From NCBI RefSeq assembly GCF_000473085.1, contig NZ_AXBA01000038.1, positions 1 through 47,776 on the forward strand: a stretch of 47,776 bases of DNA. Reading direction: 5' to 3'. Source of the DNA: Azorhizobium doebereinerae UFLA1-100. GTDB lineage: Bacteria; Pseudomonadota; Alphaproteobacteria; Rhizobiales; Xanthobacteraceae. This document shows, one piece after another, positions 1-47,776 of the stretch. The translations under genes were made by a program, and so were the position numbers. Numbering within the stretch: position 1 is the stretch's first letter; the number at the start of each line of letters is the position of its first letter. The notes under the pieces were generated by a model. The model saw nothing but the letters and a program-made list of their open reading frames with translations, searched no databases and was not told the DNA's origin.

Positions 1-209
1 AGCCGGCTCCAGCGGATGAAGCGGTTGTACAGCGTCTTGTGCGGGCCGTAGTCCTTGGGGGCATCCTTCCACTGCAACCCGTTGCGGATCACATAAACGA
101 TGCCACTCACCACCCGGCGGTCATCGACGCGCGGCACGCCATGGGCCAAGGGAAAGAAGGGCGAGATCCGAGACATCTGCCTTTCGCTCAGCAGGAACAA
201 ATCGCTCAT
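1..209 (-). CDS. IS5-family transposase, N-terminal fragment (continues past left edge)
   Basis: About 69 residues are visible, beginning MSDLFLLSERQMSRISPFFP and continuing with VDDRRVVSGIVYVIRNGLQW and the KTLYNRF motif. This is the N-terminal domain seen in IS5-group transposases, which cut and paste the element; the DDE catalytic residues lie beyond the left edge and cannot be checked. The start is firm: an AGGAGG ribosome site (complement of 215-220) lies 5 bases before the ATG at 209. Whether the full transposase is intact is unknown. Confidence 0.85.
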   Translation of the reverse strand, partial: MSDLFLLSERQMSRISPFFPLAHGVPRVDDRRVVSGIVYVIRNGLQWKDAPKDYGPHKTLYNRFIRWSR

Positions 210-270
210 CACAGCCTCCTCAATGGAGACTGTGAATCACAACTCAAGGCAAATTAATAGGTCCTGAGCC
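1..270 (-). mobile_element. Insertion sequence of the IS5 group, partial; one terminus inside the window
   Basis: The transposase start at 209 is followed (reading the minus strand backwards) by about 60 bp of AT-richer leader. The likely terminus is the complement of 254-270, reading GGCTCAGGACCTATTAA, an end sequence resembling those of IS5-type elements as I remember them. It abuts CTAG at 270-273, which fits the YTAR-type target preferred by IS5. The other inverted repeat and target duplication lie outside the window, so the exact boundary is inferred. Confidence 0.6.
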
Positions 271-527
271 TAGTTTGTTGTTTTCTGAAAGACAGCGAGC
301 CCGAGCGCGCCACCGCGACCACCTTCCTCCGTAAGCCCTTCCCAATGCGCGGTTCGTCCCCACCAAATCCCGCGTGATCTCGGATAATCCCTGCTATGAA
401 TATCCCGGTGTCTTCACTCACCGACGGCGGCCGCTGCGTAGCCGAAGTACACCGGCTCCACGGGCTCGCGCGATGCACGGACATTCGATCAGGGCGAGAG
501 CGGATGGCGCTTCACCCCCCTCCCTGC

Positions 528-548
528 CCTCCCCCGCAAGGGGGGAGG
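528..548. repeat. Short GC-rich palindrome (8-bp stem)
   Basis: CCTCCCCC at 528-535 pairs perfectly with GGGGGAGG at 541-548 around a GCAAG loop. This is a common dispersed intergenic palindrome form in GC-rich alphaproteobacteria. It is not followed by a T-run on either strand, so it is better read as a repeat than as an intrinsic terminator. Confidence 0.5.
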
Positions 549-896
549 TGCCCGAGCCTGTGCTGGCGTCCGCCCGCCCGGGATGTGTCTCGTTTCGCCG
601 AAGACCTCTCACAGCCGGCACGAGCGGTGACCCTAGGATCCCCGGATCGAGGCCGGTGATGACGGCGTTCTGCTGCACGGCCGTCAGGTCTTGACCGCCG
701 ATCGGCCCCGTCCGACGCATCCCCCGCCGGCCGCGCAGATGTTGCGGGACCGCCGCCAAGTGTCCGGCGGCAGATTGGCTTTAGTCTCGTTCCAAAGTTG
801 CAGCCGGGGCATCGCATCGGCAAGCATCCTCGTCCAAAGTGCCGACCGTGCACGGCCGGTGTGCGGCGAATGACGCTGATCCAAAAACAATAGGCG

Positions 897-908
897 CTTT
901 TGCAAAAG
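897..908. promoter_or_regulatory. Perfect 12-bp palindrome, candidate operator upstream of the hydrolase/iron operon
   Basis: CTTTTGCAAAAG is its own reverse complement and sits 66 bp before the ATG at 975, in the only AT-rich patch of this upstream region. The position suits a repressor site. It does not match the Fur, Irr (ICE) or RirA motifs I know, so the regulator is unnamed and the call is inferred from symmetry and position only. Confidence 0.3.
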
Positions 909-974
909 GCTTTGCTCTGGAGGCGGGGTGGCAGGCGCGCCTACACATGGTTCCCAGGTCTTGATGTCCAAGAG

Positions 975-1817
975 ATGCAGCTCCTGTCCCCTTCGCGCCG
1001 CGCCGCGCCCGCACCCGAGCCTCCCGAAGCCGCCGGCCGGCCGCGCACCGGGCGCTGGCGGCTGGAGGCGGGCGGCCGGATGCTGCGGGTCGAGGCCTCC
1101 TGGCCGGAGGCGCCGCCGCCGCCCGGCGGCCACCCCTTCCTGGTGATGCTCGACGGCAACGCCTATTTCTTCACGTTGCTGGAGGCGGTGCGGGTGCGCA
1201 CCCTGCGCCCCGGCTCCACGCTGGCCGAGCCGGTGGTCATCGGCCTCGGCTACGAGACCGACGGCGCCTTCGACCTCGCGCAGCGCGAGCGGGACTATAC
1301 CCCGCCCGGCGCCGCCGCCTTCCTGGACGCGCTGGCGGACGACCTGCTGCCGCGCCTCGCCGGCCTGCTGTCGCTGGACCTGTCGGCCGGCACGCTGCTC
1401 GGCCATTCCTACGGCGGGCTGTTCGTCCTCCAGGCGCTATTCGCGCGGCCGGGCCTGTTCCGCACCTCGGTGGCGCTCAGCCCCTCGGTGTGGCGCGGCC
1501 GGGCGGCGGTTCAGGCCGGGGAAGCCGCCTTCGCGGATCGCCTCGCCGCCGCGCCGGGGCCGCTGGCGCTGCTGCTGGCGGCGGGCGGGCTGGAGCAGGC
1601 CACCACCCGCACCGGCGATGCGGCGGTGGACGCGCGCCTCGCCGAGCACCGCGTGGCGGAGGAGGCGCAGGCGCTCGCCGGCCGGCTCGCCCGCCTCGCG
1701 CCGGAGCGGCTCGCCGTGCGCTTCGATCTCATCGCCGGCGAGAACCACGGCTCCGTGGTGCCCGCCGCGCTCAGCCGCGCGGTGTCGTTCGCGCTCCAGC
1801 CGGAGACCCCCCGATGA
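975..1817 (+). CDS. Alpha/beta hydrolase, Fes/IroE-like esterase family
   Basis: A 280-residue cytoplasmic-looking protein without a signal peptide. It has the nucleophile elbow GHSYGG near residue 158 and, near the C terminus, GENHGS, whose His is the expected catalytic histidine; both fit the esterase family (PF00756) that includes enterobactin esterases. The start was set at ATG 975; a TTG at 900 in the same frame is less likely. Its stop overlaps the next start (ATGA at 1814), so it is translationally coupled to an iron-type ABC importer. That supports a role in hydrolysing an imported ester siderophore to release iron, but the substrate is inferred from context. A general carboxylesterase is the alternative. 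Confidence 0.75.
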   Translation: MQLLSPSRRAAPAPEPPEAAGRPRTGRWRLEAGGRMLRVEASWPEAPPPPGGHPFLVMLDGNAYFFTLLEAVRVRTLRPGSTLAEPVVIGLGYETDGAFDLAQRERDYTPPGAAAFLDALADDLLPRLAGLLSLDLSAGTLLGHSYGGLFVLQALFARPGLFRTSVALSPSVWRGRAAVQAGEAAFADRLAAAPGPLALLLAAGGLEQATTRTGDAAVDARLAEHRVAEEAQALAGRLARLAPERLAVRFDLIAGENHGSVVPAALSRAVSFALQPETPR

Positions 1818-2968
1818 CCGCCCTTGGCTTCGTCCGCGCCGGCCTGCGCCGGCTTCCTGTCCTCATGCTGCCGCTTCTGGCCGCCGGCCTGTGGGCGGCC
1901 TGCCTGTGGGGGACTTCGGCTGCGGCCGCGCCGATCACCCTCACCGACATCGCCGGGCGCAGCGTCACGCTGCCCGGTCCCGCCCGGCGCATCGTGCTGG
2001 CGGAGGGGCGGCAGATCTTCGCCCTCGCCCTGCTGCTGCCGGACCCGGTGGCGCCGCTGGCCGGCTGGTCGGCCGACCTCAAGCGGCGCGACGTGCCCAA
2101 TTACGCGCGGGTGAAGGCGAAGTTCCCGGCGGTGGAGCAGGTGCCGGTGGTGGGCGAGGAATCCGACGCCTCCTTCTCGGTGGAGAAGGCGCTGAGCGTC
2201 GATCCGGATCTCGTCATCCTCTCCGGCCGGCTCGGCGCCGGGCGGCCGGAGGAGGTGGTGAAGCCGTTCACGGCGGCGGGCGTGCCGGTGATCTTCGTCG
2301 ATTTCTACGCCCATCCGTTCCAGAACACCGTGCCCAGCATGCGCATCCTCGGCCGGGCGCTGGGCCGGGAGGCGCAGGCGGAGGCCTATGTGGCCTTCTA
2401 CGCGGCGCACATGGCGCGCATCGCCGCGCGGCTGGACACCCCCGGCCTCGCCCGCCCCAAGGTGCTGATGGAGGCCCATGCGGGGGCGTTCGGCGAATGC
2501 TGCAACGCGCCGGGGCGCGGCAGCGTCGGCGACTTCATCGATTTCGCCGGCGGCCAGAACATCGCCGCCGAGGTGCTGACCGGCACCCATGGGCATCTCA
2601 GCCTGGAATATGTCATGAGCGCCGATCCGGCGGTCTATGTGGCCACCGGCGGCACCCATCTCATCGGCACAGGCGGGCTGGTGCTGGGGCCGGGCATTCC
2701 GGAGGCGCAGGCGCGCGCCGCGCTGGCGGGCCTCACCGCGCGCACCGGCATCGCCCAGCTCGCGGCGGTGCGGGAGGGGCGGGTGCACGGCCTCTACCAC
2801 AACCTCATCAACATGCCGACCAACGTGCTGGTGGCCGAGGTGCTGGCCAAGTGGATCCATCCCGAGCTGTTCGCCGACCTCGACCCGCGCGCCACGCTGG
2901 ACGAGATGAACGCCCGCTTCCTGGCGGTGCCGCTGGAGGGCAGCTATTGGATCAGCCTCACGCCATGA
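1814..2968 (+). CDS. Periplasmic iron-siderophore/haem-type substrate-binding protein (FecB/BtuF class)
   Basis: A 384-residue protein with an N-terminal signal peptide ending around AAAAP (residue 39), followed by TLTDIAGRSVTLPGPARRIV, the classic opening of class III binding proteins (PF01497). DPDLVILSGR and the later GGQNIAAEVL segment also fit. Such proteins capture Fe(III)-siderophores, haem or cobalamin in the periplasm and deliver them to an FecCD permease. A Cys pair (ECCNAPGRG) near residue 232 is unusual but may be incidental. The gene overlaps the hydrolase before it and the permease after it by 4 bp each. The ligand cannot be told from sequence. No TonB-dependent receptor is present in the window. 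Confidence 0.88.
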   Translation: MTALGFVRAGLRRLPVLMLPLLAAGLWAACLWGTSAAAAPITLTDIAGRSVTLPGPARRIVLAEGRQIFALALLLPDPVAPLAGWSADLKRRDVPNYARVKAKFPAVEQVPVVGEESDASFSVEKALSVDPDLVILSGRLGAGRPEEVVKPFTAAGVPVIFVDFYAHPFQNTVPSMRILGRALGREAQAEAYVAFYAAHMARIAARLDTPGLARPKVLMEAHAGAFGECCNAPGRGSVGDFIDFAGGQNIAAEVLTGTHGHLSLEYVMSADPAVYVATGGTHLIGTGGLVLGPGIPEAQARAALAGLTARTGIAQLAAVREGRVHGLYHNLINMPTNVLVAEVLAKWIHPELFADLDPRATLDEMNARFLAVPLEGSYWISLTP

Positions 2969-4035
2969 CCGGCGGCGCGCGCGAGGCCGTGGGCGAGGTC
3001 CATGCCGCCGTCGCCGGCTACGGGCGGCTGGTGCGCCGCCGGCTGCTGGTGATCGCCGCTCTGGCCGTGCTGGTGCTGGGCGCGGTCCTTCTCGACCTCG
3101 CCACCGGCCCGTCCGGCGTCACCGTCCTCGACGCGGCGCGGGCGCTCGTCTGGCCGGACAGCGCGCCGCGCACCACGGTGGTCATCGTGCACGGCCTGCG
3201 CCTGCCGCAGGCGCTGATGGCGCTGCTGGTGGGCGCCAGCCTGGCGGTGGCGGGGGCGGAAATGCAGACCGTGCTCAACAATCCTTTGGCCTCGCCGCTG
3301 ACGCTCGGCACCTCGTCGGCGGCGGTGTTCGGCGCCGCGCTCGCCATCGTGCTCGGCATCGGCGTCCCCGGCATCCCGTCGGCCTGGATCGTGCCGGCCA
3401 ATGCTTTCCTGTTCGCCTTCGGCTCCACGCTGCTGATCCAGGCGCTGTCGCGGCTGCGCGGGGCGGGCGGGGAGACCGTGGTGCTGTTCGGCATCGCCTT
3501 GTTCTTCTCCTTCAACGCTTTGGTCGGGCTGGTGCAGTTCATCGCCAGCCAGCAGGCATTGCAGCAACTGGTGTTCTGGACCCTGGGCAGCCTCGGGCGG
3601 GCCAATGGCGAGCAACTCGCCGTGCTCGCCATCGTGCTGGCGGGCGTGCTGCCCTGGTCGCTGGCCAGCGCCTGGCAGCTCACCGCCTTGCGCCTCGGCG
3701 CGGAGCGGGCGGAGAGCCTCGGCATCGCCGTGGGCCGGCTGCGGCTGCTGGCGCTGGTGCGCATCAGCCTGCTGACCGGCACGGCGGTGGCCTTCGTCGG
3801 CGTCATCGGCTTCATCGGGCTGGTGGCGCCGCACATGGCGCGCCTGCTGGTGGGCGAGGATCACCGCCTGCTCATTCCCGCCAGCGCGCTCTGCGGCGCG
3901 CTGGTGCTGTCGCTGGCGGCCAGCGCCTCCAAGCTGCTGGTCACCGGCGCGGTGCTGCCGGTGGGCATCGTCACCGCGCTGGTGGGCGTGCCCATCTTCC
4001 TCGCCCTGGTGCTGGCTTCGCGGAGGAGCGCATGA
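2965..4035 (+). CDS. FecCD-family ABC transporter permease (iron/siderophore/B12)
   Basis: A 356-residue integral membrane protein with roughly nine or ten hydrophobic segments. The family signatures are NNPLASPLTLGTSSAAVFGA (about residues 110-129), near the first periplasmic loops, and the cytoplasmic coupling helix around GVIGFIGLVAPHMARLLVGE (about residues 271-290). It forms a homodimeric channel through the inner membrane and receives substrate from the preceding binding protein. ATGA overlaps at both ends show tight coupling with the binding-protein and ATPase genes. Length and motif spacing are normal for the family, so the transporter looks intact. Confidence 0.92.
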   Translation: MTGGAREAVGEVHAAVAGYGRLVRRRLLVIAALAVLVLGAVLLDLATGPSGVTVLDAARALVWPDSAPRTTVVIVHGLRLPQALMALLVGASLAVAGAEMQTVLNNPLASPLTLGTSSAAVFGAALAIVLGIGVPGIPSAWIVPANAFLFAFGSTLLIQALSRLRGAGGETVVLFGIALFFSFNALVGLVQFIASQQALQQLVFWTLGSLGRANGEQLAVLAIVLAGVLPWSLASAWQLTALRLGAERAESLGIAVGRLRLLALVRISLLTGTAVAFVGVIGFIGLVAPHMARLLVGEDHRLLIPASALCGALVLSLAASASKLLVTGAVLPVGIVTALVGVPIFLALVLASRRSA

Positions 4036-4826
4036 GGGAAGCGGGCGACACGGATCTCGTCGTCTCCGGCCTGTCGGCGGGCTATCGCCACCGGCCGGTG
4101 GTGCGCGACCTCACGCTGGCGCCGTTCCGCGCCGGGCAGGTGACGGCGCTGGTGGGGCCGAACGCCGCCGGCAAGTCGACGCTGCTGCGGGCGCTGTCCG
4201 GCCTCATTCCCGCGCGCGGCGCCGTGCGGCTCGGCGGCGAGGACCTGCTGCGGCTGCCGCGCGCCCGCCGCGCCGCCATCGTCGGCTTCATGCCGCAGGC
4301 CTTGCCCCAGGGCGTGGCGCTGTCGGTGATCGAGACGGTGATCGCGGCGCTGCGCGCCGTGCCGGGCGCGGCACCGCTGCCGGGCGCGGCCGCGCGCGCG
4401 CGGGCCGCCGCGCTGCTGGTGGAGATGGGCATCGGCGCGCTGGCGCTGGAGCCGATCGACCGGCTGTCCGGCGGCCAGCGGCAATTGGTGAGTCTCGCCC
4501 AGGCGGTGGTGGGCGAGCCGCGCGTGCTGCTGCTGGACGAGCCCACCAGCGCGCTGGACCTGCGCCACCAGGCGGTGGTGATGGGGCTGCTGCGCCGGCT
4601 GGCGCGGGAGGGGCGGGTGGTGGCCGTGGTGCTGCACGACCTCGCTCTGGCGGCCCGCTATGCCGACCATGTGGTGGTGCTGGACAAGGGCGCCTGCGCC
4701 GCGCAGGGGACGCCCGAGGCGGCGATCACGCCGCGCGTGCTGGCGCAGGTCTATGGCGTGGAGGCGCGCGTCGAGACCTGCTCGCAGGGCCGCCTGCAAG
4801 TGATGGTGGACGCGCCGCTGGCCTGA
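4032..4826 (+). CDS. ABC transporter ATP-binding protein for the iron-type importer
   Basis: A 264-residue ATPase with Walker A GPNAAGKST (residues 42-50), the Q-loop region FMPQ, signature LSGGQRQ, Walker B LLLDEPTSALD and switch histidine VLHD. It belongs to the FepC/FecE class, powering the FecCD-type permease encoded just before it with a 4-bp overlap. It is the last gene of the four-gene operon; a GC-rich stem-loop follows 8 bp after its stop. Confidence 0.93.
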   Translation: MREAGDTDLVVSGLSAGYRHRPVVRDLTLAPFRAGQVTALVGPNAAGKSTLLRALSGLIPARGAVRLGGEDLLRLPRARRAAIVGFMPQALPQGVALSVIETVIAALRAVPGAAPLPGAAARARAAALLVEMGIGALALEPIDRLSGGQRQLVSLAQAVVGEPRVLLLDEPTSALDLRHQAVVMGLLRRLAREGRVVAVVLHDLALAARYADHVVVLDKGACAAQGTPEAAITPRVLAQVYGVEARVETCSQGRLQVMVDAPLA

Positions 4827-4834
4827 GCCTGCGG

Positions 4835-4866
4835 CGGGGCGGCGGTCCGTCGCGGACCCCGCCCCG
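4835..4866. terminator. Stem-loop between convergent genes, possible bidirectional terminator
   Basis: The arm 4835-4849 pairs with 4853-4866: 13 base pairs with one bulged C at 4843 and a 3-base loop. It lies exactly between the stop of the iron ABC ATPase (4826) and the convergent chemoreceptor stop (4874). Neither side has a T-run, so any terminator function would rest on stem strength or Rho. Confidence 0.5.
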
Positions 4867-4873
4867 AGAGGGT

Positions 4874-6967
4874 TCAGGCGGTGCGCACGGTCTGGAGGAA
4901 GCGCTCCATCTGTTCCTCCAGGCGCTTGGCCTGGCTGGTGAGCGCGGTGGAGGCATCCAGCACCATGGAGGCGGCCGCGCCGGTCTCGTCGGCGGTCTTC
5001 GCCACTTCGGCGATGTGGCCGTTCACCGAATTGGTGCCGGTGGCCGCCTGATCGACGTTGCGCACGATCTCGCGGGTGGCGATGCCCTGCTCCTCGACGG
5101 CGGCGGAGATGCCGCTCGCCACGTCGCTCATCTGGCGGATCTGCTGGCCGACGCCCTCGATCACCTTCACCGCCTGATCGGTGGAGGTCTGGATGGCGGT
5201 GATCTGGATGGAGATGTCCTCGGTGGCCTTGGCGGTCTGGGTGGCCAGCGCCTTCACTTCGGAGGCGACCACGGCGAAGCCCTTGCCGGCATCCCCGGCG
5301 CGCGCCGCCTCGATGGTGGCGTTGAGGGCCAAAAGGTTGGTCTGCTCGGCGATGTTGGAGATCAGGCCGATGACGTCGCCGATGCGCGAGGCCGCCTGGG
5401 CGAGCTCGCGGATCACTTCGCCGGTCTTGGTGGCCTCCTGCACCGCCGTGGCGGACATCTGGGCCGACTGCTGCACCTGGCGGGCGATCTCGTCCACCGA
5501 GGAACCGAGTTCCTCGGCCGAGGAGGCGACCATCACCACGTTGGTGGAGGCTTCCTCGGCGGCGGCGGCCACGGCGGTGGACTGGGCCGAGGTCTTCTCC
5601 GCCGCCTTGGCCATGCGGCTCGCGGTCTTCTGCAATTCCTCCGAGGAGGTGGAGACGGTGCCGATGATGCCGCCCACCTCGCGCTCGAACTCCGAGGCGA
5701 GGCCCTGCATCATCTCCTTGCGCTCGGCTTCCGCCTCGATGCGCTGGCGCGCGGCGTCGTCTTCCATCTGCCGGGTGCGGGCGAGGTTGTCCTTGAACAC
5801 CAGCAGCGCCTTGGCCATGGCGCCGATCTCGTCGTGCCGGGCGGCGCCGGGCACCTCGACCTGAAGGTCGCCGTCGGCCACCTCGGTCATGACGCGGGTG
5901 AGGCTGGAGATGGGGCCGGTGACGCGGCGCACCACCACCAGCAGGCCGACCACGGTGAGGATGACGGCGACCGCCAGGATCACGCCATAGACGATGAGCT
6001 TGTTGCGGGCCGTGGCCTCGGTGGCGGCGGCGGCGGCGAGCAGGCTGTCCACGGCGGCGGCGACGGCGGCCGAGATGGCGGTCTGGCCGGGGTCGGCGGC
6101 GCTGCGCCACTGCTGCAGATCCAGGCCGCTCGGCTGGCCGGCGCGGACCTTGCGCAGCACCTCGTCGCGCAACGGCTTGAAGGTGCCGCCGTAATTGGCG
6201 GTCTGCGCGGCTTCTACGGCGGCCTTCAGCGCGGCCGGGGCATTGGCGGCGAGGCCGATGTCGCGCACCGCGTTCCAGGCGAATTCGGCGCGGGAATCGA
6301 GCGTGGTGAGGGAGCGGTCCTCCTCCGGCGTCAGCGGCCGCTTCTCGCCCACCACGGTGTTGAGCTGGAGCGAGGCGCTGCCCACCAAAGCGCGGGTGGC
6401 CCAGGCCATGCTGCGGGCGAGGATCAGCTGCGCCATGGCCGGGTCATGCGCCTGGATCTGCGCTTCCACCGCGTTGGAGAGCGCCTCCAGCGTGGTGAGC
6501 ATCTGCCCACCATCGGCGGTGATGCGGCGCGCCACGTTGGGGTCGCGCTGGTCCATGGGGCGGTTGAGCTGCGTGTCCATCTCGGTGCGCAGGCCCTTGA
6601 CGGTCTGGAACTCGGCGCGCAGGCGGGTGGCGAGCGGGGTCAGGGCCGGGTCGGCGGCGATGGCGAGCTTGGCGAGGGCGCCGTCGATGGCGGCGGTCAC
6701 CTTGGCGCGGCGCTGGGCCATCTGCTCGCGATAGGCCGGGCTGTCGGCGCTGGCGACGGTGAGCACCGTGGTGCTGCCGCCGCGCTCGAAGCGGTAGCTT
6801 CCCAGCCCGTCCACCAGGTCGCGATCGATGTCCGCCAGCTCGGTCACCTCCTGCGCGGCCTGATGCACGTGATAGGCGGAGACCAGCGCCGAGACGCACA
6901 GGCCCGCAACGATGAGGCTCATCATGCAGAACAGCGAGATGAGTGTCGTCTTGATGGTGATCCGCAT
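4874..6967 (-). CDS. Methyl-accepting chemotaxis protein with large periplasmic helical sensor
   Basis: A 697-residue transducer. A short cytoplasmic start (MRITIKTTL) leads into TM1 at about residues 7-30. A roughly 290-residue periplasmic region, rich in predicted helix and resembling four-helix/NIT-type sensors, follows. TM2 lies near 322-346 ([17 protein letters not shown]). HAMP begins [14 protein letters not shown] and ends [14 protein letters not shown]. The C-terminal signalling domain has the conserved hairpin tip [18 protein letters not shown] and [13 protein letters not shown]. No C-terminal CheR-tethering pentapeptide is visible. The frame is open 195 bp further upstream; I chose the Met directly before TM1 because the upstream residues look non-coding, although its ribosome site is weak. 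The ligand is unknown. Confidence 0.9.
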
Positions 6968-7192
6968 GAGAGGCCCGCGCGCTCGAATAAAATCGGTGGA
7001 ACATCTCATTCGAAGCTTGCGCTGATCTTGCGGGCCTCTTTTCGTCATCGCAGCGTCACGGAAACATCGCTCCCGGCGCCCGCGAGAGCTTTGCGGTGAG
7101 AGCCGCCGCCACAGCCCGGGGGCGAGAGCCCTCTCCGAGAGCCCTCCACGTGAGCGTTTCACGGGAGCGCGTCACGAGACTCCGGGCCGGGC

Positions 7193-7627
7193 TCAGCGGT
7201 CGATGCGGGTGGACAGGATGACCGAGGTCATGGTGCGCTCGACGCCCTCCAGCTCGCCGATCTGGTCCACCAGCGCGTCGAGCTGGGCCACCGAGGGCGC
7301 CACCACCACGGCGATGAGATCGAAGCTGCCGCTCACCGAATGCAGCGTGCGCACCTCGCGGATGGCGCGCAGTTCGCCTTCCACGCGCCGCGCCAGCTTC
7401 GGCAGGACGGTGATCAGCACGTGTGCCTTGACCAGGCCCTGCTCATAGGCGTCCGACACCCGCACGCCGTAGCCGGTGATGATGCCGCGCCGCTCCAGCC
7501 GCTCGATGCGGCTCTGCACCGTGGTGCGCGAGAGCTTCAGCGCGCGGGCCAGCTCCGAGGTCGGCGCGCGGGCGTTCTCGCGCAGCAAAGCGATCAGCGT
7601 CTGGTCGGTGGCATCGATCGGCAACAT
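7193..7627 (-). CDS. Lrp/AsnC-family transcriptional regulator
   Basis: A 144-residue protein with an N-terminal winged helix-turn-helix (DQTLIALLRENARAPTSELA then LSRTTVQSRIERLERRG, about residues 8-48) and a C-terminal RAM ligand-binding domain (VSGSFDLIAVVVA, then TSVILSTRIDR). Lrp/AsnC proteins assemble as octameric discs that sense amino acids. It is divergent from a lysine-dehydrogenase-like gene across 121 bp, the usual arrangement in which such a regulator controls both itself and the neighbouring catabolic gene. Regulation by lysine or a related amino acid is inferred from that arrangement. Confidence 0.92.
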   Translation of the reverse strand: MLPIDATDQTLIALLRENARAPTSELARALKLSRTTVQSRIERLERRGIITGYGVRVSDAYEQGLVKAHVLITVLPKLARRVEGELRAIREVRTLHSVSGSFDLIAVVVAPSVAQLDALVDQIGELEGVERTMTSVILSTRIDR

Positions 7628-7748
7628 GCCGAAAAGCTACGGCAATCTGTCTTTATGGTCCATTTATATCGTCAGCATCGGGGTTTCATCCGCCGAAGCC
7701 GGCCTGCACCATGCCTGGGACACACGTATCACTCCCAGGGGCCAGACC
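7628..7748. promoter_or_regulatory. Divergent promoter region with inverted repeat over the ribosome site
   Basis: This 121-bp gap separates the lrp-like gene from the lysine-dehydrogenase-like gene. The patch 7650-7675 is AT-rich and is the likely promoter/Lrp-binding zone. Nearer the plus-strand start, CCTGGGA at 7714-7720 and TCCCAGG at 7733-7739 form a perfect 7-bp inverted repeat with a 12-base loop. The right arm covers the first bases of the AGGGG ribosome site (7737-7741) of the gene at 7749, so the repeat could be an operator or an RNA hairpin hiding the ribosome site. Confidence 0.45.
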
Positions 7749-8897
7749 ATGCAGATCCTTCCCTCCAAGCGCATCGCCGTCCTCGGCGCCGGCCAGATCG
7801 GCGCGGTGATCGCCGCCATGCTGGCCGAGCAGGGGCACGCGGTGACGCTGGCCGACGCCGATCCGGCGCAGCTCGCCCTCGCCGAGGGCGGCGCCGTGCG
7901 CACCGCCCGGCTCGACGTGGCGGACCCGGCCGCGCTCAGGGCCTTCCTCGCCGACCGCGACGTGGTGGTGAGCGCCTGCCCCTATTTCCTCAACAAAGGC
8001 ATCGCCGGCGCGGCGGTGGCCACCGGCACGCACTATTTCGACCTGACCGAGGATGTGGAGACCACCGGCTTCATCAAGCAGCTCGGCGCCACCGCCGAGG
8101 TGGCGCTGGTGCCGCAATGCGGGCTGGCGCCGGGCTTCATCTGCATCCTCGGCGCCGACATGGCGGCGCGGTTCGAGAAGCTGAAGGCGGTGAAGATGCG
8201 GGTCGGCGCGCTGCCGCTCTATCCCACCAACGCGCTCGCCTACAACGTGACCTGGTCGGTGGACGGGCTGATCAACGAATATTGCAACCCCTGCGAGATC
8301 GTGTTCGAGGGCAAGCCCATCCTGGTGCCGGCGCTGGAGGGGCTGGAACATGTGATGATCGACGGCGTCTCCTACGAGGCGTTCAACACCTCCGGCGGCC
8401 TCGGCACGCTGACCGAGACGCTGGACGGCAAGGTGAGCGACCTCAGCTACAAGACGCTGCGCTATCCCGGCCATGCGGAGATCATGAAGCTTCTGCTGCG
8501 CGGCCTGGAACTGGCCGACGACCGCGACACGCTGCGCAGGATCCTCAACCGCGCCGCCCCCTTCACCCGCAAGGACGTGGTGGTGGTGTTCGTCACCGGG
8601 GTCGGCGAGCGCAACGGCCGGCTGGAGGAGGAGAGCACCGTGCTGCGCTATTACGGCACGCCGGAGATGAGCGCGATCCAGCTCACCACGGCGGCGGGCT
8701 GCGTCGCCATGGTGGAGCTGTTCCTCATGGGCCAGCTGCCGGCCAAGGGCTTCGTGCGGCAGGAGGAGGCGGGGCTCGCCGACTTCCTTTCCACCCAGGC
8801 CGGCCTGCGCCTCGCGCCGGGCTTCGCCGCGACGCCCCGCGCCGAAGGCGGGGCGGCGGCAGCAAGCAATGGAATTCCGTTGCGAAAGGCGGGGTGA
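7749..8897 (+). CDS. Saccharopine-dehydrogenase-family oxidoreductase, probable L-lysine 6-dehydrogenase
   Basis: A 382-residue cytoplasmic enzyme. The N-terminal Rossmann motif VLGAGQIGAVIAAML fits NAD(P). Further landmarks are TGTHYFDLTEDVE, VPQCGLAPGFICILGADMA, TWSVDGLINEYCNPCEI, EAFNTSGGLGTLTETL, and near the end GFVRQEEAGL. This series matches, from memory, the lysine-6-dehydrogenase-like branch that oxidatively deaminates the epsilon-amino group of lysine to allysine/piperideine-6-carboxylate. The start ATG 7749 follows AGGGG. It is divergent from an Lrp regulator and upstream of an amino-acid importer, which supports amino-acid catabolism. Alternatives within the family are carboxynorspermidine or other opine-type dehydrogenases. 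Confidence 0.75.
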   Translation: MQILPSKRIAVLGAGQIGAVIAAMLAEQGHAVTLADADPAQLALAEGGAVRTARLDVADPAALRAFLADRDVVVSACPYFLNKGIAGAAVATGTHYFDLTEDVETTGFIKQLGATAEVALVPQCGLAPGFICILGADMAARFEKLKAVKMRVGALPLYPTNALAYNVTWSVDGLINEYCNPCEIVFEGKPILVPALEGLEHVMIDGVSYEAFNTSGGLGTLTETLDGKVSDLSYKTLRYPGHAEIMKLLLRGLELADDRDTLRRILNRAAPFTRKDVVVVFVTGVGERNGRLEEESTVLRYYGTPEMSAIQLTTAAGCVAMVELFLMGQLPAKGFVRQEEAGLADFLSTQAGLRLAPGFAATPRAEGGAAAASNGIPLRKAG

Positions 8898-8982
8898 CAC
8901 CGCGCGCGGCAGGCTTTCCCCATTTGACAACGGCAGCGAAACAAGCTCCGAAAGGTACCAACCAGAACCGAAGAGGGGACCT

Positions 8983-9831
8983 ATGATCTCGCGTCGAAAC
9001 CTTGCAGCGCTTGTGGGTGCCGGTGCGGCGACCGCCGCGGCCATGGGCGGATTGATCGCCCCGGCCGCGGCCCAGACCGCCGAGGAGACCACCTTCGACC
9101 GCATCCGCCGCACCAAGAAGCTGCGCATCGGCGCGGTGGCCGGCGCCGCGCCCTATTACCACAAGGACCTGGCGTCCGGTCAGTGGAAGGGCTTCTACAT
9201 CGACATCTCCAAGGCCCTGGCCGACGAGCTGGAGGTGCAGCTGGAGATCACCGAGACCACCTGGGGCAATGCGGTGCTCGACCTCCAGGCCAACAAGATC
9301 GACATCTTCTTCGGATTGAACCCGACGCCCAAGCGCGCGCTGGTTGTCGACTTCTCGGTGCCGGTGTTCTCCAACGCCTTCACCATGCTCACCAAGAAGG
9401 ACTTCGCGCCGAAGACCTGGGCCGAGCTGAACACTCCCGACGTGAAGATTTCGGTGGATGTCGGCTCCTCGCACGACCAGGTGGTCAGCCGCCTCTGCCC
9501 CAAGGCGCAGATCGTGCGCCTGAAGAGCGCGGACGAGGCCACCATGGCGCTCATCTCCGGCCGCGTGGACGCCCAGTGCATCATCCTCATGCTGGCGCTC
9601 ACCGTGCGCAAGAAGAACCCCAACGTGGGCCAGCTGCTGGTGCCGACGCCGGTGTTCTCCACCACCTCCAACGCCGGCTTCCGCCGCGAGGGCGACAAGA
9701 CCTGGCGCGACTACGTCAACACCTGGATCGACTACAACAAGGGCCTCGGCTTCATCCGCTCCACCATCATCGCCAACATGGAGCTGGTGGGCGTGACCGA
9801 GGCGGACATGCCCGCCGGCATCCAGCTCTGA
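8983..9831 (+). CDS. Polar amino-acid ABC transporter substrate-binding protein (family 3)
   Basis: A 282-residue periplasmic protein with a signal containing SRRNLAALVGAG, a possible Tat-type twin arginine, cleaved near AAAQTAEE (about residue 31). It then carries the family 3 pattern KLRIGAVAGAAPYYHKD, GFYIDISKALADELEVQLE and IDIFFGLNPTPKRALVVDFS. This fold binds amino acids such as Glu, Gln, His, Lys or opines. The start follows a strong GAGGGG ribosome site. A TTGACA box at 8924-8929 could be a -35 element but no good -10 is evident. It is followed by a 15-bp stem-loop and then the cognate permease. The ligand is unproven; lysine or another cationic amino acid would fit the neighbourhood. 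Confidence 0.9.
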   Translation: MISRRNLAALVGAGAATAAAMGGLIAPAAAQTAEETTFDRIRRTKKLRIGAVAGAAPYYHKDLASGQWKGFYIDISKALADELEVQLEITETTWGNAVLDLQANKIDIFFGLNPTPKRALVVDFSVPVFSNAFTMLTKKDFAPKTWAELNTPDVKISVDVGSSHDQVVSRLCPKAQIVRLKSADEATMALISGRVDAQCIILMLALTVRKKNPNVGQLLVPTPVFSTTSNAGFRREGDKTWRDYVNTWIDYNKGLGFIRSTIIANMELVGVTEADMPAGIQL

Positions 9832-9844
9832 GCGCTCGGGCCTT

Positions 9845-9889
9845 CGGCCGCGGCACCGCACCGGCTCGGCCGGCGCGGTGCCGCGGCCG
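9845..9889 (+). other. Strong intercistronic stem-loop between binding-protein and permease genes
   Basis: The arm 9845-9859 (CGGCCGCGGCACCGC) pairs perfectly over 15 bp with 9875-9889 around a 15-base loop. It lies in the 80-bp gap after the binding-protein stop. No T-run follows, so it is more likely an mRNA-stabilising or partially terminating element that keeps binding-protein output above permease output, as known for several ABC operons. The function is inferred; the stem is directly visible. Confidence 0.75.
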
Positions 9890-9911
9890 TTCCCTCGATT
9901 GAGGACGTGGC

Positions 9912-10574
9912 ATGTATCACTGGGATTTCGGGCTGGTCTGGACCTACCGCTGGCTGCTGCTGGACGGGCTCGGGGTGACGGTCGGCTTCACCATCGCCAT
10001 CGTCGTGCTGGGGCTCGTCATGGGCCTCGCCGCCGCTCTGGCCAAGCTCTCCGCGTTCCGCCCGCTGGCCTGGCTGGCCTCGGCCTATGTGGAGGTGTTC
10101 CGCTGCACGCCGCTGCTGGTGCAACTGGTGTGGTTCTATTACGCCATGCCGATCCTCACCGGCATCGAGATGTCCGCGCTCACCGCCGGCATCCTGGCGC
10201 TCTCGCTCTATGGCGGCTCCTTCTATGCGGAGATCATCCGCGGCGGCATCGTCTCCATCGACCGCGGGCAGACCGAGGCGGGCGAGGCGCTCGGCATGCT
10301 GCCGGCGCAGATCATGCGCCGCGTGGTGCTGCCCCAGGCGCTCAAGCGCATGGTGCCGCCGCTGATGAACCAGTCGATCATCCAGTTCAAGAACACCTCG
10401 CTGGTCTCGGTGCTGGCGGTGCCGGACCTGCTCTACCAGGGGCAGGTGGCGGCGCATGACAGCTACCGCCCGCTGGAGCTCTACACGGTGATCGCCATCA
10501 TCTATTTCCTCGCGCTGTTCCCGCTGACGCTGCTGGTGCGGCGCGGCGAGGCGCGGCTCGCGACCACCGATTGA
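9912..10574 (+). CDS. Polar amino-acid ABC transporter permease (HisM/GlnP type)
   Basis: A 220-residue inner-membrane protein with about five hydrophobic segments. It shows the HisMQ-type motif [20 protein letters not shown] and the EAA coupling loop [20 protein letters not shown], followed by [15 protein letters not shown]. Only one permease is present in the operon, so the channel is presumably a homodimer. It follows the binding-protein gene by 80 bp containing a stem-loop and precedes the ATPase gene by 8 bp. Confidence 0.92.
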
Positions 10575-10582
10575 GGCGCGCC

Positions 10583-11371
10583 ATGACGAGCCAGTCCAAG
10601 ATCGAGGTCGCCGCCCTGCGCAAGTGCTTCGGCGACCTGGAGGTGCTGAAGGACATCAACCTCTCGGTGGAGCCCGGCGGCGTGGTGGCGCTGATCGGCC
10701 CGTCCGGCTCGGGCAAGTCCACGCTCCTGCGCTGCATCAACCTCCTGGTGGTGCCGGACGGCGGCCGGGTGCGGGTGGGCGGCGACAGCTTCGCCTTCGG
10801 CACCGGCACGCGCCTGCCGGGGGTGAAGGAGCTGGCCCGCTTCCGCGCCAACACCGGCATGGTGTTCCAGCACTTCAACCTGTTCCCGCACATGAGCGTG
10901 CTGGCCAATGTGATGGAGGGCCCGCTCACCGTGCGCGGCCTGCCGAAGGCCAAGGCCGAGCCGCTGGCCCGCAGCCTGCTGGCCAAGGTGGGGCTGGCGG
11001 ACAAGGCGGACGCCTATCCCAACAAGCTGTCCGGCGGCCAGAAGCAGCGCGTGGCCATCGCCCGCGCGCTGGCCATGGAGCCGGAGGTGATGCTGTTCGA
11101 CGAGGCCACCTCCGCGCTCGATCCCGAGCTGGTGGGCGAGGTGCTCGCGGTCATGCGCGCGCTGGCGAAGGAGGGCATGACCATGGTGATCGTCACCCAT
11201 GAGATCGCCTTCGCCCGCGAGGTGGCGGACCGCGTCATCTTCATGCGCGACGGCGTGGTGGTGGAGGAGGGGCCGGCGCAGCAGGTCATCGACGCGCCGC
11301 GCGAGGCGGCCACCCGCGCCTTCCTCAGCCACTTCCACAAGCGCGGCGAGGCCCCCGCCGCCACCGCCTGA
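10583..11371 (+). CDS. Polar amino-acid ABC transporter ATP-binding protein
   Basis: A 262-residue ATPase with Walker [11 protein letters not shown]-loop [17 protein letters not shown], signature [19 protein letters not shown], Walker [20 protein letters not shown] and switch VTHE. The FQ.FNLFPH pattern is characteristic of the GlnQ/HisP class energising amino-acid uptake. Start ATG 10583 gives MTSQSKIEV; a TTG 12 bp upstream would overlap the permease stop and is less likely. It lies 8 bp after the permease and 61 bp before the enolase-superfamily gene, probably in the same transcript. Confidence 0.93.
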
Positions 11372-11432
11372 GACCCGCATCGTTCCGCGCGGCGGCCGTG
11401 CCGCCCGCCTCTGCCTGAAAGGACCCAAGCCC

Positions 11433-12563
11433 GTGAGCTGGGACAGCGTCGTCGAGCGTATCCGCATCTTCCTGGTCGAGAGCCCGATCAAGATGGCCCG
11501 CCTCCAGGGCGTCGGCAATGTGAAGGGCTCGGTCAAGCGCGTGCTGCTGGAAGTCACCAGCGCCGACGGCATCGTCGGCTGGGGCGAGGCGGCGCCGTGG
11601 GAGGTGTTCACCGGCACGCCGGAGGCCGCCTTCGCCGCGCTCGACATCTATCTGCGCCCGCTCGTCCTCGGCGCCCGCATCAAGCGCGTGCGCGAATTGA
11701 CGGCGCGCATGGACAAGGTGCTGGTCGGCCATGGCGAGGCCAAGGTGGCGGTCGAGATGGCGCTGATGGACATCCTCGGCAAGGCCACCGGCCTGTCGGT
11801 GGCGGACCTGCTGGGCGGGCGGGTGCGCGATCGCATCCCTCTGTCCTTCTCCATCGCCGACCCGGACTTCGACGCCGATCTTGAGCGTCTGCGCAGCATG
11901 GTCCCCGGCGGGCACACGCTGTTCAAGATGAAGACCGGGGTGAAGCCGCACGCGGAGGAACTGCGCATCCTGGAGACCCTGCGCGGGGAGTTCGGCGCCG
12001 CCATCGATCTGCGGCTCGACTTCAACCAGGCGCTCGACCCGTTCGGCGCCATGAAGATCCTGCGCGACGTGGACGCCTTCCGCCCCACCTTCATCGAGCA
12101 GCCGGTGCCGCGCCGCCACCTGGACGCCATGGCGGGCTTTGCCGCCGCGCTCGACACGCCGATCCTGGCGGACGAGAGCTGCTTCGACGCCGTGGACCTG
12201 ATGGAGGTGGTGCGGCGGCAGGCGGCGGACGCCATCTCGGTGAAGATCATGAAGTGCGGCGGCCTCATGAAGGCGCAGGGCCTGATGGCCATCGCCGACA
12301 CCGCCGGCCTGCCGGGCTACGGCGGCACTTTGTGGGAGGGCGGCATCGCGCTCGCCGCCGGCACCCAGCTGATCGCGGCGACGCCGGGCATCTCGCTGGG
12401 CTGCGAATTCTACATGCCGCACCATGTCCTCACCGAGGACGTGCTGGAGGCGCGCATCGCCAATCGCGACGGCCACGTGATCGTGCCCGACGGCCCCGGC
12501 CTCGGCATCACGGTGAGCGAGGCCTCGCTGCGCGGCAACGCCAAGATCCTCGCCGAGCGCTAA
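11433..12563 (+). CDS. Mandelate racemase/muconate-lactonizing enzyme family protein (enolase superfamily)
   Basis: A 376-residue enzyme with a GTG start (VSWDSVV) preceded by GAAAGGA. It has the two-domain enolase-superfamily layout. The N-terminal capping domain includes GWGEAAPWEVFTG. The barrel carries the base motif FKMKTG, metal ligands in LRLDFNQ, FIEQPVP and LADES, and a second base lysine in SVKIMKCGG. The K-x-K plus opposite Lys arrangement marks the MLE subgroup, which includes muconate cycloisomerases and several amino-acid or dipeptide racemases. Position after an amino-acid ABC importer and before a DadA-like oxidoreductase favours racemisation or epimerisation of the imported amino acid; that substrate is inferred. 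A 19-bp tandem duplication covers the last codons and stop. Confidence 0.85.
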   Translation: MSWDSVVERIRIFLVESPIKMARLQGVGNVKGSVKRVLLEVTSADGIVGWGEAAPWEVFTGTPEAAFAALDIYLRPLVLGARIKRVRELTARMDKVLVGHGEAKVAVEMALMDILGKATGLSVADLLGGRVRDRIPLSFSIADPDFDADLERLRSMVPGGHTLFKMKTGVKPHAEELRILETLRGEFGAAIDLRLDFNQALDPFGAMKILRDVDAFRPTFIEQPVPRRHLDAMAGFAAALDTPILADESCFDAVDLMEVVRRQAADAISVKIMKCGGLMKAQGLMAIADTAGLPGYGGTLWEGGIALAAGTQLIAATPGISLGCEFYMPHHVLTEDVLEARIANRDGHVIVPDGPGLGITVSEASLRGNAKILAER

Positions 12564-12580
12564 GATCCTCGCGGAGCGCT
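12543..12580 (+). repeat. 19-bp tandem duplication spanning a stop codon
   Basis: AAGATCCTCGCCGAGCGCT at 12543-12561 is immediately repeated at 12562-12580 with a single C-to-G change. The first copy encodes the final KILAER of the MR/MLE enzyme and its last T begins the TAA stop, whose two As come from the second copy. It looks like replication slippage that duplicated the 3' end of the gene. Confidence 0.9.
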
Positions 12581-12608
12581 CACGCGCCGCATTGGGAAAG
12601 TTCGTGTC

Positions 12609-13871
12609 ATGGGCCTGCATGTGGTCGTCATCGGAGCCGGGATCGTCGGCGCCGCCACCGCCGTCGAATTGCTGCGCGACGGCCATCGCGTCACGCTGGT
12701 GGAGCCCGGCGCGCCGGGCGGCGAGCAGGCGGCGAGCTTCGGCAACGGCGCGTGGCTGAGCCCGGCCTCCGTCGTGCCCATGTCCATGCCCGGCCTGTGG
12801 AAGAAGGTGCCGGGCTATCTGCTCGACCCGCTCGGCCCGCTGACCATCCGCTGGGCGGCGCTGCCGCATCTGGCGCCCTGGCTGCTGCGCTTCCTCTCCG
12901 CCGGGGCCACCGAGGCCAAGGTGGAGGCCACCGCCCGCGCGCTGAGCGCGCTGCTGGCGGATGCGCCGGAGCGGCATCAGGCGCTCGCCGCCGAGGCCGG
13001 CCTGTCCGATCTCATCGTGCGGCGCGGCCTGCTCTATGCCTATCCCGGCCGCGCCGCGTTCGAAGCCGAGGCGCTGGCCTGGCGGCTGCGGAGCGACAAC
13101 GGCGTCGCCTGGCGCGAGCTGGACGGCCCGGCCCTGCGCGCCTTCGAGCCGGCGCTCGATCCGCGCTACGGCTTCGGCGTGCTGGTGGAGGCCGGTGCCC
13201 ATTGCCAGGACCCCGGCGCCTATGTGGCCGGACTGGTGGCTTATGCCAAGCGCCTCGGCCTGCACCATGTTCCGGCCGGCGCCACCGGCTTCGACATCCA
13301 GGACGGGCGCCTCAAGGCGGTGCGCACCTTCCAGGGGGAGGTGGCCTGCGACCGGGCGGTGATCGCCGCCGGCATCCGCTCCCGGCCGCTGGCGGCGGCG
13401 GCGGGGGACCGGGTGAGCCTTGCCAGCGAGCGCGGCTACCATGTGGTGCTGGCCGATCCCGAGGTGTCGCCGCGCACGCCGGTGATGCCCAGCGACGGCA
13501 AGATGGCCAATACCCCGACACGGGCGGGCCTGCGCGCCTCCGGGCAGGTGGAGCTGGCCGCCGTGGACGCCGAGCCGAACTGGAAGCGCGCCGACGTGCT
13601 GCTCGACCATCTCCTGAACACCTATCCCGGCCTGCCGCGACAGGTGCCGGAGGCGCGCCTCACGCGCTGGATGGGCCATCGCCCCTCCACGCCCGACGGC
13701 CTGCCGGTGATCGGCCCCGCCGCCGCCAGCGCCGACATCGTCCATGCCTTCGGCCATGGCCATGTGGGGCTGGCCTGCGGCCCGATCACCGGGCGCCTGG
13801 TGGCGGACATCATCGCCGACGGGCCGCCCGCGCGCCCGCTCATGCCCTACCGGGCCGACCGCTTCCGCTGA
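12609..13871 (+). CDS. FAD-dependent amino-acid oxidoreductase, DadA-like
   Basis: A 420-residue protein with the N-terminal FAD motif [21 protein letters not shown], then [20 protein letters not shown], a segment typical of the DadA branch. The C-terminal FAD region is [11 protein letters not shown] followed by [21 protein letters not shown]. DadA-type enzymes deaminate D-amino acids to keto acids at the inner membrane, passing electrons to the quinone pool. The start ATG lies 45 bp after the MR/MLE gene, so they probably share a transcript. A simple joint model is uptake, racemisation to a D-form and oxidation, but the substrate is not established. Glycine/sarcosine or hydroxyproline oxidoreductases are alternatives. 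Confidence 0.85.
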
Positions 13872-14307
13872 CCCCCGCTCCGGCCGGCCCCCTTGCCAGC
13901 CCCCTTGCCGGGACGGCCCGGCGAGCGTGAGCTGGGCCGCAGGTCCGCGCCGAGCCTTGCGTGGGGCTGGTGCCGCAGCGGCGCCATGCATTGCGACTGG
14001 GTCCGTTTCGGCGGCAAATATGATCTTGCGCAAAGCGGCCAGATCGAATTCCGGCAAATTCGCGACAACGGAAGTTGATGCGCCCGAAGGCAGGGGGGAA
14101 TGGAGGCGTCGGGTCCGGCATGCGGGGGCATGCCGGCGGGACGCCGGGGCGGTGTCGGGACGCTGCGGGCCGCCGGATGCGGCCCCGGATGCCGGGCACG
14201 CCGCCATGAACCCCACCTGCGGAATTGCGACGCCGTCGATTGCGCCAACGGCCGGGCAGCGGGTGGTGGGGCATCCCGCCTCATCTCTGACGTGTGCGGG
14301 GACTCCT
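13872..14307. other. 436-bp intergenic region before the second chemoreceptor
   Basis: No frame on either strand looks like a gene. It contains a doubled 12-mer around GCCCCCTTGCC near 13888-13909, a 5-bp hairpin (CCGGG/CCCGG) at 13908-13921, and a local drop in GC at about 14010-14085 that is the best place for the chemoreceptor promoter. I found no convincing sigma-70, sigma-54 or flagellar sigma-28 motif. Confidence 0.4.
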
Positions 14308-16449
14308 ATGCGTATTGCCGATTTGCCTATTCGGACGAAGCTTGTCGGGTTTGCCGGCGCCCTGTTCGGTGCCGGACTGATGGTGGTGGGCGCCATCGGC
14401 CTGTACACGATGACCACGGCGGTGCAGCTCGACGCCGAGCGGCGCGGCCAGGCTCTGGCCAAGGATTCCGCCCGGGCCATCGGCAGCGAGCTGGACCGCG
14501 CGGCGCTGACCGCCCGCGCCGCCGCCACCGCCCTGGAAGGCTTCGTGGCCGACAGCCGCGCGGACCGCGACCGGCTCGGCGCGGTGATCGCCGGGCTGGC
14601 GAGCGAGACCCCCGACATCGTCGGCATGAGCCTCGTCTTCGTGCCGGGCAAGCTCGACGGGAAGGACGCGGACTTCGTCGGCCATGCCCTGTCCGACGCC
14701 AACGGCCGGCTGGCCCTGCGCGTCTTCCGGCAGGCGGACGGCAGCATCGGCCGGGAGAAGCTCGACATGGCCCGCGCGGCGGGCGCCGAGCTGTGGTTCG
14801 ACCAGACCCTGCGCAACGGCCGCTCCAACGTGACGCCGCCCTACCAGGCGAGCATCGGCGGCCGGCCCCTCCAGGTCATGACGGTCGCCTCGGTCATCCG
14901 CCGCGACGGCGCGCCCATCGGCGTGGTCACCACCGACATCGCTCTCGACAAGCTCGGCGCCCTGGTCGGCGGCCTGAAGCCGTTCGGCACCGGCGCCGCC
15001 GCGCTGGTCAGCGGCAACGGCCTGTGGCTCGCCAACAGCGACCCGAGCCGCGTCGGCACGCGGGTGGAAGACGCCGCCATGGCCGCCCTGGTGGCGGACG
15101 CGGCGGGCGGCAAGCCGATCCAGCGCGTCATCTATACGGACGAGGGCAAGACCGCCTGCGCCGTCTGCACCAGCGCCATCCGCCTGGTGGGGACGCTCAC
15201 CGGCACCTATGACAGTGCCACCTTCTATGCCTTCGCCAGCCAGGTGGAGATCACCGGCTCGCAGGACCGCTGGACGCTGATCCTGACCGTGCCCAAGGCC
15301 GATGCGCTCCAGACCGTGACCGACGCCCGCAACATGATGGGCGGCATCGCCGGCGTGGTGCTGGTGCTGGTGCTGCTGCTGGTGTGGCTCGGCGCACGGC
15401 TCCTGACCCAGCCGATCAGCGACATCACCGACAAGATGCGGGCACTGGCGGCGGACGACACCTCCATCGTGCTCGACGGCCTCGACCGCCAGGACGAGAT
15501 CGGCGCCATGGCCCGGGCGGTGGACGTGTTCCGCCAGAACGCCATCGAGCGCCACGAGCTGGAAGCGGCGCGCGCGGAGGCCCAGGCCGCCCAGCAGACC
15601 CGGCAGAAGGCCATCGACGCCCTCATCTCCCGCTTCCGCGAGGCGGCGGCGGCGATGATCGGCGAGGCCAGCACGGCCTCCACCGACCTGGAGGCGGTGT
15701 CCTCCCAACTGTCGCACTCGGCCTCCGAGAGCAAGGACCTGTCGCATTCGGCGAGCGAAGCCTCGGCGCGGGCCTCCTCCGACATGCAGTCGGTGGCCGC
15801 CGCCGCCGAGCAGATGGCCAGCTCCATCGGCGAGATTTCCCGCCAGGTGGCCTCCACCTCGGCCATGATCGGCAACGCCGCCGCCGACGCGCGCTCCACC
15901 AACGACAAGATCGCCAGCCTCGCCCAGGCGGCCAACCGCATCGGCGACGTGGTGAGCCTGATCGAGGCCATCGCCGGCCAGACTAACCTGCTGGCGCTGA
16001 ACGCCACCATCGAGGCGGCGCGGGCGGGCGAGGCCGGGCGCGGCTTCGCCGTGGTCGCCTCCGAGGTGAAGGAACTGGCGGCGCAGACCTCCAAGGCCAC
16101 CAGCGAGATCGTGTCCCAGGTCGGCGCCATCCAGGCGGAGACGCAGAACGCGGTGCATGCCATCCGCACCATCTCCGAGACCATCGAGAACGTGGACAGC
16201 TTCGCCAGCTCGATCGCCGCGGCGGTGGAGGAGCAGAGCGCCACCACCAACCAGATCGGCAACAATATCGACAGCGCCGCCACCGGCACCGGCGTGGTGG
16301 CGAGCGACATCCAGCAGCTGAACTCGGCGGTGCAGGGCACCGACGCCTCCGCCTCCCGCGTGCTGCACGCCTCGCGCTCGGTGCGCGAGGTGACCAACCG
16401 ACTGGAAGCGGAGATCGACGGCTTCCTGCGCTCGGTCTCCGCCGCCTGA
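14308..16449 (+). CDS. Methyl-accepting chemotaxis protein with dCache sensor domain
   Basis: A 713-residue transducer. TM1 is at about residues 12-34. A periplasmic region of roughly 300 residues follows, with double-Cache features ([40 protein letters not shown], then [20 protein letters not shown]). TM2 is near 344-366 ([18 protein letters not shown]), followed by HAMP ([15 protein letters not shown]). The signalling domain has [20 protein letters not shown] and [13 protein letters not shown]. dCache receptors usually bind amino acids or organic acids directly. It sits downstream of the amino-acid catabolic genes, so sensing the same class of compound is plausible. The start follows TM1 spacing and a CTCCT-containing leader rather than a clear ribosome site. 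Its stop lies in a tandem-repeat tract. Confidence 0.9.
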
Positions 16450-16535
16450 GCGGCGGCAGGCTCCGCGCCTGAGCGGGGGCCGGTTCCGCGCCTGAGCGGG
16501 GGCCGGTTCCGCGCCTGAGCGGGGGCCGGTTCCGT
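16444..16535. repeat. 23-bp tandem repeat, four copies, beginning on a stop codon
   Basis: Units start at 16444, 16467, 16490 and 16513, each beginning GCCTGAGCGG. The first unit is divergent and contains the chemoreceptor's TGA stop; units 2 and 3 are identical and unit 4 differs only at its last base. The array fills the space before the convergent AI-2E transporter gene ending at 16546. No T-run is present. Copy number is probably variable between strains. Confidence 0.93.
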
Positions 16536-16545
16536 GGGGCCGGGG

Positions 16546-17601
16546 CTATGCCGCCTCGGTCGCCGCGCCCTCGGCCTCCGCCGGCAGCGTGCCGGAGAAC
16601 AGGTCCGCCACCCAGCGCGTCGCCGGGTGGTGGGCGCACAGGGTCAGCCCGGCGATCAGCAGCGGCACGCCGATGAAGGCGCCGGGCACGCCCCACAGGA
16701 AGGCCCAGAAGAACACCGCGAACAGCACCAGGAAGGGCGACACCGCCAGCGTCTTGCCGGCGATGCGCGGCTCCAGATAGCTGCCCGAGAGGAACTGGAT
16801 CACGTTCAGGCACAGGAAGACGAACGCCGCCATCTGCCAGGATTCGAACTGCACCAAAGCGAAGAAGGTGGGCAGCAGCGTCGCCACGAACGGGCCGATG
16901 AACGGGATGTAGTTCATGGCGAAGGCGATCGCCCCCCAGGCGGTGGCCAGCTCCATGCCCGAGGCCAAAGTGAAGGCCCACACCACGGCGCCGGTGGCGA
17001 TGCTCATCAGCGTGCGCACCAGCATGTATTTCTGCATCTTGGCGGCGATGTCGGCGCCGGCCGCCAGCATGAAGCCGCCGGTCTCGGCCCGGCGCAGGCG
17101 GGCGAGCTGGCGGGCGAAGATGTCCACCTCCAGCAGGCCGAGGATCACGAACACCGCCGTGACGATCAGGAAGCTGGCGAGGCCGTGCAGGCTTGAGGAT
17201 ACGCCTTGCAGCAGGCGCAGCATCCAGCGCACGTCGAAATGCTCCGCCATCAGGCCCGCCAGCACGAAGCCGTGGCCTTCCAGCCAGTCGCCGGCCTGCC
17301 CGTAGAGCGCCTGGAAGCGCGCCGCATTGGCGAAGGTCCACTGGCCCACATGGGCGAAGCCCCACACCACGAGGCTGACGATGCTGCCCACCACCACCAG
17401 CGTCACCACCATGGTGAGCAGCACCGCCGCCAGCTTGGGCATGACCGCCTGGAGCGCGCGTTGCAGCGGCCAGACGATGGCGATGACGAACAAGGCGAAC
17501 ACCACCGGGGCGAAGATGGACTGGGCGAGCGACACCGCCGCGCCGATGGCGATGGCGGCGATGATGCCGATCAGCGCCCGGATCACCTTCTGACTGTCCA
17601 T
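16546..17601 (-). CDS. AI-2E/TqsA-family transporter (PF01594)
   Basis: A 351-residue integral membrane protein with about eight hydrophobic segments in the PF01594 order: three N-terminal helices, a long amphipathic region (QALYGQAGDWLEGHGFVLAG), then GLLEVDIFARQLARLRRAET, MNYIPFIGPFVATLLPTFFA and EPRIAGKTLAVSPFLVLFAV. The family exports small molecules (autoinducer-2 is one example) or acts as a Na+/H+ antiporter in some members, so the substrate is open. The start at 17601 follows a GAGAG ribosome site. The gene is 62 bp downstream of a small membrane-protein gene on the same strand, suggesting a two-gene operon. Confidence 0.85.
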   Translation of the reverse strand: MDSQKVIRALIGIIAAIAIGAAVSLAQSIFAPVVFALFVIAIVWPLQRALQAVMPKLAAVLLTMVVTLVVVGSIVSLVVWGFAHVGQWTFANAARFQALYGQAGDWLEGHGFVLAGLMAEHFDVRWMLRLLQGVSSSLHGLASFLIVTAVFVILGLLEVDIFARQLARLRRAETGGFMLAAGADIAAKMQKYMLVRTLMSIATGAVVWAFTLASGMELATAWGAIAFAMNYIPFIGPFVATLLPTFFALVQFESWQMAAFVFLCLNVIQFLSGSYLEPRIAGKTLAVSPFLVLFAVFFWAFLWGVPGAFIGVPLLIAGLTLCAHHPATRWVADLFSGTLPAEAEGAATEAA

Positions 17602-17663
17602 TCCGCTCTCCCCTCGGGGCGGCCTGCCGCGCGCCCCTGCCATGTCCCGATGTTCGTCGCCAC

Positions 17664-18221
17664 TCACGCCGCCGGGGCGGCGCGGCGCACCTCGATCCCG
17701 GTGTTCCTGATTTTCTCGTAGATGTCGACCTCGCTGGCGAACGGCCACCAGCCGTTGAGCAGCAGTTCCATGGGGCGCCACAGGCCGACCCAGCCGGCGA
17801 TCATCAGGCTCTCGGCGAGCAGGTTGCCGATCAGCACCCGGTCGGCGAGGAGGCTTTCCACGGCGGCGGAGGCGGCGAGGCAGATGGCGAGGAACACGAT
17901 GCCGATGCGCAGCGCCTGCCGGCCCTCCAAGCGGGTCTCGGTGACCTTGCGCCGGGCATATTGCATGCGCTTGGCGCAATAGGTGGCGAGCGCCCGGGGC
18001 AGTTGCGGCGCGAGGTCGAGGTCCGGCGCATCGGGCGGCACGGTGATGACGATCCGGAACGTGGTGGATTTCCAGTTGCGGTGGATCTTCATGGTGTCCA
18101 TCACCTGCTCGATGCCGGACACCACATTGTCCTCGCCGGTGAACGGGTCGATCTCGGGCGCCTGGAAGAAGCTCTTGATGCTCTGGAGCTGGAGCGGGAT
18201 TTCGCAGGTCTCGTTGCTCAT
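17664..18221 (-). CDS. Hypothetical two-helix membrane protein
   Basis: A 185-residue protein that I do not recognise. Residues 1-100 are soluble (MSNETCEIPLQLQSIKSFFQ, IDPFTGEDNVVSGIEQVMDT, then FRIVITVPPDAPDLD). Two hydrophobic segments follow near residues 115-130 (IGIVFLAICLAASAAVESLL) and 140-155 (LLAESLMIAGWVGLW). The tail ends DIYEKIRNTGIEVRRAAPAA. The N-terminal region looks like a small alpha/beta domain anchored to the membrane. It precedes the AI-2E-family transporter on the same strand and is divergent from a lipoprotein hydrolase across 167 bp. Coding bias and conservation-like composition support a real gene; no function is assigned. Confidence 0.75.
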   Translation of the reverse strand: MSNETCEIPLQLQSIKSFFQAPEIDPFTGEDNVVSGIEQVMDTMKIHRNWKSTTFRIVITVPPDAPDLDLAPQLPRALATYCAKRMQYARRKVTETRLEGRQALRIGIVFLAICLAASAAVESLLADRVLIGNLLAESLMIAGWVGLWRPMELLLNGWWPFASEVDIYEKIRNTGIEVRRAAPAA

Positions 18222-18388
18222 GCGCGCGGACTTTCTGGCAGCGGCGCGCAGGCGCGCCTGGAGAAGGGGACGGCCGGCCGGCGGGGGCCGGTGTTTCGTT
18301 TGTCTTGGAGGTCCATTAGGATCGCAGCCCCGGCCGCGGGGAAAGACCGGGCCGGAGGGCCCGCGCCGCGGATCGCGGCGCTTTCGGG

Positions 18389-19582
18389 GTGTCGCGTCGG
18401 GTGGGGGAGGGGCGTTTGGCGGGGCTTGCAGCAATCGGTCGTGTCGCCGGCCGCAAAGGCGCAGGGCTGGCCCTCGCCGCGCTGGCGCTGGGCCTTGCCG
18501 CCTGCGGGCCGCGTCCCGGCGCGCTGACGCCGGTGGCGGTCGGCGCCCCGGGCGCCAGCACGGTCGACATCCTCGCCGCCACCACCCGCGCCCCGTCCGA
18601 CGATCCCGCCCTGGTCTATACCGGCGAGCGCGGCAGCGCGCTGTCCTTCACCAATATCGTCGTCTCCATCCCGCCCGGCCGCGCGGTGGGCTCGCTGCAA
18701 TGGCCGCAGGGCGCGACGGCGGATCCCGCCCGCGAGTTCGCGGTCACCTCGCTTGCCGCCGTGCCGCGCTCCGGCGTGCTCGACTGGTTCAAGGGCCACA
18801 GCACCCGCAAGCACCGCGTGCTGGTGTTCGTGCACGGCTTCAACACCCGCTTCGACGCGGCGGTGTTCCGCTTCGCCCAGATCGTCCATGACACCCAGGC
18901 CGACGCCGCCCCGGTGCTGTTCTCCTGGCCCTCGCGCGGGCAGGTGTTCGATTATCTCTACGACCGGGAGAGCACCAACTTCTCCCGCAACGACCTCGCC
19001 TATGTGCTGCGCGAGGCCGCCCGCAGCCCGGCCGTGAGCGAGGTGGTGGTGATGGCCCATTCCATGGGCGCGTGGCTGACGGTGGAGAGCCTGCGCCAGA
19101 TGGCGCTCCAGGACGGCCGGATCCCGGCGAAGATCTCCAACGTGGTGCTGGCCTCGCCCGACCTCGACATCGACGTGTTCCGCCGCCAGGTGGCGGAGAT
19201 GGGGCCGAGCCGGCCGCCGATCACCATCTTCGTCTCGCGCCAGGACCGGGCGCTGGGCGTGTCCCGCTTCGTCGCCGGCGGCGTCACGCGGGTGGGCGCG
19301 GTGGACCTGACCCAGGACGCGACGGTCGCCGAGCTGGAATCCGCCAAGGGCATCACCGTGATCGACCTCTCGGCCCTGACCAATGGCGACGCCCTCAACC
19401 ACTCGAAATTCGCCACCAGCCCGGAGGTGGTGCAGCTCATGGCCACGCGCCTCGGCTCCGGCCAGGAGATCGGCGACAGCGGCGCGCCCAAGGGCGCGGA
19501 GGCGGCGCAGGCGTTCGGCACCGCCGTGGGCACGGTGGCGGCCGCGCCCATCCTCATCTTCACCGGCGGCGGCGGCCGCTGA
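18389..19582 (+). CDS. Lipoprotein alpha/beta hydrolase of the DUF900 family
   Basis: Up to 397 residues. A signal peptide ends in the lipobox LAAC (followed by GPRPG), so the protein is probably lipid-anchored. The catalytic domain shows LVFVHGFNTRFDAAVFRFAQ, the nucleophile elbow AHSMGAW and VVLASPDLDIDVF, as in DUF900 (PF05990) hydrolases of unknown substrate. The start is uncertain: GTG 18389 has no ribosome site, whereas TTG 18416 follows GGAGG (18406-18410) with 5-base spacing and also leaves a good signal peptide. The C terminus is Gly-rich. It converges with the glutamate carrier gene with only 20 bp between stops. Confidence 0.85.
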   Translation: MSRRVGEGRLAGLAAIGRVAGRKGAGLALAALALGLAACGPRPGALTPVAVGAPGASTVDILAATTRAPSDDPALVYTGERGSALSFTNIVVSIPPGRAVGSLQWPQGATADPAREFAVTSLAAVPRSGVLDWFKGHSTRKHRVLVFVHGFNTRFDAAVFRFAQIVHDTQADAAPVLFSWPSRGQVFDYLYDRESTNFSRNDLAYVLREAARSPAVSEVVVMAHSMGAWLTVESLRQMALQDGRIPAKISNVVLASPDLDIDVFRRQVAEMGPSRPPITIFVSRQDRALGVSRFVAGGVTRVGAVDLTQDATVAELESAKGITVIDLSALTNGDALNHSKFATSPEVVQLMATRLGSGQEIGDSGAPKGAEAAQAFGTAVGTVAAAPILIFTGGGGR

Positions 19583-19602
19583 GGCGTGCTGCCCGGCCGG
19601 CC

Positions 19603-20814
19603 TCATCGCAGCATGAAGCCGATGGCCACCGCATTGGCGATGTCGATGAAGAAGGCCGACACCAGCGGCAGGATGATGAAGGCGGTGGGCGCCGGGCCGT
19701 GCACCTTGGTCACCGCCGTCATGTTGGCGATGGCGGTGGGCGTGGCGCCGAGGCTGATGCCGGTGAAGCCGGCCGCGATCACCGCCGCCTGGTAGCTGCG
19801 GCCCATGGCCGGGAACACCACGAACAGGATGTAGAGCGCCGCCCCCAGCGCCTGGAGCCCGAGCACCACCACCAGCGCCGGCCCGAGGCCGCCCAGCGTC
19901 CACAGCTGCATGCTCATCAGCGACATGGCGAGGAAGACGTTCAGCGACAGATCGGAGACCAGCGCCAGCGCCGGGGTGCGGGTCGGCCAGGGCGCGCGCG
20001 GCAGCAGGCGCGGCACGATGTTGGTGAGCACAATGGCCACCAGCAGGCAGACCACGAACAGCGGCAGCTTGAGGCCGGTCCTTTCCACCGCGTCCTCCAG
20101 GCCGTAGGCGATCAGGATGGCCATGTTCAGCACCAGCAGGGTGCTGAGGATGTCCACATGGGTCACCTTGCCGGTGTCCGCGCCGGCCGCTTCATCCGGT
20201 AGGCCCATCATGGGGGCGGCGCCGTCCTGGCCGCGCAGCTTTTGGCGGGAGATGAGGAAGCCGGCGATCGGCCCGCCCAGCAGGCTCGCCACCACCAGGC
20301 CGAGCGTGGCGGAGGCGATGCCGATTTCCATGGCGTTGGGCAGGGCGAAGCGCTCGGTGATCAGCGGTGCCCAGGCGATGGTGGTGCCGTGCCCGCCGAT
20401 CAGCGACACCGAGCCCATGAGCGGCGCGACGCCGGGCGGCAGGCCGAGCAGGCCGGCGGCGGCGAGCGCGATGCCGTTTTGCAGCGCCAGATAGACCACG
20501 GTGGCCAGCAGCAGAAGCAGAAGGGGGCGGCCGCCGGCCATGAGGTCGGCGAGGCGGGCGTTGAGGCCGATGCCGGTGAAGAAATACAGCAGCAGCATGT
20601 CGCGGGCGCCGAGATCGAAGCTCACGGCGACATTCAGCACCTTGTAGCAGGCGAGCGTGGCCAGCGCCGCCACCAGCCCGCCGCTCACCGCCTCCGGGAT
20701 GTTCCAGCGCCGCAGCGGCGCCAGCGCGCGGTTGAGCCCGGAGCCCAGGAAGAACACCAGGATGGCGATGGTGAAGGTGAGGAGGCCCGAGACCTGGAGC
20801 GTGGCCGGAATCAT
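19603..20814 (-). CDS. gltS: Sodium/glutamate symporter
   Basis: A 403-residue inner-membrane carrier, the normal length for GltS (about 400). The two inverted halves each carry a re-entrant-loop signature: SLIGGHGTTIAWAPL with FALPNAMEIGIASATLGLV in the first, and GFTGISLGATPTAIANM in the second. It couples Na+ to glutamate uptake. It is the last gene of a minus-strand run (patatin, GntP-type permease, gltS) and starts 55 bp after the GntP-type stop with a GGAGG ribosome site. Specificity for glutamate is a family-level assignment. Confidence 0.9.
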   Translation of the reverse strand: MIPATLQVSGLLTFTIAILVFFLGSGLNRALAPLRRWNIPEAVSGGLVAALATLACYKVLNVAVSFDLGARDMLLLYFFTGIGLNARLADLMAGGRPLLLLLLATVVYLALQNGIALAAAGLLGLPPGVAPLMGSVSLIGGHGTTIAWAPLITERFALPNAMEIGIASATLGLVVASLLGGPIAGFLISRQKLRGQDGAAPMMGLPDEAAGADTGKVTHVDILSTLLVLNMAILIAYGLEDAVERTGLKLPLFVVCLLVAIVLTNIVPRLLPRAPWPTRTPALALVSDLSLNVFLAMSLMSMQLWTLGGLGPALVVVLGLQALGAALYILFVVFPAMGRSYQAAVIAAGFTGISLGATPTAIANMTAVTKVHGPAPTAFIILPLVSAFFIDIANAVAIGFMLR

Positions 20815-20869
20815 GAGGTCTGGTTCCTCCCGGTGGCGCCGGCGGCGGCGCGCATGGTCCGCCGCGTGC

Positions 20870-22324
20870 TCAGAACGAGCCGACCGCGCTGCCGATGGCG
20901 ATGACCGCGACGAGCGCGAGGATGGCGCTGACCACCGCCACCATGACGATGTCCAGATAGCTCTTGGCGTGGGTGGAGCCGCACACCGCCAGCAGCGTCA
21001 CCACCGCGCCGTTGTGCGGCAGGCTGTCCAGCGTGCCCGAGCCGATCACCGCGACGCGGTGCATCAGCGCCGGGTCGAGCCCGGTTTCGGCGGCGATCTT
21101 CATGTAGGAGGCGCCCAGCGCGTCGAGCGCGATGGTGAGGCCGCCGGAGGCCGAGCCGGTGAGCGCGGCGAGGATGTTGGTGGCCACCGCCAGCGAGACC
21201 AGCGGGCCGCCCTCAATGCCCAGCACCCAGGTGCGCACCAGCTCGAAGGCGGGCAGGGCCGCCACCACGGCGCCGAAGCCGACCAGGCTGGCGACGCTGA
21301 AGGCCGGCAGCACCGAGGCGTTGGCGCCAGCGTCCATGCTGGCCCGCAGGTCCGGCAGGCGGCGGAAATTGCAGGCGATCAGGGTGAGGATGGCGGCGGC
21401 CAGCGCCACCGCCACCGACCACACGCCGCCGACGGCGGAGAGCGTGGTGCCGCCCCAGCGCGGCTCGGCCAGGTAGCTCACGTCGAGGCGCGGCAGCACC
21501 ACCATGGACATGATGAGGTTGACCGCCACCACCACCACCAGCGGCAAAGCGGCGATGAGCACCGGCGGGCCCTTGTGGGCATGGGCGCCGTGGCAGATCT
21601 CGGCGGTGTCGAATTCATGCGAGGCGGTGGCGCGTTCGCGGATGAACTGGTCGTCGGACAGGCCCTCGGTATCCACCGCCACCGGGTCGCCGAAGCCCTC
21701 GCCGCGGGCGCGGGCGACGCGCTCGGCCCGGTTGAGCCACCACATGCCGAAGCCCAGCATGATGACCGAGGCGATGACGCCGAGCCCCGGCGCCGCGAAC
21801 GGCGTGGTGCCGAAGAACGGCATGGGGATGGCGTTCTGGATCGCCGGAGTGCCGGGCATGGCGGACATGGTGAAGGTGGAGGTGCCGAGCGCGATCGCCG
21901 CCGGCATCAGCCGGCGGGGGATGCCGGCGGAGCGGAATAGCGCGGTGGCCATGGGCGCCAGCACGAAGAAGGCGACGAACAGGCTGACGCCGCCATAGGT
22001 GACGATGGCCCCCGCCAGCACCACGGCGAGGATCGCCCGCTGCTCGCCGAGGCGGCGGGTCATCTCGTCGGCGATCACGCTGACCGAGCCGCTGTCGTCC
22101 ATCAGCTTGCCGAACAGGGCGCCGAGCAGGAACAGCGGGAAGAACTGCGCCACGAAGGTGGCGGCGTTGGTCATGAAGGTCTGCGTCCAGTGGGCGAGCA
22201 GCGGCTCGCCCGCGAAGGCGGCGGCGACGAGCGCCGCGGCCGGCGCCAGCAGCAGGATGCTCCAGCCCCGGAAGGCGAGGAACAGCAGGAGGCCGAGGCC
22301 GATCAGGATGCCGAGGAGCCCCAT
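20870..22324 (-). CDS. GntP-family organic-acid permease
   Basis: A 484-residue protein with about twelve hydrophobic segments. Family features include FFPLFLLGALFGKLMDDSGS, GGVSLFVAFFVLAPMATALF, LGTSTFTMSAMPGTPAIQNA and SGTLDSLPHNGAVVTLLAVC. GntP carriers take up gluconate, D-serine or hydroxy acids such as 3-hydroxybutyrate with protons. A hydrophilic loop with DTEGLSDDQF and a His-rich stretch (CHGAHAHKG) lies mid-protein. The gene starts 3 bp after the patatin stop, so the two are coupled. The patatin/GntP pairing suggests handling of hydroxybutyrate or another short hydroxy acid; this is inferred. Confidence 0.85.
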   Translation of the reverse strand: MGLLGILIGLGLLLFLAFRGWSILLLAPAAALVAAAFAGEPLLAHWTQTFMTNAATFVAQFFPLFLLGALFGKLMDDSGSVSVIADEMTRRLGEQRAILAVVLAGAIVTYGGVSLFVAFFVLAPMATALFRSAGIPRRLMPAAIALGTSTFTMSAMPGTPAIQNAIPMPFFGTTPFAAPGLGVIASVIMLGFGMWWLNRAERVARARGEGFGDPVAVDTEGLSDDQFIRERATASHEFDTAEICHGAHAHKGPPVLIAALPLVVVVAVNLIMSMVVLPRLDVSYLAEPRWGGTTLSAVGGVWSVAVALAAAILTLIACNFRRLPDLRASMDAGANASVLPAFSVASLVGFGAVVAALPAFELVRTWVLGIEGGPLVSLAVATNILAALTGSASGGLTIALDALGASYMKIAAETGLDPALMHRVAVIGSGTLDSLPHNGAVVTLLAVCGSTHAKSYLDIVMVAVVSAILALVAVIAIGSAVGSF

Positions 22325-22327
22325 GGG

Positions 22328-23368
22328 TCAGACGCCTTCCAGCAGGGTGTCGAGGTCGATGGAGGAGCGCTTGCCGATGCTGTCGCCGTCCCGCGCCAGG
22401 AATTCGTCCGCCGCGGTGCGGCCGGCGTCGCGCAGCATGGTGAGGAATTCCCATTCGGCGTTCAGCTTGGAGGAATAGCCGAGCGTCTGCATCAGGTCAT
22501 TGCGCACCATGTGGATGCGCATCTTGGCCCATTGCGCGCCCTCGGTATTCTCCGGGCAGGCCACCTGCCGCAGCAGCGCGATCATGCGCAGCTCCTTCAG
22601 CAGCACGGCGTTGAACGACACCTCGTTCAGCCGGTTGAGGATCTCGCGCGCCGAATTGGGCGTGCCGGGCCGCTCCACCGGATTGATGGGGATGAGGATG
22701 GTGTCGTCCGAATCCAGCTCACGCACCAGAGGCGTCATGGTGGGGTTGCCGGAATAGCCGCCGTCCCAATAGCTCTCGCCGTCGATCTCGATGGCCTGGA
22801 ACATGGTGGGCAGGCAGGCGGAGGCCAGCAGCACATCCGGCGTGATCTCGCCGTTGCGGAACACCCGGCCGCGCCCGGTGCGCACATTGGTGGCAGTGAT
22901 GAACAGGCGGATGGGCGAGGCCTTCAGCCGCTCGAAATTGATCAGGTCGTCAAGGATGGCGCGCAGCGGGTGGGAATTGCCGGGGTTGAGGTCGTAGGGC
23001 GAATAGAGCCGCGACATCAGGTCCATGGCGACGAACAGCGGCGAGTTGTCCAGCGTCCAGCGGCCCATCATCTTGTCGATGGGGCCGCGCTGGAACGGGC
23101 TGAACCGCGCCGCCTCGGCGACCCGCTTCCAATAGACGTCCAGCGCCGCGCGGGCGCCCGGCGCGCCGCCGGCGGCATAGCCGTCCGCCAGCACGGCGGC
23201 GTTCATCGCCCCGGCGGAGGTGCCGGAGATGCCGTCGATCCTGATCCAGGGCTCCTCCAGCAGCCGGTCGAGCACCCCCCAGGTGAAGGCGCCGTGCGAG
23301 CCGCCGCCCTGGAGGGCGAGGTCCACGAGGACAGGCGCCCGCGCGTTTGCCGATGTTTCACTGGCCAT
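22328..23368 (-). CDS. Patatin-like phospholipase family protein
   Basis: A 346-residue soluble protein with all patatin landmarks: the oxyanion hole LQGGGSHGAF near residue 20, nucleophile motif GISGTSAGAMNA near residue 50, and the dyad Asp in DGGYSGNP near residue 210. It is a serine acyl hydrolase acting on lipids or acyl esters. The start follows AGGAGAGG. It is directly upstream of the GntP-type permease (3-bp gap), and 63 bp after the RND pump gene, so it may be read from its own promoter or from the RND operon. A role in polyhydroxybutyrate or lipid turnover is speculative. Confidence 0.9.
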   Translation of the reverse strand: MASETSANARAPVLVDLALQGGGSHGAFTWGVLDRLLEEPWIRIDGISGTSAGAMNAAVLADGYAAGGAPGARAALDVYWKRVAEAARFSPFQRGPIDKMMGRWTLDNSPLFVAMDLMSRLYSPYDLNPGNSHPLRAILDDLINFERLKASPIRLFITATNVRTGRGRVFRNGEITPDVLLASACLPTMFQAIEIDGESYWDGGYSGNPTMTPLVRELDSDDTILIPINPVERPGTPNSAREILNRLNEVSFNAVLLKELRMIALLRQVACPENTEGAQWAKMRIHMVRNDLMQTLGYSSKLNAEWEFLTMLRDAGRTAADEFLARDGDSIGKRSSIDLDTLLEGV

Positions 23369-23431
23369 GACGCTGTGCCTCTCCTGAAAGCCGAAATCCC
23401 GGTGCTGCCCCCGTCGCGGGTGCCGCGCGCC

Positions 23432-26400
23432 TCACGCCTGCGCCGCCCGCCGGCCGGGCTCGGGCGCCGTGTCCGGCCCGAACCAGGTCACGTAGAGCGC
23501 GGGCAGGAAGACGAGGGTGAGCAGGGTGCCCACCAGCAGGCCGCCCATGATGGCGAAGGCCATCGGCCCCCAGAACACCGTGGGGGCGATGGGGATCATG
23601 CCCAGCACGGTGGACACCGCGGTCAGCATGATCGGCCGGAAGCGGGCGCTGCTGGCCGCCACCACCGCGTCGAAGACGGACTTGCCGGCGGCGCGCTCGG
23701 CCTCGATCTGGCCGATGAGGATCACCGCATTCTTGGTGATCATGCCGATCAAAGCGAGGATGCCGAGGATGGCGACGAAGCCGAGCGGCCGGCCGGACAG
23801 CAGCAGGGCGGCGGCCACCCCGATGAGGCCGAGCGGCGCCACCGACAGCACCAGGAACAGCCGCTGGAAGCTCTGGAGCTGGAACATCAGCACCGTGAGC
23901 ATCAGGAACAGCATCAGCGGCACCACGGCGAACACCGAGGCGCTGGACTGGGCGCTTTCCTCCACCGTGCCGCCGACCGTGATGCGGTAGCCGCGCGGCA
24001 GGCTCTTCGCCAGCTCCTGCACCTGCGGCGCGAGGCCCGAGACCACCGCCTCCGGCAGGGCGCCGGGCACCACGTCGGCCTGGACGATGAGGGTGGGCAC
24101 GCGGTCGCGGCGCCAGATCACCGGATAGGCCTGGGCATAGTCGAACGTGGCCAGCTGGCGCAGCGGCACCGTGCGTCCGCTGGGCAGCGGCACCTGGAGC
24201 GTCGCCAGCGTCTCCAGCGAGACGCGCTGCTCGTCGGTGGCCCGCGCCACCACGTCCACCAGATAGATGTCGTCGCGCACCTGGGTCACCGGCGCGCCGG
24301 TGAGCACGGTATTGAGCACGCCTGCGAGACTCTGGGTGGAGAGGCCCAGCAGGCGCGCCTGGTCCTGGTCCACCCGGATGCGGATCTCCCGCGCCGGCTC
24401 GATCCAGTCGTAATTCACCTTCACCGCGTCGCGGTTGGTGGCCACCACCCGCGCCAGGTCGAGGGCGATCTCGCGCACCTTCTCCACGTCGGGGCCGCTG
24501 ACCCGGTATTGCACCGGCCAGCCCACAGCGGGACCAAGCTCCAGCGGATAGACGCGGCCGATGAGGCTGGGGAAATCGTTGGCCAGCAGCGTGTCCAGGC
24601 GCACCCGCAGCCGCTCGCGCGCGTCCACGTCCTTGGCGACGATCACCGCCTGGGCGAAGAAGTCGTTGGGCAGCTGCACGTTGAGCGGCAGGTAGAAGCG
24701 GATGGCGCCGCGGCCCACATAGGTGCTCCAGCGCTCCACGTCCGGGTCGCTCTTCAGCACGGCATCGATGCGCCGGGCCACGTCATCGCTGGCATAGATG
24801 GAGGCGTTCTGCGGCAGCCGCAGGTCCACCAGCAGTTCCGGCCGGTCGGAGGAGGGGAAGAACTGCTTGGGAATGAGCGGGATGGCCAGCGCCGAGAGCA
24901 CGAACAGCGCGACGGTGACCGCCAGCGTCGCCCAGCGCCACCTGAGCGCGAAGGTCAGCAGCGCCAGATAGAGCCCGACCACCCGGCTCGGCCCGGCATT
25001 GGCCTTCTTCGTGGGCGGCTTCAGGATCATCACGCCCAGCAGCGGGGCGAAGATCACCGCCACGACCCACGACACCAGCAGGGCGATGGACACCACCGCG
25101 AACAGCGAGAAGGTGTATTCGCCCGCCGAGGAGGCGGCAAAGCCGATGGGCACGAAGCCGGCGACCGTCACGAAGGTGCCGGCCAGCATGGCGAAGGCAT
25201 AGGTGCGGAAGGCGAAGGTGGCCGCGCTCTCCTTGTCGTCGCCCGCCGCGAGGCGGTTGATCATGGCGTCGGTGGTGGTCATGGCATCGTCCACCATCAG
25301 CGCCAAGGCGATGATGAGGGCACCCAGCGAGATGCGCTGCATGTCGATGCCGGCCAGCTCCATGAGCGCGAACACCACCGCCAGCGTCAGCGGGATGGAC
25401 AGGGCCACCACCGCGCCGGCGCGCACGCCGAGGCTGATGAAGGAGACGATCAGGATGATGCCGATGGCCTGCCAGAGCGAGGACATGAACTCGGCGATGG
25501 AATGGTCCACCGTCACCGCCTGGTCGGCCACCAGCACCGGCTCGATGCCGATGGGCAAATCGGCGGTGATCTCGTCCATCCGGGCCTTGATGGCGCGGCC
25601 CATGGCGAGGATGTCGCCGCCGTCGCGCATGGCGATGGCGAGGCCGATGGCCGACTGGCCGTTGGCCCGGAACTGCGGCTGCGGCGGGTCCACGGTGCCG
25701 CGCCGGATGCTGGCGATGTCGGCCAGCCGCAGCAGGCGCCCGTTCACCACGAAATTCACGTCGGCGATGTCGGCTTCCGAGGTGAAGGCGCCGGACACCG
25801 TGAGCGAGATCGCCTCCTTGCCGGTCTCCATCGTGCCGGCGGGGCTGACGATGTTCTGCCGTTGCAGCGCCGCCAGGACGGCGGCGCGGTCGATGCCGAG
25901 GCTGGCCAGCTCCTGCATGGAGAATTCGATGAAGATGCGCTCGTCCTGCGCGCCCAGGATCTCGATCTTGGAGACGTCCGGCACATGCAGCAGCTTGGAG
26001 CGGATGTCCTCCACATAGTCGCGCAGCTCGCGCTGCGAGAAGCCGTCGGCGGTGAAGCCGTAGATAATGCCGAAGGTGTCGCCGAACTCGTCGTTGAAGC
26101 CGGGGCCGACGACGCCGGCCGGCAGGGTGTGGCGCATGTCGCCGATGGACTTGCGCACGTGGTACCAGATGTCCGGCACCTCCTGCGCCGTGGCGCTGCC
26201 CTTCAGGTTGACGAAGATGGTGGTGACGCCGGCGCTGGTGTAGCTGCGCAGGAAGTCGAGCTTGGGGGTCTCCTGGAGCGTGCGCTCCAGCCGCTCGGTG
26301 ACCTGGCGGACGGTCTCCTCGGCGCTGGCGCCGGGCCATGCCGCCTGCACCACCATTGTCTTGATGATGAAGGTCGGGTCCTCGCCGCGCCCCAGGCGCT

Positions 26401-26497
26401 GGTAGGCGAGGAGCCCGGCCACCACCGCCACGGCCATGAAATAGATGACGACGGAGCGATGCCGGAGCGCCCACTCGGAAAGGTTGAAGCCCCTCAC
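23432..26497 (-). CDS. RND-family efflux transporter permease
   Basis: A 1021-residue inner-membrane pump of normal length for the RND superfamily. TM1 follows the start (SVVIYFMAVAVVAGLL). Two large periplasmic loops hold the porter domains (PGASAEETVRQVTERLE, then a second equivalent half). The proton-relay aspartates are in the TM4 region ALIIALALMVDDAMTTTDAM. The GTG start overlaps the stop of the membrane-fusion protein gene by 4 bp, so the choice is firm. It would export drugs, solvents or lipophilic compounds as a trimer with the adaptor and a TolC-type outer-membrane channel; no TolC gene is in the window. The substrate is unknown. Confidence 0.93.
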   Translation of the reverse strand: MRGFNLSEWALRHRSVVIYFMAVAVVAGLLAYQRLGRGEDPTFIIKTMVVQAAWPGASAEETVRQVTERLERTLQETPKLDFLRSYTSAGVTTIFVNLKGSATAQEVPDIWYHVRKSIGDMRHTLPAGVVGPGFNDEFGDTFGIIYGFTADGFSQRELRDYVEDIRSKLLHVPDVSKIEILGAQDERIFIEFSMQELASLGIDRAAVLAALQRQNIVSPAGTMETGKEAISLTVSGAFTSEADIADVNFVVNGRLLRLADIASIRRGTVDPPQPQFRANGQSAIGLAIAMRDGGDILAMGRAIKARMDEITADLPIGIEPVLVADQAVTVDHSIAEFMSSLWQAIGIILIVSFISLGVRAGAVVALSIPLTLAVVFALMELAGIDMQRISLGALIIALALMVDDAMTTTDAMINRLAAGDDKESAATFAFRTYAFAMLAGTFVTVAGFVPIGFAASSAGEYTFSLFAVVSIALLVSWVVAVIFAPLLGVMILKPPTKKANAGPSRVVGLYLALLTFALRWRWATLAVTVALFVLSALAIPLIPKQFFPSSDRPELLVDLRLPQNASIYASDDVARRIDAVLKSDPDVERWSTYVGRGAIRFYLPLNVQLPNDFFAQAVIVAKDVDARERLRVRLDTLLANDFPSLIGRVYPLELGPAVGWPVQYRVSGPDVEKVREIALDLARVVATNRDAVKVNYDWIEPAREIRIRVDQDQARLLGLSTQSLAGVLNTVLTGAPVTQVRDDIYLVDVVARATDEQRVSLETLATLQVPLPSGRTVPLRQLATFDYAQAYPVIWRRDRVPTLIVQADVVPGALPEAVVSGLAPQVQELAKSLPRGYRITVGGTVEESAQSSASVFAVVPLMLFLMLTVLMFQLQSFQRLFLVLSVAPLGLIGVAAALLLSGRPLGFVAILGILALIGMITKNAVILIGQIEAERAAGKSVFDAVVAASSARFRPIMLTAVSTVLGMIPIAPTVFWGPMAFAIMGGLLVGTLLTLVFLPALYVTWFGPDTAPEPGRRAAQA

Positions 26498-27588
26498 AGG
26501 TCGGCCCCCAGGAGCCGGACCTTCTGCCCCGGATGCAGAGCCTGCACGCCGGCGGTGACCACCACCTCCGACGGCTTGAGGCCCTCGGCGACGGTGACGC
26601 TGGCGGGGGTGAAGCGCAGCACCTGGATGTTGCGCAGCGACACCGTCTTGGAGGCGGGATCGACGACCCACACCGCCGGCTGGTCCTTGACGCGGGTGAG
26701 GGCGCTGGCCGGCAGTTCGATCACCGGGCCGGTGTCGAGCTGGACCCGGCCGGTGACGGTGGTGCCGAGCCGCATGGCCTCGGGCGGATCGCTGAGGCCG
26801 ACCCGCACCTGGAAGGTGCGGGTGACCGGATCGGCCTGCGGGGCCACCTCGCGCACCCGCCCGACGGCGGTGACGGCGGCATCCCCGGTCAGGCTCACCT
26901 GGATCAGCGGATCGCCGGGCAAAGCGGAGAGCAGCGCGGCGGGCACGTCGAACACCGCGTCCCGGCCGTTCTGCCGGGCCACCTGGAGCACGCTCTGGCC
27001 GGGCTGGACCACCTCGCCCGGCTCGGCCCGGCGCGCGGTCACGGTGCCGGCGGCATCGGCCTTCAGCTCGGTGAAGCCGAGGCGGTCCTGGGCGATCTTC
27101 AGCTGGGCCTGGGCATCGTCCACCCGCGAGCGCGCGGTGCGGAAGGCCTGCTCGGCCAGCTCATATTGCGCGCGCGGGGTGAAGCCGCGCTCCAGCAGGG
27201 CGCGCTGGCGGTCGTAGGCATTGCTGGTCTGGCTGAGCTGGGCTTCCGCCGCCGCCAGCGCCGCCTCGGCCGAGCGCAGCGCGTTCGTCTCGTTCTGCGG
27301 GTCGAGCCTGGCCAGCACCTGCCCGGGCTTGACGGTGTCGCCCACATTGACCAGCCGCTCAATGATGCGGCCGCCGATGCGGAAGCTGTAGCTGGCTTCG
27401 TTCTGCGCCTCCACATGGCCGGAGAGCGAGACCGTGTCGCCGGCCGGGCGGATGGCGGTGGTGACGGTGCGGACCGGACGGGCCTCAGGCGCCGCCGCCT
27501 CCGGCTTCCGGTCACACCCGGCGAGGGCGGCGGAACCCACCGCCACCACCGCCCAAACCGCCACTCGCCCGATTCCCGACCGCCCCAT
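26494..27588 (-). CDS. RND efflux periplasmic adaptor (membrane fusion protein), lipoprotein
   Basis: A 364-residue periplasmic adaptor. The signal peptide ends in lipobox ALAGC near residue 25, so it is probably lipid-anchored to the inner membrane. Then come the beta-barrel/lipoyl half GHVEAQNEASYSFRIGGRII, a coiled-coil hairpin (about residues 100-165, AEAALAAAEAQLSQTSNAYD), the second lipoyl half and a C-terminal membrane-proximal domain ending VLHPGQKVRLL-like. It links the pump to the outer-membrane channel. It is first in the operon, overlapping the permease by 4 bp. Its promoter must lie in 27589-28060. No TetR or MarR regulator is adjacent. Confidence 0.92.
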   Translation of the reverse strand: MGRSGIGRVAVWAVVAVGSAALAGCDRKPEAAAPEARPVRTVTTAIRPAGDTVSLSGHVEAQNEASYSFRIGGRIIERLVNVGDTVKPGQVLARLDPQNETNALRSAEAALAAAEAQLSQTSNAYDRQRALLERGFTPRAQYELAEQAFRTARSRVDDAQAQLKIAQDRLGFTELKADAAGTVTARRAEPGEVVQPGQSVLQVARQNGRDAVFDVPAALLSALPGDPLIQVSLTGDAAVTAVGRVREVAPQADPVTRTFQVRVGLSDPPEAMRLGTTVTGRVQLDTGPVIELPASALTRVKDQPAVWVVDPASKTVSLRNIQVLRFTPASVTVAEGLKPSEVVVTAGVQALHPGQKVRLLGADL

Positions 27589-28060
27589 CTTGTCTGCCCT
27601 TTACTGAGCAGGCTCCGGCATCCCTCAAAGGCAACGAAGTCCCTGAGGTCACTCCCAGCCTTCAACCCTAGGTAAGTCGCGAGCTTGACACTGGAATGAC
27701 GCAGGTGCAATCCGCAATTGCAACGTATGCACGTGCGCCGCCGCTCGGCATCTGCCGTAGATGTCGGTGAAAGCCGGACTGTATATGGTCTTTATTTCAG
27801 GGCTTGCGGTGCGGGCGCGCATCCGGATTCGCAAGTTTCCCGGCGTGGGTCGCAGTCTCGCCCATGCGCGGCGAGATGCAGGCGCCGCCGCGGGAAGCAT
27901 TCCGACGCGCGGTGAAGCTCACGCTGCATGAGATGCGCCGCGCCCGCTTGCCGCCTCCGCGAGGTCTTCTTTCCATCCGCTGCCGCAGTGCAGCAACGTC
28001 CCGCGCCGGCAACGGCCTGGGTGGGTCGCCCGGGCCGTGCCGGACGCCGGCGCGGGGGTG
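27589..28060. other. 472-bp intergenic region, promoter of the RND pair plus repeat-like sequence
   Basis: The part next to the RND adaptor (27600-27830) is visibly less GC-rich and contains an 8-bp palindrome GCAATTGC at 27713-27720. It is the likely RND promoter region, though no clear -35/-10 pair stood out. The part 27830-28010 translates in several frames to Arg-rich phrases (FPAWVAVSPMRGEMQ, HEMRRARLPPPRG) that look like a dispersed intergenic repeat over-predicted as a protein. No gene is called. Confidence 0.4.
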
Positions 28061-29029
28061 TCAGATATTGGTCCTATCTGCGCCCTTGAGCTGGAGGATC
28101 GCGCGCGCCTCGTCCGGTGTCGCCACGCCGAGGCCCAGGCCCTCGATGATCTTGCGGGCCAGTTTCACCTGGTCGGCATTGGAGGCGGCCAGCTTGCCCG
28201 GCCCGGCCCAGAGCGAATCCTCAAGCCCCACGCGGATGTTGCCACCCATGGATGCGGCCATGGCGGCGATGGGCAGCTGGTTGCGCCCGGCGCCCAGCAC
28301 CGACCAGCGGTACTGGTCGCCGAACAGCCGGTCGCAGGTGCGCTTCATGTGCATCACGTCCTCCGGGTGCGGGCCGATGCCGCCCAGAAGGCCGAACACC
28401 GACTGCACGAACAAAGGCGGCTTCACCAGCCCGCGGTCGAGGAAATGGGCGAGGTTGTAGAGGTGGCCGATGTCGTAGCACTCGAACTCGAACCGGGTGC
28501 CGTTGTCGTAGCAGGTGGTGAGGATGTACTCGATGTCCTTGAACGTGTTGCGGAACACCAGGTCGCGGGTGTTCTCCAGATGGGTGCGCTCCCAGTCGAA
28601 CTTGAACTCCTGGTACTTGTCCAGCAGGTGGTAGAGGCCGAAGTTCATGGAGCCCATGTTCAGCGAGGCCACCTCCGGCTTGAAAGTGGCGGCGGGCAGC
28701 ACGCGCTCCTCCACCTTCATGTAGGGGCTGCCGCCGGAGGTGATGTTGATCACCGCGTCGGTGGCCTGCTTGATGCGCGGCAGGAAGCGGGCGAACGCCG
28801 CGGGCGTCTGGTCGGGCTGGCCGGTTTCCGGGTTGCGCGCATGCAGGTGCAGGATGGCGGCGCCGGCCTCGGCGGCGGCGAGCGCGTCGGTGACGATCTC
28901 GTCCGGCGTGATCGGCAGGTGCGGCGACATGGTCGGCGTGTGGATGGCGCCGGTGATGGCGCAGGTGATCACCACCTTGCGGGCGGAGGGCTGGCGGGCG
29001 GATTTGGAGGGGGGGGCGGTCTCGGCCAT
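28061..29029 (-). CDS. BKACE-family beta-keto acid cleavage enzyme (Kce-like)
   Basis: A 322-residue zinc enzyme of the former DUF849 family. It has VVITCAITGAIHTPTMSPHL at the barrel entrance, the Zn-ligand motif ILHLHARNPETG near residue 60, INITSGGSPYM, and GGNIRVGLEDSLW near residue 270, containing the conserved Glu. The family condenses a beta-keto acid with acetyl-CoA to yield acetoacetate and a new acyl-CoA; known substrates include 3-keto-5-aminohexanoate and dehydrocarnitine. The neighbouring dehydrogenase could make the beta-keto acid. It is the last gene of the minus-strand catabolic run. The start follows GAAAGG. Confidence 0.9.
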   Translation of the reverse strand: MAETAPPSKSARQPSARKVVITCAITGAIHTPTMSPHLPITPDEIVTDALAAAEAGAAILHLHARNPETGQPDQTPAAFARFLPRIKQATDAVINITSGGSPYMKVEERVLPAATFKPEVASLNMGSMNFGLYHLLDKYQEFKFDWERTHLENTRDLVFRNTFKDIEYILTTCYDNGTRFEFECYDIGHLYNLAHFLDRGLVKPPLFVQSVFGLLGGIGPHPEDVMHMKRTCDRLFGDQYRWSVLGAGRNQLPIAAMAASMGGNIRVGLEDSLWAGPGKLAASNADQVKLARKIIEGLGLGVATPDEARAILQLKGADRTNI

Positions 29030-29105
29030 GGGTTGAGCCTTTCCTGAAAGAAGGGGGAGCGGCGCGTCGGGCGCCGGTGTCTGACGCGGATCTCTGGCGC
29101 CGATA

Positions 29106-30053
29106 TCAGGCGCCGATATCTTGGGCGGCCTTGCGCTTGTGGGCGGCCAGCGCCATCAGCCGGCGGTCGCGCCACACCTGCCGGGCGCCGAGCTGGTCTT
29201 CCGGCAGGCGCTGGCGGCGCTCGGCCAGCACCGTCTCCAGCACGTCGCCGGCCCAGTCCACGCGGTGCCACTGGCTGGGCGAGATGCGCTCGTAGATCTG
29301 CTGGTAGCGCGCCACATAATCGGCCACCCCGCCGGGGGCGTTGAGGTCGATGGTCTCGAACGGCCCCATGAAGGACCAGCGCAGCGCCAGGCCCTCGCGG
29401 ATGCCCACGTCGATGTCCTCCACGCTGGCATAGCCCTCCGCCACCATGCGGAACGCTTCCTCCAGCAGCGCGCCCTGCATGCGGTTCATGACGAAGCCGT
29501 CCAGCTCGCGCTTCATGACGATGGGCGACTGGCCGGCGGCGCGCATCAGCGCGGCGGCGCGGGTCATGGTGTCGGCGCTGGTCCAGGGGGCCGGCACCAC
29601 CTCCACCGCCGGGATGAGATAGGGCGGGTTGATGGGATGGCACACGCACACCCGCTCCCGCCCCTTCAGCGCGGCGGAGAAGGCCGAGGGCAGCAGCGCC
29701 GAGGTGGAACTGGCGAGCACGGTGGAGGGCGCGGCGAGCCGATCCAGTTCGGCGAACAGGGCCAGCTTCACGTCGAGCACTTCCGGCGCGTTCTCCTGGG
29801 CGTGCACGGCCCCGTCCAGGGCGGCGGCATAGGAGGGCGCGGCGGAGAGGCGGGCGCGCACCGCGTCCGGGCTGGCGCCGTTCAGCAGGTCGCTGTCGGC
29901 CAGCGCCGGCAGCACGCCCTCGATATAAGCGAGCGCCGCCTCGGGCGCGTCGGCCGCCTGGTCGGCCAGGGCCACGTCGAAGCCGGCGCGGGCGAAGGTG
30001 ATGGCCCAGGCGCGGCCGATGAAGCCGGAGCCGATAATGGCAATCTTGCTCAT
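29106..30053 (-). CDS. 3-hydroxyacyl-CoA-dehydrogenase-family protein, lambda-crystallin/L-gulonate or carnitine dehydrogenase type
   Basis: A 315-residue NAD enzyme. Rossmann motif IAIIGSGFIGRAWAITFARA, then HAQENAPEVLDVKLALFAEL, LASSTSALLPSAF, HPINPPYLIPAVEVVPAPWT and RELDGFVMNRMQGALLEEAF with SFMGPFETIDLNAPGG. From memory this pattern follows vertebrate lambda-crystallin (L-gulonate 3-dehydrogenase) closely, including the C-terminal RRQWRD-like RQVWRDRRLM, and is also near L-carnitine dehydrogenases. It oxidises a 3-hydroxy acid, not a CoA ester, to the 3-keto acid, an ideal substrate for the BKACE enzyme 76 bp downstream. The actual hydroxy acid is unknown. Confidence 0.88.
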   Translation of the reverse strand: MSKIAIIGSGFIGRAWAITFARAGFDVALADQAADAPEAALAYIEGVLPALADSDLLNGASPDAVRARLSAAPSYAAALDGAVHAQENAPEVLDVKLALFAELDRLAAPSTVLASSTSALLPSAFSAALKGRERVCVCHPINPPYLIPAVEVVPAPWTSADTMTRAAALMRAAGQSPIVMKRELDGFVMNRMQGALLEEAFRMVAEGYASVEDIDVGIREGLALRWSFMGPFETIDLNAPGGVADYVARYQQIYERISPSQWHRVDWAGDVLETVLAERRQRLPEDQLGARQVWRDRRLMALAAHKRKAAQDIGA

Positions 30054-30097
30054 GGAAAGCCTTTCACATCAAAAGAAGAGGGAGGCCGGCGGCGGGC

Positions 30098-32683
30098 TCA
30101 CAGCCAGAGCACCTGCCGCCTGAGGTCGAGGTCGCGGGCCAGCGGCCGGGCGGGGCCTTCGTGCATCACCTGCCCGCGCTCCAGCACCACGGCGCGGTCG
30201 GCCAGGTTCAGCACCACGTCGAGATGATGATCGACGATCACCAGCGCGAGCTGGTGGCGCAGCCGGTCGAAGGCATCGAACAATTCCTCCGTCACGGCGG
30301 GGGAGAGGCCCTCGAACGGCTCGTCCAGCAGCAGCACGCGGGTGTCGCCCATCAGCGCGCGGGCCACCGCCACCATCTGCTGCTCGCCGCCGGAGAGCAG
30401 GTCGGCGGCGGTGTCGAGCCGCACCTTCAGCCGGGGGAAGAGGTCCAGCACCTCTTCCTCGCTGAAGTGCCGGCCGGCGCCGGTGATGCGCTTGAGGCGC
30501 CCCAGCTCCAGATTGTGGCGCACGCTCATGCCGTGGAACAGCGCCCGTCCCTGGGGCACGTAGCCGATGCCACTGCGGGCGATGGCGGCCGAGGACAGGC
30601 CGGCCAGCTCCGTGCCGGCGAGTCGCACCGAGCCCGAGGCGGGCTTGACGATGCCGACGATGGTCTTGAGCAGGGTGGACTTGCCCGCGCCGTTGCGGCC
30701 GAGCAGCGCCAGGATCTCGCCCTCGCGGGCCGCCAGCGAGACCTCGTTGAGGATGCGGCTCTTGCCGTAGAAGGCATCCACCTTCGACAGCTCCAGCAGC
30801 ACCGTGTCCGTGGCGGCCGAGACAAGGTCGCGGGCGGCGAGCGCGGCGGCGCCGGAGCCGATATAGACGTCCTGCACGCGCTTGTCGGAGCGGGCGTCCG
30901 CCACCGTGCCGTCCACCAGCACGGCGCCGTCCGCCATCACGGTGACGGCGTCGGCCAATTCGAACACCCGGTCGATGTCATGCTCCACCAGCAGCACCGG
31001 CACGGCGCCGGAAATCTGCTTGATGAGGTTGGAGACCCGCGTGCGCTCGGCGGCGGCAAGGCCGGCCAAAGGCTCATCCAGCAGCAGCACGCGCGGGCGG
31101 GAGGTGAGGGCGAGGCCCATGTCCAGCAGCCGCTGGCCGCCATAGGACAAGGCGCCGGCCTCCGCCTTCTCCATGCCGGCGACGCCGAGGAAGGCGACCA
31201 TTTCCTGCGTCTCCGCGCCGATCTCGCTGATGTGGGCGGCGTCGGTCCAGGGGTCGAAGCGGCGGGCGTGGGTGGCCTGCACGCCGAGGCGCAGGTTCTC
31301 GTAGACCGAGAGGGTGGGGAACAGGTTGGTGATCTGGAACGAGCGGGCGAGCCCCTTGGCGCAGACCTGGTGCGGGGCCAGCCCGTCGATGCGCGCGCCG
31401 GCGAGGCGGATCTCGCCGGCATCGGGCCGGAACATGCCGGAGATCAGGTTGAACGCCGTGGTCTTGCCGGCGCCGTTGGGGCCGATCAGGGCATGGAGCG
31501 TGCGGTCGCGCACCGCCAGGGCGCCGTTCTGCACCGCCTTGATGCCGCCGAACGAGCGGGCGAGGCCTTCCGCCACCAGGATGGGACCAGCCTCCCGCCA
31601 GGGCGCGTGGCCTTTCAGCGAGGGCGGCAGCGGGCGCAGTTCGGCGCCGGCGCGCTGGCCCATGGCGGAGCCTTCCTCGCGCGCCTTGCGCAGGGGGGCG
31701 AGGAGGCGCGCGGCCACCCCGACGAGGCCGGTGGGCGAGAACACGATGAAGCCGACGAACAGCAGGCCGAACCAGAACAGCCAGTTGGGCGTCCACATGG
31801 ACAGGAATTCGCGGAACAGCACGAAGAACAGCGCGCCCAGCGCCGGGCCGAGGAAGGAGCGCATGCCGCCGATCACCACCATGGCCAGCAGCTCGCCGGA
31901 GAAGGCGATGCTCACCGGGTCGGCCGAGGCGAAGCGATGGTGGAACACCATGAGCGCGCCGGCGAACGAGGTGAGGCCGGCGGACAGCACGAAGCAGGCG
32001 AGCTTGTAGAGCGTGGTGTTGTAGCCGATGAAGCGCGCCCGCTGCTCGTTCTCGCGGATCGCCACCAGCACCGCGCCCATGGGCGAGCGCACGAAGCGCT
32101 GGAGGACATAGACCACCACCAGCGCCACGCCCGCCACCACGGTGTAGAACGGCCACGCCTGGTCGAGGTCGAGGCCGAAGGCGGCGCCGCGCTTGACCCC
32201 GCCGAGGCCGTTCTCGCCCCCCGTCAGATCCGTCCAGCGGAACGCGACGGTGTAGAGCAAAGCGGTGAAGGCGAGGGTCAGCAGCGAGAAATAGACCCCG
32301 CGCCGGCGCAGCACCACGAAGCCGATGGGAATGGCGGCCAGCGTCACCAGCGCCATGGCCGGCAGGGCGAGCACGAGGCCGGCATCGGGAAAGACGTGGC
32401 GTTGCAGCAGCGCCGCGCCATAGGCGCCGAGGCCGAACCATGCGCCATGGCCGAAGGAGACCAGGCCGGTGTAGCCCACCAGCAGGTTGAGGGCCATGCA
32501 GGCGAGCGCCAGGATGGTGATGTCGGTGGCCGAGGTCAGCGTCAGGCCGAGCGCCGTGACCGCATGGGGCAGCAGGATCAGGCCGGCGGCGGCGATCAGG
32601 AGATTGGCGTGGCGGGCGAGCATCGTGCCCCCTTTCCCGGAGCTTGCGGGGACGGCCTTGAGGCTGGTGGTGGGCTGGAGCAT
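30098..32683 (-). CDS. Fused branched-chain-type ABC transporter: LivM permease + LivG ATPase + LivF ATPase
   Basis: One uninterrupted 861-residue frame holds three proteins normally encoded separately. Residues about 25-330 form a LivM-type permease (NLLVGYTGLVSFGHGAWFGL, RSPMGAVLVAIRENEQRA, VVIGGMRSFLGPALGALFFV). A linker of about 40 residues leads to a LivG-type ATPase (Walker A IGPNGAGKTTAFNLISG, a signature with S-Y-G-G-Q, LLLDEPLAGLAAAE) ending near 625. A LivF-type ATPase follows (LLGRNGAGKSTLLKTIVG, LLSGGEQQMVAVARALM, LLLDEPFEGLSP). All motifs are intact, so it looks functional. The start has a GAGGAG ribosome site; a second Met at residue 21 is possible. With LivH and the binding protein upstream it completes an importer for an amino acid or related ligand. 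Confidence 0.92.
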   Translation of the reverse strand: MLQPTTSLKAVPASSGKGGTMLARHANLLIAAAGLILLPHAVTALGLTLTSATDITILALACMALNLLVGYTGLVSFGHGAWFGLGAYGAALLQRHVFPDAGLVLALPAMALVTLAAIPIGFVVLRRRGVYFSLLTLAFTALLYTVAFRWTDLTGGENGLGGVKRGAAFGLDLDQAWPFYTVVAGVALVVVYVLQRFVRSPMGAVLVAIRENEQRARFIGYNTTLYKLACFVLSAGLTSFAGALMVFHHRFASADPVSIAFSGELLAMVVIGGMRSFLGPALGALFFVLFREFLSMWTPNWLFWFGLLFVGFIVFSPTGLVGVAARLLAPLRKAREEGSAMGQRAGAELRPLPPSLKGHAPWREAGPILVAEGLARSFGGIKAVQNGALAVRDRTLHALIGPNGAGKTTAFNLISGMFRPDAGEIRLAGARIDGLAPHQVCAKGLARSFQITNLFPTLSVYENLRLGVQATHARRFDPWTDAAHISEIGAETQEMVAFLGVAGMEKAEAGALSYGGQRLLDMGLALTSRPRVLLLDEPLAGLAAAERTRVSNLIKQISGAVPVLLVEHDIDRVFELADAVTVMADGAVLVDGTVADARSDKRVQDVYIGSGAAALAARDLVSAATDTVLLELSKVDAFYGKSRILNEVSLAAREGEILALLGRNGAGKSTLLKTIVGIVKPASGSVRLAGTELAGLSSAAIARSGIGYVPQGRALFHGMSVRHNLELGRLKRITGAGRHFSEEEVLDLFPRLKVRLDTAADLLSGGEQQMVAVARALMGDTRVLLLDEPFEGLSPAVTEELFDAFDRLRHQLALVIVDHHLDVVLNLADRAVVLERGQVMHEGPARPLARDLDLRRQVLWL

Positions 32684-32693
32684 GGGGGCCTCC

Positions 32694-33575
32694 TCACTCG
32701 AACCGTAGGATGCGTTCGCCGAACAGGCCGCGCGGGCGGACCAGCAGCACCAGCAGCATCAGCAGATACATGGAGGCCTCGGCGGCGGGCGGGACGAAAT
32801 AGATGGTCAGGCCGCGCACCACGCCCACCAGAAGCCCCGCCGCCACCACGCCCCAGAACGAGCCGAGGCCGCCGATCACCACCACCACGAAGGAGGCGGT
32901 GAGGATCTCCACCCCCATGGCCGGATGGACGCCGGAGATGGGGGCGAGCATCACGCCCGCGAGCCCGGCAAGGCCGATGCCGATGGCCGCCACCGCTGTG
33001 AGGTAGGGCCTGAGCGAGATGCCGAGCGCGCCCACCATGTCCGGGTTCTGCACCCCGGCGCGCACCACGCGGCCGAAGGCGGTGCGCTGGAGCAGCAGCC
33101 ACAGGCCGAGCACGGCGGCGGCGGCCACCACCAGGATGGCGATGCGGTAGCGCGAATAGATGAAGTCGCCGATGAACACCTGCCCGCGCAGGAAGGGCGG
33201 GATGGCGAACGGGATCGGCGTGGCGCCGAACGCCATGCGCAGCGCCTGCTCGATCACCATGGCAAGGCCGAAGGTGAGCAGCAGGCTGAGGATCGGGTCG
33301 GCGCGGTAGAAGCGGGAGAACAGCAGCCGCTCCACCACGACGCCGATCAGCGCCACCGACAGCGGCGCGGCGACGAAGGCGGCGGGAAAGCCGAAGCGGT
33401 TGCCGATCTCCACCGCGATATAGGCGCCGATGGCATAGAAGCCGCCGTGGGCGAGGTTGACGATGCCGCCCAGCGAGAAGATCAGCGACAGGCCGAGCGC
33501 GATCAGCAGATAGGCGACGCCGACCAGCAGGCCGTTGAGCAATTGCTCGATCAGGAAGACGAGTTCGACAGGCAT
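32694..33575 (-). CDS. livH: Branched-chain-type ABC transporter permease, LivH
   Basis: A 293-residue inner-membrane permease with about eight hydrophobic segments. It shows QLLNGLLVGVAYLLIALGLS, GIVNLAHGGFYAIGAYIAVE, the coupling region RTAFGRVVRAGVQNPDMVGA, and VVVIGGLGSFWGVVAAGLLV, all typical LivH landmarks. It pairs with the LivM part of the downstream fusion, whose start lies 10 bp after this stop. A block of tandem stem-loops separates it from the preceding binding-protein gene. The ligand is not necessarily a branched-chain amino acid, since this transporter class also takes amides, urea and aromatic acids. Confidence 0.93.
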   Translation of the reverse strand: MPVELVFLIEQLLNGLLVGVAYLLIALGLSLIFSLGGIVNLAHGGFYAIGAYIAVEIGNRFGFPAAFVAAPLSVALIGVVVERLLFSRFYRADPILSLLLTFGLAMVIEQALRMAFGATPIPFAIPPFLRGQVFIGDFIYSRYRIAILVVAAAAVLGLWLLLQRTAFGRVVRAGVQNPDMVGALGISLRPYLTAVAAIGIGLAGLAGVMLAPISGVHPAMGVEILTASFVVVVIGGLGSFWGVVAAGLLVGVVRGLTIYFVPPAAEASMYLLMLLVLLVRPRGLFGERILRFE

Positions 33576-33646
33576 GGCTTGATCCGTCCTGAGGGCGGCC
33601 TGGGGCCGGGCGGTCCTGCGCGGTGCCGGGCACGCGGCGCGGTCCG

Positions 33647-33791
33647 GCGGCCGATGGCCGCGGGGCGGGGCTTAGGCGTGCCCGGCCGGCGGGCGGCGCC
33701 GGCACGCCGCCGGTTCCCCGTCCCGAACGCGACGCGGGATGCGGGACGGGGAACCGGCCGCGCAGGCGGCGATGCGGGCGCCGCCTGCGCG
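33647..33791 (-). other. Tandem stem-loops between binding-protein and livH genes
   Basis: Four inverted repeats fill most of the 226-bp gap: 33647-33652/33656-33661 (6 bp), 33675-33682/33701-33708 (8 bp), 33709-33724/33743-33758 (16 bp, perfect, 18-base loop) and 33759-33770/33780-33791 (12 bp, perfect, 9-base loop). The last three abut with no spacer. In the transcript they lie just after the binding-protein stop. No T-run follows. I infer an mRNA-processing, 3'-protection or attenuation element that raises binding-protein levels over the permeases. Confidence 0.8.
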
Positions 33792-33801
33792 TGGCGCGCG
33801 T

Positions 33802-35079
33802 TCAGGCCGGGAACGTGCAGGCGTTCTCCGCCGGGGTGGGGGCGATGGCGTCCAGGGCGTCGTCGGCGCCGGGGACGGCCTTGCCGAGCACCATGAGGTC
33901 CCACTGGTCCTTCACCTCGGCGACGGGCTTGGCGGTGATGGTGTACATTTCCTGGATCAGCTGGTGGTCCCAGGCGCGGTAATAGCCCTGGCGCTCCTTC
34001 AGGATGTCGAGCTTGGGCTCCTTCTCGAAGAAGGAGATGATCTGCGCGCTGTCCGTGCTCTTGGTCTCGGTCATGGCGCGGGCCACGCTCTTGGTGGCGA
34101 CGTAATCGCCCCAGGCCTGGTTCTCCGGCGGCTTGCCGTACTTCTTCACGAAGGCGGCGACGAACGCCTTGGAGGCCGGCGCGCTCACGTCATGGTGCCA
34201 GATGCAGGGCCACACGCCGCCGAAATTGCCCTTGCCCGCGCCCCAGGCCACGGCGGTGTCGAAGCCGAAGCCGCCATAGGGGAAGGGCAGGCCGAACTCG
34301 GCATATTGCTTGATGAAATTGGTGATCTGGTTGCCGGCCAGATTGGAGATCACCACGTCCGGCTTCACCTGCCGGATCTTCAGCATGTAGGCGGAGAAGT
34401 CGGAGGCGTCGGTGGGCACCAGTTCGTCGGCGATCACCTGCCCGCCATTGGCGTTGATATAGAGCTTGGCGACGCGGGAGAGGTCGTGGCCGAAGGCATA
34501 GTCGGCGGTGAGGAAGAACAGCTTCTTGCCCTTCACCAGCCCGTCGCGGAGCATGGCCGCGCCCACCGCCTTCACATATTGCGTGTTGGCGCCCTCCACA
34601 TGGAACATGTAGCGGTTGCAGTCCTTGCCGCGCAGCGCGTCGGAATTGCCGCCGGTGTTGACGAACACGATCTTGTTGCGCGCCGCCACCTGCGAGATGG
34701 CCAGGCACGAGGCGGACGAGATCTCGCCGATGATCACCGCCGCCTTGTCGCGCTCGATATAGCGCTCCGCCTTGGCCGAGGCGGTGGCGGGGTTGACGCT
34801 GTCCTCCATGATCAGGTTGACCTTGCGGCCGTTCACGCCGCCGGCGGCGTTGATCTCCTCCACGGCGAGCTGCACGCCCATCTGGCCATAGGCGCCGAGC
34901 GGGCCGAGGAAGCCGGTGAGCGGGGTGAGGTGGCCGAAGGTGATGGTGTCGGCCTGCGCCCTGACGATGGCGGGCATGCCGACGCCGCCCAGCACGGCGG
35001 CGGCGCCGAGGCCCTGGAGGACACGGCGGCGAGGAAGGGGCGCGGACAGACGAGTAGCGTCGAGGGGCTTTTCGGTCAT
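33802..35079 (-). CDS. Branched-chain-type ABC transporter substrate-binding protein (type 1 periplasmic fold)
   Basis: A 425-residue periplasmic protein with a Tat-type signal (PRRRVLQGLGAAAVLGGVG, cleavage near VRAQADT). The mature part begins ITFGHLTPLTGFLGPLGAYG and carries VEEINAAGGVNGRKVNLIME and AVIIGEISSASCLAISQVAA, the LivJ/AmiC fold. SDFSAYMLKIRQVKPDVVIS is a further family landmark. It captures the ligand for the LivH/LivMGF importer downstream. It is the first gene of that run and is divergent from a GntR regulator. Tat export of such binding proteins is common in alphaproteobacteria. Ligand unknown. Confidence 0.92.
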   Translation of the reverse strand: MTEKPLDATRLSAPLPRRRVLQGLGAAAVLGGVGMPAIVRAQADTITFGHLTPLTGFLGPLGAYGQMGVQLAVEEINAAGGVNGRKVNLIMEDSVNPATASAKAERYIERDKAAVIIGEISSASCLAISQVAARNKIVFVNTGGNSDALRGKDCNRYMFHVEGANTQYVKAVGAAMLRDGLVKGKKLFFLTADYAFGHDLSRVAKLYINANGGQVIADELVPTDASDFSAYMLKIRQVKPDVVISNLAGNQITNFIKQYAEFGLPFPYGGFGFDTAVAWGAGKGNFGGVWPCIWHHDVSAPASKAFVAAFVKKYGKPPENQAWGDYVATKSVARAMTETKSTDSAQIISFFEKEPKLDILKERQGYYRAWDHQLIQEMYTITAKPVAEVKDQWDLMVLGKAVPGADDALDAIAPTPAENACTFPA

Positions 35080-35198
35080 GGCGTTTTTTCTTCCCTATGG
35101 CTCCGTTCGCGGACCGCAGGAGGTTGGCGCCATGGCGGGCGGGTCCTCCTTGCGTCGTGCGACGGAATGGTTGCCGATTGGCTCGGCAATCTGTTATC

Positions 35199-35208
35199 TG
35201 TGATCACA
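35199..35208. promoter_or_regulatory. Perfect 10-bp palindrome, candidate GntR operator
   Basis: TGTGATCACA is self-complementary and lies 17 bp upstream of the gntR start within the divergent region 35080-35225. Flanking bases add little further symmetry. FCD-type GntR regulators bind short palindromes that overlap their own promoter, so this is the best operator candidate here. A weak plus-strand promoter TTGCCG (35171-35176) with TTATCT (35194-35199) would place it at the -10/+1 junction. Confidence 0.4.
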
Positions 35209-35225
35209 CTTAGCAGACGACGGTG

Positions 35226-35960
35226 ATGAAACACAAGCCTCTCCCCGCAGACCCCGCCCCGGCGGTTGACGACACGCTCGGCGAGCGCATGGGCCGGATC
35301 GTCCGCCTGACGCTGGCCGACACGGTCTATCGCGACCTCAAGGACCTGCTGCTCTCCGGCCGCGCCGCGCCGGGCGAGCGCTTCACCCTGCGTGGCCTCG
35401 CCGCCGCCATCGGCACCAGCGCCATGCCGGTGCGCGAGGCGGTCTCGCGCCTGGCGGCGGAGAATGCGCTGGAGGTGCTGCCTAACCGGGCGGTGCGGGT
35501 GCCGCTGATGCCGCGGGCGCGGTTCGAGGAACTGCGGCTCATCCGCTCCAGCCTGGAGGGGCTGGCGGCGGAGACCGCGGCGGTCCACGCCAGCGCGGAG
35601 GACCTGGAGGAGATCCTGCGCTGCGAGCGCCTGTTCGCCGCCGAGCGCGAGAAGAAGAAGCCGGACGGCGCCGCCGCCATGCGCTTCAACAAGGATCTGC
35701 ACTTCGCGCTCTATCGCGCGGCGGGCATGCCCACCCTGTTCGCCATGATCGAGAGCCTGTGGCTGCAGATCGGCCCGGTGCTTAACCTCGATTTCCAGGC
35801 CGGCCCGGAGCGCCTGCGGGCGGGCGAGGCGCATATCCACCACGCCGCCCTGGTCGCGGCCCTGCGCGCCCGCGATGGCGCGGCGGCGCGCCAGGCGCTC
35901 CTCGCCGACATCTGGAGCGCGGGCGATTTCATCCTGTCGCGCGGCATCCTGCCGGACTGA
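35226..35960 (+). CDS. GntR-family transcriptional regulator, FCD (FadR/VanR) type
   Basis: A 244-residue regulator. The N-terminal winged helix has LADTVYRDLKDLLLSGRAAP, then TLRGLAAAIGTSAMPVREAV and RLAAENALEVLPNRAVRVP (residues about 30-95). The FCD ligand domain follows, with metal-site-type residues in RFNKDLHFALYRAAG and a His in EAHIHHAALVAALRARD. ATG 35226 was preferred to the adjacent in-frame GTG 35223. It is divergent from the binding-protein gene and 54 bp upstream of an SDR gene, so it probably represses both arms until the catabolic substrate or an intermediate binds. Confidence 0.92.
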   Translation: MKHKPLPADPAPAVDDTLGERMGRIVRLTLADTVYRDLKDLLLSGRAAPGERFTLRGLAAAIGTSAMPVREAVSRLAAENALEVLPNRAVRVPLMPRARFEELRLIRSSLEGLAAETAAVHASAEDLEEILRCERLFAAEREKKKPDGAAAMRFNKDLHFALYRAAGMPTLFAMIESLWLQIGPVLNLDFQAGPERLRAGEAHIHHAALVAALRARDGAAARQALLADIWSAGDFILSRGILPD

Positions 35961-36014
35961 ACCGGTCGCCGCGCACCCGAACGAGAAAACGGCACAAGCC
36001 GAGGGAGTGACGCC

Positions 36015-36791
36015 ATGGATCTGGGAATTGCCGGCCTGCGCACCATCGTGACGGCGGGGGCGGGGGGCATCGGCCTTGAGATCGCCAGCGCGTTCGCCCG
36101 CGCGGGCGCGCGGGTGGAAGTGTGCGACGTGGACGAAGGGGCGCTGGCCGCCCTGCCGCAGAGCGATCCGGCCATCGCCGGCTCGCTGTGCGACGTGTCC
36201 GACCGGGCCTCGGTGCAGCGTTTCATGGACGGCGCGCTGTCGCGGCTCGGCGGGCTTGATGTGCTGGTGAACAATGCCGGCATCGCCGGCCCCACCGGCC
36301 GGGTGGACCAGATCGACCCCGAGGACTGGGACCGCACGCTGGCGGTGGACATCACCGGCCATTTCAACGTCACCCGGCTGGCGGTGCCGGCGCTGAAGGC
36401 GAGCGCCAACCCGTCCATCATCGGCATTTCCTCCGCCGCCGGCCGGTTCGGCTTTCCGCTGCGCTCGCCCTATGCCGCCGCCAAATGGGGCGTCATCGGC
36501 TTCATCAAGTCGCTGGCCATGGAGCTGGGCGAGTTCGGCATCCGCGCCAATGCCATCCTGCCCGGCTCGGTGGATGGGCCGCGCATCCGCTCGGTGTTCG
36601 AGAACAAGGCGCGCGAGCGCAACCTCTCCATGGCCGAGGTGCAGGCGATGGCGCTCTCCGCCACCTCGCTGAAATGCCTCATCCCGCCGCGCCACCTGGC
36701 GCACCTGGCGGTGTTCCTGGCCTCGCCCGTGGCGGGCACCATCTCCGGCCAGGCCATCGCCGTGGACGGCGACCTGCAGATGCTGGTGTAG
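36015..36791 (+). CDS. Short-chain dehydrogenase/reductase
   Basis: A 258-residue classical SDR. The cofactor motif is altered to TAGAGGIGLEIA (usual TGxxxGIG). NNAGIAGPTG, the catalytic Ser region GISSAAGRFGFPL and Y-A-A-A-K of the active site (PYAAAKWGVIGFIKSLAMEL) are present. The C terminus DGDLQMLV is normal. The first Asp-type specificity position (VCDVDE) favours NAD(H). It is co-directional with gntR, starts after GAGGGA, and probably oxidises a hydroxyl group on the compound imported by the neighbouring ABC system. Its stop is only 13 bp from the convergent formyltransferase stop. Confidence 0.92.
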   Translation: MDLGIAGLRTIVTAGAGGIGLEIASAFARAGARVEVCDVDEGALAALPQSDPAIAGSLCDVSDRASVQRFMDGALSRLGGLDVLVNNAGIAGPTGRVDQIDPEDWDRTLAVDITGHFNVTRLAVPALKASANPSIIGISSAAGRFGFPLRSPYAAAKWGVIGFIKSLAMELGEFGIRANAILPGSVDGPRIRSVFENKARERNLSMAEVQAMALSATSLKCLIPPRHLAHLAVFLASPVAGTISGQAIAVDGDLQMLV

Positions 36792-36804
36792 GCCGGGCGG
36801 GCCG

Positions 36805-37575
36805 TCACTCCGCCGCTTCGGGCAGGCGGGTCAGGCCGAGCCGGCGGCGGGCCCAGAGGTGGAGGTCGTGCCAGGGATGGCGGTCGCGGGTGCGGAAGGT
36901 GCGCCCGGTGCCCGCCTGCGGCCGGCGCGGCAGCGGCCGGCCCTGTTCCAGCCGGGCGAGATGTTCGGCCAGCCGGTCGATGGCCATCTTCTCGGCCCGG
37001 CAATAGAGGCGCTCGGCATTATCGTCCGCATGGAGGGGCGGCACCACCAGTTCGATGATGTCGCCGGTGTCGATGCCCGCGTCGACGAAATGGATGGTCG
37101 AGCCGATGCGGTCGAAGCGTTCCTCATAGAGGGCGAAGAAGAAGCAGTGGTTGCCGCGATAGAACGGCAGGTAGCCGCCGTGGATGTTGATGGCGCAACG
37201 GCCGGCCTCCAGCACCGGCGGCTTCAGGATGCTGGTGCCCATCACCACCGTGACGTCGGGCCGGCTGGCGCGCAGCAGGTCCGCCACCGCCGGGGCGTTG
37301 GCCGTCTCCGTCTCCAGCCACACCGCACCCGGCACGGGGCGCGGGCCGCCGCCGCCGAAATAGGCGCGGCGGTAGCGGTTGAGCCCGGTCAGGTCGCGCC
37401 GCAGCCGGTGATAGCGCGCCCACAGCCAGTCGCGATAGCGGCCGCGCCGGCGCAGGCGCCGGGTCTGGGCGTCGCCCGGCTCCACCACCACGGCGGCGAT
37501 GTCGAAGCGCTCGGCCAGCCGCGCCACCAGATAGCCGTGGTGGGCGTCGTCGGAGCAGAGGATGGCGATCCTCAT
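36805..37575 (-). CDS. Formyltransferase-family protein in the NRPS operon
   Basis: A 256-residue protein with the formyltransferase catalytic triad layout: Asn and His in AINIHGGYLPFYRGN and Asp in HFVDAGIDTGDIIEL. PDVTVVMGTSILKPPVLEAG precedes it. The N terminus MRIAILCSDDAHHGYLVARL resembles GART/Fmt Rossmann starts. It is shorter than tRNA formyltransferases and lacks their C-terminal domain, so it probably transfers formyl from N10-formyl-THF to a small amine. The ATGA overlap with the lyase gene makes it the last gene of the NRPS operon. It could formylate a diamino acid or the peptide N terminus; no N-hydroxylase is in the window, so a hydroxamate product is not supported. Confidence 0.85.
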   Translation of the reverse strand: MRIAILCSDDAHHGYLVARLAERFDIAAVVVEPGDAQTRRLRRRGRYRDWLWARYHRLRRDLTGLNRYRRAYFGGGGPRPVPGAVWLETETANAPAVADLLRASRPDVTVVMGTSILKPPVLEAGRCAINIHGGYLPFYRGNHCFFFALYEERFDRIGSTIHFVDAGIDTGDIIELVVPPLHADDNAERLYCRAEKMAIDRLAEHLARLEQGRPLPRRPQAGTGRTFRTRDRHPWHDLHLWARRRLGLTRLPEAAE

Positions 37576-39056
37576 CGCCGGGCCTCGCCAATGGCATGGT
37601 CGGCGGCGTCCAGTTCCTGCGCCGCGTGGCGCCAGCGGCGGTCGATCTCCTGTCCGCGCCCGACCAGGGTCCGCCAGCCCGCCTGCTCGGCCGCGATCGC
37701 CGCCCGGACGCTGGTAGCGGCGGGCCCGCCGCCGAAGCGCGTCGCCGCCACCACGGCGTCGAGCGAGACGGCATCCGCATCGCTTTCCAGGCGGTCGGCG
37801 AAGCTCTCCGTCACGGTCTCGTGCAGCCTCTCGCGGCCGCCGGCGGCCAGCGCTTCGGCAATGGCGGCGCCCACCTGGTGATGAGCCTCGCGGAACGGCA
37901 CGCCGGCCCGCGCCAGCTGGTTGGCGAGTTCGGTGGCGGCGGTGAAGCCGGCGGTGGCGCTGCGGCGCATGGCGGCGGGCGCGGGCCGCGCGAAGGCGAT
38001 CACCAGCCGGGACAGCGTCACCGCATCGGTGATCGCCCGCAGTGCCTCCCAGATCACGCCGACCCCCTCGGTATTGGCGGCGATGGTGTTGGAGAACGGC
38101 TTGGCGTGGCTGGCGGCGGCGGCCGTCACGAAGGCGCCCAGCGGCTTCGCGGCGAGGCCCTGCACATGCTCCAGCAGGAAGGGATTGCGCTTCTGCGGCA
38201 TCATCGAGCTGGAACCGACCAGGCCGTCCGGCAGCCGCAGGAAGCCGAATTCCGGGGTGGACCAGACGAGCAAGTCGGTCGCCATGCGGCTCAGCGTGAC
38301 GCCGAGGATGCCGGCAGCCGAGAGCAGGCGCAGCGCGCAGTCCCGGCTGGCCACGGCGTCGATGGAATGGCCGACCGGATCGGTGAAGCCGAGCAGGCGG
38401 GCGGTGAGGCGCGGGTCGATGGGAAAGCTGGTGCCGCCCACCGCCCCGGCGCCGAGCGGGCAGTGGTCGAGGTCCGGCAGCACGCCGTCGAGCAGCGCGC
38501 GGGCATCGCGCCCGACGGCGCAGGCGATGCCCGCCAGCCAATGGCCGAAGGTGACGGGCAGGGCGGGCTGGAAATGGGTATAGGCCGGCATCACCACGTC
38601 GAGGTGCCGGCGGGCGCGGGACAGCAGCACCGCCTCCAGGCGCAGCAGCTCGCGCAGCAGCCGGCGGGCAGGCACCCGCAGCTTGAGGCGGAACAGCGTC
38701 GCGCCGAGGTCGTTGCGCGAGCGCCCGGTGTGGAGCGCGCCGCCGGTCTCCCCGCCCAGCCGCTCGATGAGCAGGGACTCATAGAGCAGGTACAATCCGC
38801 GCGGCGCCGGCCGGCCGCGCAGGGAGGCGAAATTCTCCACCCGCAGCGCCGCGATCAGCGCCAACAGCGGCGCGGCCCGTTCCGGCGGCAGGAGGCCCCG
38901 GCGGCACAGCATCACCACATGGGCGCGGTCGATCTCAGTCATCAGCCACAGGTCGCTGTCGATGGCGGCATCCGCCGTGTCGCCGAACACGATGTGCCGG
39001 GCGCCGGGGCAGAGGCCGTGGGCGATGCGGCCGGTGTTCTCCAGGGCGCGGGTCAC
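37572..39056 (-). CDS. Argininosuccinate-lyase homologue (fumarase/aspartase superfamily)
   Basis: A 494-residue enzyme, slightly longer than ArgH (about 460). All three superfamily signatures are present: GGALHTGRSRNDLGATLFRL (ArgH C1), MPAYTHFQPALPVTFGHWL (C2, with the His-Thr-containing loop), and the mobile-loop signature VGSSSMMPQKRNPFLLEHV. Such enzymes eliminate fumarate from an N-succinyl compound. In this operon it could release fumarate from an aspartate adduct to leave a new amino group. The GTG start overlaps the ATP-grasp stop by 4 bp and its stop overlaps the next ATG. Location and sequence deviations argue against it being the housekeeping argH. Confidence 0.9.
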   Translation of the reverse strand: MTRALENTGRIAHGLCPGARHIVFGDTADAAIDSDLWLMTEIDRAHVVMLCRRGLLPPERAAPLLALIAALRVENFASLRGRPAPRGLYLLYESLLIERLGGETGGALHTGRSRNDLGATLFRLKLRVPARRLLRELLRLEAVLLSRARRHLDVVMPAYTHFQPALPVTFGHWLAGIACAVGRDARALLDGVLPDLDHCPLGAGAVGGTSFPIDPRLTARLLGFTDPVGHSIDAVASRDCALRLLSAAGILGVTLSRMATDLLVWSTPEFGFLRLPDGLVGSSSMMPQKRNPFLLEHVQGLAAKPLGAFVTAAAASHAKPFSNTIAANTEGVGVIWEALRAITDAVTLSRLVIAFARPAPAAMRRSATAGFTAATELANQLARAGVPFREAHHQVGAAIAEALAAGGRERLHETVTESFADRLESDADAVSLDAVVAATRFGGGPAATSVRAAIAAEQAGWRTLVGRGQEIDRRWRHAAQELDAADHAIGEARR

Positions 39057-40267
39057 CGGGCGTCCCCGGCGATGGTCAGGTCCAGCGCGGCCCGGCCCCG
39101 CTCGGCGGCGGCCGCCGCCATGTCCTCGCTGTCGCCGCAGGCGATGACGTGACCGGCGCGGTCGCGGAAATCGCCGGACAGGGTGATGGCCTCGCCCACG
39201 CGGCGGTAAAGGGCGACATCGCACACCCCGGCCACGCTCCGTGCTGCCTCCATGCCGGTGATGTCCGCCAGCCGCCCGGCGACGCGGGGCAGGACGAAGC
39301 GGATGGCGGCATGGCGCTGAAAGCTGGGCGCGAGGTTCGCCGGCCGGCCGGTGGCGAGGCGGATGGCGGCGTCGATCAGATCGATGCCGGTGGCGAGCCG
39401 CACCAACTCGGGAATGAAGCCGCCGGCGAGGCGCGGATTGACCTCGATGACGACCGGCCCGGCCGGCGTCAGGCGCAGCTCGATATGGACGGCGCCCCAG
39501 CGCAGATCGAGCGCCGCCAGCGTCCGCACCGCCGCCACCGCGATCCGCCGCGCGTCCTCGGGCGCCAAGGCGGCGGGAAAGTCGTGGCCGGTCTCCACGA
39601 ACAGCGGCGGGGGCGAGACGTGCTTGCGGGTGATCCCGACCACGGCGCCGGCCAGGGTCTCGACGGAGAATTCCGGCGCGTCGACGAAGCGCTCCACCAG
39701 CACCTGCGCGCCGGTGGCGCCGGCCGGGGCGGCGTCGAACAGGGTGCGTGCATGGGCCGCCACCTGGCCTATATCCCGGCACAGGCGCACGCCGACGCTG
39801 CCGCTGCCGGCCACCGGCTTCACCACCACCGGCCATCCCAGCGCCTCCGCGGCGGCCACCGCCTCGGCAACGTCCGACGCGGGCGCGAAGCGCGGCTGGC
39901 CGATGCCGGCCTCGGCCAGCCGGCGGCGCTGCGACAGCTTGTTCCGGCAGCGCGCGATGGCCTCCGCCGGCGGGGCGGGCAAGCCCAGCTCGCGGGCGAT
40001 GGCGGCGGCGGTGCCCACCCAATATTCCGACGACGAGGTGACGCCGGCCACGGCGCGCTCCGAGGCCAGGGACCGGCACAGCGCCGGCAGGCCCGCCCCG
40101 TCATCGGCGGCCATACGCACATGCTCGACGCCGTCTTCCGCCAGATAGGGATAGCGGCTCGCGTCGGCGCAGATCATCAGCGGGTGGAGGCCGTGCGCCC
40201 GCGCCATGCGGGCGAACAGCCGGCCGGTGCCGCTGGTATTGCTCTCGATGAACAGCAGGGTCTGCAT
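39053..40267 (-). CDS. ATP-grasp ligase
   Basis: A 404-residue protein with the ATP-grasp architecture: N-terminal Rossmann-like domain (LLFIESNTSGTGRLFARMAR), a central domain starting [20 protein letters not shown], the ATP-binding VVVKPVAGSGSVGVRL, the hinge QVLVERFVDAPEFSVETL and the Mg-binding EVNPRLAGGFIPELVRLATG. It joins a carboxylate, via acyl phosphate, to an amine or thiol. Related free-standing enzymes ligate amino acids or make peptide bonds in natural-product clusters. It lies 2 bp after the cysteine-synthase-fold gene and overlaps the lyase gene, suggesting joint action, for example aspartate attachment followed by fumarate release. Substrates unknown. Confidence 0.9.
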   Translation of the reverse strand: MQTLLFIESNTSGTGRLFARMARAHGLHPLMICADASRYPYLAEDGVEHVRMAADDGAGLPALCRSLASERAVAGVTSSSEYWVGTAAAIARELGLPAPPAEAIARCRNKLSQRRRLAEAGIGQPRFAPASDVAEAVAAAEALGWPVVVKPVAGSGSVGVRLCRDIGQVAAHARTLFDAAPAGATGAQVLVERFVDAPEFSVETLAGAVVGITRKHVSPPPLFVETGHDFPAALAPEDARRIAVAAVRTLAALDLRWGAVHIELRLTPAGPVVIEVNPRLAGGFIPELVRLATGIDLIDAAIRLATGRPANLAPSFQRHAAIRFVLPRVAGRLADITGMEAARSVAGVCDVALYRRVGEAITLSGDFRDRAGHVIACGDSEDMAAAAAERGRAALDLTIAGDAR

Positions 40268-40269
40268 GG

Positions 40270-41115
40270 TCAGGCCCCACCCGAAAGCTGCGGCACGTCA
40301 AATTGCCCCACCGGCCGGAAGCCGCTGGTCGGCAGAGGGAAGGCCGCCGGTTCGGGACAGCGGACCGGCAGCCAGGGCCGGTCCACCAGCAGCAGCATGA
40401 TCCGCGCCTGCGGGTGCCGGCGGGCATGGCGGTCGGCCACCGCATAGCCGGCGGCGCTGCCGGCGCCGGGCGCGAGCCCCTTGTCGATCAGCAGCTTCCA
40501 GCCGGCGGCGGCGGCCTCGTCCGGGTCGCAGCAGTGGATTTCGTCGCACGGCTCCGGCGCGGCTGGAGGAGGCCCGCCGCCGCGCACGTCCACGCCGATG
40601 ACGCGCAAGGCGGGATTGACGTAGCGCAGGAAGCGGCCGAGCCCGGACAGGGCATAGGCCGCCTCCAGCGGGCCGATCAGGCAGTCGATATGGCCGACGC
40701 CCTCGGACATGATCTCGGCCGCTTCGGCGAAGGCCAGCCCTTCGCCCAGCCGCCGGGCCAGCGCGCCGGGCGTGGCGCCGGGCGTGGCGCCGGCCGCCGC
40801 CGGCTGGACAGAGGCGCCGAGATAGGCCAGCCGGCGTTCCGTCAGCGGATCGTAGCCCCGGGCCGAGACGGCGATGAAGCCGTGGCCGCGCGCGCGGCAG
40901 GCCAGCGCCAGCGCCAGCGCCATCTGCGCGTCGGTGGTCTCCACCGTGAGGGTCAGCGCCTCGCCCTCCGCCTCGGCGGCGCGCACCAGGTCGATCGCCG
41001 GCAGCATCTGCAGCAGGCTGCCGAACAACGCGGCATACAGCTCGCCGTGCAGGTGCAGGATTCGCGGCTGGGCGAGCGCCGCATGGACCGAGGGGAGAGG
41101 ATCGCGGATGCTCAC
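40270..41115 (-). CDS. Cysteine-synthase-fold protein lacking PLP-binding residues (probable pseudoenzyme)
   Basis: A 281-residue protein that aligns along its length with CysK-type fold-II PLP enzymes: MLPAIDLVRAAEAEGEALTL, ALACRARGHGFIAVSARGYD, TERRLAYLGASV, YVNPALRVIGVDVRGGG and a C-terminal LLLVDRP strand. The key sites are changed, however. The position of the Schiff-base Lys is Gln (SLLQML), the TSGNTG loop reads TTDAQM, and the Gly-rich phosphate loop is gone (CLIGPLEAAYALSG). By eye it cannot hold PLP in the standard way. The GTG start overlaps the kinase stop by 4 bp. It may be a regulatory or scaffold partner of an active paralogue outside the window, or may have acquired a new activity. 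Confidence 0.75.
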   Translation of the reverse strand: MSIRDPLPSVHAALAQPRILHLHGELYAALFGSLLQMLPAIDLVRAAEAEGEALTLTVETTDAQMALALALACRARGHGFIAVSARGYDPLTERRLAYLGASVQPAAAGATPGATPGALARRLGEGLAFAEAAEIMSEGVGHIDCLIGPLEAAYALSGLGRFLRYVNPALRVIGVDVRGGGPPPAAPEPCDEIHCCDPDEAAAAGWKLLIDKGLAPGAGSAAGYAVADRHARRHPQARIMLLLVDRPWLPVRCPEPAAFPLPTSGFRPVGQFDVPQLSGGA

Positions 41116-42059
41116 CCGCCCCTCCGCGCGTCGTCGCCCGCGGTGCGGAAGCACCACGCCTCGGTGATGCCGAGATCGGCGAGGCCGTGGCGGGCGGCAT
41201 CGACGCGGCGATGCAGGTCCGGGCTGTGCGGATCGAACAGGATGCCGGCGATGATGCCGCTGTGGGCCACCTGAAGGCCCACCCCGCCGGCCTCGGCGGC
41301 GATGCGCTCCAGGCCCGCCAGGTGCCGGCGCGGCAGGAAGCGCTGGTTGATGCGGGCGCTGGCCGAGGCGGCGCGGCCGAGCAGCGCGCTGTCGCCGGTG
41401 AACGCCGCCCGCCGCAGCAGCCCGACCACGGGCCGGAACGCCCGCGTCTCCACCTCGTCATAGCTCGCCGGCGGATGGGAGAGGGTGTCCACCCCTTCGT
41501 CCTCCTCCGAGGTGCGGAAGCCGAGCACCGTCAGCGGCGGCAGTCCGCCGGGCAGCGTCTCGATGACATGCCCGCCGCGATGGGCGAACACCATGGCGCA
41601 ATCGTCGAACATGATCGGATCGGAGGCGGTCTCCGCCGCCACCGCGAGGCGGGCGATGCGCTCCGCCGGCAGCCGCTCGCCGAAGGCGTCGCAGACCGCG
41701 CGCACCGTCGCCGTGACGTCCGCCGTGGAGGAGCCGAGGCCCCAGCGCAGGGGGATGTTGCTGTCGATGGACAGCGCGCCGCCCCAGCTGTCCTGCCCCA
41801 GTTCCTTCAGCGTCAGCGCGGCGGCCTCAAGCGCCTTCGCCTTGCCGGCGGGGACGGAGCGCAGCGGCGCCTCGGGCTCCGGGGCGAACGTCGCCGTGGC
41901 GTGGAAGACCTCGCACGGCAGGGTGATGAGGCCGCGGCAGAAACCGCCGTCGCGGGTGGGAAACATGCCCTGGACGATCTCGCCATGGTGGCCGATCGCC
42001 CGCCCCGTGCCCTTCGCCCGGGCCGGCCGCCATTGCAGCGTTCGTGGCTGAGTGTTCAT
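41112..42059 (-). CDS. GHMP kinase, PduX-like amino-acid (L-threonine/serine) kinase
   Basis: A 315-residue GHMP-fold kinase. GHHGEIVQGMF near residue 24 matches the GELVQG-type opening of PduX L-threonine kinases. The phosphate-binding motif PLRWGLGSSTADVTATVRA lies near residue 105, and GVGLQVAHSGIIAGILFDPH near residue 265 matches the AHSG motif of that family. PduX makes O-phospho-L-threonine for cobalamin synthesis, but no cobalamin genes are here. Instead it is embedded between a thioesterase and a cysteine-synthase-like gene of an NRPS operon, with 4-bp overlaps on both sides. I infer activation of the hydroxyl of Thr or Ser for beta-replacement during diamino-acid synthesis. Confidence 0.85.
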   Translation of the reverse strand: MNTQPRTLQWRPARAKGTGRAIGHHGEIVQGMFPTRDGGFCRGLITLPCEVFHATATFAPEPEAPLRSVPAGKAKALEAAALTLKELGQDSWGGALSIDSNIPLRWGLGSSTADVTATVRAVCDAFGERLPAERIARLAVAAETASDPIMFDDCAMVFAHRGGHVIETLPGGLPPLTVLGFRTSEEDEGVDTLSHPPASYDEVETRAFRPVVGLLRRAAFTGDSALLGRAASASARINQRFLPRRHLAGLERIAAEAGGVGLQVAHSGIIAGILFDPHSPDLHRRVDAARHGLADLGITEAWCFRTAGDDARRGG

Positions 42060-42856
42060 GATCTTAAGGCCCAGTGTGACGGCGCGCGCAGCGATGCCCC
42101 GAGGTCGCCGGCCAGCAGCGGGGCAAGGTGCGCGGCGAAGTCATGGATGAAGAAATGGTCGCCGGGGACCGTGTGGTGGCGGAAGCGTCCGGTGGTGTGC
42201 CGCCGCCACGCGGCCATGTCCTCGGGCGGGACGAAATCGTCGTCGCGCCCGCCGAAGCAGGTGATCGGCAGCGGCAGGGGCGGCAGGCCCTCCGGGCACG
42301 CCCACGCCTCGCACAGGCGGACGTCGGCACGCAGCGCCGGGATCAGCAGCGCGGTGAGGTCGGGCGCCGCCTCCAGCATGCCGGAGATGCGGCCGAGCCG
42401 GCCCAGCTCGGCCAGGAAGGCGTCGTCGTCGAGCCCGCCCAGCGGGCCGAGGCGGGCCGGCAGATGGGGCGCGCGGAAGGCCGAGACGAACAGGTGGAGC
42501 GGGCCCGGGCCGCCGCGCGCCCGCAAACGATGGGCCAAGGCGAAGGCGAGCAGCGCCCCCATGCTGTGGCCGAACAGGGCATAAGGCGCGCCGGCCAGCG
42601 GCGCCACGGCGGCCTCCAGCTGCGTGACCATGGCGTCGAGATCGTCGATGGCCGGCTCGCCGATGCGGTCCTGCCGGCCCGGCAGCTGGATGGCGCAGAC
42701 CTCGGTGCCCGGCGGCAGGTGGTTGCGCCAGCCGTTGAACAGCGACGCCCCGCCGCCGCCATAGGGCAGGCAGAACAGGCGCACGGCGGGCGCGCCCTCG
42801 GCCCGCTGGCGGCGGACCCAGCGCGTCGCATCGGCCGCTGGCGGGAGGGCGTTCAC
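42056..42856 (-). CDS. Type II thioesterase (GrsT family)
   Basis: A 266-residue alpha/beta hydrolase with the GrsT pattern: RLFCLPYGGGGASLFNGWRN, VCAIQLPGRQDRIGEPA, nucleophile elbow ALFGHSMGAL, Asp region CFGGRDDDFVPP and His in PGDHFFIHD. These enzymes normally clear misloaded or stalled acyl groups from carrier domains. Because the last NRPS in the operon ends at a carrier domain without a fused thioesterase, this protein might also release the product. The GTG start overlaps the NRPS stop by 4 bp and its own stop overlaps the kinase start. Confidence 0.93.
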   Translation of the reverse strand: MNALPPAADATRWVRRQRAEGAPAVRLFCLPYGGGGASLFNGWRNHLPPGTEVCAIQLPGRQDRIGEPAIDDLDAMVTQLEAAVAPLAGAPYALFGHSMGALLAFALAHRLRARGGPGPLHLFVSAFRAPHLPARLGPLGGLDDDAFLAELGRLGRISGMLEAAPDLTALLIPALRADVRLCEAWACPEGLPPLPLPITCFGGRDDDFVPPEDMAAWRRHTTGRFRHHTVPGDHFFIHDFAAHLAPLLAGDLGASLRAPSHWALRS

Positions 42857-45800
42857 GGTGTGCCTCCCGCCGTCACATCGCCGTCGGGCAGGGCCTCGAT
42901 CTCGTCCAGCAGGGTCGCGGATGCCTCTTCCTCGTCCAGCAAGGCGGAGACGACGGCATCCGCCAGCCCGGCGATGGTCGGCCGCTCGAACAGCAGGCGC
43001 AGCGGCAGGGAGATGTTGAGCGTGGACTTGATGCGGCTCATCACCCGCGTGGCCATCAGCGAATGGCCGCCCAGGTGGAAGAAATCGTCAGTGACGCCGA
43101 CGCGAGCGATGCCCAGCACCTCGCCCCAGATGCCGGCCAGCAGGTCCTCCACCGGCGTGCGGGGGGCGAGGAAGACGCCCTCCCGCTCCGATCCGGCGCC
43201 TTCGCCGCGCGGCAGGGCGCGGCGGTCGATCTTGCCGCTGGCGGTGGTGGGCAGGCGCTCCACCGCGATCAGGTCTGCCGGCATCATATGCTCCGGCAGC
43301 ATCCGCCGGGCGTGGTTGCGCACGGCCTCCAGCGACAGGCCGGGCGCGGCCGCGACCACATAGGCAGCGAGGCGGGCGGCCCCGGTCTCGCCGGTCCACA
43401 CCGTGGCCGCCGCCTCCGCCACGCCGGGGCAGGCCGCCAGCACCGCCTCGATCTCGCCGAGCTCCACCCGGAAGCCGCGGATCTTCACTTGTCCATCGCG
43501 GCGGCCGAGGAAGGTCAGCCGCCCGTCCGGCAGCCAGCGGGCGATGTCGCCGGTGCGGTACATGCGCCCGCCCGCCGCGCCCGCGAACGGATCGGGCAGG
43601 AAGCGCTCGGCGGTCAGTTCGGGCGCGCCGAGGTAGCCCTGCGCGACGCAGGCGCCGCCGAGATGGAGTTCGCCGGGAACGCCGATGGGCTGGGGCTCGC
43701 CCCGTTCGTCCAGCACATAGGCCCGGCAATTGGCGATGGGCCGCCCGATGGGCGGCAGCGCCGGCCAGCCGGCGGGGTCACCGGCCAGCACCTCCTCCGT
43801 CACCACATGGGTCTCGGTGGGGCCGTACTGGTTGCGCAGCCGGGCGACGCCCGCCCGGCGCACCAGCTCGGCCACGGCGGGGGTGATCTGCAATTGCTCA
43901 CCGGCGGTGACGATCTCCCGCAGGGCGCCGGGCTCGTGCCAGTCCGCCGCCGTCGCCGCCAGCGACTGGAGGGCGGCGAAGGGCAGGAACAGCCGGGCGA
44001 TTTCCGCGCTGCGGATGCGCGCGCCGAGCCGCTCCATGTCCCGCCGCTCGTCTTCCGTCGGCAGCACCAGCGTGCCCCCGTTGGCCAAAGTGGAGAGGAT
44101 CTCCTGCGCCGACACGTCGAAATTCAGCGAGGCGAATTGCAGGGTCCGGGCCGGGGCCTCGCGGGCGATCTGCCAGGCCACCAGGTTCGCCAGCGGGCGA
44201 TGCGGCATGGCCACGCCCTTGGGCACGCCGGTGGAGCCGGAGGTATAGAGCAGATAGGCCAGGTCGCCGGGCGCGACCGCGCTGTCCGGAGCCGTCGCGG
44301 GCTGTCCGGCGATGGCCTGCGCCGCCGCGCCGAGATCCAGCACGCCGAGCCCCTCGGGCCGCGCCAATGCCGCCAAAGCGGGCGCGCTGCCGACCACCAG
44401 GGCCAGCTCCGCATGGGCGAGGACGCGGGCGAGACGATCCGGCGGATAGGCCGGGTCGAGCGGCACGTAGCAGCCGCCCGCCTTCAGCACCGCCAACACG
44501 GCGACCACCATGTCCGGCGTGCGCTCCAGGCACAGGCCGATGCGGGCGCGGTCGCCGATGCCGATGGCGCGCAGGTGGTGGGCCAGCCGGTTGGCGGCGG
44601 CATCCAGCTGGCCGTAGGTGAGCGCGCCGGCATCGCTCTCCACGGCCGGGGCATCGGGCGCCCTGCGGGCGGCCCGCTCCACCAGATGGTGGGCGCACAA
44701 GCCCGGCTCCAGATCGGCCCGCGTGTCGTTGAACGCCTCCACCACCAGCCGCCTCTCCTCGGCGGAGAGGAAGGACACGCGCGACACCGGCGTGTCCGGC
44801 TGGGCGACGAGCGCGGCCAGCAGGGCGCGGAAATTGTCCGCCATGCGGGCGATGGAAGCCGCCGCGAACAGGTCGGTGCTGTATTCGAACACGGCGCGCA
44901 GGCCCTCGCCCTCTTCCACCAGGAACAGGGAGAGGTCGAACTTGGCGGTGCCCGTGCCGGTCTCCACTTCGCCGCCGCCGGGGCCGGGCGCGTCCGCCCG
45001 CGTGTGGTTCTGCAACACCATCATCACCTGGAACAGCGGATGATGCCCGAGGCTGCGCTCGGGCTGGATCTCCTCCACCAGCCGCTCGAAGGGGAGATCC
45101 TGGTGGGCATAGGCGGCAAGGGTGGTGTCGCGGACGCGGTCGACGACCTCGGCGAAGCTGGGGTCATCGGCCAGCGACGTGCGCAGGACGAGGGTGTTGA
45201 CGAAGAAGCCGATGAGCGGCTCGACCTCGACGCGTGTGCGGTTGGCGATGGGTGTGCCGACGACGATGTCGTCCTGTCCGCAATAGCGCAGGAGGAGGAC
45301 CTTGAAGGCGGCGAGCAGGGTCATGAACAAGGTGGCGCCGCGCTGCTGGCCGAGGGTGCGCAGGCGCTCGGCCGTCGCCGCCGGAACGGCGAACTGGTAC
45401 AGGTCGCCGCGCAGGCTCTGCATCGGCGGCCGCGGGTGGTCGGTGGGCAGCGCCAGCACCGGCGGGCAGCCGGCCAGCCGCTCCCGCCAGAAGTCCAGCA
45501 GGGCTTCGATCCTGTTGCTGCTCATCCAGTCGCGCTGCCATTCGGCGAAGTCGGCATACTGGATCGGCAGCTCCGGCAAAGGCGAGGGCTTGCCGCGCGC
45601 GAAGGCGGCGTAGATGGCCTCCACCTCATGCACCAGATTGCCCACCGACCAGCCGTCGCAGACGATGTGGTGCATGTTGAGCAGAAGCACATACTCGTGA
45701 GGCCCGAGCCGCAGCAGCCTGGCGCGGAACAGCGGGCCGTGGGCGAGGTCGAACGGCGCATGCGCCTCGATCCGGGCGAGGCGGTCGGCCTCGCGGCGGC

Positions 45801-46116
45801 GGCTTGAGGCCTCCAGCTCCGACAGGTCGACCAGCGGCAGCGCCACGTGCCGGGAGGCGGCGATGATCTGGCATGGCCGGCCGCCCACGGTGCGGAAGGT
45901 GGTGCGCAGGGTCTCGTGGCGGCGCACGATCTCGTTGAGCGTCCGCTCCAGGGCGGGGATGTCGAGCGGCGCGCTCCAGCTCATGTGCTGGTGCACATTG
46001 TAGATGGGATTGCCGGGATGCAGCTGGTCGAGGAACCACAGCCGCTCCTGCGCGAAGGACATGTCGAACTGGTAGTAGGTCTCCGATGGCGGCGGGGCCG
46101 AGAGCAGGGCGGTCAT
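42853..46116 (-). CDS. Nonribosomal peptide synthetase, C-A-PCP module
   Basis: A 1087-residue single-module NRPS. The condensation domain (about 16-440) has the catalytic MHHIVCDGWS near residue 150. The adenylation domain (about 460-965) has LLYTSGSTGVPKGV near 624, NQYGPTETH, YRTGDIARW and TASGKIDRRAL. The carrier domain holds its phosphopantetheine Ser in FFHLGGHSLMATR near 1016. The protein then ends without thioesterase, reductase or terminal condensation domain. Reading specificity positions by eye gives D-V-Q-F-V-A-Q-V-V, closest to proline-type codes (DVQLIAHVV), so a cyclic or secondary amino acid is a low-confidence guess. It starts 1 bp after the preceding NRPS stop. Only one module is present, so it extends what the upstream protein loads. 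Confidence 0.95.
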   Translation of the reverse strand: MTALLSAPPPSETYYQFDMSFAQERLWFLDQLHPGNPIYNVHQHMSWSAPLDIPALERTLNEIVRRHETLRTTFRTVGGRPCQIIAASRHVALPLVDLSELEASSRRREADRLARIEAHAPFDLAHGPLFRARLLRLGPHEYVLLLNMHHIVCDGWSVGNLVHEVEAIYAAFARGKPSPLPELPIQYADFAEWQRDWMSSNRIEALLDFWRERLAGCPPVLALPTDHPRPPMQSLRGDLYQFAVPAATAERLRTLGQQRGATLFMTLLAAFKVLLLRYCGQDDIVVGTPIANRTRVEVEPLIGFFVNTLVLRTSLADDPSFAEVVDRVRDTTLAAYAHQDLPFERLVEEIQPERSLGHHPLFQVMMVLQNHTRADAPGPGGGEVETGTGTAKFDLSLFLVEEGEGLRAVFEYSTDLFAAASIARMADNFRALLAALVAQPDTPVSRVSFLSAEERRLVVEAFNDTRADLEPGLCAHHLVERAARRAPDAPAVESDAGALTYGQLDAAANRLAHHLRAIGIGDRARIGLCLERTPDMVVAVLAVLKAGGCYVPLDPAYPPDRLARVLAHAELALVVGSAPALAALARPEGLGVLDLGAAAQAIAGQPATAPDSAVAPGDLAYLLYTSGSTGVPKGVAMPHRPLANLVAWQIAREAPARTLQFASLNFDVSAQEILSTLANGGTLVLPTEDERRDMERLGARIRSAEIARLFLPFAALQSLAATAADWHEPGALREIVTAGEQLQITPAVAELVRRAGVARLRNQYGPTETHVVTEEVLAGDPAGWPALPPIGRPIANCRAYVLDERGEPQPIGVPGELHLGGACVAQGYLGAPELTAERFLPDPFAGAAGGRMYRTGDIARWLPDGRLTFLGRRDGQVKIRGFRVELGEIEAVLAACPGVAEAAATVWTGETGAARLAAYVVAAAPGLSLEAVRNHARRMLPEHMMPADLIAVERLPTTASGKIDRRALPRGEGAGSEREGVFLAPRTPVEDLLAGIWGEVLGIARVGVTDDFFHLGGHSLMATRVMSRIKSTLNISLPLRLLFERPTIAGLADAVVSALLDEEEASATLLDEIEALPDGDVTAGGTP

Positions 46117-46117
46117 G

Positions 46118-47776
46118 TCAATCCTCCAGCGCCGCGGGCAGGGGCGCGCTGCGGGCCTCGCGCCGGCTCGCCACCAGCGCCGGACCGGCGGTGGCGCCGG
46201 AGGCGCGGACCTCTTCCACCGCCTTGGCGAGCTGGGCGATGGTCGGGCATTCGAACACCAGGCGCAGCGGCAGCTCCACGTCGAGCGCCGCACGCAGGCG
46301 CGAGACCACGCGGGTCGCCAGCAGCGAATGCCCGCCGAGGTCGAAGAAGTCGTCCGCGATGCCGATCCGCCGGGCGCCCAGCAGTTCGGCCCAGATGGCC
46401 GCCAATTCCCGTTCCACCGGCGTGGACGGGGCCACATAGGCGGCGCGCGCGCCGTCCAGAACTTCGTCCGGGGCGGGCAGCGCCTTGCGGTCCACCTTGC
46501 CGTTGGCGGTGAGCGGCAGCGCCTCCACCGCCACGAAGGCGGCCGGGATCATGAAATCCGGCAGCGTCCGCCGCACCAGGTCGCGCAAGGCGTCGAACGG
46601 GGCATCCGGGCCGGCGGGCACCACATAGGCGACGAGGCGCTTGTCGCCGCCCGGCACGGGCCATGCCACCACGGCCGCCTGCCGCACGGCGGGATGGGCC
46701 TGGAGCACGCTCTCGATCTCCGCAGGCTCGACGCGGAAGCCGCGGATCTTGACCTGGAGATCAGCACGCCCGAGAAAATCGAGCGTGCCGTCGGGCAGGA
46801 TGCGGCAACGGTCGCCGGTGGCATAGAGCCGCGCGCCGGGATGGAAGGGATCGGCGACGAAACGCTCGGCGGTCAGTTCCGGCCGGCCCAGATAGCCCAG
46901 GGCCACCCCGCCGCCGCCCACATAAAGCTGCCCCGGCACGCCGACGGGGACCAATTGCATGGCGGCATCCAGCACCAGCATGCGCACATTGGCCAGCGGC
47001 CGGCCGATGGACAAGGGCCGGTCCGCCGGCGGCGGGGCGTCCAGCGCCAGGGTGGAGCAGAAGGTGGTGGTCTCGGTCGGGCCGTAGACATGCAGCAGGC
47101 GCCGCGGCGGCCCTGCCAGCAGGCCGCGCCGGACCAGGGCGGGATCGACCACGTCGCCGCCGACCAGCAGCAGCTTCAGGCTGCCGTAGACGTCCGGCAC
47201 GGCGGTCACCGCCTGCGCGAACAGAGCGGCGGTCTGGTAGAGCACATCGATGCGCGCCTCCCGCAGCCGGGCCTTGAGCGCGGGGGGATCGATGACGGTC
47301 TCTTTGGCGAGGCCGACGAGGCAGGCGCCGGAGGCCAGCGCCCCCCACACCTCATAGGTCATGGCGTCGAACATGGGGTTGGAGGCCTGCGCCACCCGCA
47401 CCCCGGCACCGAGGGGAAAATCCCCCATGGCATCCACCAGCCACACCACGTTGCGATGCTCGACGGCGACGCCCTTTGGTGTTCCGGTCGATCCGGATGT
47501 GTAGAGCACATAGGCGAGGGCATCTGTCGGGAGGTCGATGTCGAGGGGCGCGGGATCGAGGGCGGCGGCGGCGGCGCGGCAGGCGTCGAGGGGGAGGACG
47601 GCGCAGCCCTCGGGCACGGCGAGGGCCTCGGGCAGGGGATGGTCCGTGATGAGCAGAGCGGCGGCGCTGTCGGCGAGCATGAAGGCGGAGCGCTCGGCGG
47701 GATAGGCGGGATCGAGCGGCACATAGGCGCCGCCGGCCTTGAGGATGGCGAGCAGCACCTCCACCATCGCCGCGCC
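46118..47776 (-). CDS. Nonribosomal peptide synthetase, A-PCP (5' part beyond right edge)
   Basis: The visible 552 residues start inside an adenylation domain (VLLAILKAGGAYVPLDPAYP) and continue through VLYTSGSTGTPKGVAVEHRN, VYGPTETTTFC, YATGDRCRI and TANGKVDRKAL to a carrier domain with FFDLGGHSLLATR. The frame stays open to the edge, so a condensation or other domain upstream is likely. Specificity residues read by eye are D-A-Y-Y-L-G-V-T-F, most like codes for small aliphatic residues such as Val (DAFWIGGTF); low confidence. Codon use changes inside the gene: 47470-47776 favours CTC, ACA and GGA, while the rest favours CTG, hinting at domain exchange. It is upstream in the operon of the C-A-PCP protein. 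Confidence 0.93.
   Translation of the reverse strand, partial: GAAMVEVLLAILKAGGAYVPLDPAYPAERSAFMLADSAAALLITDHPLPEALAVPEGCAVLPLDACRAAAAALDPAPLDIDLPTDALAYVLYTSGSTGTPKGVAVEHRNVVWLVDAMGDFPLGAGVRVAQASNPMFDAMTYEVWGALASGACLVGLAKETVIDPPALKARLREARIDVLYQTAALFAQAVTAVPDVYGSLKLLLVGGDVVDPALVRRGLLAGPPRRLLHVYGPTETTTFCSTLALDAPPPADRPLSIGRPLANVRMLVLDAAMQLVPVGVPGQLYVGGGGVALGYLGRPELTAERFVADPFHPGARLYATGDRCRILPDGTLDFLGRADLQVKIRGFRVEPAEIESVLQAHPAVRQAAVVAWPVPGGDKRLVAYVVPAGPDAPFDALRDLVRRTLPDFMIPAAFVAVEALPLTANGKVDRKALPAPDEVLDGARAAYVAPSTPVERELAAIWAELLGARRIGIADDFFDLGGHSLLATRVVSRLRAALDVELPLRLVFECPTIAQLAKAVEEVRASGATAGPALVASRREARSAPLPAALED

Follow-up and report, generated by a model that had tools for sequence, protein, structure and literature searches.

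An NRPS operon of Azorhizobium doebereinerae carries a variant diamino-acid cassette with a CysK-fold pseudoenzyme and a formyltransferase

Introduction

Among the systems closest to the locus reported here are the friulimicin/amphomycin-type lipopeptide clusters, which bring 2,3-diaminobutyrate (DABA) cassettes together with non-ribosomal peptide synthetase (NRPS) genes. In S. canus DSM 40017, a 21-kb stretch (locus L129) contains genes for a CysK, a lyase, an ATP-grasp protein, an A-PCP-TE protein, a kinase, a fatty-acyl-AMP-ligase-like protein and a glutamate mutase; the TE match is weak (41 bits, with the serine-hydrolase motif read by eye), and the acyl-AMP-ligase-like gene was also named by eye. 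We take DSM 40017 to be the same strain as ATCC 12237. For ATCC 12237 the amphomycin cluster has been described, and the content of L129 fits it (PMC9113097; published work is cited here from extracts). A passage of a 2014 review attributes the DABA of friulimicin and laspartomycin to DabABC and describes the biosynthesis of L-DABA as 'not yet fully understood' (PMC4052310). A friulimicin-like cluster of K. setae is given with dabA, dabB and dabC (PMC11117518); judged by gene order, dabC would encode the ATP-grasp protein. Friulimicin has Dab at positions 2 and 9, and laspartomycin has Dap at position 2, plus allo-Thr (PMC7690785).

Here we set beside these systems a stretch of 47,776 nucleotides from Azorhizobium doebereinerae UFLA1-100 (the window), in which an earlier note, made from the sequence, had proposed an NRPS operon for a peptide containing a diamino acid.

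Results

The operon and its continuation

The window spans C33:1-47776 of a contig of 48,772 bases in a genome of 5.8 Mb. Eight minus-strand genes had been read as one tight operon, and the open reading frames, the Pfam domains and the junctions, read directly, bear this out. From the upstream end, the genes encode an NRPS A2-PCP2 (46118..47776), an NRPS C3-A3-PCP3 (42853..46116), a freestanding thioesterase (42056..42856; Pfam PF00975, E = 7e-48), a GHMP kinase of the cassette family (41112..42059), a CysK-fold protein (P0004; 40270..41115), an ATP-grasp ligase with a LAL_C2 domain (39053..40267), an ArgH-superfamily lyase (37572..39056) and a formyltransferase (36805..37575). GTGA or ATGA overlaps join them at 42853-42856, 42056-42059, 41112-41115, 39053-39056 and 37572-37575, and gaps of 1-2 bases separate them at 46116/46118 and 40267/40270. 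By Pfam, alignment, tree and junctions, the kinase, the ATP-grasp protein and a cassette-clade lyase are adjacent within this one operon.

The first gene, earlier labelled A-PCP, is a truncated C-A-PCP whose C domain lies beyond the window, at C33:47999-48769. Extension of the contig, which the earlier note had proposed, shows that the operon runs past 47776 to the contig end 996 bases on, at 48772, inside this condensation domain. Single ambiguous bases occur on C33 just beyond the window end.

A second contig, C47 (19,640 bases), carries on its plus strand a CysK-family gene (CysK1, read from 14291), a gene for a small protein without an NCBIfam match and a C-A-PCP NRPS gene that is broken at the contig end, within about 40 residues of the next C domain. 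The final 108 bases of C47 show 97% identity to the start of its own C1, and the end of C33 aligns (77%) to C1 from 466 bases further on. The genome contains nine C-domain matches, and only those of C33 and C47 stand at contig ends. A-domain matches outside the two contigs reach at most 239.5 bits at 37-42% identity and lie in other long frames; one on the short contig C60 (31% identity, 159 bits) is without a C-domain match. On these grounds we read C47 and C33 as one operon, of which C47 probably holds the rest. The joined order would be CysK1, small protein, C-A-PCP-C-A-PCP, C-A-PCP, thioesterase, kinase, degenerate CysK, ATP-grasp, lyase and formyltransferase, and the whole system is likely to comprise three NRPS modules and a freestanding thioesterase. 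The previous count of just two NRPS modules is right within the window; C47 carries another C-A-PCP and the beginning of the C domain that follows it.

Adenylation-domain codes

Codes were obtained by alignment. That of A1 on C47, DAFVIAAIWK, resembles the Phe code of gramicidin synthetase; the closest cassette-linked A domains are 44-46% identical to A1, one with the code DACVVAAICK. Among the codes tabulated in PMC9113097, Val codes resemble the Val/Ile-like code of A2, DAYYLGVTFK, and one for Pro is identical to that of A3, DVQFVAQVVK. The code of the DABA-linked lipopeptide loci, DIWQST[AS]DDK, is matched by none of the three, and the A-PCP-TE protein with this code, by which we recognize loci of the friulimicin/amphomycin type, was not found here. 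As no A domain has the DIWQST code, incorporation of DABA by A1-A3 is not indicated; formyl capping or ATP-grasp ligation may be ways round the missing code. The earlier proposal of a diamino-acid peptide is partly supported, placement of DABA by these NRPS modules being unproven.

The cassette in other genomes

An alignment scan with the ATP-grasp protein yielded 271 relatives. The analysis covers the 80 best, and ATP-grasp, as the query, is built into all 80. The kinase is present in 71 of these fetched loci, CysK in 78 and the lyase in 76; 67 loci have the complete set of four, 43 of them in the order of the window. Such recurrence argues that the operon arrangement is not due to chance. 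It also means that the combination with an ATP-grasp gene, which the earlier note did not recognize, is not unprecedented, ATP-grasp being a regular cassette member. Some absences coincide with contig ends (in L140 the sequence stops short of the kinase slot, in L118 of the CysK slot). Outside the DIWQST lipopeptide type, the loci without a kinase are L096, L114, L134 and L143; L091, L102 and L147 lack other cassette members. Co-conservation with NRPS genes, another point at issue, is partial: A or C domain matches are found in 56 of the 80 fetched stretches but not in 24, some of which are short contigs.

Plasmid searches by kinase and by lyase are independent of the ATP-grasp query. We opened 9 of 88 kinase-matching records and 2 more of 291 lyase-matching records, all from the tops of the lists; seven carry all four genes (L074-L079 and S. 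fredii L187) and four carry kinase and CysK only (L185, L186, L188 and L189). That the kinase goes with CysK-family genes, as supposed at the outset, is supported by all nine of the opened kinase-matching records, where such a gene follows it; in an exception, L218, a weaker kinase homologue is followed by a threonine-synthase-like gene and not by CysK. Kinase-CysK pairs without nearby ATP-grasp or lyase matches also occur (L042, L043, L185, L186, L188 and L189), and the S. canus CysK stretches L180-L183 have no lyase, ATP-grasp or kinase match above 50 bits. The accessory set of this operon belongs to a known kind of diamino-acid cassette; what makes it a variant is the dead CysK in the slot, the live CysK that is probably displaced to C47 and the formyltransferase.

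A CysK-fold pseudoenzyme and an intact CysK

The protein encoded at 40270-41115 is a CysK-fold pseudoenzyme. Compared with 98 CysK-family sequences (tblastn matches of at least 70 bits, 99 loci), P0004 has Gln at the position of the PLP lysine, which is kept in 98/98, TDAQ in place of the TSGT or SSGT of 92/98, and PLEAAYA where the others have a phosphate loop (PVGSGGS in 62/98 and near forms in most of the rest). Alignments with nine relatives, and then with the 98, leave it without residues for an FGQ-type loop. A frameshift was rejected as the source of these losses, as four relatives each match one frame across 269-308 alignment columns. The reading frame is intact, with a GC3 of 0.90 compared with 0.89-0.93 for its neighbours. 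An AlphaFold model (57 sequences) has a mean pLDDT of 82.2, and all 50 Foldseek matches listed are of the cysteine-synthase or cystathionine-beta-synthase type (query TM-score of 0.61-0.69). The former designation 'CysK-fold protein' is therefore right about the fold but not about catalysis: to judge by its residues the protein cannot carry out PLP chemistry, and the window has no competent CysK-family enzyme in the cassette slot.

In a quick tree of 42 rows with long branches, P0004 falls within a set of 26 cassette-type rows (SH-aLRT 84) on an end branch of 4.02, compared with a median of 0.33, whereas CysK1 falls outside this set, nearest by path to S. fredii row L187. No orthologue of P0004 was seen among 297 order-level genomes, 36 of which matched at E <= 0.001, the best outside its own genome at 33.3 bits; two of the 36 were opened, and both genes are intact CysKs. 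CysK1 keeps the active-site elements in alignment, but it lies on C47, whose junction with C33 we infer. Its best NCBIfam match is SbnA, at 200.6 bits far under the cut-off of 349.95, and its best PDB match is CmnB, which presumably serves a Dap-containing peptide. P0004 may be a non-catalytic partner of CysK1. The lost active-site elements and the long end branch could instead mean that the cassette is decaying, with its CysK dead, its pathway broken and C47 derived from a different cluster. We consider this unlikely, given that the kinase, ATP-grasp and lyase motifs are kept, that the P0004 frame and its GC3 are undisturbed and that an intact CysK is encoded on C47, where the broken C domain is the complement to the one on C33.

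The kinase and the lipopeptide loci

The kinase retains the HHGE, GSSTAD and HSG motifs. PduX makes free phosphothreonine (PMC9700786); we rejected a plain cobalamin gene on context only, the neighbours here being NRPS and cassette genes. A more specific indication comes from the 21 loci with the DIWQST[AS]DDK code (20 with DIWQSTADDK, one with DIWQSTSDDK). A homologue of the S. canus acyl-AMP-ligase-like gene (at least 867 bits) is present in the fetched stretch of nine; five of these have both glutamate mutase and kinase (L105, L119, L129, L142 and L148) and four have neither (L120, L149, L150 and L159). The genomes of three of these four give no kinase-profile match above 25 bits; the fourth, S. 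samsunensis (L149), does have a cassette-type kinase (218 bits), which is part of a second cassette located on a different contig. In another seven DIWQST loci the kinase is present without a mutase anywhere in the genome, the genome-wide mutase search covering 18 of the 21 loci (not L079, L118 or L140) and the local check all 21.

By analogy, the four kinase-less lipopeptide loci would make Dap-type peptides. S. samsunensis is, we assume, close to S. malaysiensis. The latter is of the glycinocin type (PMC9113097). The kinase thereby gains a testable place, accompanying the friulimicin/amphomycin marker in 5/5 comparable loci and missing where the marker is missing in 4/4. On these few cases the contrast supports a threonine-kinase role for the cassette kinase, and with the Pfam, alignment and motif evidence we regard the window's copy as a probable L-threonine kinase. 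A different product, 2,3-diaminopropionate from O-phosphoserine with the kinase acting on another hydroxy amino acid, is suggested by the SbnA and CmnB matches of CysK1; it seems improbable to us, as the SbnA match falls so far short of its cut-off and as this operon keeps the kinase that the four presumed Dap-type loci lack.

The ATP-grasp ligase and the lyase

The ATP-grasp protein and the lyase are homologous to the N- and C-terminal parts of NF002563 (PRK02186), matching them at 376.8 and 436.5 bits, respectively, each below the whole-protein cut-off of 625. Both, like the kinase, keep the motifs checked, which in the lyase are catalytic. A tree of 33 representative cassette lyases (of 85 lyase matches; L220, L075 and L090 were left out) separates these and the window's lyase from six housekeeping ArgH proteins with 100/100 support, although the placement of the window's lyase inside the cassette clade is unsupported (62/34). 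Its distinctness from housekeeping ArgH, on which the original reading depended, is thereby upheld, and identity with a housekeeping ArgH was rejected; this genome has its other lyase of the ArgH type on C61 (C61:134491-135747).

Among solved structures, the L-amino acid ligase BL00235 matches the ATP-grasp profile best. Extracts of the literature searched (including PMC2922099, PMC12954748, PMC8941995, PMC6804068 and PMC7987185) give no mechanism for the cassette ATP-grasp. A PurC/PurB-like carboxamide role of ATP-grasp and lyase for Asn1 of friulimicin was rejected, because amphomycin has Asp1 (PMC9113097) and yet the S. canus locus keeps the ATP-grasp gene. Gene fusions of two kinds link ATP-grasp with the steps of CysK and lyase. 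ATP-grasp::lyase is found in L082, L098, L125, L187 and L219 (5 of 91 ATP-grasp ORFs), and CysK::ATP-grasp in L220. Such fusions would fit an ATP-grasp protein acting between CysK and lyase, and they allow a more elaborate scheme with a traceless protecting group. Aspartate would bring in the second amine as a bulky N-succinyl group, ATP-grasp would join the diamino acid, in this masked form, to a second acid or amine at a stage when the new amine is unreactive, and the lyase would then unmask that amine by loss of fumarate; the cassette's own CysK would here be the non-catalytic subunit of a heteromer with CysK1. As a whole, this combination appears improbable.

The formyltransferase

Full-length homologues of the formyltransferase (52-53% identity) directly follow the ATP-grasp gene, the last of the cassette, in Pilimelia terevasa (L128) and Goodfellowiella coeruleoviolacea (L146), and the fetched flanks of both (21 kb) show no A or C domain match. 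The gene is found in 2 of the 80 loci. Among ten actinobacterial cassette genomes, only these two give matches above 50 bits, and in 72,556 plasmid records no match extends over 80% of the protein. The usual N, H and D residues look kept. Because the homologues follow cassettes without an NRPS match in their flanks, the formyltransferase probably acts on the product of the cassette, and in such cassettes the formylated substrate should be a small molecule.

The same two loci bear on whether the cassette product passes through the NRPS at all. It could bypass the A domains, the ATP-grasp protein making a (formylated) diamino-acid dipeptide that is released or handed on alone, while the NRPS peptide stays separate or is joined later; the three A codes, the 24 stretches without A or C matches (some cut by contig ends) and the resemblance to BL00235 would agree with this. 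We nevertheless find it doubtful in view of the tight operon, with overlaps between the NRPS, thioesterase and cassette genes, and of the NRPS domains in 56/80 of the relatives' stretches.

Discussion

From the gene content and order, motif loss, conservation and fusions observed, we infer a set of reactions and a product for the joined contigs. We give a probability of roughly 0.6 to the reading that the operon produces a 2,3-diamino acid (in all likelihood DABA, with threonine as precursor), adds a formyl group to it or to its dipeptide and combines it with a short NRPS peptide. The kinase would convert threonine to O-phospho-L-threonine, and CysK1, rather than the window copy, would replace the phosphate by the amino group of aspartate to give N-succinyl-DABA, from which the ArgH-like lyase would expel fumarate and free the amine. 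The ATP-grasp protein, a relative of amino-acid ligases, would form an amide bond at a step adjoining these last two, and the formyltransferase would cap an amine of the resulting product. The NRPS would add hydrophobic/aromatic-type, Val/Ile-type and Pro residues, with release by the thioesterase.

Aspartate as amine donor, with loss of fumarate, is suggested by the family of the lyase. Some published routes count against it: pacidamycin is described with DABA from threonine and ammonia (PMC10714638), and in mureidomycin the amine is freed by a deaminase (PMC4052310). Both gausemycin products are given with 2,3-diaminobutyrate, and of the two clusters one only is given with cysteine synthase and argininosuccinate lyase genes (PMC12471526). 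The kinase/CysK-like/ArgH-like route to DABA put forward in the earlier note gains from the recurrence of the set in friulimicin/amphomycin-type loci, but has to be amended in that the window's CysK is dead. New here are the loss of the active site in P0004, the link between formyltransferase and cassette, and A-domain codes that differ from the DABA-linked code.

Comparison with known systems places the operon among several partial likenesses. CysK1 is SbnA-like, as in the SbnA-SbnB diaminopropionate pathway, but no SbnB-type gene is present among the eight window genes by Pfam, and a lyase route is proposed here instead. The two parts of the NF002563/PRK02186 fusion of ATP-grasp and argininosuccinate lyase, as in S. 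fredii L187, match two genes that are separate in the window. Pilimelia L128 and Goodfellowiella L146 likewise have kinase, CysK, lyase, ATP-grasp and formyltransferase in a row; they differ in having the lyase before ATP-grasp, the CysK lysine kept and no NRPS domain match in the fetched 21 kb. The Azospirillum plasmid cassettes L074 and L075 resemble the window in their order (kinase-CysK-ATP-grasp-(transporter)-ArgH) and are 50-53% identical to it in kinase, ATP-grasp and lyase, but have an intact CysK, a DMT transporter and no NRPS gene in the fetched 29 kb. The friulimicin/amphomycin-type DABA cassette of S. canus likewise sets CysK-family, ArgH-family, ATP-grasp and GHMP-kinase genes beside NRPS genes. 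In contrast to it, the window has another gene order and neither a DIWQST-type A domain nor, among the operon genes read, a fatty-acyl-AMP ligase; it adds a formyltransferase and, with a dead CysK in the slot and a live one apart, offers together with C47 a natural case of one dead and one live CysK.

Kinase and CysK pairs in other loci

Three comparison stretches carry a kinase and CysK pair near tripartite tricarboxylate transporter genes (L042:7291-9320, L043:3384-5434 and L185:5959-7934). No ATP-grasp or lyase gene lies nearby; these pairs must either make a different product or use another donor. On pMLb of Mesorhizobium, such a pair adjoins genes annotated as threonine synthase and acyl-homoserine-lactone synthase (L186:5950-11252). 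In two Streptomycetaceae stretches (L184:4030-10609, read by eye, and L188:2092-9991, from the existing annotation), the pair is lined up with genes for an iron-type ABC importer, a DUF364-type protein and a small methyltransferase; these rows look like a candidate metallophore set.

Surroundings of the operon and cassette gene fusions

By-eye reading of the open reading frames on both strands adjoining the operon (window:32694-36791) identified a branched-chain-type ABC permease and binding protein on the minus strand, followed on the plus strand by a GntR-type regulator and a short-chain dehydrogenase. The small protein between CysK1, the intact CysK on contig C47, and the NRPS gene (L041:15388-15945) had no match in an NCBIfam search.

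The second cassette of Streptomyces samsunensis comprises a C domain, a lyase, a kinase and a CysK::ATP-grasp fusion in a single reading frame (L220:4115-10395). In the S. fredii plasmid cluster (L187:3623-12424), a kinase homologue is accompanied by a CysK that shares 50% identity with CysK1, an ATP-grasp fused to a lyase, another ATP-grasp, and an aldolase.
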